From contig JAOARP010000046.1 of NCBI GenBank assembly GCA_025210525.1, forward strand, positions 1 through 59,917: DNA of 59,917 nucleotides, in the 5' to 3' direction. Under the pieces are notes generated by a model. It searched no databases. It saw only the letters and a program-made list of their open reading frames with translations, and had not been told where the DNA came from. Shown here in pieces: positions 1 through 59,917 of this stretch; positions within the stretch are counted from its first letter, which is position 1, and each line of letters begins with the position of its first letter. The stretch comes from Marinisporobacter sp. Its GTDB lineage: Bacteria; Bacillota; Clostridia; Peptostreptococcales; Thermotaleaceae. Made by a program: the position numbers and the translations under genes.

Positions 1-2
1 AT

Positions 3-299
3 CAAGCACTATATACAGACAAATTAGTAAGCTATGATACCTTAAAGGAAATCTTTGATGGTGGCTCAGGTGATGGCTATGGAGATATAATGGGGTATGG
101 TTGGTTTCACTATTATAGTCGTGGAAGAAAGGTAATGGGGTATTATGGAGGCTCTTGTGGATTTGGAAGTGGTGTCATACGTATTCCATCTGAAAAGTTG
201 ACGGCTGTAGTTCTTAGTAATTATAATACGCCAGATGATTATATAGATATGTATTCAAAATATATGAAACAGATTGCAGATATTTATACGAACCTGTAA
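3..299 (+). CDS. Serine hydrolase, beta-lactamase family (C-terminal fragment)
   Basis: Only the last 98 or so codons are in the window; the frame is open to the left edge. The visible part reads YGWF, then GGSCGFGSG, then RIPSEKLTAVVLSNYN, which matches the C-terminal part of class-C-beta-lactamase-like serine hydrolases (a YGxGW strand, an HxG/GGxxG segment and the late VVLSN strand). The catalytic SxxK and YxN motifs would lie upstream, so activity cannot be judged. A hairpin with a T-tract follows directly. The product is probably a secreted or surface esterase or peptidase; the family is inferred from the tail only. Confidence 0.6.
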   Translation, partial: QALYTDKLVSYDTLKEIFDGGSGDGYGDIMGYGWFHYYSRGRKVMGYYGGSCGFGSGVIRIPSEKLTAVVLSNYNTPDDYIDMYSKYMKQIADIYTNL

Positions 300-309
300 A
301 TTAAAGAAA

Positions 310-349
310 AGCTATCAATGAGAAATTAATCTCTATTGATAGCTTTTTT
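310..349 (+). terminator. Intrinsic terminator after the serine hydrolase
   Basis: AGCTATCAAT and its near-complement ATTGATAGCT enclose a short loop (with a GAGA/TCTC extension) and are followed by TTTTTT. It lies 10 nt after the stop codon. Confidence 0.8.
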
Positions 350-461
350 AAAAGGAGTACACAATGTATGGTAATTAAGGAGGAGTTATAGCTAGCTCTT
401 TCGGAAAGCTATATAAATATGATACCCTATAATAAAAAGATTAAACAAAAGGAGAAGAACT

Positions 462-1670
462 ATGAGAATTTTACATACTTCCGATTGGCATTTAGGGAAG
501 AATCTTGAAAATAGTAGTCGAATAGAAGAACAAGAAAAATTTATTGATGATTTTGTAGATATAGTTGAGGAAAATAAAATAGATCTAGTGATTATTGCTG
601 GAGATATTTATGATCATAGCAATCCACCAGCGAAAGCAGAAAAATTGTTTTATAGAGCTCTTAAGAAAATATCAAAGGATGGAGAAAGGATCGTTTTAAT
701 TATTGCTGGAAATCATGATAGTCCAGAAAGATTAGTAGCAGCTAGCCCATTAGCTTATGAGCAGGGAATTATTTTACTGGATACCCCTAAATGTAAGGCA
801 GAAGTAGGACCTTGCGGAAAGCATAAAATAGTAGATAGTGAGGAAGGCTTTTTAGAGGTAGAAATAGGTGGAGAGCGAGCTGTCATTGTGGCTATGCCTT
901 ATCCAAGTGAGAAAAGATTAAATGAAGTGATCTATCATAGTATTGAGGAAGAGGAACGTCAAAAGAGCTATAGTGAAAGACTTGGGGAGCTTTTTAAAGA
1001 TTTATCTAAAAAATATCGAGAGGATACTATCAATATAGCTGTATCTCATTTATTTGTTATAGGAGGAGAAGAATCAGCTTCTGAGAGAAATATTCAGCTA
1101 GGAGGAAGCTTAGCTGTAAGAGCATCAGATCTACCGTTGAAGGCTCAGTATATAGCCCTTGGACATTTACATCGTCCTCAGGAGATTAAAAATAAGGGGA
1201 CGAGGATTGTTTATGCAGGTTCTCCTCTTCAATATAGTAAAAGTGAGAGGGGTTATAGTAAATGCTGTTATAGGGTAGAGGTATCTGCTGGAAGTGAAGC
1301 CAAGGTTGATAAAATATTACTAAAAAATTATAAACCTATAGAAGTGTGGAAGTGTGAAAATGTAGAAGATGCTATAAAAATGTGTGAAGAAAATAGGGAT
1401 AGAGATGTATGGGTATATCTTGAAATCAAAACAGATGAGTATATTACCCAAGAAGATATTAAGAAAATGAAATCATTTAAAAAAGATATATTAGAAATAA
1501 AACCCATCATAGAGGGGAAGGAAGAAGAGGAATTTTCTTATGAATTAAAGGAAAAGAAGATAGATGAGTTATTTAAAAGCTTTTATTATCGTCAAAGAAG
1601 TGTAGATCCTACAGATGAGGTGATGGATTTATTCTTAAAGGTAGTAAATGGGGAAGGGGATGAAGAATAA
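462..1670 (+). CDS. sbcD: Nuclease SbcCD subunit D
   Basis: 402 aa, the normal length for SbcD/Mre11. It is the Mn-dependent nuclease of the SbcCD complex, which opens hairpins and processes blocked DNA ends. The phosphoesterase motifs are visible in order: DWHLG (residues 8-12), GDIYD (about 47-51), GNHD (about 83-86), SHLF, and GHLHRPQ (about 236-242). The start has an AAAGGAGAAG ribosome binding site. The stop codon is followed directly by the sbcC start, so the two genes are translationally coupled in the usual order. Confidence 0.97.
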   Translation: MRILHTSDWHLGKNLENSSRIEEQEKFIDDFVDIVEENKIDLVIIAGDIYDHSNPPAKAEKLFYRALKKISKDGERIVLIIAGNHDSPERLVAASPLAYEQGIILLDTPKCKAEVGPCGKHKIVDSEEGFLEVEIGGERAVIVAMPYPSEKRLNEVIYHSIEEEERQKSYSERLGELFKDLSKKYREDTINIAVSHLFVIGGEESASERNIQLGGSLAVRASDLPLKAQYIALGHLHRPQEIKNKGTRIVYAGSPLQYSKSERGYSKCCYRVEVSAGSEAKVDKILLKNYKPIEVWKCENVEDAIKMCEENRDRDVWVYLEIKTDEYITQEDIKKMKSFKKDILEIKPIIEGKEEEEFSYELKEKKIDELFKSFYYRQRSVDPTDEVMDLFLKVVNGEGDEE

Positions 1671-4600
1671 ATGAAGCCCATACTTTTAAAAATAACAGGA
1701 CTCAATAGCTTTATGAGTGAGCAGGTCATTGATTTTAAAACTCTTACAGATAAAGGGTTATTTGGAATATTTGGACCTACAGGTAGTGGGAAATCTACTA
1801 TATTAGATGCTATAACGATTGTATTATTTGGAGAGATCGTAAGAAAAAATAAAGATTTTATGAATACCAATTGTGATAGTTTATCTATTGGCTATGAATT
1901 TGAAATTGGACTAGGAAGTAGTAGAAAATATTATATTGCAGAGCGTAATTTTAGGAGAGATAAAAATAACAACATCAAAACAAAATATGCTAGGCTGATG
2001 GAAAAAACAGAAGAAGAAATCTGTATGATAGCAGAAAAGCCTACAGAGGTAAAAAAGCAGATTGAAAAAATAATAGGTCTTACATTAGATGATTTTACTC
2101 GTTCAGTTGTTCTTCCACAAGGGAAATTTAGTGAATTTCTAAAGCTTAAAGGGAAAGAAAAAAGAGATATGCTAGAGAGAATTTTTGGACTTGAAAAATA
2201 CGGGAAGCAATTGGGTGAAAAAATTAAAAAAGCTAGAAATAAAGAACTTAAAAAACAAAGCCAATTAGAGGGTGCATTAAAGCGTTTTGAAAACATTTCA
2301 GAAGAAGGCTACCAAGAGAAAGAGGAAGAACTTAAAAGATTAAAAGAAGAAGAAATCAAAATCAATGAAAAAAAGGAAAAAGCACAAGAGGATTATGAAA
2401 AATATAAGAATATCTGGGAGCTTCAAAAGGAAATAAAAGATTATGAAGAAAAATGGATAGTTTTGAATGGCCAAAAAGAGGATATGGAAAAATTAAAGGA
2501 GAAGGCTTTAAGGGGAGATAAAGCTCTTTTAGTAAAGCCGTATATAGATGAAAAATTAAAAACAGAGGAAGAAATCAAAAAAAATGATGAAGCACTCATT
2601 GATGCTAAAAACAAGCTAGAAAATATCAAAAAACAAATGGAAGACACAGAGAAAAAATACAAAGAAGCGGTAGAGCAAAAGGATTTATTTCTTCCTAAAT
2701 ATATTCAAAAAGAAATTGATTTAAAAAGAGCTATTGAAATGAAAGAAGATACAGATCATTTAGAAAAAGAAAGAGGAGCTTTATTAAAACAATATAAGGA
2801 AAAAAATGAAAAGAAAAAGAATCTTACTGAAAAATTAATGATCAATGAAGAAAAAGGGAAAAACATAAAGGAAATCTTGAAAAATCAAGAGAAAAGAGTT
2901 AGTGAAATAAAGATAGACCTATCCTATAGAGAACAAATAGAAAAAGCTTTAGAGGTAGAAAAGGATTATAATGAGCAAAGCAAAAGAATCAATGAGTTAA
3001 AGGAAAAGATTAAAGAGAAAAAAATCAGCTATGAAAGCAATAAAGAAGAGCACCAAAAGATATTGAAGCTCCAAAAAGAGAAGGAAGATCATCTTAATAA
3101 ACGGATTCAAAAGCAAAAGGAGCTAGAAAAAAATTGCCCTGGAAATGATGATACCCTATTAAAGAGTCAGTCCCAATTAAACCACTTAAGAATAGAATTA
3201 GATAAAGGGATAGAAAATATAAAGAAAAGAGATGTTTTAAAGCTTGATTGTGAAAAAATAGAAAAAGATAGACGGATTCTTGAAAATATATTGGAGCAAA
3301 AAAATAAAGAAATAGAGGCAATGGAAAAGGATCAAAGAGCATTAGAATTAGAAATTACACAAATAGAAAGAGAAAATGCATCAGCTATTCTTGCAAAGAA
3401 CCTTAAAGAAAGTGATCCTTGCCCTGTGTGTGGCTCTACCCACCACGTTGATTTAGCAGTAGGGGTAGAGGAGAATGTTTTAAAAGAGAAAAAAGAAGAA
3501 AAAGAAATTTTAGAGAGAAAAATAAAAGACTTAGATCAAAATTTAAGAAAAGTATCTAGTAACTTTGAGTATGCAAAAAAGGAAATGAGTCGATTTATAG
3601 AAGAAATAAAGCCCCTTGATGAAATTTTAAAAGAATTCAATTTAGAAAGATCAAAAAAAGATTATAAAGAAAGTCAAAAAGCTTTTGAAAGTCTAAAAAA
3701 TAGCATAGATGCTTGGAAAAAAGAAAAAAATGAATTAGAAGAAAAACTGAATAAGGGTAAAGATGAAAAAAATGAAATAGATAGGTTTGCAGCTGAATTG
3801 AAGATAAAGGTCAAAACGGATCAGAAAGATCTTGAAGGATTAGAAAAAGAATTTACTGAGAAAGATAAAGATTTTAAAGATTTAGGAACTACTTACGATC
3901 AATATAGAGAAAAGCTTAATATAGAAAGCTTTAAAAATGAGATGGATCGTATAAAGGGTATAGAAAAAGAAATAGAAAAGATACAAAAAAGTCAAAAGGA
4001 CTTAACCCTTCAAATAGAAGTATTAGAACCAGAAACAAAAAAACTAAATGAAACGATCAATGAACTAAATGTAAATCTACAAAGTATTAAAGATGTAGGA
4101 CAAGAAAAAAGAAAATATATAGATGAGAAAAAGAAGGAAATGGAAAAGCTCATAGAGGGAAAAGATCCTTCTAAATATATCCTTGAGATACAAGAAAAAA
4201 TAAAAACACTCCATGATACGGTGAAAAAATTAAATCAACAATTAGAAGAAGAAAAAAAGGAAAAAGAAGATAAAACCAAGGAAGTGACAAGTAAGGAGCA
4301 AACAAAGAAAAATCTTATAAAAAATATAGAAAATCAAATCCTTCGATTAGAAAAAATCCTCAAGGAACATGAGTTTGAAAAGGAAGAAGATGTACTTATA
4401 GCACTGATCACAAAAGAAGAAATAGAAAAAGATCATCAAAAGATAAAAGATTATGAGGATTTAGTAAAAAACACAAAGGACAATATGGATCGTATTCAAA
4501 AGCAATTAAAAAATGAAAGAATGGATGAAGCTACTTGGAATAAGATTGTAGAAGATAAGAAACAATATGAAGTCCTTCTAAAAGAAAAGCATACCCAAAT

Positions 4601-5201
4601 TGGTGCATTAGATAGTATTTTAAAGCAGATGAAAAAGGATTTAGAAGAATTGAAAGCATTCAACAAAGATTATAAAAAAGTAGAGCATCAGTTGAGTCTT
4701 TTATATGATATAGAAAAACTCATTCAAGGAAACAAATTTGTAGAATTTGTAGCCATGAACCAGCTGAAATATATTGCAAGGGTAGCATCTAAAAGATTAT
4801 TATCTATTACTGGAAATCGATATGCACTAGAGATTGATGATGAAGGAAACTTCACTGTAAGGGATGATAAAAATGGAGGGGTTGTAAGGGAGACATCATC
4901 CTTATCAGGAGGAGAAACCTTCTTAACCTCCCTAGCGCTAGCATTGTCCTTATCCATCCAAATCCAATTAAAGGGAAGTGCTCCACTAGAATTTTTCTTC
5001 CTAGACGAAGGGTTTGGTACCCTTGATGCTTACCTTTTAGAGGTGGTTATGACATCCCTTGAAAAGCTTCATACAGATCAATTATCTGTAGGGATTATCA
5101 GCCACGTGGAGGAACTGAAAAATCGAGTTCCTGTTAAGCTACTGGTTACACCGGGAGATGCTGGGAACACGGGAAGTCGGGTAAGACTTGAGTATAGTTA
5201 G
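1671..5201 (+). CDS. sbcC: Nuclease SbcCD subunit C (SMC-like ATPase)
   Basis: 1176 aa SMC/Rad50-type ATPase that partners SbcD. The N-terminal Walker A is FGPTGSGKST (about residues 34-43). Two long Lys/Glu-rich coiled-coil arms flank a zinc hook, CPVC, at about residues 583-586. The C-terminal half has the SLSGGE signature and the Walker B FFFLDEGFGTLD, followed by an H-loop (ISHVEEL). The gene starts directly after sbcD and ends before a hairpin terminator. Length and domain order are typical. Confidence 0.97.
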   Translation: MKPILLKITGLNSFMSEQVIDFKTLTDKGLFGIFGPTGSGKSTILDAITIVLFGEIVRKNKDFMNTNCDSLSIGYEFEIGLGSSRKYYIAERNFRRDKNNNIKTKYARLMEKTEEEICMIAEKPTEVKKQIEKIIGLTLDDFTRSVVLPQGKFSEFLKLKGKEKRDMLERIFGLEKYGKQLGEKIKKARNKELKKQSQLEGALKRFENISEEGYQEKEEELKRLKEEEIKINEKKEKAQEDYEKYKNIWELQKEIKDYEEKWIVLNGQKEDMEKLKEKALRGDKALLVKPYIDEKLKTEEEIKKNDEALIDAKNKLENIKKQMEDTEKKYKEAVEQKDLFLPKYIQKEIDLKRAIEMKEDTDHLEKERGALLKQYKEKNEKKKNLTEKLMINEEKGKNIKEILKNQEKRVSEIKIDLSYREQIEKALEVEKDYNEQSKRINELKEKIKEKKISYESNKEEHQKILKLQKEKEDHLNKRIQKQKELEKNCPGNDDTLLKSQSQLNHLRIELDKGIENIKKRDVLKLDCEKIEKDRRILENILEQKNKEIEAMEKDQRALELEITQIERENASAILAKNLKESDPCPVCGSTHHVDLAVGVEENVLKEKKEEKEILERKIKDLDQNLRKVSSNFEYAKKEMSRFIEEIKPLDEILKEFNLERSKKDYKESQKAFESLKNSIDAWKKEKNELEEKLNKGKDEKNEIDRFAAELKIKVKTDQKDLEGLEKEFTEKDKDFKDLGTTYDQYREKLNIESFKNEMDRIKGIEKEIEKIQKSQKDLTLQIEVLEPETKKLNETINELNVNLQSIKDVGQEKRKYIDEKKKEMEKLIEGKDPSKYILEIQEKIKTLHDTVKKLNQQLEEEKKEKEDKTKEVTSKEQTKKNLIKNIENQILRLEKILKEHEFEKEEDVLIALITKEEIEKDHQKIKDYEDLVKNTKDNMDRIQKQLKNERMDEATWNKIVEDKKQYEVLLKEKHTQIGALDSILKQMKKDLEELKAFNKDYKKVEHQLSLLYDIEKLIQGNKFVEFVAMNQLKYIARVASKRLLSITGNRYALEIDDEGNFTVRDDKNGGVVRETSSLSGGETFLTSLALALSLSIQIQLKGSAPLEFFFLDEGFGTLDAYLLEVVMTSLEKLHTDQLSVGIISHVEELKNRVPVKLLVTPGDAGNTGSRVRLEYS

Positions 5202-5258
5202 AGGAGTAAAAAATATATAGTATAATGGGCTATAATAATTAAATAAATCAACGAACAA

Positions 5259-5311
5259 CGGCGTTCACTAAAAGAAAATGTAAAAGTTATCTTTTGGTGA
5301 ATGCTGTTTTG
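5259..5311 (+). terminator. Intrinsic terminator of sbcDC
   Basis: GCGTTCACTAAAAGA pairs with TCTTTTGGTGAATGC (two G-U pairs) and is followed by TGTTTTGTATTT. It is about 60 nt after the sbcC stop. Confidence 0.8.
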
Positions 5312-5355
5312 TATTTAAAAAAGAATCATTTAATAGGTTGTAATAGGGTGTTTGA

Positions 5356-5701
5356 GGGAGCAGAGGTGATGAAAAGGATAGGAAAAATGAAGAAAATTAT
5401 GATAATTATCGAAATATAACTATAAAATGGTTGAAATGGGTGGTTGCGTATGGTATCATGTTTATCAAATAAAATATTCAAACAATTCAAAGAAAAGATG
5501 CATGAAAGTGTTCGTCGTGCAAAGACAGTTGCGATTATTTATTGAAGCTTTGCAGAAAAATAGGCATGCATATTGGTTGAGTAATTTAATAGGTTACAAC
5601 AAATGGATGAATATAGCTTCAATAAAGAAATGAATAGGCTTATGTATTTAAGCGAGATAGAAGGACTTTATGTATATAAAGAAAAAGGAAATATATTTTA
5701 G
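5356..5701 (+). pseudogene. Decayed coding remnant of unknown family
   Basis: This stretch sits in the 610-base gap between sbcC and the peptide-transport operon. From 5450 one frame reads as plausible low-GC coding sequence to the TAG at 5699-5701, but is broken by in-frame TGA, TAG and TAA codons; fragments include FKQFKEKMHESVRRAKTVA and MDEYSFNKEMNRLMYLSEI. An upstream frame (from 5356) gives NEENYDNYRNITIKWLKWV and would join by one frameshift. I do not recognise the family. A competing 68-codon open frame (5427-5633) is rich in Cys, Trp and His and looks like chance. Confidence 0.3.
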
Positions 5702-5708
5702 AAACTAT

Positions 5709-5723
5709 ATATTTCAGAATATT
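5709..5723. promoter_or_regulatory. CodY-box-like palindrome
   Basis: ATATTTCAGAATATT matches the CodY consensus AATTTTCWGAAAATT at 12 of 15 positions. It lies about 90 bp before the start of the peptide-binding protein gene. CodY represses dpp operons in Bacillus (established); its action here is inference. Confidence 0.45.
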
Positions 5724-5811
5724 GATAAAAAAACAAGGTATGGATATAAAGATTTCATAATATAAAAGCAATAAAACAAAAAATTATATTTAATAATAAG
5801 GGGGAAATGCA

Positions 5812-7404
5812 ATGAAGAAGAAGTTTTTAGCAGTTTTTTTATGTTTTATTTTGATGGCAGCAGCTTTAGTTGGATGTGGTAACAAGGCATCTGAAGAAAC
5901 GGCTAGTCAACAAGATCAAACAAGTGGTGATGCAGAAGCAAAGAGTAAAGATATTGTCATAGGGGTAGCAGCTACATTTATTAGTATGGACCCACATGAT
6001 ACAAATGACACTTTATCCTATTCTGTTCAAAAGAGTATGATGCAGGGACTTGTTGGTTTTGATAAGGATATGAATGTTATTCCTGTTCTTGCAGAAAGTT
6101 ATGAAAGCAATAAAGAAGCTACAGAGTTTACATTTAAACTACATGAAGGAATCAAATTCCATGATGGAACAGATTTCAATGCAGAAGCAGTAAAGGTAAA
6201 TGTAGATCGTTTAGCAAATCCTGAAAACAAATTGAAAAGACATAGTTTGTTTGAAGTAGTAGATCGTACAGAAGTAGTAGATGCGTATACAGTAAAAGTA
6301 GTATTAAAAGAATCATTTGGTGCTATGATCAATACTTTTGCTCATCCTGCTGCAATGATCCATAGTCCAGCAGCACTTGAAAAGTATGGAAAAGAAGTTT
6401 CTAGAAATCCAGTAGGAACAGGTCCTTTTGTATTCAACGAGTGGGTACCTGGAGATCATTTAACAGTAGTAAAAAATGAAAATTACTGGAAAAATGGAAT
6501 GCCGAAGGTAGACAGTGTTACTTTTAAGCCAGTTCCAGAGAATGGAACAAGGGTAGCTATGCTACAAACTGGAGAAGCTGATTTTATCTATCAAGTTCCA
6601 CCAGAGCAAGCAAAGATTATTGAAGGACAAGAGGGAATTGTATTAGAAAATACGCCTTCTATCATTGTTAGATATTTAGCTATGAACTGTATGAAAAAAC
6701 CATTTGATGATATTCGTGTAAGAAAAGCAATCAATTATGCTCTTGATAAAAAGGCTTATGAAAAAATTGTTTATCAAGGATTTGCAGATGATATGAAATC
6801 TATCATCGCACCGAATGTACAATTTTACGAAGAACAAACACCATATACTTATGATGTAGAAAAGGCAAAAGCATTATTAAAAGAAGCTGGATATGAAAAT
6901 GGATTTGAAACAACTATTTGGGGAAATAACAACTCAGATACAGTTAAATCTATGGAATTTATCCAACAACAATTGTCAAAGATCAATATCAAAGTAAATG
7001 TTGAACCTATGGAATCAGGAACAAGAGCGGAGAAAATCTGGTCTGTTCAAAATCCAGAAGATGCAGGACTTGAGATGTATTATGCAGGTTGGTCACCATC
7101 TACAGGAGATGCTGATTGGGGAATTAGACCACTATTTGCATCTAATGCATTCCCTCCAAAGTCTTTTAATACAGCATACTATGCTAGTGAAGAAGCAGAT
7201 CAATATATTTCAGCAGCTATAAAAACAGCAGATCCACAAAAGAGAAATGAAGCTTATAAAAAAGTACAAGAAATCATATGGAATGATGCGCCATGGGCCT
7301 TCTTAGGAGTGAATCAAAACATGGCAGGTAAAAAAGCTTCTTTAGAAGGAGTATATTTATTACCAGATGGATCTTTAAGTGTAGAAGAAGCAGAAATTAA
7401 ATAG
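5812..7404 (+). CDS. Oligo/dipeptide ABC transporter substrate-binding lipoprotein
   Basis: 530 aa family-5 solute-binding protein (DppA/OppA type). The lipoprotein signal is clear: MKKKF, a hydrophobic stretch, then the lipobox LVGC with the lipidated Cys near residue 22, followed by a Ser/Gln-rich linker. The mature part contains the family hallmark region around NPVGTGPF and the middle segment [12 protein letters not shown]. It is the first gene of the peptide-salvage operon and captures peptides outside the membrane. The start has a strong AAGGGGGAAA site. Substrate is inferred from the downstream D-amino-acid and aminopeptidases, not from the protein itself. Confidence 0.93.
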
Positions 7405-7412
7405 TACTTCTA

Positions 7413-7443
7413 TTGAGATAAGCATATTTTATGCTTATCTCAA
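7413..7443 (+). terminator. Intra-operon hairpin (attenuator or mRNA stabiliser)
   Basis: TTGAGATAAGCATA and TATGCTTATCTCAA form a perfect 14-bp stem between the binding-protein gene and the permease genes. The following T-tract is weak (CAATTTTAAAG), so it probably gives partial termination or protects the upstream mRNA. That would fit the usual excess of binding protein over permease. Confidence 0.7.
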
Positions 7444-7465
7444 CAATTTTAAAGGAGGAAAAAAC

Positions 7466-8386
7466 GTGCTTAAATATTTTATCAGGCGAATCATATCGGT
7501 GATTCCAATTTTAATTGTTATTTCCATATTTGTCTTTTTGTTTGTACATTTAATTCCAGGAGATCCAGCAAGATTAGTAGCAGGAGAAGATGCAACTAGT
7601 GAGGATGTAGCCATTATTCGTTCAGAGCTAGGGTTGGATCAGCCATTACATAAGCAATATTTCACCTTTATGGGGAATTTATTTAAAGGGGATTTAGGAA
7701 AATCCTTAAAAACAAGAAAACCAGTTACAGAAGAGATTGGAAGTAGATTTATGCCTACTTTCACATTAACATTATTTAGCATGGCTTGGGCAGTTGTCTT
7801 TGGACTCATTATAGGAGTTGTATCGGCAACCAATCGGAATAAATGGCCAGATTATTTGGGGATGATTGTAGCTGTTTCAGGCATATCTCTACCATCTTTT
7901 TGGCTTGGACTTATGCTTATTCAACTTTTTTCTGTAAAATTAGGATGGTTTCCAACAGGTGGTTACGGAACCTTTGCCCATTATATATTGCCATCTATGA
8001 CATTAGGAGCAGCTGTTGCAGCAGTTCTTGCAAGATTTACAAGATCTTCATTTTTAGAAATCATGAAAGAAGATTACATCAGAACGGCTAGAGCAAAAGG
8101 ATTGATGGAAAAAATTGTTGTTTGGAAGCATGCCATGAGAAATGCATTAATACCAGTAATCACTATGATTGGACTAAGATTTGGATTTTTACTTGGAGGT
8201 TCTATTGTAGTGGAAACTGTATTTAGTTGGCCAGGACTTGGAAGACTTCTTATTGATTCTGTGAATTTTAGGGATTATCCAGTGATACAATCAGAAATAT
8301 TATTGTTTTCATTGCAGTTTATCATTATTAATTTGGTTGTTGATTTATTGTACGCCTTAATGAATCCAGAAATTCAGTATGAGTAA
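7466..8386 (+). CDS. Peptide ABC transporter permease (DppB type)
   Basis: 306 aa inner-membrane permease, typical length for DppB/OppB, with six predicted membrane segments. It begins [10 protein letters not shown], the usual family opening, and carries the EAA loop region [21 protein letters not shown] near the C-terminal third, which docks to the ATPases. The start is GTG, placed 9 nt after AAAGGAGG. It forms the translocation channel with the next gene. Confidence 0.94.
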
Positions 8387-8406
8387 GGGGAAAAGGGGGT
8401 TTTTAT

Positions 8407-9294
8407 GTGACGGAAAAAGTAGTAGTCAATGAAAAAGAAAAAAAAGAAAAAATACGTACGCCAATATCAGAGTTTTGGAGAAAATTTAAGAAACAAAAGG
8501 TTGCAGTATTTGCAGGAGTCGTTATATGTATTCTTGTGATTTTGGCTATTTTTGGTGAACAGATTGCACCTTTTCCACTAGATGCAACAGATTATGATCA
8601 TCCAATGGAAGGACCATCCATGTCACACTGGGCAGGAACAGATGCCTATGGAAGAGATATTTTAAGTAGAATCATCATTGGTTCTAGAATTTCTTTAGTA
8701 GTAGGACTTAGCTCCGTAACGGTTGGAATGATTATAGGGTCTTTATTAGGACTCATTAGTGGATATTATGGAGGAATTTTAGATAATTTGATTATGAGAT
8801 TTTGTGATGTCTTATTTGCTTTTCCGGGGATTTTATTAGCCATTGCTATTGTTGCTATTTTAGGGCCGGGCCTTGAAAATGTGGTGGTGGCAGTTGCCAC
8901 TTTTAGTATACCTGTCTTTGCTCGGATTGTACGGGGAAGTACATTATCTATAAAAGAGACTGTTTATGTGGAAGCTGCTAAAAGTATTGGGACGAAAAAT
9001 TATTGGATTATGCTAAAGCATATTTTACCAGGAACTGCTTCTAGTATTATTGTCTTTTTTACTATGAGAATCGGTACATCTATTTTAACAGCTGCAAGTT
9101 TAAGTTTTATAGGACTAGGTGCACAACCTCCTACACCAGAATGGGGAGCTATGCTAAGTGGTGGAAGAGATTACTTAAATGTAGCACCACATATTACTAT
9201 TTATCCAGGGCTTGCTATATTTATCACAGTTCTAGCATTTAATTTATTAGGAGATGGATTAAGAGATGCATTAGATCCAAAGTTAGACAATTAA
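8407..9294 (+). CDS. Peptide ABC transporter permease (DppC type)
   Basis: 295 aa, DppC/OppC family. A charged cytoplasmic N-terminus precedes the first membrane segment (about residues 33-53), followed by the family motif [15 protein letters not shown]. The EAA loop is [21 protein letters not shown]. The start is GTG at 8407, preceded by AAAAGGGGG; an ATG two bases earlier is followed at once by a stop. It pairs with the preceding permease. Confidence 0.94.
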
Positions 9295-9318
9295 TAGATA
9301 AAGGGGATGAATATAACT

Positions 9319-10302
9319 GTGAAGAAATTATTGGAAGTAAAGGGATTGAAGACTTATTTTTATACAGATCAAGGGGTTGTGCCAGCAGTAGATGGTGTGG
9401 ACTTATATATAAATGAAGGGGAAACATTAGGGGTAGTAGGAGAATCAGGATCAGGAAAAAGTGTAACCTCTCTTTCTATTATGAGATTATTACAGGATAC
9501 TTCAGGGAAAATCGTCAATGGGTCTATCAATTTTGATGATAAAGATTTATTATCCCTATCTGAAAGGGAAATGCAAAACATTCGAGGAAATGATATTGCT
9601 ATGATTTTTCAAGAGCCTATGACCTCTTTAAATCCTGTTTTAAAGATTGGAGAACAAATTCAAGAAGCTGTTGAATTGCATTTGAAATTATCTAAGGACA
9701 AGGCAAAAAAACATGTTGTAGACATGTTAAAAGCTGTAGGGATTCCAAGAAGTGAAGAAATTTATGATGAATATCCTCATCAACTTTCAGGGGGGATGAG
9801 GCAAAGGGTGATGATTGCCATGGCCATGGCTTGTCGTCCTAAATTATTAATTGCAGATGAACCGACTACAGCTCTAGATGTTACAGTGCAAGCACAAATT
9901 TTAGATTTGATGAAAAAATTAAAGACAGAAAACCATACAGCTATTATGATGGTAACCCATGATTTAGGGGTAGTTGCTGAAACATGTGAAAGAGTGGTTG
10001 TTATGTATTGTGGAAGAGTAGTTGAATATGGAGATGTATATGAAATCTTTGAAAAACCGATGCATCCTTATACGAGAGGATTATTAAATTCTATTCCTAA
10101 ATTAAGACAAAAAGTAGATCGATTAGATTCTATACCGGGGACAGTACCTAATCCAAAGAATATGCCTAAAGGATGTAAATTTGCACCAAGATGTGCTGAG
10201 GCAATAGATCTTTGTTTTGAAGAAGAACCTCCATTATTTTTGATTGATGAAGGACATAAAAGTAAATGTTGGCATTGTAAAAATCATATGGGAGAGGATT
10301 AG
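9319..10302 (+). CDS. Peptide ABC transporter ATPase (DppD type)
   Basis: About 327 aa ATP-binding subunit. Walker A GESGSGKS, Q-loop FQEPMTSLNP, signature LSGGMRQR, Walker B LLIADEPTTALD and the H-loop are all present. The C-terminal oligopeptide-transporter extension has the Cys cluster GCKFAPRC...LC...CWHC, known in this family as an iron-sulfur site. Start choice: an ATG at 9307 abuts the AAGGGG site with no spacing, so the GTG at 9319 (MKKLLEVKGL) is preferred. It shares a dimer with the next gene product. Confidence 0.93.
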   Translation: MKKLLEVKGLKTYFYTDQGVVPAVDGVDLYINEGETLGVVGESGSGKSVTSLSIMRLLQDTSGKIVNGSINFDDKDLLSLSEREMQNIRGNDIAMIFQEPMTSLNPVLKIGEQIQEAVELHLKLSKDKAKKHVVDMLKAVGIPRSEEIYDEYPHQLSGGMRQRVMIAMAMACRPKLLIADEPTTALDVTVQAQILDLMKKLKTENHTAIMMVTHDLGVVAETCERVVVMYCGRVVEYGDVYEIFEKPMHPYTRGLLNSIPKLRQKVDRLDSIPGTVPNPKNMPKGCKFAPRCAEAIDLCFEEEPPLFLIDEGHKSKCWHCKNHMGED

Positions 10303-10305
10303 AAT

Positions 10306-11271
10306 ATGGGTGAGCAATTAGTTAAGGTAAACAATCTTAAAAAATTATTTCCTATAAAAAAAGGATTATTAGGCAAAACAGAATCTTATGTGAAAGCTGT
10401 AGACGGGTTGTCCTTTGAAATTTACAATGGAGAGTGTTTTGGATTAGTAGGAGAAAGTGGTTGTGGTAAATCTACAACAGGAAGAATGCTCCTAAAACTA
10501 ATAGAACCTACAGAAGGTGAGATTTGTTTTGAAGGAAAAGATATTGTAAAGATGAGTCAAGAAGAAATGCGTATGAAGAGAAAAGATATTCAAATGATTT
10601 TTCAAGATCCATATGCATCCTTAAATCCAAGAATGACTGTTGGTGAAATCATTGCAGAACCATTAAAAGTACATACAAAGCTTGGTAAAGAGGAAAGAGC
10701 AAAACGAATTTATGAATTATTAGAAATGGTAGGACTCAGTGGATATCATGCCAATCGATATGCCCATGAATTCAGTGGAGGACAAAGACAAAGAATAGGC
10801 ATTGCCAGAGCCTTAGCAGCAGAGCCAAAGTTGATTATTGCAGATGAACCTGTTTCTGCATTAGATGTTTCAATACAATCTCAGGTACTAAATTTACTGC
10901 AAGATTTAAAGGAAGAATTTAACTTAACTTATGTTTTTATCGCCCATGATTTAAGTGTAGTAGAGCATATTAGTGATCGAGTAGGGGTTATGTATTTAGG
11001 AAGAATCGTAGAAATTGCTGATAAGGACACTTTGTATAGTGATCCGTCACATCCTTATACAAAAGCACTGCTCAGTGCTGTACCCGTTGCTGATCCTAGA
11101 GCGAAGAAAGAAAGAATTATATTAGAAGGAGATGTTCCAAGTCCTGTAAATCCACCAAGTGGATGTAGTTTTCATACAAGATGTAGAAATTGTATGGAGA
11201 TTTGTAAAAAGGAAAGACCTGTATTGAAAAAAATAGGTCCATCTCATGAAGTTGCTTGTCATCTTTATTGA
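10306..11271 (+). CDS. Peptide ABC transporter ATPase (DppF type)
   Basis: 321 aa second ATPase of the importer. Motifs: Walker [11 protein letters not shown]-loop [13 protein letters not shown] (the DppF/OppF form), signature FSGGQRQR, Walker [13 protein letters not shown], and the C-terminal Cys-rich tail [14 protein letters not shown]. It starts 4 nt after the DppD stop. The pair of DppD and DppF subunits completes a full Opp-type importer. Confidence 0.94.
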
Positions 11272-11315
11272 TGAAAACTATTTGGTAAAAAAATAGGATT
11301 TAGAAGGGGAATGAT

Positions 11316-13055
11316 ATGAAAAGAGAACAAATTAAGAGGAAATTAGTAATTGTCTGTATTCAAGAAGTGTACATGCACAGAATGGTGAATCAATTAAAGG
11401 AAATATTTTGTCATCATGTAAAGGTAAGAGGTATTACGGTGAAAAACTTAATGAAAGAAAAAATAAATGCAGATGAAATTATTTTATTATCAAACCCTTC
11501 TATTGTTCCTATGGTAAATACTTTTTTTTCAAATATGAAAAAATATATGGTTATTAAACGCTCTGTCAATCTAATGAATATGAAAAAAATATTACAGCTT
11601 CCTAAGGGGAAAAATATTTTAGTTGTAAATGATACAGATCGTAATACAAAAGAGGTAGTAGAAGAGTTAAGAGAATGTGTTTTTGAACATAATTATTATG
11701 GTTACCCTATGGATACGGATATTCCTACAGAGATTGACTATGTCATTACCCCAGGAGAAATGAAGCTTATTCCTGAGGGAATGAAAAATGTAATAGATAT
11801 AGGTCCTAGGGTAATAGACTTAGAAACTACTATCAAACTCTTTGAAATTCTTGGGTTTGAGTATGATCATGTATGGATTATGAAACGATATATTAAAGCA
11901 TTGAGTTTGCTTACAAAAGATGAACCTTTAGATAAAAGGTATCTACTAGATAGAATGGGTACAAAAGCAAGTTATTATTTTTCAGATATGATTCCCTATA
12001 GTGAAAACATTGAAAATACTATCCAAGTAGCTAAAAAAATGGCAAAGGATGAAAAGAATATTCATATTTATGGAGAGATTGGAACAGGGAAGACCCTTTT
12101 AGCACAAGCTATCCACAACGAATCTACAAGAAAAGAAAAGGCTTTTATTACGGTGGATTGTTCTCTAATGTCAGAGGAAACATTAGAAAAAGAGTTGTTT
12201 GGATCTGATAAAGATTCAGAGAAAAAATATCCAAGTCTATTAGAACTTGCTGATGGAGGGACTCTTTGTGTAGAAGAAATCAATGCTCTTCCCTTCAACC
12301 TACAAAATAAATTACTTCGAGTAATAATAGAGAAGAAAATGAATAGAAATAATGAGATAGAACCTATGGATCTAAATGTTCGACTCATTAGCACGAGTAC
12401 AGTAAATATTTTGGAGTTAATAAAAGAAGGAGAATTTTCTAAAGAATTATTTTATAGAATTTCTCCTTATGCTTTAAGACTCGATAATTTAAATGAAGAA
12501 AATATTCAATTGGAAGAGTTGATAGAAGGATATTTAAAGAATTATCTTAAAAGAGAAGGGGTAATCATTGAGAAAGATGCTCTAGAAATTCTCAAAAGAC
12601 ATAAATGGAGAGGAAATGTAAGAGAACTATTTAATGTCCTATCTCATATTGCTTGTATGGATGTAAACAGAATTGATAAAAGTGCACTTCCTTTTTATAT
12701 ACAGCCAAAAGAAGCTATAGAAGAAAAAAATTTTGATCCTGTTCATTATGCAAAGGTCATAGATGTAGAAAAGATGATTAAAGAAATCGAGAAACGTGGA
12801 TTTTTAGAAGAAGCGCTAAAAATATTAGAGGCTTTTTATGATGGTAAATCATCTTATAAGTCCTATGGACGCTTATCTTTGAAAAAGAAATTAGAAGAGA
12901 TGAACATTCATTTAACAGAACAGCAGTTAAGATTGAAGCTAGAGTGGCTAAAGGATTTAGGATTGTTAAATGTTAGAAAGGGAAGGGCGGGAACTATTAT
13001 TTCAAGAAAGGGAAAAGAATTTTTAAAAGAATTAAAAAATAGAGATTCAGAATAA
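11316..13055 (+). CDS. Sigma-54-activator-like AAA+ regulator lacking the GAFTGA loop
   Basis: 579 aa. Residues 1-210 form an unrecognised sensor-like region. An AAA+ domain follows with Walker A GEIGTGKT (about 250-257), ELFG, LADGGTL, and the family's RISPYALRL and WRGNVREL segments. Between ELFG and LLELADGGTL, where sigma-54 activators carry GAFTGA, there are only 11 unrelated residues (SDKDSEKKYPS). Walker B reads CVEEI instead of LDEI. There is no Fis-type helix-turn-helix; the C-terminal about 60 residues look like a winged helix (YGRLSLKKKLEE...LTEQQLRLKLEWLKDLGLL). Its place inside the operon suggests it regulates peptide uptake or salvage, probably without sigma-54. Confidence 0.8.
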   Translation: MKREQIKRKLVIVCIQEVYMHRMVNQLKEIFCHHVKVRGITVKNLMKEKINADEIILLSNPSIVPMVNTFFSNMKKYMVIKRSVNLMNMKKILQLPKGKNILVVNDTDRNTKEVVEELRECVFEHNYYGYPMDTDIPTEIDYVITPGEMKLIPEGMKNVIDIGPRVIDLETTIKLFEILGFEYDHVWIMKRYIKALSLLTKDEPLDKRYLLDRMGTKASYYFSDMIPYSENIENTIQVAKKMAKDEKNIHIYGEIGTGKTLLAQAIHNESTRKEKAFITVDCSLMSEETLEKELFGSDKDSEKKYPSLLELADGGTLCVEEINALPFNLQNKLLRVIIEKKMNRNNEIEPMDLNVRLISTSTVNILELIKEGEFSKELFYRISPYALRLDNLNEENIQLEELIEGYLKNYLKREGVIIEKDALEILKRHKWRGNVRELFNVLSHIACMDVNRIDKSALPFYIQPKEAIEEKNFDPVHYAKVIDVEKMIKEIEKRGFLEEALKILEAFYDGKSSYKSYGRLSLKKKLEEMNIHLTEQQLRLKLEWLKDLGLLNVRKGRAGTIISRKGKEFLKELKNRDSE

Positions 13056-13067
13056 GGGGTGGGGGAT

Positions 13068-13886
13068 ATGAAAATTTTTATCTCAGCAGATATTGAGGGA
13101 ATCAGCAGTATTGTTCATGGAATCCAAACGAAAATGGGAAGTGAAGAGTATGAAAAAGCAAGATATTTGATGACACAAGAAGTGAATGCTGCCATTGATG
13201 GGGCTTTAGAAGGAGGGGCAAAAGAGATTCTTGTAAATGATTCTCATGGGGGAATGCGTAACCTTCTAGTAGAGGATTTAAGGGAAGAAGCAACTGTCAT
13301 CTTAGGAAAACCTAAAAAGAATTCTATGATGGCAGGACTAGACCATACCTTTGATGGGGTATTTTGTATTGGATATCACCCTATGGCAAAGAATAATGGA
13401 ACACTAGCACATACCATTAGTGGATATGCTTTTTCGGATATTGAGATCAATGGGAAAAGCTATGGAGAATCAGGGATTTATGGTGCGTTAGCTGGATCTT
13501 TTGGTGTACCTGTAGTATTATTTTCTGGAGATGATGTACTAGAAATGGAAGTGAAAAGAGATTTTCCTAAAGGGAAGGTAGCCGTAGTAAAAGACAATTT
13601 AGGTAATCATTGTGCAAAATGTATCCATCCTAATAAAGCTAGAAAATTGATTAAAGAAAAAGCAAAGGAAGCTTTAAAGGATTTGAAGGAAATGGAGCTT
13701 TTTCAAATAAAGGGTCCATTAGACATGAAGATTAAGCTCAATTCAGTTTTAATTGCAGATTGTGTAGAAATCATACCTAGAGTCAATAGGTATTCTTCGG
13801 ATACTATTACATACAAGGCTGAGGATATCCAAGAAGGAGTAAGATTACTAAATACTATATCTGCTATGGCAAGAGGACTCATGTAG
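13068..13886 (+). CDS. M55 family D-aminopeptidase (DppA-like)
   Basis: 272 aa zinc peptidase that removes N-terminal D-amino acids from peptides. With the start at 13068 (8 nt after AAGGGG) the residues known from Bacillus DppA fall in place: Asp8, Glu10, His60, His104, His115, and Glu134 with one inserted residue. A GTG nine bases upstream (13059) is in frame but overlaps the ribosome binding site. The enzyme would act in the cytoplasm on imported peptides such as D-Ala-containing cell-wall peptides. It overlaps functionally with the next two peptidases in the operon. Confidence 0.93.
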   Translation: MKIFISADIEGISSIVHGIQTKMGSEEYEKARYLMTQEVNAAIDGALEGGAKEILVNDSHGGMRNLLVEDLREEATVILGKPKKNSMMAGLDHTFDGVFCIGYHPMAKNNGTLAHTISGYAFSDIEINGKSYGESGIYGALAGSFGVPVVLFSGDDVLEMEVKRDFPKGKVAVVKDNLGNHCAKCIHPNKARKLIKEKAKEALKDLKEMELFQIKGPLDMKIKLNSVLIADCVEIIPRVNRYSSDTITYKAEDIQEGVRLLNTISAMARGLM

Positions 13887-13900
13887 TAGGGGGAAGGAAC

Positions 13901-14971
13901 ATGAAAAATCAAAAAAGAATAAGAGATTACGGAATCCAGATAGGCAGTATAGAGACAGGAGAAAAAAATGCCATCACCGATGTATTAGGGGTGAAGGTAG
14001 GTCATGTTACTTTAAATGAAGGAAATATAAAAACAGGTGTGACAGCAGTACTCCCTCATGGAGAAAATTTATTTAAAGAAAAAGTTTTTGCAGCGTCTCA
14101 CGTGATCAATGGATTTGGAAAGACCATAGGGACCATTCAAATAGAAGAATTAGGAAATATTGAAACACCTATTATTCTAACTAATACTCTGAGTGTAGGA
14201 GCTTCTTGTGATGCTTTAGTAAAATATATGCTAGATGAAAATGAGGATATTGGTACCACTACAGGGACTGTTAATCCTGTAGTTTGTGAATGTAATGATG
14301 GTTATTTGAATGATATCCGAGGGGGACATATCAAAAAAGAACACGTATTTTCTGCTATAGAAAATGCAGATATAGAATTTGAAGAAGGTAGTGTAGGTGC
14401 AGGGACAGGTATGTCTTGCTATAAGCTAAAGGGTGGTATTGGAACAGCCTCTAGAAAAATTCAATTAGGGGAGGATACCTATACAGTTGGTACTTTAGTT
14501 TTGACTAATATGGGACATAAAAAGGATTTGATGATTGATAGAATACCTGCTGGAAGAATCATAGAAGCGTTAGATGAAAAAAAGGATTTAGAAGAGGATA
14601 AGGGTTCTATTATTATGCTTATAGGAACAGATATCCCTATGAGTCATAGGCAGTTAAAAAGAATTTCTAAAAGAGCAATTGTAGGTCTTAGTCGAACGGG
14701 TTCTCATATAGGAAATGGTAGTGGAGAAATTGTTATTAGCTTTACTACTGCAAATAGGATGTCTCACTATAAAAAAGAAGAGGTCATGAATATAAAAATG
14801 ATTCATGAAAACAACATGGATCTTGCTTTCAGAGCTGTAGCCGAATGTATAGAAGAATCTATTTTGAATTCTTTGATTACAGCGAAGTATACAATAGGAA
14901 GGGATAATAATCATAGAAGGTCATTAAATGAATATATGGATATGATTCTTAAGGAAGTACAAGAAAAGTAA
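13901..14971 (+). CDS. P1 family aminopeptidase (DmpA type)
   Basis: 356 aa. The N-terminus (NAITDVLGVKVGH) and the segments GVTAVLPH, NPVVCECNDG and TGMSCYKLKGGIGTASR match the L-aminopeptidase/D-esterase DmpA family, whose members self-cleave before a catalytic Ser or Thr. The likely cleavage site is the Gly-Ser pair in DKGSII (Ser236), followed by the family motif GLSRTGSHIGNGSGEI. The known family can act on peptides with D- or L-residues. Position between two other peptidases supports a joint role in breaking down imported peptides. Confidence 0.9.
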   Translation: MKNQKRIRDYGIQIGSIETGEKNAITDVLGVKVGHVTLNEGNIKTGVTAVLPHGENLFKEKVFAASHVINGFGKTIGTIQIEELGNIETPIILTNTLSVGASCDALVKYMLDENEDIGTTTGTVNPVVCECNDGYLNDIRGGHIKKEHVFSAIENADIEFEEGSVGAGTGMSCYKLKGGIGTASRKIQLGEDTYTVGTLVLTNMGHKKDLMIDRIPAGRIIEALDEKKDLEEDKGSIIMLIGTDIPMSHRQLKRISKRAIVGLSRTGSHIGNGSGEIVISFTTANRMSHYKKEEVMNIKMIHENNMDLAFRAVAECIEESILNSLITAKYTIGRDNNHRRSLNEYMDMILKEVQEK

Positions 14972-15020
14972 AAAATTTATTAAAAATATTTCTAAATAAT
15001 AAGGAAAAGGGGACGGTAGT

Positions 15021-16100
15021 ATGTTCAGTACAACAGATTCTTTAGAAATGATTAAAGATTTATCTAATGCTAATGGTGTATCTGGCTTTGAGGATGAAGT
15101 AGTAAAAGTAATAAGGAAATATGCAAAGGATCATATAGAAGTAAAAGAAGATTGTCTTAGAAATTTATATCTCCATAGAAAAAAGAATAAAGGAAATCAG
15201 CCTATGGTTATGATCGATGCCCATTCTGATGAAGTAGGTTTTATGGTGCAATCCATCAAGGCAAATGGACTCATTAAATTTATTCCTATAGGGGGATGGG
15301 TAGCACAAAATGTACCTGCTCAAAGAGTTAGAATTACCAATGCCGAGGGAGAGGTTATTATTGGTGTAGTTGCCACAAAACCACCTCATTTTATGTCAGA
15401 GGTAGAAAGAAAACAGCCTATCGAGATCTCAAGTCTTGTAATAGATATTGGTGCTACCTCAAGAAAAGAGGTTATAGAAATCTTTAAGATAGAAGTAGGA
15501 GCACCCATAGTACCAGATGTTACATTTAGCTACAATAAGACTAATGAAACATTATTAGGTAAAGGCTTTGACAATCGATTAGGTTGTGCAGCACTTATAG
15601 ATACGCTTAATACATTGGAAAAAGAAGATTTAAAGGTAGATGTTGTTGGAACTGTTTCTAGTCAAGAGGAAGTAGGAACAAGGGGGGCTATTGTTACAGC
15701 CAATACAGTAAAACCAGATGTGGCAATCGTCTTTGAGGGAACCCCTGCTGATGATACTTTCATGGATGAATATGAATCACAAGCTGCATTAAAGAAGGGG
15801 CCTCAAATAAGACATAGAGATAGGTCTATGATTACTCATCCAAGATTTGCAAAATTCTCAAGACAAGTTGCTAAAGAGGTAGGAATCGATTTTCAAGATG
15901 CAGTAAGATCAGGTGGGGGAACAAATGGAGGAAGCATTCATTTATCTAATAAGGGCGTACCAACTATTGTAATTGGTATACCTGTAAGATATATACATAC
16001 TCATCAAGGATTCTCAGCATTTGTAGATTATAAAAATGCAGTAAAATGGACTAGTGAAATTGTTAAGCAATTAAATAAAGAAATCATTGATAAATTTTAA
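15021..16100 (+). CDS. M42 family aminopeptidase
   Basis: 359 aa, normal for M42 (glutamyl aminopeptidase/FrvX/tetrahedral aminopeptidase family). Visible metal ligands and catalytic residues are His68 (DAHSDEVG), Asp184 (GKGFDNR), Glu216-Glu217 (SSQEEVGTRG), the acidic residue in FEGTPADD, and His in IHTHQGF. These enzymes are cobalt- or zinc-dependent and assemble as large cytoplasmic complexes. It is the last gene of the operon and probably trims the L-residues released by the preceding enzymes. Confidence 0.93.
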   Translation: MFSTTDSLEMIKDLSNANGVSGFEDEVVKVIRKYAKDHIEVKEDCLRNLYLHRKKNKGNQPMVMIDAHSDEVGFMVQSIKANGLIKFIPIGGWVAQNVPAQRVRITNAEGEVIIGVVATKPPHFMSEVERKQPIEISSLVIDIGATSRKEVIEIFKIEVGAPIVPDVTFSYNKTNETLLGKGFDNRLGCAALIDTLNTLEKEDLKVDVVGTVSSQEEVGTRGAIVTANTVKPDVAIVFEGTPADDTFMDEYESQAALKKGPQIRHRDRSMITHPRFAKFSRQVAKEVGIDFQDAVRSGGGTNGGSIHLSNKGVPTIVIGIPVRYIHTHQGFSAFVDYKNAVKWTSEIVKQLNKEIIDKF

Positions 16101-16149
16101 AAAAAAGCCACCAAAGGGAAAATCCCTATTGATAGCTTTAGGGGGGTCT

Positions 16150-16665
16150 TTACAATAATTCTTTTAATGCGGTCATTGCTTTTTCATAATCAGGATGATT
16201 CGTAACTTCATTAAGGTACTCTACATAGCGTACCTTATTTTCTTTGTCTAAAATCACAATGCCACGACTTAAAAGTCTTAATTCTTCAATGACAAAGCCA
16301 TAATTAAGACCAAAGGATAAATCCTTATGATCAGATAGAGTTATGACTGCATCAATACCTTTAGCGCCACAAAATCTCTTCTGTGCAAAGGGCAAATCCA
16401 CACTGATGGTTAAGATAGCCACATCTCCTAGGGAAGCTGCTTCTTGGTTGAAAAAAGTAGTTTGAAATTCACAAACTCCTGTATCGATAGATGGGACTAC
16501 GCTAATGATTTTTATCTTTTCTCCTACATCCTTTAATGAAAAAGGAGTAAGATCATTTTTTAGTACTGTAAAATCTGGGGCTGTATCTCCTACCTTTATT
16601 TCAGGACCTAGTAAGGTCATAGGATTTCCTTGCATAGTGATAATGCCTGTTCTTTTTTCTATCAT
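16150..16665 (-). CDS. tpx: Thiol peroxidase
   Basis: 171 aa atypical 2-Cys peroxiredoxin reducing hydroperoxides in the cytoplasm. The peroxidatic Cys65 is in SVVPSIDTGVCEFQTT and the resolving Cys99 is in QKRFCGAKGI, both conserved in Tpx. The gene is convergent with the peptidase operon, with about 50 bases between stops. Unlike the peroxiredoxin at 46.8 kb, this one uses ordinary cysteine. Confidence 0.95.
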   Translation of the reverse strand: MIEKRTGIITMQGNPMTLLGPEIKVGDTAPDFTVLKNDLTPFSLKDVGEKIKIISVVPSIDTGVCEFQTTFFNQEAASLGDVAILTISVDLPFAQKRFCGAKGIDAVITLSDHKDLSFGLNYGFVIEELRLLSRGIVILDKENKVRYVEYLNEVTNHPDYEKAMTALKELL

Positions 16666-16825
16666 AAATTTGTAGACTCCTCTCCAAATAGTATATATAT
16701 AGGATACCCAATGAAAAAAAGATAAAACATATGATTTTGATTTTAACCTTTTTGTAACTTTTTAAAATATTTCTTGTGATATACTTTTCTCATAAATAAT
16801 ACTATGCATAGTAAGGAGAGAAGAA

Positions 16826-17590
16826 ATGAAAAATTATAAAAGAGTCATAGCAATTGGACTGATTGGTGCAGTCATGCTTACAACAGTAGCTTGTGGAAGT
16901 GAAGAGGTGAAAGGTGCAGATAATAATACTCAAATAGAAAGCAATGAGGATGCTGAAATTGTTGGATATAGCTTTACAGAAATTCAAGAAAAACCTGAGT
17001 TACTAAAGGAATTTACAAAGATGGATGCAGACTATAAAGCATATCTTGAAAAGGAAATCTTAAGAGCAATATTTTTAGATGAAAATAATAATTTGACAGA
17101 TGCTACAAATATTTATACTTTACCGAATGCAGAAGATTCAACAGCCCTTTATTTGTATATGAAAAAGGATAAAGTCATCAATGGGAAACTAGATGAATTC
17201 AATGGAATGGTAAATACAGAAGGCTATGAATATGATACTTTAGTTTATGATTATGGAAGCAACATGGAAAAGCAAGCAAAAGAATCGGATTTTCCCTATG
17301 ACTTAGTAGAAAAAAGAGAAGATGCACAAAAAGAGTTAAAAGATCAATTCGAAGGAAAAAGTTTAAATGAATTACAAGATTTTCTAAAGGTCTATACGCC
17401 TCTTTATAAGTATATGAGAAAAGATACAGATAAAACCCTTGAGACATATATGATTATTAGTGAAGTGGGTTATACAGCAAGTAGTACCATTAATGTAATT
17501 GTAAAGAATGGAAAGATCACAAAATTATATATAGATGATAGTTATCAACCAGAGAATGATCCTGTTAGTATGTTGAAGGATGAAAAATAA
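16826..17590 (+). CDS. Lipoprotein of unknown function
   Basis: 254 aa. The N-terminus MKNYKRV, a hydrophobic segment and the lipobox TVAC (Cys23) show a lipoprotein exported by Sec. The mature part is rich in Asp, Glu and Lys, and ends with a predicted beta-strand region (INVIVKNGKITKLYIDD). I recognise no family. The gene is monocistronic with a good hairpin terminator and a GGAGAG ribosome binding site. Confidence 0.8.
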   Translation: MKNYKRVIAIGLIGAVMLTTVACGSEEVKGADNNTQIESNEDAEIVGYSFTEIQEKPELLKEFTKMDADYKAYLEKEILRAIFLDENNNLTDATNIYTLPNAEDSTALYLYMKKDKVINGKLDEFNGMVNTEGYEYDTLVYDYGSNMEKQAKESDFPYDLVEKREDAQKELKDQFEGKSLNELQDFLKVYTPLYKYMRKDTDKTLETYMIISEVGYTASSTINVIVKNGKITKLYIDDSYQPENDPVSMLKDEK

Positions 17591-17608
17591 AAGGGAATGA
17601 GTAAAAGT

Positions 17609-17641
17609 GCTACGGTCAAAATAGATCGTAGCTTCTGTTTT
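17609..17641 (+). terminator. Intrinsic terminator
   Basis: GCTACGGTC and GATCGTAGC pair (one G-U) around AAAATA, followed by TTCTGTTTT. Confidence 0.8.
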
Positions 17642-17862
17642 ATGTGAATGAAATAAATGAAAGCATATTGGATAGAGAAAGTATAAAATAGGCATATTTT
17701 ACTGTTGTAAAATGTAATTTATTCAAGAAATGAAAAGAAAAATAAAAAATTGATAGATATAACATAAAAAATTGTAAAATAATTGACCAATATGTAAAAA
17801 ATAGTATATTCTTATAAGAGAGACAATTTTACTTAAAAAATATAATCGGGGATAAGGAAAAT

Positions 17863-19566
17863 ATGGGGAATAAGATAATTAAAAAATGGAAAAAAACAGG
17901 GGTTGTTGGAGGGTTAATTTTACTGCTTTTTATTGTGAATGTGATTTTTATGAGAAATCATTTAGATGTTGATTATGATGATTTTATAGTGGAAGGAATA
18001 TATTTTATTTTTATTGTATTTTGTTTTTTGATTGCATTAGATTTTAAAATAAAATACTTAACCATGGGATGCGTCTTTCTTTCCATATCATTATTTAGTG
18101 ATATGTTAGATGAATTAAAGTTTATCTCCCTTCCTAAATGGCAGGATTATTTATTTGAAGAGTTATCTTTAGGATTAGGGATTGTATTTACAGCTTATGG
18201 ATTTTATAAATCTCTTGGAGAGAAGGAAAATCTTTTAAATCAATTGAGATACTTTGCCTTTTATGATCGATTTACAGATTTACCGAATAGAAGATATATA
18301 GAGGAGTATTTAACTATAGCTATTAGGGAGTCTATTAAAAATAATACTAAGGTAGGGGTATTATTTATTGATTTAGATAAATTTAAATTAATTAATGATA
18401 CATTAGGATATTATTTTGGAGATGATCTCCTAAAGCTTGTAGCGGATAAATTAAGAGAAATAATGAAAGATGAGGGAACGATTGCTCGTTTAGGTGGAGA
18501 TGAGTTTATTGTAGCGATGGAAGGGGTCCAACATATAGATCAATTAAAGGATAAGGCTGAAAAAATTATTGATTTATTTCAAAATCCTCTTACAGTAAAG
18601 GAAGTAGAAGTACATATTACTTGCAGTATAGGTATTGCTGTATTAACTGATAAAGACATGAGTACAGAAATATTATTTAAAAATGCAGATGTAGCTATGT
18701 ATCAAGTGAAAGAAGAAGGTGGAAATAGCTATAAATTTTATAATAAAACAATGGATGAAAAATCAAAGGAAAAGCTCAAAATCGCAGAAGAGATTAGATC
18801 TGCAATCAAGAAAGAAGAATGGATTCTTCATTACCAGCCGAAGGTGAATATTCAAACAGGGAAAATTTCTTCACTAGAGGCACTTATAAGATGGAATCAT
18901 CCTAAATTAGGTCTTACTTATCCAAATTATTTTATACCTGTGGCAGAAGAAACGGGCTTGATTAAGCATCTTGATTTACAGGTACTAGAGATGGGTTGTT
19001 TGCAAATAAAAGATTGGACCAATAGAGGTTTAAGGCCTGTAAATATTTCTGTCAATATTTCTGCAAAATTGTTCAACGAAAGTAAATTTTTAGATGAAAT
19101 AGAAGAGATCTTTGATCGTACGGATATTGATACATCGTTAATTAATATAGAGATTACTGAAACTTCATCTATGAAGGATACGGCGTATACGAATAAAGTT
19201 TTACAGGAATTGAAGAAAAAGCATATAAAAATATCTTTAGATGATTTTGGAAAGGGCTATTCATCATTAAATTATTTAAAAAACTTTCCTATAGATGTAC
19301 TAAAAATTGATAAATTATTTGTTGATGGAATCAACAAGGATAAAAGGGATGAATCTCTTATAAAGGCAGCAGTGACCATGGCAAAGGCATTAGAGATTAA
19401 AGTTGTATCTGAAGGGGTTGAAACAAAAGAACAGCTAGAATTTTTGAGAAGCATTCATTGTGATGAATATCAGGGATACTTATTTAGTAAGCCTGTACCT
19501 ATTGAAGATATTGAAAGAATGCTTTATAATGCACAAAATTTAAAAGAGCAGGAAATTATTTCTTAG
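17863..19566 (+). CDS. Membrane GGDEF-EAL protein (cyclic di-GMP turnover)
   Basis: 567 aa. Three or four predicted membrane helices occupy residues 1-115. The GGDEF domain has an intact GGDEF (211-215) but no RxxD inhibitory site at the usual place upstream. The EAL domain has EAL (339-341), the ETG segment, NISAKLF, EITETS and the DDFGKGYSS motif that holds metal-binding Asp residues, so it looks catalytically competent. The protein may make, degrade or only sense c-di-GMP; with both motifs intact the net activity cannot be read from sequence. Confidence 0.92.
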   Translation: MGNKIIKKWKKTGVVGGLILLLFIVNVIFMRNHLDVDYDDFIVEGIYFIFIVFCFLIALDFKIKYLTMGCVFLSISLFSDMLDELKFISLPKWQDYLFEELSLGLGIVFTAYGFYKSLGEKENLLNQLRYFAFYDRFTDLPNRRYIEEYLTIAIRESIKNNTKVGVLFIDLDKFKLINDTLGYYFGDDLLKLVADKLREIMKDEGTIARLGGDEFIVAMEGVQHIDQLKDKAEKIIDLFQNPLTVKEVEVHITCSIGIAVLTDKDMSTEILFKNADVAMYQVKEEGGNSYKFYNKTMDEKSKEKLKIAEEIRSAIKKEEWILHYQPKVNIQTGKISSLEALIRWNHPKLGLTYPNYFIPVAEETGLIKHLDLQVLEMGCLQIKDWTNRGLRPVNISVNISAKLFNESKFLDEIEEIFDRTDIDTSLINIEITETSSMKDTAYTNKVLQELKKKHIKISLDDFGKGYSSLNYLKNFPIDVLKIDKLFVDGINKDKRDESLIKAAVTMAKALEIKVVSEGVETKEQLEFLRSIHCDEYQGYLFSKPVPIEDIERMLYNAQNLKEQEIIS

Positions 19567-19615
19567 AAGAGAACCTAGAAAAAAATATATATAATAGGAT
19601 ATGTGAATGAAGGAT

Positions 19616-19655
19616 GCCCCTTTGAGAAGTTGGATTTTCTCAAGGGGGTTACTTT
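19616..19655 (+). terminator. Terminator-like hairpin after the GGDEF-EAL gene
   Basis: CCCCTTTGAGAA pairs with TTCTCAAGGGGG (one mismatch). The downstream T content is modest (TTACTTTG). The AAGGGGG arm also looks like a ribosome binding site for a decayed frame starting at TTG 19654. Confidence 0.65.
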
Positions 19656-19998
19656 GATAAAAATCCGTAATATTCCAACAATTAAATCATTTAATGCATT
19701 TTCAAAAGAAGTTGCTATCGTTACAATTATTTGTATTGAAAATAAGTCTATATTTATAGGGCAGAAGGGTTAAAGACCATTGTTTATCTTATAGATGGAA
19801 GGAAATATAAACTTGTTTTTTCAGAAAATAGAAGTCTTGAAAAATATATATTTCTCATTTGATGGAAGATAGAAATATCAATGCTTTTAGGCGTATTTTT
19901 ATGTTGAAATTATCTCTTTTCTATTGTATGATGTACTGGCGGCAAAAAAGAAAAAACAATTCCGTTGGTGGGTTGGAAAAAATAGAAGAGAGGTATGA
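19654..19998 (+). pseudogene. Decayed small gene
   Basis: From a TTG 7 nt after AAGGGGG the frame reads MIKIRNIPTIKSFNAFSKEV and stops at GQKG. A one-base shift continues as LKTIVYLIDGRKYKLVFSEN to a TGA, then WKIEISMLLGVFL, and a second shift gives YVEIISFLLYDVLAAKKKKQ to a stop at 19998. Joined, these would give a protein of about 110 residues with a basic, hydrophobic C-terminus. Two frameshifts and a nonsense codon indicate decay. No family recognised; this explains the 428-base gap before the next gene. Confidence 0.4.
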
Positions 19999-20351
19999 GA
20001 ACTATGAAAAAATCAAAAGAAACTATTTTAGATTGTTCATTAAAAGCATTTACAGCATTTGTAGGATTCGTTACAATTATTGGATTATCAGGTCTTGCAT
20101 TTAGTATTAGTTGGGTAATTGTCAACAATATATCAGATGTGGCTTCAAATATAATTATTGCATCCCTTGTGAGCATTATGGGAGCAAGAATGATCATGAT
20201 TTATAGAGGAACACATAAAGCTACATTCCAAATGGATGAGAAATCTTGGAAAAGAAGATCTTTGGCTTTTATCTATAGTATGATTCCAGGAATAGCAGGA
20301 ATTAAGGCGTTAAAGCCTGTTTATGCAACAAAAAGAAATACAGCTTGGTAA
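19995..20351 (+). CDS. Small membrane protein, unknown function
   Basis: 118 aa (or 115 from the ATG at 20004). Two predicted membrane helices lie at about residues 17-42 and 49-68, followed by a basic region (KSWKRRSLAFIYS) and a third weakly hydrophobic stretch. A GAAGAGAGG site precedes the start. No domain recognised. A strong terminator follows, so it is transcribed alone or with the decayed frame upstream. Confidence 0.65.
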   Translation: MRTMKKSKETILDCSLKAFTAFVGFVTIIGLSGLAFSISWVIVNNISDVASNIIIASLVSIMGARMIMIYRGTHKATFQMDEKSWKRRSLAFIYSMIPGIAGIKALKPVYATKRNTAW

Positions 20352-20369
20352 ATCTATTTTAAAGAATAA

Positions 20370-20416
20370 AGAGTTGGGTTTGAATCATTGATTGATTTAG
20401 GCTTAGCTCTTTTTTA
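20370..20416 (+). terminator. Intrinsic terminator with a 18-bp stem
   Basis: AGAGTTGGGTTTGAATCA pairs throughout, allowing G-U, with TGATTTAGGCTTAGCTCT across a short TTGAT loop, and is followed by TTTTTT. Confidence 0.88.
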
Positions 20417-20495
20417 TTGTCTATATTTTAGGAACAAGGACGAAAGACATTGAGTATAATAAAATAAAAAAAGGAGAAAAGCAGGGGGAGAAATA

Positions 20496-20750
20496 ATGTC
20501 ATTTTTCAATCTACCACCAGAACAATTTACCCTATTATCATACTTGGTAGCTTTATTATTGGTACAGAACCTAGATGCAAATGAACAAAATGCTTTGGGG
20601 AACTTCATTGAAGCTGTTGGGCAGGCAATTTTGACTATTGCAGCACAAGAACAATTACAACAATCACAAAGTAATCAACAACAAATGTGTCAGCAAATGG
20701 ATTTAATTAAAAAACAGATAGAAATTTTTGAGCGGCAATTGAAGAAATAA
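20496..20750 (+). CDS. Small Gln-rich protein, unknown function
   Basis: 84 aa. A hydrophobic helix (LLSYLVALLLVQNL) is followed by an amphipathic stretch, a Gln/Ser-rich linker and a C-terminal charged helix (MDLIKKQIEIFERQLKK). A GGGGGAG site precedes the ATG. It opens a run of three very small genes on the same strand (20496, 20855, 21020). No family recognised. Confidence 0.7.
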   Translation: MSFFNLPPEQFTLLSYLVALLLVQNLDANEQNALGNFIEAVGQAILTIAAQEQLQQSQSNQQQMCQQMDLIKKQIEIFERQLKK

Positions 20751-20854
20751 TTCATTTCATTTGATTAAAAAAGTGGTAAGTGAGAACTCCCTTGCATATT
20801 TTGAATAAGGATTAAATACGACTCGGTCCGTAAGATATAAAAGGAGGAATTAAA

Positions 20855-20980
20855 GTGAGCCTTCCCCAACATGCAAAACATGATTTTTTATTAGTAATCA
20901 TTTCTATGTTATTTATTCTTTTTGTAACAGGATGTGGAGGAAATGCTGAAGAACAACAAGCCCCCATTGTTCTTCCATAG
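20855..20980 (+). CDS. Very small putative lipoprotein (41 aa)
   Basis: A GTG start 7 nt after AAGGAGG opens a 41-residue frame: a short polar N-terminus (MSLPQHAKHD), a hydrophobic segment of about 15 residues, then the lipobox FVTGC with GGNAEEQ after it, ending PIVLP. The features of a lipoprotein signal are complete, leaving a mature peptide of about 15 residues. The strong ribosome binding site and spacing support translation. Function unknown. Confidence 0.6.
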   Translation: MSLPQHAKHDFLLVIISMLFILFVTGCGGNAEEQQAPIVLP

Positions 20981-21019
20981 AGCCATTCACATAATTATAT
21001 GAAAAAGGAGGAGGAATGA

Positions 21020-21352
21020 GTGAGCTCAAAAGACCCGATGGATCTCCTTTTAAAAACAGTAATGGAGCAGCTTGGCGTAAAAGAAGATTATGAAAAAATA
21101 AATAAAACCTGTAAAAATAGAAATTGCAATAATCTTAATTTAACTCCAGGGCAAATATTAGTCATATTAGCATTATTGGCAGGTGTTTTAGAAGTAGAAT
21201 CTGTCACAATAGATAAGGATCAAGGTGTAGATATTGTCTTAACAGGATCATTAAAAAGACCAAAGGCAAAGACCCAATTAGAAAAAATCATGGATCAAGT
21301 AGGCTGTCTTCCTTTTGATCAAGTAATGAAAAATATATTAGGAAGATACTAA
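21020..21352 (+). CDS. Small protein of unknown function
   Basis: 110 aa, GTG start after AAAAAGGAGGAGG. An acidic/basic N-terminal helix (MDLLLKTVMEQLGVKEDYEKI) precedes a hydrophobic helix (TPGQILVILALLAGVLEVESV), then a short beta-like region. Four cysteines (KTCKNRNC, VGC) are scattered. It is only 39 nt after the 41-aa lipoprotein and probably shares its mRNA. No domain recognised. Confidence 0.65.
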   Translation: MSSKDPMDLLLKTVMEQLGVKEDYEKINKTCKNRNCNNLNLTPGQILVILALLAGVLEVESVTIDKDQGVDIVLTGSLKRPKAKTQLEKIMDQVGCLPFDQVMKNILGRY

Positions 21353-21797
21353 GTAAAGTAATCAATCATACTTCTCCTTCTTAAAGTTATATTTCCGAGG
21401 ATAAGAAATATAAGATGGCTGTTCATATTATTTTTGAAAGGATAATTATTAAAATCATGATTTGAAAAAAGAATTTTATTTTTTTTAAGAGTTTCTGTCC
21501 ATAGAAACTTGTGGATAAAATTATGGACAAGTATAGGAAGGGTCACTTTTTATGTATATAAAAAGTGGAGAATAATTAATAGTTTGTTAATAGTTTCATA
21601 GAGGTTTTATAAGTTCTAGAGGGTATTATAAACATAAGGAAAATAAAAAGAAAAGGAATGGATATAAAATATCGAAAATGAAAAATGTTGAAAAATGTCG
21701 TCGGATGTTTTAAACTAATGATAATAGAAAAAACTTCATTTGCTTTTAGAAAAAACCACAAATAGGATAAATTTCATTTAGAAATAGGGGTGATGGA
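21353..21797. other. Intergenic region with no gene seen
   Basis: 445 bases of AT-rich DNA. I see no coding frame with a ribosome binding site. It holds an inverted repeat at 21544-21567 (CACTTTTTAT/ATAAAAAGTG, no T-tract) and one exact DnaA-box 9-mer on the minus strand (TTATCCACA, 21510-21518), which alone is not meaningful. Confidence 0.6.
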
Positions 21798-22199
21798 ATG
21801 AGATTAGGTGTACGTGATATTGAAAAATTAAAAAATATAGGGAACTTGAGGATCTATCATAAGGATTCGTATATTTTTAGACAAAATGATTGGAGTACAG
21901 AAATGTATATCATTGTTTCTGGAGTGGTGCAATTAACTGTGGGAGAAGAGGATAAGCTTATACAATTAGCAATTTTAAAACAAGGAGAAATTTTAGGAGA
22001 AATGGCATTATTAGAAGATATGCCAAGATGTGCTACTGCTCAAGCAAAAACAGATTGTACAGTTTTTGTTATTCCAAAGAATAACTTTGAAAAATTAATT
22101 CAAGTATTACCTAAAATGGGAATTAGGATTAGTAGAAAATTAAGTTCTCGCTTGAGACAAGCTAATGAAGAGTTATGGTTTATCAAAAATAGTGAATGA
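21798..22199 (+). CDS. Cyclic-nucleotide-binding domain protein without DNA-binding domain
   Basis: 133 aa made of a single CRP-type cNMP-binding fold: QNDWSTEMYIIVSGVVQLTV, then GEILGEMALLEDMPRCATAQA, which corresponds to the phosphate-binding cassette. The cassette has the GEMALL...R pattern found in ligand-binding members. It stops after a short C-terminal helix, so no helix-turn-helix is present. It may act by protein contact or as a nucleotide sensor; partners are not apparent from the neighbours. Confidence 0.85.
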   Translation: MRLGVRDIEKLKNIGNLRIYHKDSYIFRQNDWSTEMYIIVSGVVQLTVGEEDKLIQLAILKQGEILGEMALLEDMPRCATAQAKTDCTVFVIPKNNFEKLIQVLPKMGIRISRKLSSRLRQANEELWFIKNSE

Positions 22200-22290
22200 T
22201 GGATGATCGGATTTTCGTATTTAGTTATTATAAAGGAATTAGAATGTATTCCCATAGAAACTAAAAAATATAATAAAGAACCTATAGGAG

Positions 22291-22330
22291 AAGATAGAGT
22301 ACTTCAGAGTGAAGGAAATATCTTCTTTTT
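22291..22330 (+). terminator. Loop-E-type terminator hairpin, copy 1
   Basis: AAGATAGAGTACTTC, a 5-nt loop (AGAGT), then GAAGGAAATATCTT, then CTTTTT. Stem AAGATA/TATCTT and CTTC/GAAG are separated by an asymmetric AGUA/GAA internal loop. Same 34-nt pattern as 23742 and 40181. Lies 92 nt after the cNMP-binding gene. Confidence 0.7.
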
Positions 22331-22431
22331 GGTAGAGTACTTAGAATCAAGTTATAAAATTAGAGGAAATGAGTAATTAATACAGAAACCTATCAAATAG
22401 AATATAGAGTATATAAAAGAGGAATGCAAAT

Positions 22432-22482
22432 GGGTTAGACTTGAGTAATAGATGCGTTCAAGGCTGACCCTATATTTTATTA
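22432..22482 (+). promoter_or_regulatory. Hairpin in the patB leader (attenuator candidate)
   Basis: GGGTTAG...CTGACCC and CTTGA...TCAAG form a two-part stem with one mismatch, followed by TATATTTTATT. It ends about 20 nt before the ribosome binding site of the lyase gene. It could end transcription upstream or control entry into patB; no known riboswitch pattern was recognised. Confidence 0.5.
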
Positions 22483-22498
22483 AAAAGGGGAGTTGGGA

Positions 22499-23677
22499 AT
22501 GAAAGAGTATTTAAATGAAGTGATTGATAGGAAGGGAACAAATTCTATGAAATGGGATGAACGCTTTCTTCAAGAGCAGTTTGGACGGGGAGATTTATTG
22601 CCCTTATGGGTTGCAGATATGGACTTTAAATGTCCTCAAGCTGTAATAGATGCTATGATGAAGAGAGTAGAGCATGGTATATTTGGTTATAGTTTTAGAG
22701 ATGATTCCTACTATGAAGCAGTAATTAATTGGTATAAAAAAAGACATGATTGGGAGACTCATAAAGAGTGGATTGTATTTACTCCTGGTGTAGTACCTGC
22801 ATTAAATTATTTGGTGCAAGCATTTTGTTCTCCTAAAGATAAGGTTATTATCCAAGACCCTGTTTATTATCCTTTTAGAAAAGCCATCTTAGACAATGGA
22901 TGCAAAGTGGTATACAATTCACTAAAAATGGAAAATGGATATTATACGATGGATTTTGATGACTTAAAAGAAAAGGTGAAAGACCCAGCTGTAAAGTTTT
23001 TAATTTTATGTAGTCCTCATAATCCAGTAGGGCGTGTTTGGACAAAAGAGGAGCTTATACGATTAGGAGAAATCTGTATAGAAAATAATGTAATCGTTGT
23101 TGCAGATGAGATTCATTCAGATTTAATATTAAAAGGGCATAAACATATTCCTTTTGCTAATATTTCAGAAGAATTTGCTAAAAATGCTATTATTTGCACA
23201 GCGCCTAGTAAAACATTCAACCTTGCTGGACTTCAAATGTCTAATATGATTATTCCTAATGAAAAGCTTCGAGAGAGCTTTAAAAAAGTATTAACGAGAA
23301 ATCATATTGAACTCAGTAATCCCTTTGGAATTGTGGCATTAATGGCTGCATATAAGGAAGGGGAACCTTGGCTTGAGGATGTGTTAGATTATTTAGAATC
23401 TAATGTAGATTTTATACAAGGATTTGTAAATGAAAAAATGGATCAAGTAAAATTCATTAGACCCCAGGGAACTTATTTAGGATGGCTAGATTTTAGAGAG
23501 ATTACAAAGAATAAAAAAGAACTTGATCATATCCTGATCAACAAAGCAAAAGTGGCATTAGATGGAGGATATTGGTTTGGAAAAGGTGGAGAAGGCTTTG
23601 CAAGAATCAATTTTGCATGTCCACAAAAGACATTAGAGAAAGCACTTAATCGAATAGAAAAGGCAATTAAGGAATAA
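22499..23677 (+). CDS. PatB/MalY family PLP-dependent cystathionine beta-lyase or aminotransferase
   Basis: 392 aa fold-type I PLP enzyme. The N-terminal LPLWVADMDFKCPQAV is diagnostic for the MalY/PatB group. The PLP lysine is in TAPSKTFNLAGLQ (Lys238), Asp in VVADEIHSDL contacts the cofactor, and SPHNPVGRVWT is the family's substrate-loop motif. Members cleave cystathionine or cysteine-like substrates to a thiol or sulfide, pyruvate and ammonia. A TTG two codons upstream is possible, but the ATG at 22499 is better spaced from AAAAGGGG. Two loop-E-type terminators flank it. Confidence 0.92.
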   Translation: MKEYLNEVIDRKGTNSMKWDERFLQEQFGRGDLLPLWVADMDFKCPQAVIDAMMKRVEHGIFGYSFRDDSYYEAVINWYKKRHDWETHKEWIVFTPGVVPALNYLVQAFCSPKDKVIIQDPVYYPFRKAILDNGCKVVYNSLKMENGYYTMDFDDLKEKVKDPAVKFLILCSPHNPVGRVWTKEELIRLGEICIENNVIVVADEIHSDLILKGHKHIPFANISEEFAKNAIICTAPSKTFNLAGLQMSNMIIPNEKLRESFKKVLTRNHIELSNPFGIVALMAAYKEGEPWLEDVLDYLESNVDFIQGFVNEKMDQVKFIRPQGTYLGWLDFREITKNKKELDHILINKAKVALDGGYWFGKGGEGFARINFACPQKTLEKALNRIEKAIKE

Positions 23678-23741
23678 AGGAATAGAACTTCTATATCAAA
23701 AATTGAAAAAAATTTATAAAACAAATCATATATATATAAAG

Positions 23742-23780
23742 AAGATAGAGTACTTCTAATGGAAGGAAATATCTTTTTTT
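23742..23780 (+). terminator. Loop-E-type terminator hairpin, copy 2
   Basis: AAGATAGAGTACTTC, loop TAATG, GAAGGAAATATCTT, then TTTTT. It is 64 nt after the PatB-like gene. Only the 34-nt hairpin is shared with the other copies; the flanks differ. Confidence 0.75.
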
Positions 23781-23882
23781 AGTGGATAAAACCATCAGAT
23801 CTGATAGAAAGAAAATTGACAATTCTAGAAGAATCTTGTATAAGTGAAGAAGATAAAAAAATAATTTAATGGAGGAATCAAA

Positions 23883-24608
23883 ATGGCTACATGGAAGAAA
23901 AAACTTGCACTTTATTTTTTAATTATTTCATTCAGTATTTATTTTATTCATTATACTCTCTTTAAAGATCTTCATTTTATCTCTAAATATGTAATTGCTC
24001 AGCTAGGGTTTTTGCCCATATCTACTTTGATCGTTGGAATCGTCATTAATCAGTTCATGGCAAATCGACAAAAGAAAGAAATGCTTGAGAAATTAGATAA
24101 ACTCATTAGTGTGTTTTTCAATGAAGTAGGGCAAAAGCTTCTTTATATTATGAGGGAGTTTCAAGTGGATCATTTATCTTTTTATGAAAATTTTAAAGAT
24201 ATTGACCAGTGGGAAGATAGAGATTTTCATAACATGAAAAGAAAACTATTAGATTATGAATATACTATTGATATAGATATTCTTAACCTTCAAAAACTAA
24301 AAAGTTTACTTATGAAAGAAAGAGGATTTATGATAGATTTACTTGAAAATCAAGGGCTTTTGGAGCATGATAAATTTACAGATCTTATATGGGCAATTCT
24401 TCATATTCATGATGAATTTATGGCACAAGATGGATTAGATACACTTACGAATGAGGATATGGAACATATTACTGGGGATATCCTTCGAGCTTATAAACTT
24501 CTAGTCCTTGAGTGGCTTGATCATATGAAGCATATAAAAGATAATTATCCCTATCTTTTTTCTCTGGCGGTGAGAACTATGGCTACAGGAGAAAAAATAA
24601 AAATGTAA
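23883..24608 (+). CDS. Membrane protein with helical cytoplasmic domain, unknown function
   Basis: 241 aa. Two predicted membrane helices (about residues 10-27 and 37-56) are separated by a short loop. The remaining 180 residues are helical and acidic with regular leucines, and include the stretch WAILHIHDEFMAQDGLDTLT. The topology suggests a membrane-anchored signalling or scaffold protein. No domain recognised. A GGAGG site precedes the ATG and a clear terminator follows. Confidence 0.75.
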   Translation: MATWKKKLALYFLIISFSIYFIHYTLFKDLHFISKYVIAQLGFLPISTLIVGIVINQFMANRQKKEMLEKLDKLISVFFNEVGQKLLYIMREFQVDHLSFYENFKDIDQWEDRDFHNMKRKLLDYEYTIDIDILNLQKLKSLLMKERGFMIDLLENQGLLEHDKFTDLIWAILHIHDEFMAQDGLDTLTNEDMEHITGDILRAYKLLVLEWLDHMKHIKDNYPYLFSLAVRTMATGEKIKM

Positions 24609-24663
24609 AGGGAAGACTTTATGAATAGTATTTAAATAATCATGAAGTTTCCATTTATTTAGA

Positions 24664-24700
24664 AGAAGGACTACTTTAAAGGTTAGTCCTTCTTTTTTAG
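24664..24700 (+). terminator. Intrinsic terminator
   Basis: AGAAGGACTA and TAGTCCTTCT form a 10-bp stem followed by TTTTTT. Confidence 0.88.
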
Positions 24701-24889
24701 TTTTTTTGAAACAAAAAAAGAGGAGAAATAGGGAAAATTATAGTGAAAATAGAAGGAAAATCATATTTTTTAGCGAAAAATGTATAAACGAAGTGAAAAA
24801 GAATGTATAGTATGGAGAAATTGACTGTGATAATTTTTATAAAACAATAAGAAGTCAAATCATAATTGATAGGATTGGGGGAGAAGTTT

Positions 24890-26923
24890 ATGAAAAAATT
24901 AAAAGAAAAAACAATAAAGTATTCTATGAAGTTTAAATTAGTTACCATACCACTTATATTACTTTTGATTGGTATCCTATCTATTGGTAGTGTTTCTTCT
25001 TACATTATGAGAGATAATCTACTTCATCAAATGAAAGAGGATGGATTAGGGTTGGTTTCTCAAATAGCAAAACAAATGGAAAAAAATGCTGTTTTTCTGG
25101 GGAAGGTCAACGAACAGATTGATAATGATATAAAAAAGAGTGGAAAGATAGTACGATTGAATCAAAATCAACTAAGCAATGAATTATTAAAACAGATAGG
25201 GAAAGAGTTAGAAGTAGATGAAATCAATGTATTTGATAAAAATGGAAAAATCGTGTATTCAAATCTTCAGGAAAATATAGGTTTTGTGGCTTCAAAAGAA
25301 CATGCTTTATTTATGTTTTTGAAGGATAAAAACGATTTTTTAACAGAAGAAATAAGAAAGAGTACTGTATCAGGAGATTATTATAAATATGGTTATGTAA
25401 AAAATAATAACGGAGGAGCTATTCAAGTTGGGATTCTTGCTAATGAAATTTATGAATTATCGCAAAAATTTAATTATCAGCAACTTGCAGAAAATCTAGG
25501 GGAAAATAAAAATATTGTTTATGCACTTTTTATCGATAAAAATTTAAAAGCTGTTGCCCATAGTAACAAAGATCGAATAGGTATACAGCTTACAGATGAA
25601 GGAAGTAAAATAGCAGCAGTAGATGGAAAAGCTTATACTTCAGAATATTTTTATGAAGGGGAAAAGGTATATGATGTTTTACTACCTATAGTCATAGATG
25701 GAAAACATATAGGTGCCATTAATGTGGGTTTGTCTATGGAAGAAATATATGCATCTATTAAACATAATATATTAGTTAGTATGTGTATAGGATTTTTATG
25801 TTTTATGGTTATAGGGACCATATTATATGTAATTGCTAACAATATGGTAAAAACGCTAAATCTATTCAAAAAAGATTTAAGTTTAATTGCAGAAGGAGAT
25901 TTCACAAAAGAGACGGATAAAAAGCAGCTACAAAGAAAAGATGAACTAGGTCAAATGGCAAAGGCACTAGAAGATATGAAAAAACCTATAAGGGGTATTA
26001 TTACAAATATCAAACAAAAATCCAAACAAGTAATGAGTAATGGAGACCTTTTAGCTGCAACTTCAGAAGAAATGTCAGCATCTTCTCAAGAACTTTCTAC
26101 AGTCATGCAACAGGTAGCAGAAGGTGCATCTAGTCAAGCTGAAGATTTAACAGATATGTTAAAGGTATTAATGACTTTGACAAATAACATGGAAAATGTA
26201 AATAAAGAACTTCAAAATGTAAAAAAGGAAACAGAAAATGCAGAAAACAAAGCTCATGTAGGTGAGAAGGAAATGGATACACTGGAAAAATCCATAGATG
26301 AAATACAACAAGCCTTTGGACTCGTTGCTAAAAAAGTAGAAATTCTTACCTATTCGGTGAAGGAAATAAGTGGTATCACGGAAATGATTTCTGCTATATC
26401 AGAACAGACAAATCTTTTAGCATTGAATGCAGCTATTGAAGCAGCAAGGGCAGGAGAACATGGTAAAGGATTTGCTGTAGTTGCAGAAGAAGTCAGAAAA
26501 CTAGCAGAAGAATCAAAAAATTTCACAGAAAAAATTGTTATCTTAGTTTCTTCCATTACAAGGGATACAGAGGAAGTGATGGATACTTCTAAAAATGTAG
26601 AGCAATCTATTGAGAATCAGGCTAAATCCATTGAAAATACAATGAAATCATTTAAAGATATATTAGAATCTGTAGAAAACATTGCCCCTCGTATGAGACA
26701 GACATATGATGCTATAGAAAAAATTGAAGAATCAAAAGAGCTTGTTATAGCAAGAGTTGAACAAGTAAGTGCAATAACAGAAGAAAATTCAGCAGCTACA
26801 CAAGAAGTGGCTGCATCCTCAGAAGAACTAACTGCATCCTCAGAAGAAGTAGCTGCAACGGCTCAGACTTTAAATGAAATTGCCATGGATTTAACAAAAA
26901 CAGTAGAGAAATTTAAAGTATAA
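24890..26923 (+). CDS. Methyl-accepting chemotaxis protein
   Basis: 677 aa chemoreceptor. A first membrane helix (about 18-40) and a second (about 290-310) bound an extracellular Cache-like sensor of some 250 residues. A HAMP segment follows, then the signalling domain with the conserved hairpin tip [19 protein letters not shown] (around residues 505-525). A second tip-proximal Glu/Ala-rich methylation helix ends the protein ([17 protein letters not shown]), with no CheR-binding pentapeptide. The ATG at 24890 has GGGGGAG 6 nt upstream; a TTG 24 bases earlier is in frame but poorly placed. Confidence 0.95.
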
Positions 26924-26929
26924 TTTTTA

Positions 26930-26960
26930 AAGGGACAAATTCTTTGTCCCTTATTTATAT
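26930..26960 (+). terminator. Intrinsic terminator
   Basis: AAGGGACAAA and TTTGTCCCTT form a 10-bp stem with a 3-nt loop, followed by ATTTATAT. Confidence 0.8.
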
Positions 26961-27048
26961 TAACCATTAAGGGGGATCTAAAATGTAGCAAAGGTCATAT
27001 AAGGGTGTTATACTAAAGATAAAAAAGGAAAAAGGGAATGAGTACCTA

Positions 27049-29223
27049 ATGGAGAGGCTGCGAGGTGTTGTAGAGCGTATAACCTATGCAAATGAAGAAA
27101 ATGGCTATAGTGTTTTAAGGATAAAATGTAAAGGCTATAGAGAACTTGTAACGATTGTAGGAAGTATGGCAAGTGTGAATGTAGGAACAGTTATTACAGC
27201 TCATGGATTTTGGACGAGCAATCCTAAGTATGGAAAACAGTTTGATTGTAAAGAATGGGAAGAATCTTTACCAGCTAGTATCTATGGTATAGAAAAATAT
27301 CTAGGAAGCGGATTAATTAAAGGGATTGGTCCTATATATGCAAAAAAGATTGTCAATCAATTTAAAGAAACTACACTTGATATTATTGAAGAAGAACCAG
27401 ACCGTTTAATAGAAGTTGAGGGTATCGGTAAAAAAAGAATAGAAAAGATCAAAAAAGCATGGAAAGAGCAAAAGGAAATAAAAAATATTATGATTTTTTT
27501 ACAAGAACATGGTGTATCAACGTCTTTCGGGAGTAGAATCTATAAAGTCTATAAAGATGAGAGCGTATCTATTATGAAAGAAAATCCTTATAGACTAGCA
27601 GATGATGTATATGGAGTAGGGTTTAAGACAGCAGATGGAATAGCCCAAAAGTTAGGAATTCCAAGAGATTCCTATAAAAGGTGTAGGGCTGGGGTATTTT
27701 ATACATTAAGTCAGCTAGGGGATGAGGGGCATTGTTATGCCAATGAAGAACAATTAGTTGAAAAATGTGTAGAAATTTTAGAGATCGAAGAAACTAAAAT
27801 CGTCATGACTATAAGCCATTTAGTACACGAAAAAGAAATTATAAAAGAAGAGACGGATAGTATATATTTACCACCTTTTTTCTATAGTGAAAGAGGTGTT
27901 TCAAAGAAATTAGAAAAAATCATGGAAGGGTCTCGGAATAAGGAAGTAGGTAGTGTAGAGGAGATTATTAAAAAGATAGAAGAAACAGAAAAAATAAAAT
28001 ATGATGAGATTCAAAAAAAAGCTATTCATCAAGCAAGTAGATCAAAGGTTATGGTTCTAACTGGTGGGCCTGGTACAGGGAAAACAACTGTGACCCACGG
28101 GATTATTACATTATTTCAAAAATCAGGACTAGATGTTTTACTTGCAGCACCAACAGGAAGGGCAGCAAAACGTATGAGTGAGGCAACGGGACTTGAAGCA
28201 AAGACAATCCATCGTTTATTAGAGTATAAGCCTCCAGAAGGATATAAGAAAAATGAAGAAAATCTGATATACGGGGATGTCCTTATTGTTGATGAAGCAT
28301 CTATGATAGATATTCTCTTAATGTATAATCTTTTAAAAGCTATTCCTGATCATATGATTCTGATTATCGTAGGGGATATAGATCAGTTACCTTCAGTAGG
28401 TGCAGGAAATGTATTAAGAGATATAATAGAATCTGGTGTAATTCCTACTATAAAGCTTGAAAGGATTTTCAGACAAGCATTAGGGAGTAAAATTATAACC
28501 AATGCCCATCGGATCAATAAGGGAATATATCCAGATTTGACAAGTGATAAAAATAGTAACTTCTTCTTTATAGAAGAAAATGATAACGAAAATATGATTG
28601 ATACCATAGTAGCTTTATGTGAAAAGCGATTACCTCGGTATTATAAAGTAAATCCAATAAAAGATATTCAGGTACTTACCCCTATGCAAAGAACAGAAAC
28701 AGGCGCATATAATATGAATAAGGTATTACAGTCTTCTTTAAATAAAAATACATTAAGCTTAAGAAGAGGGGCCACAGAATATAGACTCTATGACAAAGTT
28801 ATGCAGATACGGAATAACTACGATAAGGAAGTTTTTAATGGGGATGTAGGGTATATATCCGCTATCAATATAGAAGAAAAAGTATTAATGGTTATCTTTG
28901 ATGGAAGAGAAGTGGAGTATGAGATCTTAGAGCTTGATGAATTAGTGCTAGCTTATGCAACGACTATTCATAAAGCACAAGGATCAGAATATAAAATTGT
29001 TGTTATGCCCATTTCATTTAGCCATTATGTAATGCTACAGAGAAATCTCCTTTATACAGGAATAACAAGAGCAAAAAAAATACTCGTATTAGTAGGAAAA
29101 AAAGAAGCCATATATACAGCTGTTAAGAATAATCATGTAAAGGATAGAAATACAAAATTAGCTGAAAGAATAAGAAGTCTTATAGAGGAACCAGTCAACT
29201 GTCTGAATAGGTCAAAAACATGA
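27049..29223 (+). CDS. recD2: RecD2-type ATP-dependent DNA helicase
   Basis: 724 aa, the length of Gram-positive RecD2 (RecD-like without RecBC). The N-terminal region has the OB-like start GVVERITYANEENGYSVL and helix-hairpin-helix motifs (IKGIGPIYAKKI; VEGIGKKRIEKI). The helicase core shows Walker A LTGGPGTGKTT (about 337-347), Walker B VDEASMID, motif III GDIDQLPSVGAGN, and the C-terminal UvrD-like LAYATTIHKAQGSE and YTGITRAKK. It is a 5'-3' helicase of DNA repair. No operon partner nearby. Confidence 0.95.
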   Translation: MERLRGVVERITYANEENGYSVLRIKCKGYRELVTIVGSMASVNVGTVITAHGFWTSNPKYGKQFDCKEWEESLPASIYGIEKYLGSGLIKGIGPIYAKKIVNQFKETTLDIIEEEPDRLIEVEGIGKKRIEKIKKAWKEQKEIKNIMIFLQEHGVSTSFGSRIYKVYKDESVSIMKENPYRLADDVYGVGFKTADGIAQKLGIPRDSYKRCRAGVFYTLSQLGDEGHCYANEEQLVEKCVEILEIEETKIVMTISHLVHEKEIIKEETDSIYLPPFFYSERGVSKKLEKIMEGSRNKEVGSVEEIIKKIEETEKIKYDEIQKKAIHQASRSKVMVLTGGPGTGKTTVTHGIITLFQKSGLDVLLAAPTGRAAKRMSEATGLEAKTIHRLLEYKPPEGYKKNEENLIYGDVLIVDEASMIDILLMYNLLKAIPDHMILIIVGDIDQLPSVGAGNVLRDIIESGVIPTIKLERIFRQALGSKIITNAHRINKGIYPDLTSDKNSNFFFIEENDNENMIDTIVALCEKRLPRYYKVNPIKDIQVLTPMQRTETGAYNMNKVLQSSLNKNTLSLRRGATEYRLYDKVMQIRNNYDKEVFNGDVGYISAINIEEKVLMVIFDGREVEYEILELDELVLAYATTIHKAQGSEYKIVVMPISFSHYVMLQRNLLYTGITRAKKILVLVGKKEAIYTAVKNNHVKDRNTKLAERIRSLIEEPVNCLNRSKT

Positions 29224-29277
29224 AAAATTCATAGAATATAAAATATTTGAACAAAAGTAAGATAATGGCAAAAAGTA

Positions 29278-29306
29278 TTGACACTCACATACATTCGTGC
29301 TATAAT
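29278..29306 (+). promoter_or_regulatory. Consensus sigma-A promoter
   Basis: TTGACA (29278-29283), a 17-bp spacer, and TATAAT (29301-29306): a perfect match at both hexamers. Transcription would start near 29313. Confidence 0.88.
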
Positions 29307-29312
29307 TTGGTT

Positions 29313-29574
29313 ACGGGAAGTAATAATTATGAGTAGCTTGTGCACGAGGTAGAGTATGTAAAAAGGATTTTTGATTTTTGTAGACTATATTCGAATGCAC
29401 AAAAGAAGAGCAAAAATACTTATGAAAACCAATTAATGGAAGAACTGGGGCTTGTTCAGGATCTATTTTAAATAGGTGATGAACTATACTACTAAGGTGG
29501 TATAATGTGAGCAATTATGCGAAACATAAGCACTCTAACTCTTGTCTAAGGATGAGTTGTTAGAGTGTTTTTTT
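29313..29574 (+). ncRNA. Structured RNA or long leader, family unassigned
   Basis: About 262 nt between a perfect promoter and an intrinsic terminator, in the 439-base gap before the BCCT gene. It has no credible coding frame. Predicted elements include a long-range stem TTGTGCA/TGCACAA (about 29339 and 29395), a hairpin GTTCA...TGAAC with an 8-bp inner stem (29455-29486), and a hairpin TATACTAC/GTGGTATA (29487-29508). I could not match it to 6S RNA, SRP RNA, tmRNA, RNase P RNA, a T-box or the c-di-AMP riboswitch. It may be a free small RNA, or an attenuator controlling the transporter. Confidence 0.55.
29531..29574 (+). terminator. Intrinsic terminator of the structured RNA
   Basis: CACTCTAAC and GTTAGAGTG form a 9-bp stem with seven Ts after it. 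It lies 89 nt before the BCCT start. Confidence 0.88.
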
Positions 29575-29662
29575 GTATGAAAAAACCATTAGCCAAATGA
29601 GTGACTTCTGAAAAAAATTTAGAAGGCACAAAAAATAAATTTAAGAGGAGGAGATTAACTGA

Positions 29663-31273
29663 ATGAGTCGGAAAATTCATAGTATTCAAAATTTACACGA
29701 TAGGAACTTTCAGAAATTTGGATTGGACATGAATTTATTTGTGTCCATTGTTTCAGCCATTTTGGTCTTGGGATTTTCAATTTTTACTATTGTTAATCCA
29801 GATGGATCCGCAGCCCTTTTTGGTGGAGTGAAAAATTACATTACTACAAATTTTAATTGGTTGTTTGTATTAACTATTAATTTTATATTTGTGTTTGTTA
29901 TTTTTTTAGGGGTATCAGATTTTGGGAAGATTAAATTAGGTGGATCGAAAGCAAAACCTGAATTCTCAAATTTTGCCTGGTATTCTATGTTATTTAGTGC
30001 AGGAATCGGAATTGCAATTTTTTTCTATGGGATTGCAGAACCTATCTATCATATGCAAAACCTACCAGAGGCACTCAAGGGAAAAAATAAAGTTATTGAT
30101 GCTTTTAAGATTATGTATTTACATTGGGGATTTGCCCCGTGGGCTGTGTACTCTATTTCTGCTATCGCATTAGGCTATTTTGCCTATAATAAGAAATTAC
30201 CCCTTTCTTTAAGAAGTATATTCTATCCAATCTTTAAAGATAAAATCTTTGGTTTACTAGGAGATGTCATTGATACATTAGCTGTATTGTCTGTACTATT
30301 CGGATTAGCAACGTCATTAGGTCTAGGAGCGCAACAAATCAACTCAGGAATGAATTATATCTTTGGAATCCCTATGAACGGAACTATACAAATTGTACTT
30401 ATCGCCATTATTACATTCATTGCAACCTTATCTGTAGTAAGTGGTGTTTCTAAGGGAATCAAAATCCTTAGTGAAGCGAATTTCTTTATATCAGGTATAT
30501 TTTTATTTCTTATTTTGTTGATCGGACCGACTGGTTATATATTCTCAACCTACTTCACAAGTGTGGGTGCTTATTTAAAAGAGTTTTTCCAGATCTCATT
30601 ATTTACTGCTACAGCAGAAGCTGATATGGCATGGCAGGGTGGATGGACAATATTCTACTGGGCTTGGTGGGTATCATGGACACCATTTGTAGGAACGTTT
30701 ATTGCAAGAATCTCTAAAGGAAGAACGATTCGTGAAATCGCCTTCGGAACTATTTTCTTTTCTTCATTCATTATTTTCTTTGCCATGACGATTCTAGGGG
30801 CTACAGGTATATATCTTAATGAAATCCATAATAATGTAGTCGTTAATGCTGTTAATGCGGATATATCTACTGCATTATTTGAAATGATTGCAAATCTTAT
30901 GCAGTCAAACCTTTTACAAAGTATTCTTTCCTTTGTGGGAATGACGGCTGTAATCCTTTTCTTTGTTACAAGTAGTGATTCAGGTTCTTTAGTAGTTGAT
31001 AATCTTACAAGTGGAGGAAAAATTGATTCTCCTAAGACACAAAGAGTTTTTTGGGCAGTTATGGAGGGGCTTATTGCTGCATCTGTTTTGATGTTAGGAG
31101 GAGCAAAAGCACTTACCACATTGCAATCAGCTGTTATTACTACAGGATTACCTTTTAGTATTTTGATGCTTATGATGTGTTATTCCTTATATATAGAATT
31201 GAAAAAAGAAATTGAAAAGCATAAAAGATATCAATTAACACAGTTAAAAACAAAACTAGATAAGATTGCTTAA
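29663..31273 (+). CDS. BCCT family osmolyte transporter
   Basis: 536 aa with about 12 membrane helices, the standard size for betaine/carnitine/choline transporters. The diagnostic segment WTIFYWAWWVSWTPFVGTF followed by ARISKGRTIRE is present, as is the GMNYIFG/AQQINSG substrate region. The long C-terminus is short and basic, without a large osmosensing tail. Likely imports glycine betaine or carnitine with sodium, for osmoprotection or as a substrate. Transcription may depend on readthrough of the terminator upstream. The start follows GAGGAGGAG. Confidence 0.93.
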   Translation: MSRKIHSIQNLHDRNFQKFGLDMNLFVSIVSAILVLGFSIFTIVNPDGSAALFGGVKNYITTNFNWLFVLTINFIFVFVIFLGVSDFGKIKLGGSKAKPEFSNFAWYSMLFSAGIGIAIFFYGIAEPIYHMQNLPEALKGKNKVIDAFKIMYLHWGFAPWAVYSISAIALGYFAYNKKLPLSLRSIFYPIFKDKIFGLLGDVIDTLAVLSVLFGLATSLGLGAQQINSGMNYIFGIPMNGTIQIVLIAIITFIATLSVVSGVSKGIKILSEANFFISGIFLFLILLIGPTGYIFSTYFTSVGAYLKEFFQISLFTATAEADMAWQGGWTIFYWAWWVSWTPFVGTFIARISKGRTIREIAFGTIFFSSFIIFFAMTILGATGIYLNEIHNNVVVNAVNADISTALFEMIANLMQSNLLQSILSFVGMTAVILFFVTSSDSGSLVVDNLTSGGKIDSPKTQRVFWAVMEGLIAASVLMLGGAKALTTLQSAVITTGLPFSILMLMMCYSLYIELKKEIEKHKRYQLTQLKTKLDKIA

Positions 31274-31283
31274 ACAAAAAAGG

Positions 31284-31320
31284 GTCATGCTTGAAGGGTT
31301 TTTCAAGCATGACTTTTTAT
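31284..31320. terminator. Bidirectional terminator
   Basis: GTCATGCTTGAA and TTCAAGCATGAC form a perfect 12-bp stem with A-tract before and T-tract after. It separates the convergent BCCT and AI-2E-family genes. Confidence 0.88.
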
Positions 31321-31328
31321 TTTATGGA

Positions 31329-32420
31329 TTATACTTCCCCTTGTCTTTCGATAAAAGCATCTACATAGATTTTAATGACAGCCATAATAGGAATCCCTAA
31401 AATCATCCCGAATATTCCAAAAAAACCGCCTCCTAACGCTACAGAGAGTATGGCTAAAAATGGATGCATACCAACCTTTCCGCCTGTTAGTTTTGGGTCT
31501 AAGTACCATCCGTCAAACTGTTGAAGAATGATTAAGAAAATGAAAAGCCATAGAGCTGTCATAGGAGCATAAAATAAGTTAATAATGCAAGCAATACTCA
31601 TTCCGATTAAAGGACCTACATAGGGAATCATGTTTGTAATTCCTACGATTAAGGCAAAAAGGAGAGCATATTTTACCTTTAAAAAGAGCATACCTATAAA
31701 AGCAATACTACCAATAATAGCAGAATCTAATGATTTTGCTCCTATATAGATGACGATCATTTTGTGAAGGTTTTTTCCGAATTCTAAGAAAAGATCTCCT
31801 TTTTCTTTTTTTAGTAAAATATAAGTAAGCTTTTTACCAAATGAAACAAATTTTTCTTTATCCATTAATACATAAATAGAGATAATAAACCCTACTAATG
31901 TACTTAAAAAGGAAGCAGTAAAGGAGATGGTTCCCTTTAATAGCAGATCTAATGTATCCATCAAAATATTGCTTAGCTTTGGAATATAAGATTTTAAATT
32001 ATTTCGAACTACTTTAGATAAATGTCCTATGTCTAAGAAGTCATTGCTTTCTATTACTTGATCTGAATAACTTTGTGCAGTAGCTGAAAACTCAGGAATA
32101 TGCTTAAAAAGATCTAAAATACTATCTGTAATAATGGGGAATATGAAGCTCATAAAAATAAGGATTGCTCCAATAATGATAATATAGGTAATGAGGATAC
32201 TTTGTCCCCTTTGTAGCTTGAATTTTTTTTCTAAAAAAGTGATGGCAGGACTTAATATATAGGCTGCTAAAAAAGAGATGATAAAGGGATAAATAATCTT
32301 CATGAATTGATTGAACTTCATTTTTACTATATCAAAATGATCAATAAATTTGATGCCTATATAGGAGATGATGACTACTAATATCATGTAAAGATAATGT
32401 TTTTTTCTGTAAAGCTTCAA
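31329..32420 (-). CDS. AI-2E transporter family membrane protein
   Basis: 363 aa with seven or eight hydrophobic helices; the C-terminal region GGGFFGIFGMILGIPIMAVIK and the central ALIVGITNMIPYVGPLIG are the conserved motifs of the AI-2E/PerM/YdiK family. Members include autoinducer-2 exporters and sodium/proton antiporters, so the substrate is open. Start choice: a TTG at 32420 lies 7 nt after AAAGGAGG and is preferred to the in-frame ATG at 32465, which lacks a site. Confidence 0.9.
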   Translation of the reverse strand: MKLYRKKHYLYMILVVIISYIGIKFIDHFDIVKMKFNQFMKIIYPFIISFLAAYILSPAITFLEKKFKLQRGQSILITYIIIIGAILIFMSFIFPIITDSILDLFKHIPEFSATAQSYSDQVIESNDFLDIGHLSKVVRNNLKSYIPKLSNILMDTLDLLLKGTISFTASFLSTLVGFIISIYVLMDKEKFVSFGKKLTYILLKKEKGDLFLEFGKNLHKMIVIYIGAKSLDSAIIGSIAFIGMLFLKVKYALLFALIVGITNMIPYVGPLIGMSIACIINLFYAPMTALWLFIFLIILQQFDGWYLDPKLTGGKVGMHPFLAILSVALGGGFFGIFGMILGIPIMAVIKIYVDAFIERQGEV

Positions 32421-32543
32421 GGGTTTTCCTCCTTTGTTTTGTATGTTGTTATTAATATCATACAAAATAAAAAGAGATCTGTAAATTGAATTTAACTTAA
32501 CGAAGGATAATTCAAGGTTATACCCTTAGTCAAGAATTGAGAA

Positions 32544-32589
32544 AAATCTCCTTTCTGGATTTGTTGATGATTCTCAGAAAGGAGATTTA
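32544..32589 (-). terminator. Intrinsic terminator of the LuxR-type gene
   Basis: AAATCTCCTTTCTG and CAGAAAGGAGATTT form a perfect 14-bp stem; the minus strand has a T-tract after it. The outer stem bases AAATCTCCTT are shared with hairpins at 45061 and 55301. Confidence 0.85.
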
Positions 32590-32597
32590 ATTTTTAT

Positions 32598-33965
32598 TTA
32601 GAGATTATGATTTTGCATCTGATGTATGAGTGAAACAAGTTCTCTTTTATTTTTTACATTTATTTTTCTATAGATATTTCTTGAATGGGTTTTTAACGTA
32701 TTAGGGGATATAAATAACTCTTCGCAGATGATCGTATTAGGCATATTTTTACTCAAAAGGCGAATAACCTCCTTTTCTCTTGGTGTTAAAGGAATAAAAA
32801 TTTCATTTTCAAATAGGTCTATAGGTTCTATTACCGTCTCAGAAGCTATAGATAAATTACTTAGATATTTACTCACTTTATTTAAAAATATGATGGCTAT
32901 AAATATGGGTAGATGGGTTAGAAAATTACTGACTAAACCATAATTTGATAAAAGATAATTCTTAAAAAATGTTGTGATAATACTGCCAATGAAGGTTCCT
33001 GATAAAAAACTTACTATAAAATATAGAAGAAGCTGGGGACGGTTATTATGTACGGCAACATGTGCTCCAACAACCCATACAAAAATATCCATAAATGCCC
33101 AACCTACTTGTAAAGATGTTTGTATTAATAAATAAGTAGAGGTACTTGGGTTTAATGTATTAAAAATAAAGGATAAACCTAGAAAACAAATACCTAAATG
33201 AAGAAAAATTTCATATCCCCATCTTTTAGCGATAAATCGTGAAGAAAGAATGGCTAATAAAAAAGGAAAAACATTGTAGTATCTTTCCCATAATTCATAT
33301 CTCTTTAAATTAGGATAAATGCCTGCATATGTATTTCCAGCAGTCAAGAAAATCAAAAATATAACAATAAATAATGAATACGGAAAATCTATATTATTTG
33401 TAGCAGCATGTGCTTTAGTTTTTGTTGAAAAAACTAAATGATCTTTAAAAGTTTTTTTATAACAAAAAAACATGATTATAAAAAGAAGAACCATAAAAAA
33501 TATTGCTAAGTTTGTGGATAAACTAGGGGTTATTGCATTAGATATATACAAAAGAAAATAACTAATAAATAAAACTGAAGATATAATTTGGACAAATTGA
33601 TCTTTATGGGTATTTTTTAAAAATAAATAAGACCAAAATACAGTAATTCTCCCAGATGTGTACCCTAATAAAGCCAAATATAAAAATTTAAGAGTTTCGG
33701 GTAAGAAATTAAAAAGAGCTGTTAAAAGAGAACAAATAATAATAAGAGATTCCATATAGTACTTTTTATTTTCATAAGCTTTTGGTGGAATTAGAATACT
33801 CATCAGTAGAAAAAAAAGAAAAAAACTTCCGAATATAACTCCTGAATCAATATTACTAGCTTTATTGATCACTGGACCAAAGGCAGGAAAAATTAATATG
33901 ATAGCATAATTTAAAGATTTTGTTATGATAAGCAATGGATCATTTATATATTTTTTTATGTGCAT
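32598..33965 (-). CDS. Membrane-embedded LuxR-type transcription regulator
   Basis: 455 aa. Residues 1-375 contain 11 or 12 predicted membrane helices arranged like a transporter. The last 65 residues are a LuxR-type DNA-binding domain: PLTPREKEVIRLL, then LFISPNTLKTHSRNIYRKI. This is a one-component regulator in which the membrane region presumably senses a ligand or membrane state. The ATG at 33965 follows GAGGTGG by 9 nt; a TTG six codons upstream overlaps that site. The gene is divergent from the lipoprotein gene at 34224, with CCCCTA boxes between them. Confidence 0.88.
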   Translation of the reverse strand: MHIKKYINDPLLIITKSLNYAIILIFPAFGPVINKASNIDSGVIFGSFFLFFLLMSILIPPKAYENKKYYMESLIIICSLLTALFNFLPETLKFLYLALLGYTSGRITVFWSYLFLKNTHKDQFVQIISSVLFISYFLLYISNAITPSLSTNLAIFFMVLLFIIMFFCYKKTFKDHLVFSTKTKAHAATNNIDFPYSLFIVIFLIFLTAGNTYAGIYPNLKRYELWERYYNVFPFLLAILSSRFIAKRWGYEIFLHLGICFLGLSFIFNTLNPSTSTYLLIQTSLQVGWAFMDIFVWVVGAHVAVHNNRPQLLLYFIVSFLSGTFIGSIITTFFKNYLLSNYGLVSNFLTHLPIFIAIIFLNKVSKYLSNLSIASETVIEPIDLFENEIFIPLTPREKEVIRLLSKNMPNTIICEELFISPNTLKTHSRNIYRKINVKNKRELVSLIHQMQNHNL

Positions 33966-34046
33966 TAAATAAAACCACCTCAAATTGTTATCCTATTTTT
34001 ACAAAAACATTGTAATATGTTTATTTTATCACGTTTGTATATAGAA

Positions 34047-34099
34047 ATCACCCCTAAAATCACCCCTATAGAAATACTAATTCACACCTTTTAGGGGAT
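34047..34099. promoter_or_regulatory. CCCCTA repeat boxes between divergent genes
   Basis: ATCACCCCTA occurs at 34047-34056 and again at 34059-34068, 12 bp apart, and an inverted TTTTAGGGGAT lies at 34089-34099. The inverted copy is placed just where a -35 would be for the TATAAT at 34121-34126, which has no TTGACA-like hexamer. Likely activator sites for the LuxR-type protein. Confidence 0.5.
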
Positions 34100-34120
34100 A
34101 AAAAGAGTAAAAAATTTAGA

Positions 34121-34126
34121 TATAAT
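34121..34126 (+). promoter_or_regulatory. -10 hexamer for the lipoprotein gene
   Basis: TATAAT, with no recognisable -35 hexamer 17 bp upstream; the TAGGGGAT box is there instead. Confidence 0.45.
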
Positions 34127-34223
34127 CATAGGTAAAACTATTAAGATTGCTATTTGAAATTTGAAGGGAGGTTAGGCTGTTTTAAAAATAATGCTAGCAA
34201 TTTATAGCTAAAGGAGGATGTGG

Positions 34224-36191
34224 ATGAAATTATTCAATCGTATTTTAGCAATATTACTAATATGTATATTTATATTTACAGGATGTAGTTCTAGCAGTAA
34301 TACTATTGTTACGGCTAAGTATGATAAGAGCAACATAAAAATTGGTACAGTAGATAAAGATGGTATCATGATTGATCTACCGGAGAAAGCATCGGAGGAA
34401 GCTTTAGAAATTTCAGTAGCTGAAGCTGAAGCAAAGGAATTTCCAAAGGATCAATTAACCCAATTGTCTGGACCTATTGAGATATTAGCAAATGAAAGTC
34501 ATGTTCGATTTGATGAACCAGTAATGGTAGCGTTAAAAGTGGATGTAGAAAAGCTCAAAAGAGATGATGAAGAATTGAGCGAAGTGAGAGTAGGATATTT
34601 TGACGGGGAAAATTGGGTATTGATTAGACCAGAAAGTATTGATGGGGATAAGGGAATTGTAAAATTTAGGACATATCATTTTTCTCCATATCTAGCTGTA
34701 AAGGCAAATGAAAAGGCATTGATCAATGAATGGATTGCTAATAAAGCTGTTGAAAAATTTAATACAGCAAAGGATGAATATGTAAATGAAGTGGCTGGGC
34801 AAGCTTTAGACTTGGCTTTGAAAAAGTTAAATATAACGGATAAATCTATTTCAGGTAAGATCATCAAGAGTTTACGAAATGATTCTGAATGGGGGGATAT
34901 GGTTAAACAATACAACAAAAAAGATGTGATAGGATTTAATCAATCCCTTCAAGTTTTAATTGGTAAAAAAATAGCTGAAAATGTAGGTGCATCAACATTA
35001 AAGAGTGCATTAGAAAGTGTAACAGATGAGGCAGGAATCGGATGGATTAAATCAGGCAGCGAAGCTGCAGGATATATGGCTGAAGGCAGATATAAGGATG
35101 CTGCAAGGATTATTGGGGAAAAGATATCTGATGATTTACTCATTACAAAGGCAGGAAAGATGGCTACAGAAACCATACAAGCACAAATTGATAGCTGGAA
35201 GGATAGTGAAATAGAAGCTGCATACAAAGCTTATAGGGATGGAGCAAATAATTATTTCTTTGGATATAATGTTGATGCAAAGGATTTTGATGCTGTATGG
35301 CTTCAGATGAGAGGTATTAGAAGACAATTAGAGCTCGAAGCTATTCGGATTGCTAATGAAAATAGAGAGGAAATCGGATTTCCACCCCTTGATAATCAAG
35401 AAATGGAAAAAATAAGAGAAAAAGTGAAGGCAGATTATCGAAAGAAATTTAAAAATAGAGTTGAAAATGAAGAAAAAATCAAAAAGGAAAAGCAGCAGCT
35501 TGCCCTTTTAATCAAAGCCTTTAATGATCAGAAATTCCTTGGAAGAAATACTCGACTAAAGCCTCTGCAAGGAAAAGGATATACAATGGAGCAACAATTA
35601 GATATACTACATCATTTTGCAAAGAAGTTCATGAAAGACACAAAGAGTAGTGTTTTAACTGAAAAGATTGCAGTAAAAAATGGTGAAATTATATCTGCTG
35701 ATTATGTATCAGCTGCAGCTAGGGAGTACTTTAATAAAGGAAAAGATGCTTATAATAAATATTTATTTGATAAATTTGGTATTTCTATGTATCCAGAGAT
35801 GAAAGCACTTGAGGGGAGCTGGAAGGTAACATCAACTGTAAAAGAGGCGTATGCACCTCCTGCTACAGATGAAGATGATGTAACACAAGGCTGTGATGCG
35901 AAGGTTGGAGATGTAAAGCATGGAACTGCTACCCTTACAGCATTATCAGGTAACTTGATGAATTTTACTATGACTGGACATATTTCAGGAGATCCACAAA
36001 AGTTCAAATATCAAAATGGTATATTTTATTTTGTGCCAGATAGACGTGGCAGCAACGAAGGCATTAGCTCTTGGAAGTATCAGTATGTAGTAAAAGAAAA
36101 GAATGAAGATGAGTATTATTTAGAGGGCATATTAGCTATGCATGCAACAAATGGTGCAAAACTAGTTGTTGAAATAGTAATGGAAAGATAA
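34224..36191 (+). CDS. Large lipoprotein, unknown function
   Basis: 655 aa. A lipoprotein signal ends in the lipobox FTGC (Cys about 20), followed by SSSSN. An N-terminal beta-rich domain contains GYFDGENWVLIRPESI and FRTYHFSPYLAV, resembling ZU5-like or surface-repeat folds. A long alpha-helical middle rich in Lys/Glu follows, and a C-terminal beta domain begins EGSWKVTSTVKEAY and looks like a lipocalin-type or DUF lipoprotein barrel. The ATG at 34224 is 6 nt after AAGGAGG; the ATG at 34218 abuts it. An Lgt homologue begins 3 nt after the stop. Confidence 0.8.
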   Translation: MKLFNRILAILLICIFIFTGCSSSSNTIVTAKYDKSNIKIGTVDKDGIMIDLPEKASEEALEISVAEAEAKEFPKDQLTQLSGPIEILANESHVRFDEPVMVALKVDVEKLKRDDEELSEVRVGYFDGENWVLIRPESIDGDKGIVKFRTYHFSPYLAVKANEKALINEWIANKAVEKFNTAKDEYVNEVAGQALDLALKKLNITDKSISGKIIKSLRNDSEWGDMVKQYNKKDVIGFNQSLQVLIGKKIAENVGASTLKSALESVTDEAGIGWIKSGSEAAGYMAEGRYKDAARIIGEKISDDLLITKAGKMATETIQAQIDSWKDSEIEAAYKAYRDGANNYFFGYNVDAKDFDAVWLQMRGIRRQLELEAIRIANENREEIGFPPLDNQEMEKIREKVKADYRKKFKNRVENEEKIKKEKQQLALLIKAFNDQKFLGRNTRLKPLQGKGYTMEQQLDILHHFAKKFMKDTKSSVLTEKIAVKNGEIISADYVSAAAREYFNKGKDAYNKYLFDKFGISMYPEMKALEGSWKVTSTVKEAYAPPATDEDDVTQGCDAKVGDVKHGTATLTALSGNLMNFTMTGHISGDPQKFKYQNGIFYFVPDRRGSNEGISSWKYQYVVKEKNEDEYYLEGILAMHATNGAKLVVEIVMER

Positions 36192-36194
36192 ATT

Positions 36195-36992
36195 ATGAAG
36201 CCTATATTATTTGAAGGAAATATATTTGGATATTATATGAAAATACATGCTTATACATCCTGTCTGTTTCTAGCAGCCTTTATTGCTTTTATTTTGACAT
36301 ATTATATAGGAAGAAAAAACAGGGTGGCAATAAAAGCCATCCTGTCTGTTTATCTTTTATCAGGGATAATGGTTTTTGTTGGAGCAAGGATTTTAAATGT
36401 AGGATTAAATTATCATTATTATATAAAGAATCCATTTGAAATCATTACATTGGAGAGAAGAGGTTTTTCCCTTTATGGTGGATTTATTGGAGCTAGTATG
36501 ACAGCATTCTTTTTATGTAGAAAAAATAATGTTAGCTTTTTAAAAATGGCAGATATAGCTACCCCTGGAATGGGTATAGGCATTGCCTTTTCAAGGCTTG
36601 GCTGCTTTTTAAATGGCTGTTGCTATGGAAAAGAGACAACTATGCCATGGGGAGTTGAATTTCAAGATACTATGCTAAGTAATGCAAAAAGTATTTTTAA
36701 ATCATTTATAAGCTTTTTACCTAGCGTTACAAAGCGGCATCCAACTCAGATTTATGAATTGATTGCAGGTGTCATTTGTGCATGGATTACTGGGTGGATC
36801 ATTCGTAAGAAATATCCTGATGGTGTAGCTTTTGTCGTATTTACCATCCTATTTACTCTATGTAGGTGGATTAATTTTTATTTTAGAGTAATGCCAGTAT
36901 ATATAAATCAAGTCCCTTTCTTTTATCCTATACTGTATATGGGGATTATCACTCTTTCTGTACTTGTTTATATAAAGATTATAAGAACTTAA
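36195..36992 (+). CDS. lgt: Prolipoprotein diacylglyceryl transferase homologue
   Basis: 265 aa, seven predicted membrane helices. Lgt attaches diacylglycerol to the lipobox cysteine of prolipoproteins. Conserved pieces include RRGFSLYGGFIG, SRLGCFLNGCCYG and HPTQIYE; the essential Arg and His/Tyr residues of the family can be seen in these. The gene lies 3 nt after the lipoprotein gene, an unusual dedicated pairing, so it may be a second Lgt rather than the housekeeping one. Length and motifs are otherwise normal. Confidence 0.88.
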   Translation: MKPILFEGNIFGYYMKIHAYTSCLFLAAFIAFILTYYIGRKNRVAIKAILSVYLLSGIMVFVGARILNVGLNYHYYIKNPFEIITLERRGFSLYGGFIGASMTAFFLCRKNNVSFLKMADIATPGMGIGIAFSRLGCFLNGCCYGKETTMPWGVEFQDTMLSNAKSIFKSFISFLPSVTKRHPTQIYELIAGVICAWITGWIIRKKYPDGVAFVVFTILFTLCRWINFYFRVMPVYINQVPFFYPILYMGIITLSVLVYIKIIRT

Positions 36993-37001
36993 AATTTGGA
37001 G

Positions 37002-37029
37002 GATATAAGAATGGTAATTTTCTTATATC
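37002..37029 (+). repeat. Inverted repeat after the Lgt gene
   Basis: GATATAAGAA and TTCTTATATC form a 10-bp stem without a T-tract. It may be a weak terminator or stabiliser. Confidence 0.45.
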
Positions 37030-37125
37030 AGAAAGATTAATGGATAATATCTAAAGAAGAAAGAAAGTTTATTTTTTTTAATAATTACAAAATATTGCCT
37101 TAATTTCAAAATTTCATTTTTTTTA

Positions 37126-37154
37126 TTGACAGGAGCTATTTTTTTCTATATCAT
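37126..37154 (+). promoter_or_regulatory. Promoter of a small transcription unit
   Basis: TTGACA (37126-37131), 17-bp spacer, TATCAT (37149-37154). Confidence 0.65.
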
Positions 37155-37206
37155 AAATATTAATTTATTCGCAAATTTATAAATCTTAAAGACGAAGGTG
37201 ATTTTT

Positions 37207-37356
37207 ATGTTAGAGCAAATGAAAAAAAATTTTCAATTTAATACATATTATTTTAACTGGGGCTTTTACTTTTTTAGCGCTTGTTTCTTTGCATACAAAA
37301 ATAATATGTTTCATTCTCTAAAGAGTCTTTCTAAAATACAGATACAACCTTCATAA
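37207..37356 (+). CDS. Small protein, 49 aa, unknown function
   Basis: An ATG after GACGAAGGTGA opens a 49-residue frame. A polar N-terminus (MLEQMKKNFQFN) precedes an aromatic stretch (YYFNWGFYFFSACFFAY) that could insert in a membrane, followed by a basic tail. It lies between its own promoter (37126) and terminator (37398), so the transcript is about 270 nt. I recognise no family. The same RNA could instead be a non-coding regulator. It accounts for the 540-base gap after the Lgt gene. Confidence 0.45.
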   Translation: MLEQMKKNFQFNTYYFNWGFYFFSACFFAYKNNMFHSLKSLSKIQIQPS

Positions 37357-37397
37357 AAATGATTTTTATAATGATTAAGATCAATTTTTTTATAAAG

Positions 37398-37427
37398 GAG
37401 ACTCATTAGAATGGGTCTCTTTTTTAT
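37398..37427 (+). terminator. Intrinsic terminator of the small unit
   Basis: GAGACTCAT and ATGGGTCTC pair (one T-G) around TAGA and are followed by TTTTTT. Confidence 0.82.
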
Positions 37428-37473
37428 ATAGATTTTTTTAAGAGATCTCTACTTAAGACATGTCACCCAAATA

Positions 37474-37504
37474 TTTTAAAAGGGAGTGTACAGCCCTTTT
37501 AAAA
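37474..37504. repeat. Inverted repeat upstream of the symporter gene
   Basis: TTTTAAAAGGG and CCCTTTTAAAA, a perfect 11-bp stem with a 9-nt spacer, centred about 40 bp before the start. Could be an operator or a leader hairpin. Confidence 0.5.
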
Positions 37505-37531
37505 ACTAAAAATTTCTAAGAGGTGAGGAAG

Positions 37532-38932
37532 ATGAATATACCATTGATCATTGTTGTAGGATATATAATTGCTTTATTTTTGATAAGTGCTTATGCGAGA
37601 AAGTTAGCTACAAGTGGGGCAGAAGGGTTTATCCTAGCAGGTAGAAAGCTAACGACTCCGTTGATTGCTGTTACGGTTACAGGACTTGCCATAGGCGGAG
37701 CATCTACTATTGGTGTTGCAGAAAGAGCTTATGATGTGGGGTTAGCTGCTGGATGGTACAATGTGGCATGGGGAGCAGGAGCTGCTGTTATGGGACTTGT
37801 TGCAGCAGGAAAATATAGAAAACTAAACGTTGCTACTGTTCCAGAGCTATTTGAAAAATTTTATGATACAAAGGGTCGAATTATCTGTGTAATTAGTCAA
37901 ATCGTCATATTATTAGTCATTACTTCTTTACAATATGTTGCAGGAGGAGCTATCCTTGCATCACTACTGCCAGATATCTTTACTTTAAAATCTGGAATGA
38001 TTATGAGTGCAGCTGTTTTTATTGGAATTACTTTTATAGGGGGCATGTGGTCAGCAGGACTTTCTAATATATTGAATGTAGCATTAATCTATATAGGAAT
38101 CATCTTTTCTGCTGTTGCAACTATTTCCTCTCAAGGAGGACTCTCAAATATTGCATTAAAAATTCCTTCAGATGTTTCTTATCTACATCCTATAAAGGGA
38201 TTAGGATTAGCGGTTATTATGGGATGGTTTGCCGTTATGATGACCCAGACCTTGTCTTTACAAGCAACAGTTCAGATTGCTTGTGGTGCAAAGGATGAAA
38301 AACATGCTAAGAAGGGATTTATTCTAGGTGGATTATTAATGCTTCCCATAGGTTTTTTAGCAGCCCTTATGGGAATTGCTGCAAAGGCTGCTTATCCAGA
38401 TATTAGTGCAACTATGGCACTTCCTAGGATTATTATGTCATTAAACCCAGTAATGGCAGGGGTTACCTTAGCGGCCCTTTGGGCAGCTGATGTTTCAACA
38501 GCATGCAATTTGCTTTTAGGAACTTCAACATTATTTTCACAAGATATTTACAAGCGTTTTATCAATCCAGATATTACTGATCAAAAATTTATGGTTGTGA
38601 GCAAAATGACTGTAGTAATCCTTGGGGTAATGACATTTATATTATCACTGACTATAGTAGGAATCCTTAAAACTTTATTAGTAGCTTTAAGTCTAACTAC
38701 AGCATTTACAGTAACTTTTCTATTTACTATATTTGCACCAGGTTTATGCAGAAAGCATTCTGCTTTTTATACCACAGTAGTAGGGATATTTGTATTGGTT
38801 TTATGGACCTTTGTACCGCAAATAAGAATATTTTCACATGTGATTTATTTAGAATGGATTGTTTGTATAGGAACATTTTTAATGGTAGCTGTTTTTGATT
38901 CAGCAAAGATTGCTGATTTAGTTGAATCCTAA
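37532..38932 (+). CDS. Sodium:solute symporter (SSS family)
   Basis: 466 aa with about 13 hydrophobic helices. The early EGFILAGRKL, VTGLAIGGASTIG and the central GGMWSAGLSN match the SSS family (PutP/PanF relatives). The substrate is not evident. It is followed after 24 nt by an aminotransferase gene, so an amino acid or keto acid is a reasonable guess. The ATG at 37532 is chosen over the GTG at 37523, which lies within the GAGGTGAGG ribosome binding site. Confidence 0.9.
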   Translation: MNIPLIIVVGYIIALFLISAYARKLATSGAEGFILAGRKLTTPLIAVTVTGLAIGGASTIGVAERAYDVGLAAGWYNVAWGAGAAVMGLVAAGKYRKLNVATVPELFEKFYDTKGRIICVISQIVILLVITSLQYVAGGAILASLLPDIFTLKSGMIMSAAVFIGITFIGGMWSAGLSNILNVALIYIGIIFSAVATISSQGGLSNIALKIPSDVSYLHPIKGLGLAVIMGWFAVMMTQTLSLQATVQIACGAKDEKHAKKGFILGGLLMLPIGFLAALMGIAAKAAYPDISATMALPRIIMSLNPVMAGVTLAALWAADVSTACNLLLGTSTLFSQDIYKRFINPDITDQKFMVVSKMTVVILGVMTFILSLTIVGILKTLLVALSLTTAFTVTFLFTIFAPGLCRKHSAFYTTVVGIFVLVLWTFVPQIRIFSHVIYLEWIVCIGTFLMVAVFDSAKIADLVES

Positions 38933-38956
38933 AATAATTTAAAAAGGGGTGTGCTT

Positions 38957-40135
38957 ATGTTTTCAGAAAAAATCGTTAATAATCTAAAAAAATCTTCTTG
39001 GATTAGAGCCATGTTTGAGGAAGGGGCAAGACTTGTAAAAGAATATGGAGCAGAAAATGTATATGATTATAGTCTTGGAAATCCTTATGCTGAGCCTCCA
39101 AAAGAGGTAATAGAATCTATGAAAAAGCATGTACTTAGTGAAGAGACAGGACTTCATAGATATATGAATAATGCAGGATATGAAGATGTGAGAGAAAAAA
39201 TTGCAAAGTCCCTACAAAAAGAAAGTGGTACTACTCTTTCAGCTAATCATGTTGTCATGACTGTAGGAGCAGCAGGAGGACTTAATGTTGTATTCAAAGC
39301 TATATTAAATCCTGAGGATGAGGTCATTGTTTTTGCTCCTTACTTTGTAGAATATAATTTTTATGTGGATAATCATGGTGGAAAAACAGTAGTGGTTCCT
39401 CCTAACAAATCAACCTTTGAACCAGACTTAAAAGCCTTTGAAGAGAGTATTAATAAAAAAACAAAAGCCATTATTATCAATACGCCAAATAATCCAACTG
39501 GGGTTATATATAGGGAAGAAACGTTAAAAAATATCAAAGATATTATAGAAAGAAAAGAAAAGGAATATGACATAACTATATTTGTTTTGAGTGATCAGCC
39601 CTATAAAAAAATTATCTATGATGGTGTGAAACCAGCAAGCATGCTTTCTATTTTTACTAATGGCATTATAGTAGATTCCTTTAGTAAGTCATTAGGTCTT
39701 GCAGGGGAAAGGATTGGATATATTGCTGTAAGCAGTAAAATTAAAGAGGTAGATACCCTAATGAATGCTTTAAGCTTTTGTAATCGGACATTAGGTTTTG
39801 TCAATGCTCCAGGACTATTCCAAAAGGTTGTTGCAGATGCGTTAGAAGCAGAAGTAAATGTGGATGAATACAAAAAAAGAAGAGACTTTCTATATGAAAA
39901 TCTTACGAGATTAGGTTTTGAATGTGTTAAACCTCAAGGCGCCTTTTATCTTTTTCCAAAAGCACCTATAGAGGATGATGTAGAATTTGTTAAAAAAGCC
40001 CTTAAGTATAATTTATTATTAGTACCAGGAAGTGGCTTTGGATGTTCTGGATATTTTAGAATTTCTTATTGTGTGAAGTTTGATATGATTGAAAGGTCTA
40101 TTCCTGCATTTGAAAAATTAATGAAGGAATTTTGA
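38957..40135 (+). CDS. PLP-dependent aminotransferase, class I/II
   Basis: 392 aa. The opening YDYSLGNPYAEPP, the cofactor-binding NTPNNPTGVIY, and the PLP lysine in VDSFSKSLGLAGERIGY (Lys244) place it in the aspartate aminotransferase superfamily, near the bacterial AspC/YbdL-like group that starts FSEKI. Substrate unknown. The ATG at 38957 is 7 nt after AAGGGG; an upstream GTG is possible. It forms an operon with the symporter and ends in a loop-E-type terminator. Confidence 0.92.
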   Translation: MFSEKIVNNLKKSSWIRAMFEEGARLVKEYGAENVYDYSLGNPYAEPPKEVIESMKKHVLSEETGLHRYMNNAGYEDVREKIAKSLQKESGTTLSANHVVMTVGAAGGLNVVFKAILNPEDEVIVFAPYFVEYNFYVDNHGGKTVVVPPNKSTFEPDLKAFEESINKKTKAIIINTPNNPTGVIYREETLKNIKDIIERKEKEYDITIFVLSDQPYKKIIYDGVKPASMLSIFTNGIIVDSFSKSLGLAGERIGYIAVSSKIKEVDTLMNALSFCNRTLGFVNAPGLFQKVVADALEAEVNVDEYKKRRDFLYENLTRLGFECVKPQGAFYLFPKAPIEDDVEFVKKALKYNLLLVPGSGFGCSGYFRISYCVKFDMIERSIPAFEKLMKEF

Positions 40136-40180
40136 TTCATAAATCTATAAGATTTCATGAAGGTTAAAAAATAATAAAAA

Positions 40181-40217
40181 AAGATAGAGTACTTCTACGT
40201 GAAGGAAATATCTTTTT
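40181..40217 (+). terminator. Loop-E-type terminator hairpin, copy 3
   Basis: AAGATAGAGTACTTC, loop TACGT, GAAGGAAATATCTT, then TTTTT; preceded by an A-tract. It lies 46 nt after the aminotransferase stop. Confidence 0.75.
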
Positions 40218-40346
40218 TTATTTTAAACTATTAGAAGTGGTTGTGTATCTTACATAGCATATAAGGTATCTTACAAAAAAATAGATGATTTATGTCAGTA
40301 GCTTGTTATAATTGAATAAACCAAACAGATAGAAGGAGGGAACTAT

Positions 40347-41726
40347 ATGAAATTTGTGATATTAAACGGAAGTCCTAAAGGAGAAAGAAGTGTTACTATG
40401 CAGTCTATGGAATATTTAAAGATTAAAGAATCGTATCATACCTTTGAAACCATTCATATCATACAAAAATTAAAAAAATATGAAGAGCATGAAGAAACGC
40501 TTTTAAAGGATTGTGAAAAGATCAAAGGAGCAGATGGGATTATTTGGGCATTTCCTGTATATCATTTATTGGTGCCTTCTCATTATAAAAGATTTATAGA
40601 ATTGATTTTTGAAAATAAAATGATGGAGTATTTCAAAGGGAAATATACAAGTGTTTTCTCCACTTCTATTCACTATTATGATACAACTGCCCATGAATAT
40701 ATGAGAAGTATTTGTGAAGACTTAGAAATGAATTATTTGGAAGGGCTGTCCCATCATATGAATGATTTATTAAATCCTAAAAGAAGAGAAGAAATTTTAT
40801 TATTCTTTCAAAATATGATATATGCTAATAAGGAGAAATTAAGACTATCAAAGCATTATCATTCTATTGAAAAAAATGACTTTTTATATACACCTAAAAA
40901 AGTAATACAAAAGATGGATACAGATAAAAAAATTATTATCGTGACAGATGCCAAAAAAGAAGATAGAAATATTTGTAGAATGATTCAGCAATACATGGAT
41001 ACTTTTAAAAATAAAATAGAAATTTTCAACTTAAATGAAATCAGTATGAAAGGACCCTGTTTAGGATGCTGCAAATGTGCGAAGGAAAATATTTGTGTGT
41101 ATCATGAAAAGGATGGATATAGAAAATTTATAGATTATGTACTAGAAAAGGCTCATGTAATCATTTATGCAGGAACCATAAAGGATCGTTATTTATCATC
41201 AACCTTTAAACGCTTTTATGATCGAAGCTTTTGCTATACCCATATACCTTATTTAAAGGGAAAACAAATCGGATATATGATTTCGGGAGGTTTAAAAGAA
41301 ATACCAAATTTAAGACAAATTTTAGAAGTCTATACTCAACAAGGAGCAAATTTAATTGGATTTGTTACAGATGAAGAGAAAGATAGTTCTAAGATTGATG
41401 AAAAAATAGTTTCATTTGCTAAATTGACAAAGTTTTATAGTGAAAGAAATTATTTCAGAGCTACAAATTTTTTAGGGGTAAGTGGTCATAAAATATTTAG
41501 AGATGCGGTAGCAGGGGAGTTAGGAGCTATATTTTTAGGAGATTATCAGTATTATAAAGAAAACAAATTATTTGATTTTTTAACCTTAAAAGAAAAAATA
41601 AAATATAGCTTTAGAAGGTTCTTTTTCAGAAAAGAAAAAGTTAGAAAAGAAATTGATCAAAAAATGATTGATTTAATGATGGCACCTCACAAAATAGTAT
41701 TAGAGGAGGAAAGGAAGATGGAATAG
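40347..41726 (+). CDS. Double flavodoxin-fold NAD(P)H-dependent oxidoreductase
   Basis: 459 aa containing two NADPH-dependent FMN reductase/flavodoxin-like modules. The first begins MKFVILNGSPKGERS and runs to about residue 180. The second begins KKIIIVTDAKKEDRN at about residue 192 and carries the segment GPCLGCCKCAKENIC, a Cys cluster found in iron-sulfur flavoproteins. The second module's start has lost the usual GSPR loop. A C-terminal helical extension (about 60 residues) is basic. It is coupled to the next gene (adjacent stop and start). The product may transfer electrons; partner unknown. Confidence 0.82.
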   Translation: MKFVILNGSPKGERSVTMQSMEYLKIKESYHTFETIHIIQKLKKYEEHEETLLKDCEKIKGADGIIWAFPVYHLLVPSHYKRFIELIFENKMMEYFKGKYTSVFSTSIHYYDTTAHEYMRSICEDLEMNYLEGLSHHMNDLLNPKRREEILLFFQNMIYANKEKLRLSKHYHSIEKNDFLYTPKKVIQKMDTDKKIIIVTDAKKEDRNICRMIQQYMDTFKNKIEIFNLNEISMKGPCLGCCKCAKENICVYHEKDGYRKFIDYVLEKAHVIIYAGTIKDRYLSSTFKRFYDRSFCYTHIPYLKGKQIGYMISGGLKEIPNLRQILEVYTQQGANLIGFVTDEEKDSSKIDEKIVSFAKLTKFYSERNYFRATNFLGVSGHKIFRDAVAGELGAIFLGDYQYYKENKLFDFLTLKEKIKYSFRRFFFRKEKVRKEIDQKMIDLMMAPHKIVLEEERKME

Positions 41727-42251
41727 ATGAAAAAAGGTTTGAAAATTACTTTAAGAGCAATTGTAGATTTTATTCCTTTAATTATTCATTGGAGTATACC
41801 TAGTGATAGGGGGTTGATCATTGGAGGCAGCGTTGCTTTATTAGTAGTGATTTCAAAGGGGATAAAAAAAGAATTAGGATTGATGACGAAAGTAGTGGCT
41901 GTCTATTTTATCCTCATAAATATTTTCTATTTTTATTTGGGGATGAATATATTTTTTGATAAAAGACATTTGATTTCGTATGGTGTATTAGCGACCATGA
42001 GTTTTTGGTCAATCTTGTGTTATAGACCCTTTACAATGGATGCTTCTAAAAAAGCTTATGCATCTATTAAAGATTCTTCTCTTTTTATAGAAATGAACAT
42101 TATTATTACAAAAATATTTGGTGTAGTATATAGCATCAATACGATTTTAGCTTATTTTGAAATAAAAAGTGCACCTTTATTTTCTTTACTTTTAACAGGT
42201 TTAGCCATATCTGCTTCTATTATCCTTCCAAGCTTTATGCCAGATACTTAA
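41727..42251 (+). CDS. Small multi-pass membrane protein
   Basis: 174 aa, six hydrophobic segments with few charged residues. It starts at the base after the preceding stop, so the two are co-translated. The second segment (LIIGGSVALLVVIS) and fourth (LISYGVLATMSFWSILC) are the clearest. No family recognised; it may be the membrane anchor or partner of the double flavodoxin protein. Confidence 0.75.
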   Translation: MKKGLKITLRAIVDFIPLIIHWSIPSDRGLIIGGSVALLVVISKGIKKELGLMTKVVAVYFILINIFYFYLGMNIFFDKRHLISYGVLATMSFWSILCYRPFTMDASKKAYASIKDSSLFIEMNIIITKIFGVVYSINTILAYFEIKSAPLFSLLLTGLAISASIILPSFMPDT

Positions 42252-42315
42252 AATTTAAGATTTACAAAGAATCAATACGTGATATAATCAAAACAAAAAG
42301 ATAGAGGGAAAAAAC

Positions 42316-42861
42316 ATGGATGTGACGTTAATTTGTTCGGAAAATATAAAAAAAATATTAGAAGAAATCATCCAAAACAGAAATTTCCAGTTAAAAGAGG
42401 ATGGGAACCTTTGGATCATTGAAAAAGGGCACGATTTACCAGATGCAAAACTTTGTATCGTCTTTGAAATGAGTAATCTCAATTTTTTACTGGAGCTTTT
42501 AGATAAAATTTCCGTTGAAGACCCATATGTAAAAGATATAATTACAGGGAAAAGTAATGATTCTTATTGTGTGATTGGGTATGATGAGATTATCTATTTT
42601 GAAGGAATGGGCAATGATGTTTATTGTGTGACAAAGGATCAAAAATATTCCATCAAGGAAAAGCTTTATGAAATCGAAGAAAAGTTAAAAAGTAAAGGAT
42701 TTATAAGAATCAGTAAAGGATACATTATCAACATTGTCAAGGTGCGTGAAATTATTCCTTGGTTTAATGGGAAATTGATTTTAAAGATGGAAAATATAGA
42801 CCAAGAGATTCATGTTTCAAGAAGTTATTCAAAGGAATTTAAAAAATTCCTTGGAATGTAG
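42316..42861 (+). CDS. LytTR-type DNA-binding protein
   Basis: 181 aa. Residues 1-75 are a short N-terminal region without a receiver domain. The C-terminal LytTR domain is clear: CVIGYDEIIYFEGMGNDVYC, then SKGFIRISKGYIINIVKVREIIPWFNGKLILKM and HVSRSYSKEFKKFLG. Such stand-alone LytTR proteins usually regulate the membrane protein encoded beside them, here the next gene. GAGGG ribosome binding site. Confidence 0.9.
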   Translation: MDVTLICSENIKKILEEIIQNRNFQLKEDGNLWIIEKGHDLPDAKLCIVFEMSNLNFLLELLDKISVEDPYVKDIITGKSNDSYCVIGYDEIIYFEGMGNDVYCVTKDQKYSIKEKLYEIEEKLKSKGFIRISKGYIINIVKVREIIPWFNGKLILKMENIDQEIHVSRSYSKEFKKFLGM

Positions 42862-42871
42862 AGGTGGAGTG

Positions 42872-43303
42872 ATGAGGGGAAAAAAAGAAATACTATGGAT
42901 ATTAATGGTCTCAGCACTTATTGGTTTGATGGTTGGTTTTGTTGAAGTGACTATGAATCATATAAACCAAGAAAGTATAAGAATCCTGATAAGAGATGCC
43001 TTCATAGGTATTGTGATCGGAAGTATTTCAATGTATTGGTTTATGTATTTGTATGGTAAAAAAAGAATGGCTATACAAAAGGTATTTTTCATTGAATTTC
43101 TCACCATCGGTTGTATATCCTTTTTACCAGCTATTTATGATAATATTGTTGAAAATGATCCTATATGGAGCAAGCAGTTGGGTATGATTCTCTTGTGGGC
43201 AGAGCTGTTAGGCCTTGGATTTAGTTATTTCTTATATAAGTATACATTAGTTTTAAACCATCAATTGAGTGTAAAAAAGCAAGAATTTTCAAAGAGACAA
43301 TAA
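42872..43303 (+). CDS. Four-helix membrane protein (DUF3021-like) paired with LytTR
   Basis: 143 aa with four predicted membrane helices and a basic C-terminal tail. It begins 10 nt after the LytTR stop, with GAGGTGGAG before the ATG at 42872; an upstream in-frame start would overlap the LytTR gene. The size, topology and neighbour fit the DUF3021 family, which forms LytTR-DUF3021 pairs that often control membrane-stress responses. Assignment by context and topology. Confidence 0.7.
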   Translation: MRGKKEILWILMVSALIGLMVGFVEVTMNHINQESIRILIRDAFIGIVIGSISMYWFMYLYGKKRMAIQKVFFIEFLTIGCISFLPAIYDNIVENDPIWSKQLGMILLWAELLGLGFSYFLYKYTLVLNHQLSVKKQEFSKRQ

Positions 43304-43463
43304 AAAAGTAGCATCCTATTTAGTTTCTTCATAATAATGGCAAAGTATATTCATTACTTGAAAAATTATTCATTATATACTATTGCTTTCTTTAGATGTA
43401 AGTATAATATAAGTTCAATGGTTAGATTGATATAGCATAGTGTTGTTTAGATGATGATAGATC

Positions 43464-43522
43464 AGCTCAAAAACAAATATACCTATTTTAAAAGGTTTAT
43501 TTGTTTTCGAGCTGTTTTTTTA
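43464..43522 (+). terminator. Long intrinsic terminator hairpin
   Basis: AGCTCAAAAACAAATATACC pairs with GGTTTATTTGTTTTCGAGCT and is followed by GTTTTTTT. It is 160 nt after the DUF3021-like gene. Confidence 0.75.
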
Positions 43523-43620
43523 TATCTTTAAAATACATATTTTGATTTATATGAGTTGATGTAAATGCAGTCAAAAAATTGAAAGACGAAACAAGGATAA
43601 TGAGTAAACAAGTTTTGCAA
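43522..43620 (-). pseudogene. N-terminal remnant of a phosphodiester glycosidase gene
   Basis: Read on the minus strand this encodes KFCKTCLLIILVSSFNF and then HINQNMYFKD, matching the start of the intact protein at 54123-55232 (KFCRACLLIVLIFSFNF; HVSQNMYFKD). The nucleotide match extends over about 95 bases, including TCTTTAAAATACATATTTTGA. The start codon is gone and the frame runs into the hairpin at 43464. It is a truncated copy of the gene about 11 kb away. Confidence 0.8.
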
Positions 43621-43712
43621 AATTTGCTGTTTAGGTGAGGAATATAATTTTGAAAGAAATAGATAATTTTGGGTATATATATACAATAATGAAAAATGAG
43701 GAGGAAACTGAA

Positions 43713-45050
43713 TTGAATAGAAAAAGGTTAATCATTATAGGGGGAGACGCAGCAGGCATGAGTGCAGCTGCAAAAGCAAAAAGAGTAGATAAAGATTTAG
43801 AAATCATTGTTTATGAGAAGGGACCGTATATATCGTATGCTCAGTGTGGACTACCTTATTATATTTCTGATGTGACTAAGGATAAAGAAAAGCTCATAGC
43901 GAGAAAGCCAAAAGACTTTGAAGAAAAAGGAATCCATGTATTGATCAATCATGAAGTTATTAAAGTCAATGAAGAGGAAAAAAGTGTAACTGTAAGAGAT
44001 CAAGATCAAAATATCTTCGAAAAAAAATATGATGCCCTTTTAATAGCTACAGGAGCAGAGCCTAAAATTCCACCGATTAAGGGAGTAAATCTTCAAAATG
44101 TATTCACATTAAAAACTATTGAAGATGCTGAAAATATCAAGAAAATCGTAAAAGATAAAGCTATTCAAAATGTGGTATTAATAGGGGGTGGATACATCAA
44201 TGTAGAATTAATGGAGTCTATGCTTTTACTAGGGAAAAAGGCAAGAATTATTCAAAGACCTAAGACACTACTCAATATCATGGATGAAGAATTTGGAATG
44301 ATGGTTCATAAAGAAGTAGAAAAGCATGGAGGAATGGTACATACAAAGGAAAGCTTAGAGGAAATAATAGGTGTGAATCAGGTAGAAGGGATTAAAACCG
44401 ATAAAGGAGAATATCCGGCAGATTTAGTTATCGTTGCTGTAGGAATCAGACCTGCAACGAAATTTTTAGAAGATACCTCCTTGAAAATGTTAAAAAATGG
44501 AGCTATTGTGGTAGATGGCTATGGAAAAACATCTATCCCTGATATTTACGCAGCAGGAGATTGTGGGAGTGTTTATCATCTGATCAAAAAAGAAGATGTA
44601 TATATAGCATTAGGAACAAATGCTAACAAGCAAGGAAGATTTACTGGAGGAACTATTGCAGGAGAAAAAGAGAAGTTTCCAGGGACTTTAGGATCAGCTG
44701 TTGTAAAGGTATTGGATATGACTTTTGCAAAGACAGGAATTAGTGAAGAAGAAGCAAAAAAAATGGATATAGATTATGAAAGCATTACAGTAAAAGCTCC
44801 AAGTCATGCAGGATATTATCCAAATAAAAAGCAAATCATCATTAAGCTTGTATATGAAAAAGAAAGTAAAATCCTACTAGGGGCACAAATGGCAGGAGAA
44901 GAAGGCGTTGCAAAAAGGTTAGATGTATTTGCTTTAGCCATTGATCGAAAAATGACAGCAAAGGAGCTTGGCCGTGTAGATTTTTGCTATTCTCCACCCT
45001 ATGCAACTCCTTGGGATGCAGTACATATTGCAGCAAATGCAGTAAAGTAG
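43713..45050 (+). CDS. CoA-disulfide reductase/NADH oxidase family flavoprotein
   Basis: 445 aa FAD- and NAD-binding pyridine nucleotide-disulfide oxidoreductase. It opens with IIIGGDAAGMSAAAKAKR, carries the single active-site Cys in the family motif YAQCGLPYY (Cys about 43), a second dinucleotide motif VLIGGGYINVELMES, and the FAD motif YAAGDCG. This is the CoADR/Nox group that reduces CoA disulfide, persulfides or oxygen. A TTG at 43713, 7 nt after GAGGAGGA, is the likely start; the in-frame codons upstream extend into the remnant. Probably part of oxygen or thiol stress defence. Confidence 0.9.
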   Translation: MNRKRLIIIGGDAAGMSAAAKAKRVDKDLEIIVYEKGPYISYAQCGLPYYISDVTKDKEKLIARKPKDFEEKGIHVLINHEVIKVNEEEKSVTVRDQDQNIFEKKYDALLIATGAEPKIPPIKGVNLQNVFTLKTIEDAENIKKIVKDKAIQNVVLIGGGYINVELMESMLLLGKKARIIQRPKTLLNIMDEEFGMMVHKEVEKHGGMVHTKESLEEIIGVNQVEGIKTDKGEYPADLVIVAVGIRPATKFLEDTSLKMLKNGAIVVDGYGKTSIPDIYAAGDCGSVYHLIKKEDVYIALGTNANKQGRFTGGTIAGEKEKFPGTLGSAVVKVLDMTFAKTGISEEEAKKMDIDYESITVKAPSHAGYYPNKKQIIIKLVYEKESKILLGAQMAGEEGVAKRLDVFALAIDRKMTAKELGRVDFCYSPPYATPWDAVHIAANAVK

Positions 45051-45060
45051 AGGAAATTAA

Positions 45061-45108
45061 AAAATCTCCTTATAGGCTATTGAGTTTTGCCTAAAAGGAG
45101 ATTTTTTT
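45061..45108. terminator. Bidirectional terminator, AAATCTCC family
   Basis: AAATCTCCTTATAGGC and GCCTAAAAGGAGATTT (one mismatch) with A/T tracts on both sides. Near-copy at 55301-55352. Confidence 0.88.
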
Positions 45109-45115
45109 AAGATAA

Positions 45116-46612
45116 TTATTTCTTTTCCATACTACTTGCTACAAATGGACCCCCTAATTTTTTAGCTGTACGTCCATTACGATCCATGATGAAGAATAAT
45201 AATTCATCATAAAGCTGATCTGCATCAGTACAAGCTTTCTTTGCAATATCCATATGTAAATTTGTTACATAATCAATTGCTTTCTTCGGATCTTTTTCAT
45301 AAAGAGTGATCATTTCTTTTTCAGCTTTTGTCATCTCTTTATATAAATCTTCTTCATAGTTTTTCCAATAATCTCTTACACCTTGTCCATAGAAAGGTCT
45401 GTTTTGTTCTGCTAAAGCACAAATTCTTTTAAACTTCCAATAAGCACCATCATAGTTAGGAGCATCTCCATCTACTTGATAAGCTTTATAAGTATCCTTG
45501 ATTCCACTAAAGTTTGGAAGGAATACGGAATGCTCAGAATTACCAAACGCTAACCATTGAAGTGCTGATATTTCAGCTGGATAATTATCCTTAACTTGGA
45601 TTACATGTATTTGTGATTGACGCTCTACACCGATAACACGAAGCTCTTTGTTTTCAGGTAAAGAAGCATCATATTTAGTTCCTTCATAACGGTTACGAAG
45701 TACATCCATTACCTCAAGAGCAGAAACTTTTTTATCTGGGCTATAGAAGAATGGATAATAATTTTCTGTTTTATATTCTCCTGCAGTAGATGGAGCAAGT
45801 AGACGATGTCCTATCCATGTACGCATGTTAGAATAATGATCTCTTGGCTCTCCAAAAGTTGCAGCAAGATGAATTTTACCATTTATTTTAGTTGTCCATC
45901 CATTTTTATCAGCAGTAGTAAATAAATCTTTATGGAACATAACATTTTCTTTATCTGTTGTGTCTAAGTTTTCGATCATAAACTGATTTCCAAAAACAGC
46001 TACTTGATCAGTTGGCATTTTTTTAGCAGCCCATAAATGTCCACTATAAACTTCAAATACCCAAGCTTCCTTTTGATCAGCAATCATGACGATATTTCCT
46101 TCTTCTGAACCATAAGTTTCAACTAAGTTTGCTAAAAGTTTAACCCCTTCTTTAGCAGTTTTACAAGATGAAGCTACAACTCCAGGAAGAATAGATTCAC
46201 GTAAGCTTCCTTCTACGTATGGGTCAACCTCTAAAACGTTTTCCTTAGGGGAAGCAGAAACTGTTGCACTGATAGATAATCCATATTCATTTGTACAAGC
46301 ACCAAAGTAAGGTCCATCTCCACAAGTTGAAGAATCTGGAACGATTGTGTACTTGAAAGACGTTGCAGGTAATTTGTAAGAAAATCCATTTACATCATCA
46401 ATTGTACGGCCCTCTACATTTTCTACTCTCTCTACTACTTTAAACATTTTGTTGTAAGCACCAGTACCTTGGTCTTCACTTCTTGCTAAGATAGTACTTC
46501 CATCTGTACTTACATCTTTTCCTACATAAACAGCAGTACAGGCAAAGACGCTAGTAGTACTTAGTAGTAGTACCATGACTAATGTGAAAGCAATGATTTT
46601 AAGATTTTTCAT
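45116..46612 (-). CDS. Secreted C69 family dipeptidase
   Basis: 498 aa. A Sec signal peptide ends at SVFA before CTAVYVGKDVSTDGS; Cys25 is the N-terminal nucleophile of the PepD/acyl-acid-ammonia-lyase-type Ntn hydrolases. Signal cleavage would expose it directly, although the site also resembles a lipobox (VFAC). The family segments EGNIVMIADQKEAWVFEVYSG and FGEPRDHYSNMRTW are present. It would release amino acids from dipeptides outside the cell. A decayed relative lies at 55363-55440. AAAGGAGG site upstream. Confidence 0.9.
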   Translation of the reverse strand: MKNLKIIAFTLVMVLLLSTTSVFACTAVYVGKDVSTDGSTILARSEDQGTGAYNKMFKVVERVENVEGRTIDDVNGFSYKLPATSFKYTIVPDSSTCGDGPYFGACTNEYGLSISATVSASPKENVLEVDPYVEGSLRESILPGVVASSCKTAKEGVKLLANLVETYGSEEGNIVMIADQKEAWVFEVYSGHLWAAKKMPTDQVAVFGNQFMIENLDTTDKENVMFHKDLFTTADKNGWTTKINGKIHLAATFGEPRDHYSNMRTWIGHRLLAPSTAGEYKTENYYPFFYSPDKKVSALEVMDVLRNRYEGTKYDASLPENKELRVIGVERQSQIHVIQVKDNYPAEISALQWLAFGNSEHSVFLPNFSGIKDTYKAYQVDGDAPNYDGAYWKFKRICALAEQNRPFYGQGVRDYWKNYEEDLYKEMTKAEKEMITLYEKDPKKAIDYVTNLHMDIAKKACTDADQLYDELLFFIMDRNGRTAKKLGGPFVASSMEKK

Positions 46613-46842
46613 AATTTTCCTCCTTTAAACTATAATGTTATATTTTTCCGTCGAATCATATTATAACATGGCTATAATGAATTAGCTAGTCCTAATTAGG
46701 CAAACCATAAGAGTGAGGAAATATATGAAAATTTACACCTTTGATGAGTTCGTGACAGACACCAAAAGATTGATTTTATTTTGATATAAACAAATATTTC
46801 TGGGTATATAGATAAAGGAATGAAAAATAAGGAGATGACGCT

Positions 46843-47559
46843 ATGCCTAAAGAATTAAAAATAGGATGCCAAATACCTAAAGAAGAGAAAAAAATAGTTG
46901 AGGAATCTACTAAAGAGGAGATTTCAGTTAAAAAGGAGGAAGTGAACATGTTAAAGGTAGGAAAACCTGTACCAAATTTTACTGCACCTGCATATCAACA
47001 AGGTAAATTTATAAATGTAGATTTATCAGAATATAAGGGGAAATGGGTTTTATTATGCTTTTATCCAGGAGACTTTACATTTGTTTGAGCCACTGAAGTT
47101 TCAGCAGTTGCTGAAAAATATGAAGAACTACAAGATTTAGGCGTTGAAGTACTTTCTATTAGTGTAGATAGTGTTTTTGTACATAAGATGTGGAATGAAC
47201 ACGAATTATCTAAGATGGTAGGAAAAGATATTCCATTCCCTATGTTATCCGATCAAGGTGGAAATATTGGAAAAATGTATGGGGTATATGATGAAGATTC
47301 TGGCGTAGAAACAAGAGGAAGATTTATCATTGATCCAGATGGAAAGCTTCAGGCATTTGAAGTTTTAACACCTCCAGTAGGAAGAAATGTTAGCGAGACT
47401 ATTAGACAGATTAAAGCTTTTCAACTTGTTAGAGAATCAAAAGGGACACAAGCAACTCCTTCTGGATGGAAACCTGGGAAAAAAACATTGAAACCAGGAC
47501 CTCAACTAGTAGGAAATGTATGGAAAGAGTGGAAGGTTACTGAAGCTTTTGATGAATAG
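46843..47559 (+). CDS. Selenocysteine-containing peroxiredoxin (AhpC/Prx1 type)
   Basis: 238 codons with one in-frame TGA (47086-47088) exactly where AhpC-type peroxiredoxins have the peroxidatic Cys: FYPGDFTFV-U-ATEV. The frame continues without a break through SVDSVFVHKMW, FPMLSDQGG, GRFIIDPDG and ends GWKPGKKTLKPG. A SECIS-like hairpin follows the TGA. From an alternative start at 46948 (AAGGAGGA, then MLKVGKPVPNFTAPA) Sec is residue 47, the usual AhpC position; the start at 46843 adds 35 Lys/Glu-rich residues including one Cys (GCQIP). The normal resolving Cys (VCP) is replaced by ATP. Its 3' end overlaps the convergent gene by 23 bases. Confidence 0.85.
47099..47116 (+). promoter_or_regulatory. 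Bacterial SECIS-like hairpin
   Basis: TTTCAGC, loop AGTT, GCTGAAA: a perfect 7-bp stem whose loop has G as second base. The loop lies 18-21 nt after the UGA, inside the usual distance for SelB-recognised elements. Confidence 0.65.
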
Positions 47560-49003
47560 GAAGTTTACCTCCAGCTTGCTTATATCTAGCGTAAAACTCT
47601 TGTAAAAATTGATTAGCAACATTTGCATTATGTATAATGAGCATATTTTTATCATTTATATGATTTCCATTGTTACTCCAATTTGTAGAACCTATGATTA
47701 CTGATGGATCACTGTTTGTATTTGCATCAATAATCATGGTTTTACTATGGAGTTTTCTTTTTTCGTTGTCTTCAAATATGGGCGGTATATTTTTGTATTG
47801 GGCTAGGATTCTTTCAGATGCAGACCAATTTTTATAAAAAAAACAAGAATCAAAAACACCTTTTAAATCAAAATTTGTTCTTTGTCCATTAGGGGTTTCC
47901 CATTTATTTTTCAATATAGAAACGAGCTTTTTATCTGACCAACAAAAGATATTAAAATATACGCTAAAATCAGCTTTTTCCTGAACGAACTTTTGTAATT
48001 TACCTATGGGGTTATCACTAGGGGAAAAATATACTTCTACTAATGTTCCATTTATATCTACTTTATGTGTCGTATGATTATTTTTTCTTGCGTGAAAATT
48101 AGATTTTTCAGGATTAGGATTTATGCTGCTACCTCCCCACATTTCATTAAATTCTTCTTTGTAAATTTTTGCAAGCTTAGGTGAATGAATTTCTATTACA
48201 TTTTGAGTGTTTCCATCAAGTATCCCCTGATCTCTATTTTCTTTTGAGCCATACAGACCTGTCTGGGTAAAATTCCAACTCCCTGTCCAAACCCATTTAT
48301 TATCAATGATTACAAATTTGTTATGCATTTGATCCTTAGGTGGATAATATGCATTTTTAGATTTTTTTTCTCCTTCTGCAATCATAGCTCCTTTTACAAA
48401 ATGTTGTCCTATTTGAATTGCTTTTTTAGAAATGTCTATGTTTGGCAAATTAAAATCATTTCTTAAAGATTGATTGGTTACTGCAAACATAGGGGAATCA
48501 CAGAGTACATGAATATCATCCTTAGTTCCTATTATTTTATCCTTTCCTCTTATCATTTTTTCAATATACAACTTCATTATATTGTATCTTTCTTCATATT
48601 CTCCATAGGTGTTTTTTGCATCAGCAATAATCCGAACAGTGATGCCATTTGCTGCTTGATCAATTAATGCATCTACAATCTTAGGAAGGTTGATTTCATA
48701 AACGGTCAAATCAATACTTTCTTTAGCATGATGAATTCGAATAAGTAATCTTTCTTCTAAATTCACATGATAATTTGCTTTATTTCCTGGGAAAGCATAT
48801 TTTGATAAAGCGCTTTTATTAAAATAAACGTTTATGGCACCTTCTTTTTCTGAAAGATTATTGATCTGTTGGTGGGAGGAGTTGGTTTCAAAGATATTTC
48901 TTGTATACTCAGCAATTTCTTCAGCATTAAAACCATACAATAAAATAGCGAGAGCAACAACGAATAAGACTGTCTTTAATTCTTTTAATATACATTTACG
49001 CAT
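47537..49003 (-). CDS. Phospholipase D-like (HKD) protein
   Basis: 488 aa with an N-terminal membrane helix (LFVVALAILLYGF) and two HKD motifs: HNKFVIID (His231, Lys233, Asp238 from an upstream GTG) with a GSWNFT tail, and HSKTMIID (His423, Lys425, Asp430) followed by GSTNWS. Both are intact, so it is a catalytically competent PLD-family enzyme, perhaps acting on phospholipid or nucleic acid outside the cell or at the membrane. The ATG at 49003 is preferred; the GTG at 49015 abuts the ribosome binding site. The 3' end overlaps the peroxiredoxin gene. Confidence 0.88.
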   Translation of the reverse strand: MRKCILKELKTVLFVVALAILLYGFNAEEIAEYTRNIFETNSSHQQINNLSEKEGAINVYFNKSALSKYAFPGNKANYHVNLEERLLIRIHHAKESIDLTVYEINLPKIVDALIDQAANGITVRIIADAKNTYGEYEERYNIMKLYIEKMIRGKDKIIGTKDDIHVLCDSPMFAVTNQSLRNDFNLPNIDISKKAIQIGQHFVKGAMIAEGEKKSKNAYYPPKDQMHNKFVIIDNKWVWTGSWNFTQTGLYGSKENRDQGILDGNTQNVIEIHSPKLAKIYKEEFNEMWGGSSINPNPEKSNFHARKNNHTTHKVDINGTLVEVYFSPSDNPIGKLQKFVQEKADFSVYFNIFCWSDKKLVSILKNKWETPNGQRTNFDLKGVFDSCFFYKNWSASERILAQYKNIPPIFEDNEKRKLHSKTMIIDANTNSDPSVIIGSTNWSNNGNHINDKNMLIIHNANVANQFLQEFYARYKQAGGKLPIHQKLQ

Positions 49004-49201
49004 TAATTCGTGCACCTCTTTTTAGATTATCATCTATTCTTCTTTTCATATTCTTCCTTTAAATTAGAAAAATAGTAAAAATATTTCCGAATTGGTAAAT
49101 CTTTTTATAAAACGTATCAAAAGTATTATTTGAGCTGTCTATAATACATCTATAAATAGGTCTTGGTCTATGGAAAAATTTGAAAAAAATACAATACACT
49201 A

Positions 49202-49231
49202 TTGAAAATGATTATTAATATCATATATAAT
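49202..49231 (+). promoter_or_regulatory. Promoter with overlapping Fur box
   Basis: TTGAAA (49202-49207), 18-bp spacer, TATAAT (49226-49231). GAAAATGATTATTAATATC (49204-49222) matches the 19-bp Fur box at 15 positions and covers the spacer, so Fur would block polymerase. Confidence 0.75.
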
Positions 49232-49305
49232 ATAGGTGGGATCATCAGGGGAGATTAGATTAAAAAATAAAAATTTAATAGAAAAATTAAAGTGGGGGTG
49301 TAAAA

Positions 49306-51057
49306 ATGGGGGAGATCAAGAAAATATTTTCATATGCCAAGGATTTTAAAAGCAAAACATATTTAGCAACGGCATTAGCAACAATCAGTGCCATGATCGG
49401 GATGATTCCATTTGTATTTGTATATTTCATCATTATGGAATTTACAGGGAATCATCAGCCAAGTATCAATTATATATTGACTCTATCGGGATTTATATTG
49501 TTAGGGTTGATTTTAAAATCAGTACTTTTTTCAAAAGCTATGGCATTTTCTCATGAGGCTGCTTTTGATACCCTTATGGGAATGAGACATGAACTAGCAG
49601 ATAAGATGATCAGAATGCCAATGGGAGAAATTAATAAGAAAACATCAGGAAAATATAAAAGTATATTTGTTGATTATATTGATGACATGGAGCATATTTT
49701 AGCCCATATGATTCCAGAAGGGATAGCAGATACAGTAACGCCAATTGTTGTAATCATCCTTCTTTTTATAATTGACTTTAGAATGGCTCTTTTAGCACTC
49801 ATCAATCTGCCTATTGGGATCATTATATTTAAATTAATGATGAGAGATAGTGAAGAAAAAATCAAACATTATTTTGAAGCAGCAGCTAATTTAAATTCAA
49901 ATATAGTGGAGTATATTGGAGGAATGGAAGTCATAAAGATCTTTAATCAAACAACTTCTTCTTTTGAAAAATACACAAAATCTGCAAGGGAATATAAAAA
50001 ATTTACCCTTGCTTGGTATAAGGATTCATGGACCTATATGGCAGCTTTTTTTACGATAGTACCTTCTACGATTATTTTTGTATTACCCTTTGGAGCTATG
50101 CTTTATTTAAATGGAAGTTTATCGTTAGAAGCCTATATTCTAAGCATGTTATTATCTATTGGATTAGGGGCGCCTATTGTTAGATTAGTAGAGTTTGCAG
50201 AGTCACTTAATATGGTGGTACAAAAAAGCAAAATACTAGATGAAGTTTTCAGTGGGGTAGAGCTTATAGATAAGGGGAAAAATATAGTCCCTAGGGAGCA
50301 TGATATTTCCTTTGAAAATGTTAGCTTTGCTTATGAAAAAAAAGAGGTATTAAAAGATATTTCTTTTAAAGCAAAGGAAAATACTGTAACGGCTCTTGTT
50401 GGGGCTTCAGGTTCAGGAAAATCAACTATAGCAAAGCTTATAGTAAGATTTTGGGATATAAAAAAGGGCAAGATAAAAATAGGTGATATTGATATTTTAG
50501 ATATGTCCTTTGAAAGTTTGATGAACCATATTAGTTATGTATCACAAGACATATATTTGTTTAACACATCCATCATGGAAAATATTCGTATGGGAAAAGC
50601 AGATGCTTCAGATGAAGAAGTAATAAAGATGGCTAAAATCGCCCAGTGTCATGATTTTATCATCCAGACAGAAAATGGATACGATACAAATATAGGAGAT
50701 GCGGGCAATAAACTTTCAGGAGGACAAAAGCAGAGATTATCTATTGCAAGAGCCCTTCTTAAGGATGCTCCTATTATCGTTCTTGATGAGGCCACAGCTT
50801 TTACGGACCCTGAGAATGAGGATAAGATCCAAGAAGCACTCAATGGTTTGATTGGGGGAAAAACACTTATTGTAATCGCCCATAGATTATCTACAATTAT
50901 CCATGCAGAAAATATCATTGTCATGGATGATGGCAAGATTTCAGCCAAGGGTACCCATGATGAACTGCTTAAAAAATCAAAGCTTTATCAAGCTATGTGG
51001 AAGGCACATGTAGAAGCGAATGATTGGGAAATCAAGGCTAAGGAGGGGAGTCTATAA
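49306..51057 (+). CDS. ABC transporter, fused permease-ATPase (subunit 1)
   Basis: 583 aa half-transporter with six membrane helices (about 1-300) and an ATPase domain: Walker A GASGSGKST (about 366-374), Q-loop VSQDIYLF, signature LSGGQKQR, Walker B IIVLDEATAFTDPENE, H-loop AHRLST. The TDPENE D-loop region is typical of the YbtP/IrtA siderophore-type group. Its stop overlaps the start of the second subunit (TAATG). Iron-regulated promoter upstream. Likely imports or exports an iron-related compound as a heterodimer. Confidence 0.93.
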   Translation: MGEIKKIFSYAKDFKSKTYLATALATISAMIGMIPFVFVYFIIMEFTGNHQPSINYILTLSGFILLGLILKSVLFSKAMAFSHEAAFDTLMGMRHELADKMIRMPMGEINKKTSGKYKSIFVDYIDDMEHILAHMIPEGIADTVTPIVVIILLFIIDFRMALLALINLPIGIIIFKLMMRDSEEKIKHYFEAAANLNSNIVEYIGGMEVIKIFNQTTSSFEKYTKSAREYKKFTLAWYKDSWTYMAAFFTIVPSTIIFVLPFGAMLYLNGSLSLEAYILSMLLSIGLGAPIVRLVEFAESLNMVVQKSKILDEVFSGVELIDKGKNIVPREHDISFENVSFAYEKKEVLKDISFKAKENTVTALVGASGSGKSTIAKLIVRFWDIKKGKIKIGDIDILDMSFESLMNHISYVSQDIYLFNTSIMENIRMGKADASDEEVIKMAKIAQCHDFIIQTENGYDTNIGDAGNKLSGGQKQRLSIARALLKDAPIIVLDEATAFTDPENEDKIQEALNGLIGGKTLIVIAHRLSTIIHAENIIVMDDGKISAKGTHDELLKKSKLYQAMWKAHVEANDWEIKAKEGSL

Positions 51058-52838
51058 TGTTTAGCATTATAAAAAGAGTTTTAATCCTTGCTGAGAAGCA
51101 TGATGCAAAAAGAATAAAATGGGCTTGCGTTTTTGGTTTTTTCGAAGGAATATTTATGAATATGCCTATTTTTGCTATGTTGTTTGTATTAACAAAAATA
51201 GTTGATAAAACAATTGTCATTAAGGATGTTTGGATGAGTGGCGGTTTAATAGTGGTAGGGGTAATTGGTAGATATATAACTAAACGTATTGTATATGTTT
51301 TACAATGTGCTACTGGGTATGAAATCTTTGAAAAAGAGAGAATAAGTATAGGGGATCGGTTCAAAAGATTTTCAATGGGCTTTTTTAATGATCAAAAAAT
51401 GGGAGATATTTCTTCCGTTGTAACAACAGATTTTACCTTTATTGAGATGTTTGCTATGAATACAATTGATAAAGTAGTCAATGGTTTCTCATCCATCATA
51501 ATAGGATGCATATTTCTTTTGATTTTAGATTATCGTATTGCCCTAGTCTCTATTATAGTGAGTCTTTTATCAATGATCATACTAAAAAAAGTTCAGAGGA
51601 TTGCAAAGGAGCAATCGGCTAAAAAGGCAAAAGTTCAATCAAAGCTAATTGCCAGTGTTTTAGAATATGTACAAGGAATATCTGTGATCAAAGCTTTTAA
51701 TATGACAGGAGATCAATCTAAAGCGACTAAAGAATCTTTCAAAGAAACGAGAGATAGTTTAATTGGATTTGAAAAAGCCTTCATTCCAATTTTATTTAAA
51801 TATGAAAATTGTTTTTCAATTGGAATTGCGGGAACCGTGTTTTTAGTAAGCAGTTATTGTATGAATGGAACCTTAAGCATGCAGGTAATGCTTATGATGA
51901 TCGTATTTATTTTCGAGCTTTATTTACCTGTGAAAGCTTTAGGCGCTTTAACGGTTAAAATTAGAATCATGGAAGCGGGGCTTGATCGATACGATGCCAT
52001 AAAGAACGTTGAAATCATTGATGAAAATGGGAAAGACATGAAGCTTCATAGGTTTGATATAGCCTTTGAAAATGTATCCTTTGCCTATGAACAAAAAGAG
52101 ATTATAAAGGATATAAGCTTTAAGATACCACAAAATAGCATGACTGCATTAGTGGGTGCATCTGGTTGTGGAAAGACTACTATAGCCAATTTGATTGCAA
52201 GATTTTGGGATGTACAAAAAGGAAAAGTATTAGTAGGTGGAGTGGATGTAAAAGAAATGACTTGCGATAGCTTATTATCCAATATGAGCATGGTTTTTCA
52301 GAAGGTATATTTGTTTAATGATACTATTTATAATAATGTTAAATTTGGAAAAGCCAATGCATCAAAGGAAGAAATCATAAAAGCTTGCCAAAAGGCAAGA
52401 TGCCATGAGTTTATTATGGAGCTTGAAGATGGTTACGATACAATGATTGGCGAAGGGGGCTCTACTTTATCTGGTGGTGAAAAGCAAAGAATTTCTATTG
52501 CTAGAGCCATATTAAAGGATGCACCCATTATATTGCTTGATGAAGCAACAGCAAGTATTGACCCTGAAAATGAACAAAGAATACAACAAGCTATTAATGC
52601 ATTAATCAAAAATAAAACATTAATCGTTATAGCTCATAGATTATCCACAATAAAAGCAGCAGATCAGATTCTTGTATTAGAAGAAGGAAAGCTTGTGGAA
52701 AAGGGGATACATGATGATTTATTAAATAAAAACGGAATCTATGCAGACTTTTGGAATAGGCGACAAAAGGCTCGTAACTGGAAATTTGGAATAAAATCTA
52801 ATGATAAAAATAAAAAGGCAAAAGAAATAGTTATCTAG
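51057..52838 (+). CDS. ABC transporter, fused permease-ATPase (subunit 2)
   Basis: 593 aa partner of the preceding half-transporter. Six membrane helices are followed by Walker A GASGCGKTT, Q-loop VFQKVYLFNDTI, signature LSGGEKQR, Walker B IILLDEATASIDPENE and H-loop AHRLST. VYLFNDTI with IDPENE is the YbtQ/IrtB-type pattern. Both ATPase sites look intact. A methyltransferase gene follows after 14 nt, in the same operon. Confidence 0.93.
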   Translation: MFSIIKRVLILAEKHDAKRIKWACVFGFFEGIFMNMPIFAMLFVLTKIVDKTIVIKDVWMSGGLIVVGVIGRYITKRIVYVLQCATGYEIFEKERISIGDRFKRFSMGFFNDQKMGDISSVVTTDFTFIEMFAMNTIDKVVNGFSSIIIGCIFLLILDYRIALVSIIVSLLSMIILKKVQRIAKEQSAKKAKVQSKLIASVLEYVQGISVIKAFNMTGDQSKATKESFKETRDSLIGFEKAFIPILFKYENCFSIGIAGTVFLVSSYCMNGTLSMQVMLMMIVFIFELYLPVKALGALTVKIRIMEAGLDRYDAIKNVEIIDENGKDMKLHRFDIAFENVSFAYEQKEIIKDISFKIPQNSMTALVGASGCGKTTIANLIARFWDVQKGKVLVGGVDVKEMTCDSLLSNMSMVFQKVYLFNDTIYNNVKFGKANASKEEIIKACQKARCHEFIMELEDGYDTMIGEGGSTLSGGEKQRISIARAILKDAPIILLDEATASIDPENEQRIQQAINALIKNKTLIVIAHRLSTIKAADQILVLEEGKLVEKGIHDDLLNKNGIYADFWNRRQKARNWKFGIKSNDKNKKAKEIVI

Positions 52839-52852
52839 AGAGGAGAAATGTT

Positions 52853-53884
52853 ATGATGAAACCTTTTATGAAAGTGGAGGATGAGCACAAATATTTGTTT
52901 AATATGGGACTTGATGAATTAAAGAAAAAAATAGTTTTTGCAGCTATTGAACTTGATTTATTTACGCAACTAGAAGAACCTAAGACAGCAAAAGAAGTTG
53001 CAGAAAAAATGAAGTATGAGATTAAAAACACAGAACATATATTAAATGCATTAACAAGTATAGATTTACTTGAAAAAAAATCAGGGGAATATAAAAATAG
53101 AGAAATTTCAAATTTGTATCTTTCTAGGAATTCAGATGGTTTTGCTGGAGATTTAATCATAGGATACGATCTTACGCTCGTAGCTACCCTTAGTGATGAG
53201 GATATTGTTCAGGCTATAAAAGAAGGTAGTAAGAGCTTCTATAAGGATAAAGATGGACTTGAAGCTCATAAAATGTATGGAGATTATACTTCCATTTTAA
53301 AGAAAAGTCAGAGAATCGGTCGTGCTAAAGAAATTTGTGAGTTAGTAAAAGAATTACCTGAATTCAAAGGGTTTAAAAAAATACTTGATTTAGGAGGGGG
53401 ACCTGGACTTATAGGAATAGCTATAGGACGTGAAAAGGAAGATGTTGAAGGGGTTATATTTGATACACCTGAAACCATTGTTATTACTAAAGAATGTATA
53501 GAAGAGTATCAAATGGAAGAAAGGTTTAGTACCCTTTCAGGAGATTATATAAATGATGATATAGGAAGTAATTATGATTTTGTATTAGCTATTGGAACCC
53601 TTAATTTTGCTAAAAATAATTTAGATGTAGTAACTAAAAAAATATATGATAGTCTAAATGATGGTGGTGTGTTTATGGCTATTTCTGAGGGACTTGTAGA
53701 GGAAGGAACAAAACCTGAACAAATGGTTTTAGGATGGTTTCCAAGTGTATTAAAAGGTGTGGATTTTCATTTAGATCAAGGGCAAGTAAGTGAATCGGCT
53801 TTGAGGAGTGGATTTAAAAGTGCAACAAGAAAAACAATAAAATCTACAAATGGTATAGTAGATGTAGATCTATTGAGAAAATAA
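52853..53884 (+). CDS. SAM-dependent methyltransferase (O-methyltransferase type)
   Basis: 343 aa. An N-terminal winged-helix dimerisation part (AIELDLFTQLEEPKTAKEVAE...LLEKKSGEYKN) precedes the Rossmann domain, with SAM motif I ILDLGGGPGLIGIAIGR and a later NYDFVLAIGTLNF. This is the layout of small-molecule O-methyltransferases (acetylserotonin-methyltransferase-like). Coupled to the Fur-type ABC pair, it may modify a metallophore or a related small molecule; the substrate is unknown. Start follows GAGAGGAGAAATG; an ATG one codon later is also possible. Confidence 0.88.
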   Translation: MMKPFMKVEDEHKYLFNMGLDELKKKIVFAAIELDLFTQLEEPKTAKEVAEKMKYEIKNTEHILNALTSIDLLEKKSGEYKNREISNLYLSRNSDGFAGDLIIGYDLTLVATLSDEDIVQAIKEGSKSFYKDKDGLEAHKMYGDYTSILKKSQRIGRAKEICELVKELPEFKGFKKILDLGGGPGLIGIAIGREKEDVEGVIFDTPETIVITKECIEEYQMEERFSTLSGDYINDDIGSNYDFVLAIGTLNFAKNNLDVVTKKIYDSLNDGGVFMAISEGLVEEGTKPEQMVLGWFPSVLKGVDFHLDQGQVSESALRSGFKSATRKTIKSTNGIVDVDLLRK

Positions 53885-54040
53885 ATCATTTAAGGGTGAT
53901 TAATGGTACAATTGTTTAGTTTTTAAAGAAATATTTATATTCAAAAAAGTTTTTAACAAATTCTGGAGATTTTTGTTGTGTTATCCACTCAATATCACTA
54001 TCTTCATTTTAAGTGAGAGGCTTAAAAAATATCTAAAATT

Positions 54041-54087
54041 AACACCGATATATTCTAAGATTTTTTAAAATATATCGGTGTTTTTGT
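54041..54087. terminator. Bidirectional terminator
   Basis: CACCGATATATT and AATATATCGGTG form a stem with T-tracts beyond, between the convergent methyltransferase and glycosidase genes. Confidence 0.82.
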
Positions 54088-54122
54088 AATAAAACTTTCG
54101 AATTTTTTAGAAAGAAGTTGAG

Positions 54123-55232
54123 CTATTTAGAGCCTGGATCTATTACTTGTTGTTCTAAAAAAATAAGTCCATTATTAACATTTCTTCCTGGATGTGTAAT
54201 ATATTTGCCTTGATAGAAAAGAGAAGATGAAGCTCCCCCATCTAAGCACATGGCACTTTTTAAGTTCATTTTAGTACAAAGAGTAGCAAGATCTTTAATG
54301 GTTATACTTGGAGCAGTTCCTATGATGATTTTATTATCATAAGTTACCCCTATAAAGCTTCTTTGTGCTTTTGTTGTATTGATTTTGGCTTCATAAAATC
54401 CTTCTGATAGTCCATCAGCTGTGATTTTACCATTGATGAGTAAACTTGGTCCTGCGCCTACTGCGTATTTTACATCTTCCCATTTTACATTTTGAGGGGA
54501 GTTTTGATCTATATTTTTAGATTCAAAATTTGTTTTATAGGATATAGTATCACCTATTCTAAATCTATCCGCTAAATGGCTTACATTTTCATTAAAAAGA
54601 ATTACAATCTGATTTTCTCCAACATATGTTTCTACATTGTCCTTTAGTATGGATTCAACCATGCCCTCTTTAACGACTACAGCTTTTCCATTTGAAATAG
54701 AAATTTTATCTTTATATTCTGGTGTAAATATGACAATTGCATCTGACTCAGTACGAGGGTGATTGAGTCCCCAAGCATAATACCTTAATTCCCCGTTGAT
54801 ATAACCATCTATAGTAATATTTAACTGATCTATGATTACCTTATTTTCATCTGTAAAGCCTATGACACAACCATAGTTACCTATATGTAATACCTTGCCA
54901 TCTTCTATAATAGTTCCATAAGGAAGGGGTTTTCCATCATAGGAACTAAAGTATGAACCATTGATTCCTGCTATAACTTTTGAATTAGGACTTTTACTTA
55001 AATCAGCCATAGCTTTTAGATCTTGTGCTAAAGCAATTCCTTTATGGGCTCTTACTACTTTAGGCTTTATAGTAAGATTGTTAATATCTAAGAGGATAGT
55101 AGATACATTTTTATTCATATCTTTAAAATACATATTTTGACTCACATGACTTGATGCAAACACAGCTGAAAAGTTAAAAGAAAAAATAAGGACGATGAGT
55201 AAACAAGCTCTACAAAATTTGATATTTTTCAT
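54123..55232 (-). CDS. Secreted phosphodiester glycosidase family protein (NAGPA-like)
   Basis: 369 aa. A Sec signal peptide ends near AVFASS. The domain carries VIAGINGSYFSS, SFIGVTYDN, and the C-terminal signature CLDGGASSSLFY of the phosphodiester glycosidase/NAGPA family. Bacterial members act on polysaccharide or peptidoglycan phosphodiester links; the substrate here is unknown. A truncated copy of its 5' end lies at 43522-43620, and its promoter side adjoins a copy of the terminator at 45061. Confidence 0.88.
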   Translation of the reverse strand: MKNIKFCRACLLIVLIFSFNFSAVFASSHVSQNMYFKDMNKNVSTILLDINNLTIKPKVVRAHKGIALAQDLKAMADLSKSPNSKVIAGINGSYFSSYDGKPLPYGTIIEDGKVLHIGNYGCVIGFTDENKVIIDQLNITIDGYINGELRYYAWGLNHPRTESDAIVIFTPEYKDKISISNGKAVVVKEGMVESILKDNVETYVGENQIVILFNENVSHLADRFRIGDTISYKTNFESKNIDQNSPQNVKWEDVKYAVGAGPSLLINGKITADGLSEGFYEAKINTTKAQRSFIGVTYDNKIIIGTAPSITIKDLATLCTKMNLKSAMCLDGGASSSLFYQGKYITHPGRNVNNGLIFLEQQVIDPGSK

Positions 55233-55300
55233 AAAATACTCCTTTCAAAATAGTCTTTATAATATACACATTCTACCATGAACTGATAAGTATAGCTATA

Positions 55301-55352
55301 AAAAAATCTCCTTTTAGGCTGTTGTTGATTTTTGCCTAAAAGGAGATTTTTT
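55301..55352. terminator. Bidirectional terminator, AAATCTCC family, second copy
   Basis: AAATCTCCTTTTAGGC and GCCTAAAAGGAGATTT, perfect stem; near-identical to 45061-45108. It sits between the glycosidase and the C69 remnant. Confidence 0.85.
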
Positions 55353-55362
55353 AGGATTATTG

Positions 55363-55440
55363 TACGCGTGTTAGAATAATGATCCGGTGTTTCTCTAAAT
55401 TTTGTAGCAAAGATAATGATAGTCTCTTCAAGGGGGTTGA
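55363..55440 (-). pseudogene. Remnant of a C69 dipeptidase gene
   Basis: On the minus strand, one frame reads FATKFRETPDHYSNTRTII, aligned with AATFGEPRDHYSNMRTWI of the intact dipeptidase (45116-46612). DNA identity is visible over GTACGC-TGTTAGAATAATGATC. Only about 25 codons from the middle of the gene remain. Confidence 0.65.
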
Positions 55441-55566
55441 AGAATTCACTATAAATGAATTGAAATTCACAGCAAAAAAATGGAGGGAATTAACTTATTT
55501 TATCGAAAAATACATTTATGCAAGATAAAGGACATATCTAAATTGTTCAAGAGGGAGAGAAGTCAT

Positions 55567-57168
55567 ATGAAAAGGACAAAAACAAAATCAATCATCTTTG
55601 GTATAGTTAGTATACTGATTATTTTTAGCATAGCTTTTATGCTAAATAGTCCAAAGGCAAAGGAATATGATCAAAATGATCTTACGAAGAGAGCAGTTAG
55701 TGGCGAAAAAATAGAATATACACTAGGTGGACTTTCTGAGGACATTCTTGAAAATATTGATCAACATAGGATAACAAGTGATTTATCTAGAGAAGAAATG
55801 GAAAAAAAGTTTAAAAAATATTTATATAGTGAGTATACGAGTTTAGAAGAGGGGATTAAGGAAACTGTAAAGGATGAAAAGATTGGAATTGCTGGAGAAA
55901 AAAATATGTTTTCAGCAGGATCTTTATTCACCCATGAAGAGGCTTTAGAGGATATAAACTATCTTTTTACAAATCTTAAATATGGATATGCAGGATATGA
56001 ATATTTTGGTGGAGATAAAAAATTTGATGAAGCAAAAAGGAAAATATTAAAAGATGTAAAGGAAGCTGAAGATCAATTTCAAAGAATCGAAGCACTAGAT
56101 TTTCAAAGGATTATTATAAACAATTTGAAATTTATCAAAGATGGACATTTTAAAATCAATTATATGGCACTTACGGATGCTACTTATACTTTTATGAATA
56201 AGGATGAGATCGTTAAAGAAAAGGACATATTCTATTTAATAGATAAAAATAAGAAATATCCCATTCTTTCTATTGAAGGGAAGAATCCTAAAGATTACAT
56301 GAGAATGTCAATTGATAAGGATGGAAAGATCATCTATAAAATCGTAGCTTTAAAACATATTAAAAATAATTCTTATTCTATGAATATGACTATTAAAGAC
56401 CAAGATAAAGTTCAAAAGAAAATTACGATGAAAAAAGTTTTACCAGCTACATTTCTTTCTGAAAATGGTCCTTATTCCTTTGAAGAAATAGAAGGCATCC
56501 CTGTCTTTAAGGTAGCTTCTTTTAACGTAGATTTAGAAAAATTAGCAAAGGATGGCTTAAAATATTCAGATAAAGAGATAGCTATATTAGATTTAAGAGG
56601 TAATGTAGGCGGTAGTTGTAAGGCAGGATGGGAATGGCTTTCTAATTTTACTAATAATCATGTGGATAAAATTAATGTTATTAGCGCTGTCTTGGTTACA
56701 GATCTTTCTAAGAAACGAGTGCTAAAGGGTATTCCTAATGAATATGAAAAAGATAAAAAGAAAGAAGGAATTTTTGAGTTATATGAGGAGGAAACAAAGT
56801 CATCAGAGCTTATAGGATGGGGGAAAATAGATACCCCTCAATTAGAAAGATTAAAAAATGATAAGGTGATCATTGTTTTATTTGATAAAAATAGTGTATC
56901 CGCAAGTGAAGGGATGATTAGTTCTTTAGGAGCTATGGACAATGTTATCTTTATAGGAACAAATTCTGCAGGTGCTTTAAATATAACGGGTACTGGGTCA
57001 AATATTCTTCCAAATTCTAAATTAAGGATAGATGCTGGTGTTTATATGGCTATTGAACCAGATTTTGTTTGGAGAGATGGAGTTGGATATTTACCTGATT
57101 TTTGGGTGGAGCCAGATGTTGCTTTAGAGAGAACTATTAAGTTTGTAAATAATTATATAAAAAAATAA
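55567..57168 (+). CDS. Membrane-anchored S41-family-like protease
   Basis: 533 aa. A basic N-terminus and one membrane helix (IIFGIVSILIIFSIAFML) anchor the protein outside. The protease region has IAILDLRGNVGGSCKAG and SVSASEGMISSLGAMDNVIFIGTNSAG, the tail-specific/tricorn-type pattern with Ser447 the likely nucleophile. The usual PDZ domain is not evident. The ATG at 55567 follows GAGGGAGAGAAG; an earlier in-frame ATG (55480) adds 29 basic residues but has a GGAGG site too, so it remains possible. Confidence 0.82.
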   Translation: MKRTKTKSIIFGIVSILIIFSIAFMLNSPKAKEYDQNDLTKRAVSGEKIEYTLGGLSEDILENIDQHRITSDLSREEMEKKFKKYLYSEYTSLEEGIKETVKDEKIGIAGEKNMFSAGSLFTHEEALEDINYLFTNLKYGYAGYEYFGGDKKFDEAKRKILKDVKEAEDQFQRIEALDFQRIIINNLKFIKDGHFKINYMALTDATYTFMNKDEIVKEKDIFYLIDKNKKYPILSIEGKNPKDYMRMSIDKDGKIIYKIVALKHIKNNSYSMNMTIKDQDKVQKKITMKKVLPATFLSENGPYSFEEIEGIPVFKVASFNVDLEKLAKDGLKYSDKEIAILDLRGNVGGSCKAGWEWLSNFTNNHVDKINVISAVLVTDLSKKRVLKGIPNEYEKDKKKEGIFELYEEETKSSELIGWGKIDTPQLERLKNDKVIIVLFDKNSVSASEGMISSLGAMDNVIFIGTNSAGALNITGTGSNILPNSKLRIDAGVYMAIEPDFVWRDGVGYLPDFWVEPDVALERTIKFVNNYIKK

Positions 57169-57333
57169 ATAGGATTATATTTATTGAAAATTTAAGCTAG
57201 CTCCTTGGCACTTTTTAGGACAGGATTTAGGGGAGGATTTTTACAAATAAAAATAACGCTAATAGCATAAAAATATGCATTTCATTATTGCTGTTATGGG
57301 GAAAGAATATTAAATATATTTGGAGGGGATATC

Positions 57334-58551
57334 ATGGGGAATGAAAATGAAGTAAAAGATATTATTTATGTAGGGGTAAGACAAATCATTAAAAAATCAA
57401 CATCTTATCTTCCGATTGCAAGCGATTTTGCCAATAAAAAAATTGTTGAGCTTCTTGGATATGCTGAAGAAAAAAATGAAAATGAATACTTATCATTGAT
57501 CAAACAATACAAAGAAGTATCTAGTGAGATCAAAAACAAGATCAACAGTGTTATTAAGCATATAACGACAAATGAAAAGAAACGTGAAATGGACAATTAC
57601 CTCACACTATTTTCTTCATTAAAAGTAAATATAGATGCATTATCAACAGCAGCATACAATTTGGAAAATTATTGTATAGGTAGTGAGAGGTACAAAGAAG
57701 AAATTAAAAACTTCTGTATGGAAATAGATCGTATGCTGATAGCAGGAGATAATTTTTATGCTGCTACGCTTCGACTTGGAAATAGTATTACAGGGAAGAA
57801 TACATCTTTCCATAAGAGCATTTTTGAAAGTTATAATGATTTAACCTTCAATATCTATAACTGGGAAACACAATGCTATCAGCCTAGAAAAGAATTTCAA
57901 TACGAGTTATTAATGTTGTATTCTCAAGCACTGTCATTTAGTAGATTATCCCTTAATTATATTAAAAATTATGGAGAAAGTGATACGAAAAAAGCCATGG
58001 CAGATGGTTATTTAGAACAATTAAGCCAACAGTGTAAAAATGTTTTGGATACTGCTGAGTGCTATACAGTAACGGAAAGAGAAGAAGGTATTATTTATAA
58101 TAATAGACTAAATATTTGTTATAATGCGAAGTTAAATCGTTGTAGTAACAGTGCAGATAGTTTATTTATGAACAATGGCTATAATAAAATAAGATATCAA
58201 GCACGTTTTGCATTAAGCAGTGAATTTAAAACGATGATCGAATCACTCCCACCAGGAATGACTTTATATGATGAAATGAAAGATGCTGGATTTATTTTTG
58301 ATAATAGCATGGAGCCTATCTTTTTTACATATACAGATAGGGGAGACTATCAGTCTCATCGCGCTGGATATGTGAAAGATACCTTTTGTTATGGAGAGTT
58401 TTGCTATGCAAAAGAGAATAGAATTAGAGAAGAACAGTATGCACATCTTCATTTAGTATACTATTTCTTTGAGAAGCCAGCTTGTCCAAAGAGAACTTCT
58501 AATGATAGAGATATGAGTAGATATTATGAATTAGCTAAAATCAACGATTAG
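57334..58551 (+). CDS. Helical protein of unknown function
   Basis: 405 aa, no signal peptide, no clear membrane segment. Residues 1-250 are strongly helical with evenly spaced Leu/Ile and Lys/Glu. The C-terminal 150 residues have more Tyr, Cys and Asn (FFTYTDRGDYQSHRAGYVKD) and look mixed alpha/beta. I recognise no family; the helical-bundle-plus-beta layout is seen in pore-forming and coat-associated proteins, but nothing specific supports that. GGAGGGG site precedes the ATG. Confidence 0.7.
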   Translation: MGNENEVKDIIYVGVRQIIKKSTSYLPIASDFANKKIVELLGYAEEKNENEYLSLIKQYKEVSSEIKNKINSVIKHITTNEKKREMDNYLTLFSSLKVNIDALSTAAYNLENYCIGSERYKEEIKNFCMEIDRMLIAGDNFYAATLRLGNSITGKNTSFHKSIFESYNDLTFNIYNWETQCYQPRKEFQYELLMLYSQALSFSRLSLNYIKNYGESDTKKAMADGYLEQLSQQCKNVLDTAECYTVTEREEGIIYNNRLNICYNAKLNRCSNSADSLFMNNGYNKIRYQARFALSSEFKTMIESLPPGMTLYDEMKDAGFIFDNSMEPIFFTYTDRGDYQSHRAGYVKDTFCYGEFCYAKENRIREEQYAHLHLVYYFFEKPACPKRTSNDRDMSRYYELAKIND

Positions 58552-58574
58552 TATGCAAAATTATTTCTAAAACC

Positions 58575-58770
58575 TAAAAGTCATTTTAACTCTCGAATCT
58601 ACCAAATTATTTACAACAGACATTGCTGAATTTTTAGAGGGACCGTGGATTGGATCGGTATGTAGAATCATCTAAGATTTTAAAGAATAATGTAATATAT
58701 TTATCTTTATAAAAAAGTCCAGAGGAAGCTTTACTATTTAAGGATATTTTAAAGACCTTGCTGTAGGATG
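58575..58770 (+). pseudogene. Possible coding remnant
   Basis: A frame reads LESTKLFTTDIAEFLEGPWI and stops; one shift later ESSKILKNNVIYLSL, a stop, then KSPEEALLFKDILKTLL. The composition is coding-like, but no family was recognised and no start was found. Confidence 0.25.
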
Positions 58771-58774
58771 AATG

Positions 58775-58812
58775 AGTAGAGGTTATCTACCTAAATAGAT
58801 AACCTCTACTAT
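58775..58812. terminator. Bidirectional terminator
   Basis: AGTAGAGGTTATCTA and TAGATAACCTCTACT, a perfect 15-bp stem around CCTAAA, just after the stop of the minus-strand gene at 58814. Confidence 0.88.
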
Positions 58813-58813
58813 T

Positions 58814-59917
58814 TTACTCATTTAAATTGATAGAATACATATTTTTTGTGGCACTTTCAACATATCGAAGTACCCCTTCCTTGATGGATATAGCATTTAT
58901 GTCAGCAACGTCTGATGTTTTAAAAACTATATTCCCTTCTTGATTATATAAAATGATTCTGTAGGGATTATTATTTTCTTCTTTAAAGGTAGCAATCAAA
59001 TAACCTTCTTCTATTTTTGTTCCAGTTACTTTATGACCAGTATTTAAAGGGGATGAGGAACCTATTTTATATAACTTTGTATCATTATAATTATCTTCAT
59101 TTGGACGATGGGCATAATAGATGTTTTCACCTAAAAATTGTAGGTGAAAATCATATGCTACGATTTTTTCTGATTCTAATAACTCTTCTTCCTCATCAAT
59201 CAATGAAATTTTATAAATTTTTCCGTTACTAACCCCATAAATGTAATCTCCTTTAATAACAAAGGAGCCTATTTCTAAGTTACTGACCTTTGAAGTCTCA
59301 CCTGTATGGATATTTACTTTACAAATACTCTTTAAATACTGATCGTTCTCAGTTTTAGCACCTATTAAGTAAAGACAATCATTGATGAAATACATACAAT
59401 CGTCAACATTTGAACAGCCATATAAATATTCAGGATTTCCTATTTTTTTATATTCTTCATTTTTATATTTTATCCAAAGATTATCTCCCATATTTTGAGG
59501 ACCTTTATATATTTTTACAGTTACATCTTTAAATCTTTTAATAGTTCCATAATAGGTATATTCTTCATAAGTACCATCTTCTTTTAAGTGGACATGATAA
59601 TTTGTTCCCATGACAGCACCACCCTGATGATAAGTAAGATATGCTTCATTATTTTGTTCGCTTAAGGAAGGGATTACATAATCATCTCCATAAGACCACA
59701 TAGGTAGTTGATAGACTTTCTTTTGTTTACTTAAGTCATGAACAGATGATTGGTAGATGGCACCCTCCTCTCCAGTATAATAACAAAATCCATTAGCAAT
59801 GATGATAGAATCAATAGAATTATTTTTAAAGGATTCTTTTTTCAATCTTTTATTTGGAGAATGGATTACAAGTCCACCCTTAGGATCAAATTTACATACC
59901 CAACCAAATTCCTTTTG
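58814..59917 (-). CDS. Beta-propeller-like protein (5' end outside window)
   Basis: At least 367 codons; the frame is open to the right edge, and no start with a ribosome binding site is visible, so the protein is truncated by the window. Repeats of about 45 residues with the pattern ...YYxG..GxIYKI..L.....K are seen (NGFCYYTGEEGAIYQSS; DDCMYFINDCLYLIG; KGDYIYGVSNGKIYKIS; GENIYYAHRPNEDNY). This resembles DUF5050-type propellers, usually surface or secreted. The function is unknown. Confidence 0.7.
   Translation of the reverse strand, partial: QKEFGWVCKFDPKGGLVIHSPNKRLKKESFKNNSIDSIIIANGFCYYTGEEGAIYQSSVHDLSKQKKVYQLPMWSYGDDYVIPSLSEQNNEAYLTYHQGGAVMGTNYHVHLKEDGTYEEYTYYGTIKRFKDVTVKIYKGPQNMGDNLWIKYKNEEYKKIGNPEYLYGCSNVDDCMYFINDCLYLIGAKTENDQYLKSICKVNIHTGETSKVSNLEIGSFVIKGDYIYGVSNGKIYKISLIDEEEELLESEKIVAYDFHLQFLGENIYYAHRPNEDNYNDTKLYKIGSSSPLNTGHKVTGTKIEEGYLIATFKEENNNPYRIILYNQEGNIVFKTSDVADINAISIKEGVLRYVESATKNMYSINLNE

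Follow-up and report, generated by a model that had tools for sequence, protein, structure and literature searches.

The prxU locus and its in-frame UGA

The window analyzed here, a stretch of 59,917 nucleotides from Marinisporobacter sp. (contig JAOARP010000046.1), carries on its forward strand a peroxiredoxin gene, prxU, that is interrupted by a TGA codon at the position of the peroxidatic residue. The features of the locus, with TGA read as selenocysteine (Sec), are as follows:

46829..46834, + strand: Shine-Dalgarno (SD) box AAGGAG of the long start, from the sequence; anti-SD duplex -8.7 kcal/mol
46843..47559, + strand: prxU, long form, 238 aa, Sec82, from the frame and the PrxU model
46867..46869, + strand: TGC, Cys9 of the N-terminal arm (GC motif, here the variant GCQIP)
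46932..46939, + strand: internal SD box AAAGGAGG, 8 nt before ATG 46948, from the sequence and family comparison
46948..47559, + strand: prxU, predicted short form, 203 aa, Sec47, from the sequence
47056..47058, + strand: TGC, Cys72 (Sec-10), from alignment with relatives
47086..47088, + strand: TGA, Sec82 of the long and Sec47 of the short form, peroxidatic residue, from the frame and the family loci
47099..47116, + strand: SECIS-like hairpin, 7 bp, loop AGTT, from folding and family conservation

The protein begins MPKELK and reads MPKELKIGCQIP...LLCFYPGDFTFV-U-ATEVSAVAEK, with U as residue 82 of 238. An initial annotation, made from the sequence alone, had claimed that this TGA, with these flanks, replaces the peroxidatic cysteine codon, that a further 156 open codons with peroxiredoxin motifs follow, and that gene callers would split the gene. 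All of this holds: the protein is an AhpC/Prx1-type match, the frame runs to the TAG at 47557–47559, both halves fit PrxU, and open reading frame calling by table 11 yields two pieces, 46843–47088 and 47188–47559. Open length by itself is no proof of readthrough, since eight of the 2288 TGA triplets in the window (both strands), that at 47086 among them, precede at least 156 open codons. What identifies one gene across the TGA is the match of both halves to a single peroxiredoxin model, be it AhpC-TSA, which spans the codon (1.4e-39), or NCBIfam PrxU (NF040737; 409.6 bits against a cut-off of 270, 3.9e-123), which is matched over positions 2–232 of 233. By family name, the product is a putative thioredoxin-dependent peroxiredoxin.

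The search for Sec genes and the comparison with known PrxU proteins that had been proposed as checks both came out in favor of the initial annotation. In the window genome (98.46% complete), selD, selA, selB and tRNA-Sec lie together (G000:C29:161701-171190), all scoring above curated cut-offs (selB 402.5 bits, selA 639.6, selD 402.7; tRNA-Sec 74.5 bits against a gathering score of 47), and PrxU of Peptoclostridium (Eubacterium) acidaminophilum is 67.5% identical to the window protein over its whole length and has its Sec at the same site.

Furthermore, a protein exceeding the PrxU cut-off was found in 31 of 98 related genomes, with one internal TGA in all 31, and, in a phylum-wide sample, in 49 of 398 genomes, every one of the 49 showing one or more TGAs; the window genome is counted in both sets. 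In each of the 160 family loci that were read, 148 of them distinct, the peroxidatic position is occupied by TGA and never by a cysteine codon. These comprise 139 loci (L020-L158; 127 distinct), of which 137 were read by motif and two by eye, and a further 21 (L159-L179), the last of them partial and below the PrxU cut-off. Two proteins below the family cut-off (L180 and L181) have cysteine both at the peroxidatic site and at the AhpC resolving position.

Three side observations concern the genes read. The selD match (G000:C29:161701-162624) has one in-frame TGA, so that the selenophosphate synthetase of the window genome is probably itself a selenoprotein, as the selD product is in other bacteria too. 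In one record (L087, Anaerosalibacter massiliensis), the prxU frame meets a TAA soon after the Sec codon, which may reflect either a broken gene or a sequence error. Finally, the end of the window gene overlaps tail to tail, by 23 bp (47537–47559), a minus-strand open reading frame (47537–49015) whose translation appears phospholipase-D-like by eye. A promoter and terminator scan returned nothing beyond shuffles.

A 7-bp hairpin with an AGTT loop had been placed 11 nt after the TGA, and it is present there (TTTCAGC-AGTT-GCTGAAA, 47099–47116). Taken singly it does not stand out: the 56-nt fold has z = -0.48, and when the window gene is recoded synonymously, 11% of the recoded versions likewise form all seven pairs. 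Across the family, at least six of the seven pairs form in the same register in 130 of 148 distinct sequences (all seven in 108), while the expectation is 53.3 from synonymous resampling (maximum 72 in 500) and 90.5 from shuffling the 3' letters (maximum 101 in 300). Paired positions change together (TA/CG/AT/GC at +12/+27; AT/GC/TA at +15/+24), and AGTT forms the loop in 116 of the 148, GGTC in another 17. By these comparisons, the hairpin is significant across the family and non-significant in the window gene alone. The 18 exceptions are 16 genes that lack the N-terminal arm and two that bear it (L037 and L087); fewer than six of the family pairs follow the UGA in 15 of the 17 arm-less loci L162-L178, and the SECIS of many arm-less genes is probably arranged differently. 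In an Rfam scan of 46700–47700 with E values allowed up to 10, there were four weak hits, to eukaryotic RNAs, and none exceeded its gathering score.

If the gene were broken, with TGA 47086 either a genuine stop or an error of sequencing, standard calling would yield two pieces, as it does, and a window hairpin without significance of its own would be no surprise. Against this stand the same codon throughout the family loci, the conservation of the hairpin through paired changes and the Sec machinery encoded in the genome, and we give the broken-gene reading practically no credence. The window gene is a real selenocysteine enzyme of the known PrxU family, and the interpretation of UGA as Sec put forward in the initial annotation is supported.

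A second in-frame start and its conservation

The window gene has two in-frame starts, ATG 46843, which opens the 238-aa frame with its GC-motif arm, and ATG 46948, which would give the 203-aa protein. The initial annotation had passed over the latter. Relatives share an in-frame start near residue 36 behind an SD box; among distinct arm-bearing loci, 122 of 123 have a start codon there (ATG in 119, GTG in two, TTG in one). The remaining locus, L157, bears an arm and lacks both a clear box and a start codon at that place; it is a natural exception to the double start.

The test set consisted of these 122 distinct loci, drawn from L020-L158 by requiring both a cysteine-bearing arm and an internal start codon. 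This excluded five of the 127 distinct loci: the arm-less L154, L155 and L158, and the two without an internal start codon, L156, with a different short N-terminus beginning MSC, and L157, whose arm has its cysteine. An HMM search of whole genomes contributed 48 of the 122, and 74 came from an arm-favoring scan, being from the best 80 of 572 by similarity to arm-bearing proteins, partly found with the peptide CFYPGDFT. The largest family of neighboring open reading frames occurred at only 6 of the 122 loci, with flanks of varying length.

Ahead of the internal start, 105 of 122 loci have a longest exact match to AAAGGAGGTGA of 6 nt or more, and 92 one of 7 nt or more, where synonymous resampling, which keeps the amino acids and each gene's own codon usage, expects 27.0 and 13.6. 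Control in-frame ATGs after the Sec codon reach 6 nt in 15 of 550 cases, and the loci found by HMM search alone do so at the internal start in 43 of 48. Median anti-SD duplex energies are -12.1 kcal/mol for the internal start, -13.5 for the long start (with the best start codon chosen) and -3.0 for the control ATGs. SD-like hexamers fall, for the long start, into the bins at -132 and -120 (68 and 52 of 122) and, for the internal start, into the bin at -24 (99 of 122), with at most 16 in any of the remaining bins.

The loci counted are interrelated. When they were thinned to below 90% identity, 78 of 91 representatives kept the box (22.6 expected), and below 80%, 21 of 26 did so (6.2 expected), L087 being left out. 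Below 75%, 8 of 11 have a box of at least 6 nt (2.7 expected); this last test is weak, since only 11 representatives are left and the best of 1000 resamplings equals the observed value. For the window gene alone, the internal box has P = 0.033. The internal match is just 4–5 nt in 17 of the 122 loci, and in 41 the spacing is 11 nt, longer than usual.

Codon choice at the box bears on whether it is in use. Were the long form the sole product, the box would have no role in initiation and would be either a site at which ribosomes pause or a relic left over from a short ancestor of the gene. It could have been inherited, since this is where arm-less relatives begin; in the P. acidaminophilum record, only a 240-aa form is annotated; and a slowing of ribosomes has been suggested for SD-like boxes within genes. 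A relic, however, should decay synonymously, and among 96 Lys-Glu pairs at the box, Lys is AAG in 89 and Glu is GAG in 89, as against 676 of 1940 (35%) and 512 of 1682 (30%) in gene bodies; in the rest of the arm, the figures are 117 of 365 and 133 of 560. In 84 of 95 cases, Lys-Glu is followed by a residue with GNN codons (E, A, V, D or G), as expected where the next base has to be G. The box also survives a change of phase in five of the 105 loci, where it encodes ERRE, KGA, KGV or KGEE instead, and a pause site would need no start codon at the right spacing, such as all arm-bearing loci but one possess. We therefore regard production of the long form alone as unlikely. Taken together, the comparisons argue for a second start whose ribosome-binding site is under selection, which was our criterion for a dual start.

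The Cys-bearing arm and its history

The arm is 33–42 codons long, and in the window protein it is rich in Lys and Glu. Since an upstream cysteine was the criterion for calling an arm, the presence of one in every arm is no independent result. The motif GCxRP occurs in 101 of the 122 arm-bearing loci, and its Gly, Arg and Pro are encoded by every available synonymous codon (four, six and four, respectively). The conservation is at the amino-acid level, and on this evidence the arm is translated and a real part of the protein. In 32 loci the motif extends to GCARPTGGP and is followed by a near-fixed VGE (V in 30, G in 32, E in 30); judging by record titles, none of the 32 is labelled Bacillota or Clostridia.

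These data also bear on the converse proposal, that only the short form is made and the region before ATG 46948 is a leader encoding no functional arm. The 2001 work on E. acidaminophilum reportedly described a protein of 203 aa with Sec47, which we take to be the short form of P. acidaminophilum prxU and which would suit this proposal. Besides the conservation of GCxRP, it would leave unexplained why the frame stays open between the two starts over the whole length of the arms and why the long start has an SD match of its own, 6 nt or longer in 106 of the 122 loci, a count favored by choosing the best-scoring start up to 12 codons before the Cys. We consider it very improbable that the short form is the sole product.

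AlphaFold, given C for Sec, places arm residues 1–32 at pLDDT below 50, so that the predicted model is silent on where the arm lies. As a separate matter, the idea that the arm motif is a mobile appendage was tried and rejected: a degenerate pattern matched in 9 of 59 genomes, and all nine matches lay inside prxU. The pattern misses the arm of the window gene and many others, which makes this a weak test of mobility.

Arm-less relatives begin at the internal site, behind an SD box. On a tree of 149 proteins, the arm-bearing label needs five changes; 19 of the 22 short-labelled rows fall into one group of 26, together with six arm-bearing rows (L045-L049 and L153) and L159. Two arm-less genes, L155 and L169, for which the internal site is the start, are nested in a large arm-bearing clade (120 rows, support 100/97), so that loss of the arm leaves a gene with SD box and start. 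The simplest history would be that a short ancestral gene gained the arm while its old start stayed under selection.

Two predicted isoforms and comparison with known peroxiredoxins

We propose that the UGA is decoded as the peroxidatic Sec through the hairpin 11 nt downstream and the organism's own SelA, SelB, SelC and SelD, that the upstream start would yield the 238-aa protein with its Lys/Glu-rich, GC-motif arm, and that ATG 46948, behind its SD box, would yield a 203-aa core, both forms having an identical Sec active site. That prxU combines a UGA read as Sec with translation from two in-frame starts appears to us probable. From the family-wide conservation we infer that both starts are used in the cell and yield two isoforms; most likely both forms are made.

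In the predicted structure, the core adopts the Prx1/AhpC fold (mean pLDDT 74.2; TM-score to human Prx2, 7kiz, 0.71 by query and 0.85 by target length). Typical 2-Cys peroxiredoxins (AhpC, human Prx1/2/4) share this fold and the active-site loop with the prxU product, but have Cys where prxU has Sec. Furthermore, the AhpC resolving Cys, which both Cys outgroup proteins have at +119, is missing from all 121 arm-bearing proteins that reach this position (of 123 rows, L087 and L179 are too short), and the window protein reads TPSGWKPG at the place of AhpC CPAKW. All 123 arm-bearing rows and 20 of the 22 arm-less ones have a Cys at Sec-10; because the scan over-represents arm-bearing genes, and that set was partly fetched with a peptide containing this very residue, the counts are no basis for calling it universal. 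The Sec-10 Cys and, in the long form only, the arm Cys are thus two candidate resolving residues.

We conjecture that subunits with and without an arm come together in a single ring, and that the role of the C-terminal resolving Cys, absent from arm-bearing proteins, is taken over by the arm Cys, which would contact the oxidised Sec. A fuller version, in which the isoforms occur at a set ratio within a ring, the arm Cys of a long subunit forms with its own or a neighboring Sec an Se-S bond opened by thioredoxin, and arm-less subunits follow a one-Sec route, is possible but on balance doubtful; if true, the cell would tune selenoenzyme chemistry by its choice of translation start. Two questions about PrxU are touched here, namely how the enzyme is recycled without the usual resolving Cys and where its true N-terminus lies, and conserved alternative starts, with and without the Cys arm, would allow this to be tested directly and cheaply.

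The closest known system is prxU of P. acidaminophilum, from which the window gene shows no structural difference that we could find. Its hairpin letters, GTTTCAGCAGTTGCTGAAA, are identical to those of the window; its protein, too, has no C-terminal resolving Cys; and its arm, MPQDFKPGCARP in strain DSM 3953, has a GCARP motif. It possesses both starts (240 aa with Sec84, 203 aa with Sec47): the box AAAAAGGAGGAG precedes ATGTCTATG, so that two ATGs follow, the second of which, at the usual spacing, leads to the 203-aa form. Like this gene, a Chloroflexota plasmid gene is outside the 122 loci; it has an arm with GCATP and AAAGGAG ahead of an internal ATG. Table 2 of PMC3091704, the consulted portion of which mentions no second start, gives the seleno-peroxiredoxin of Clostridium sticklandii, CLOST_2406, as a protein of 240 aa with Sec84, which matches a long form in length. 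Likewise, the portions consulted of PMC13188914, PMC9312934, PMC1088965, PMC8533274, PMC5109826 and PMC7409299 make no mention of a second start in PrxU; the 2001 original may report one.

PrxU is an established family, and what is new here is the two conserved in-frame starts with an optional Cys arm; this conserved double start is the part that deserves follow-up. If it is true, both lengths in use, the 203 aa reportedly described in 2001 and the annotated 240 aa, are right, and expressing a single form could miss half of the system. A bacterial gene with an internal in-frame start is infB. Another, according to the part of PMC6168691 consulted, is clpB. Both resemble prxU in that one gene gives two N-terminal isoforms; unlike them, prxU encodes a selenoprotein, and its optional part is a short Cys-bearing arm.
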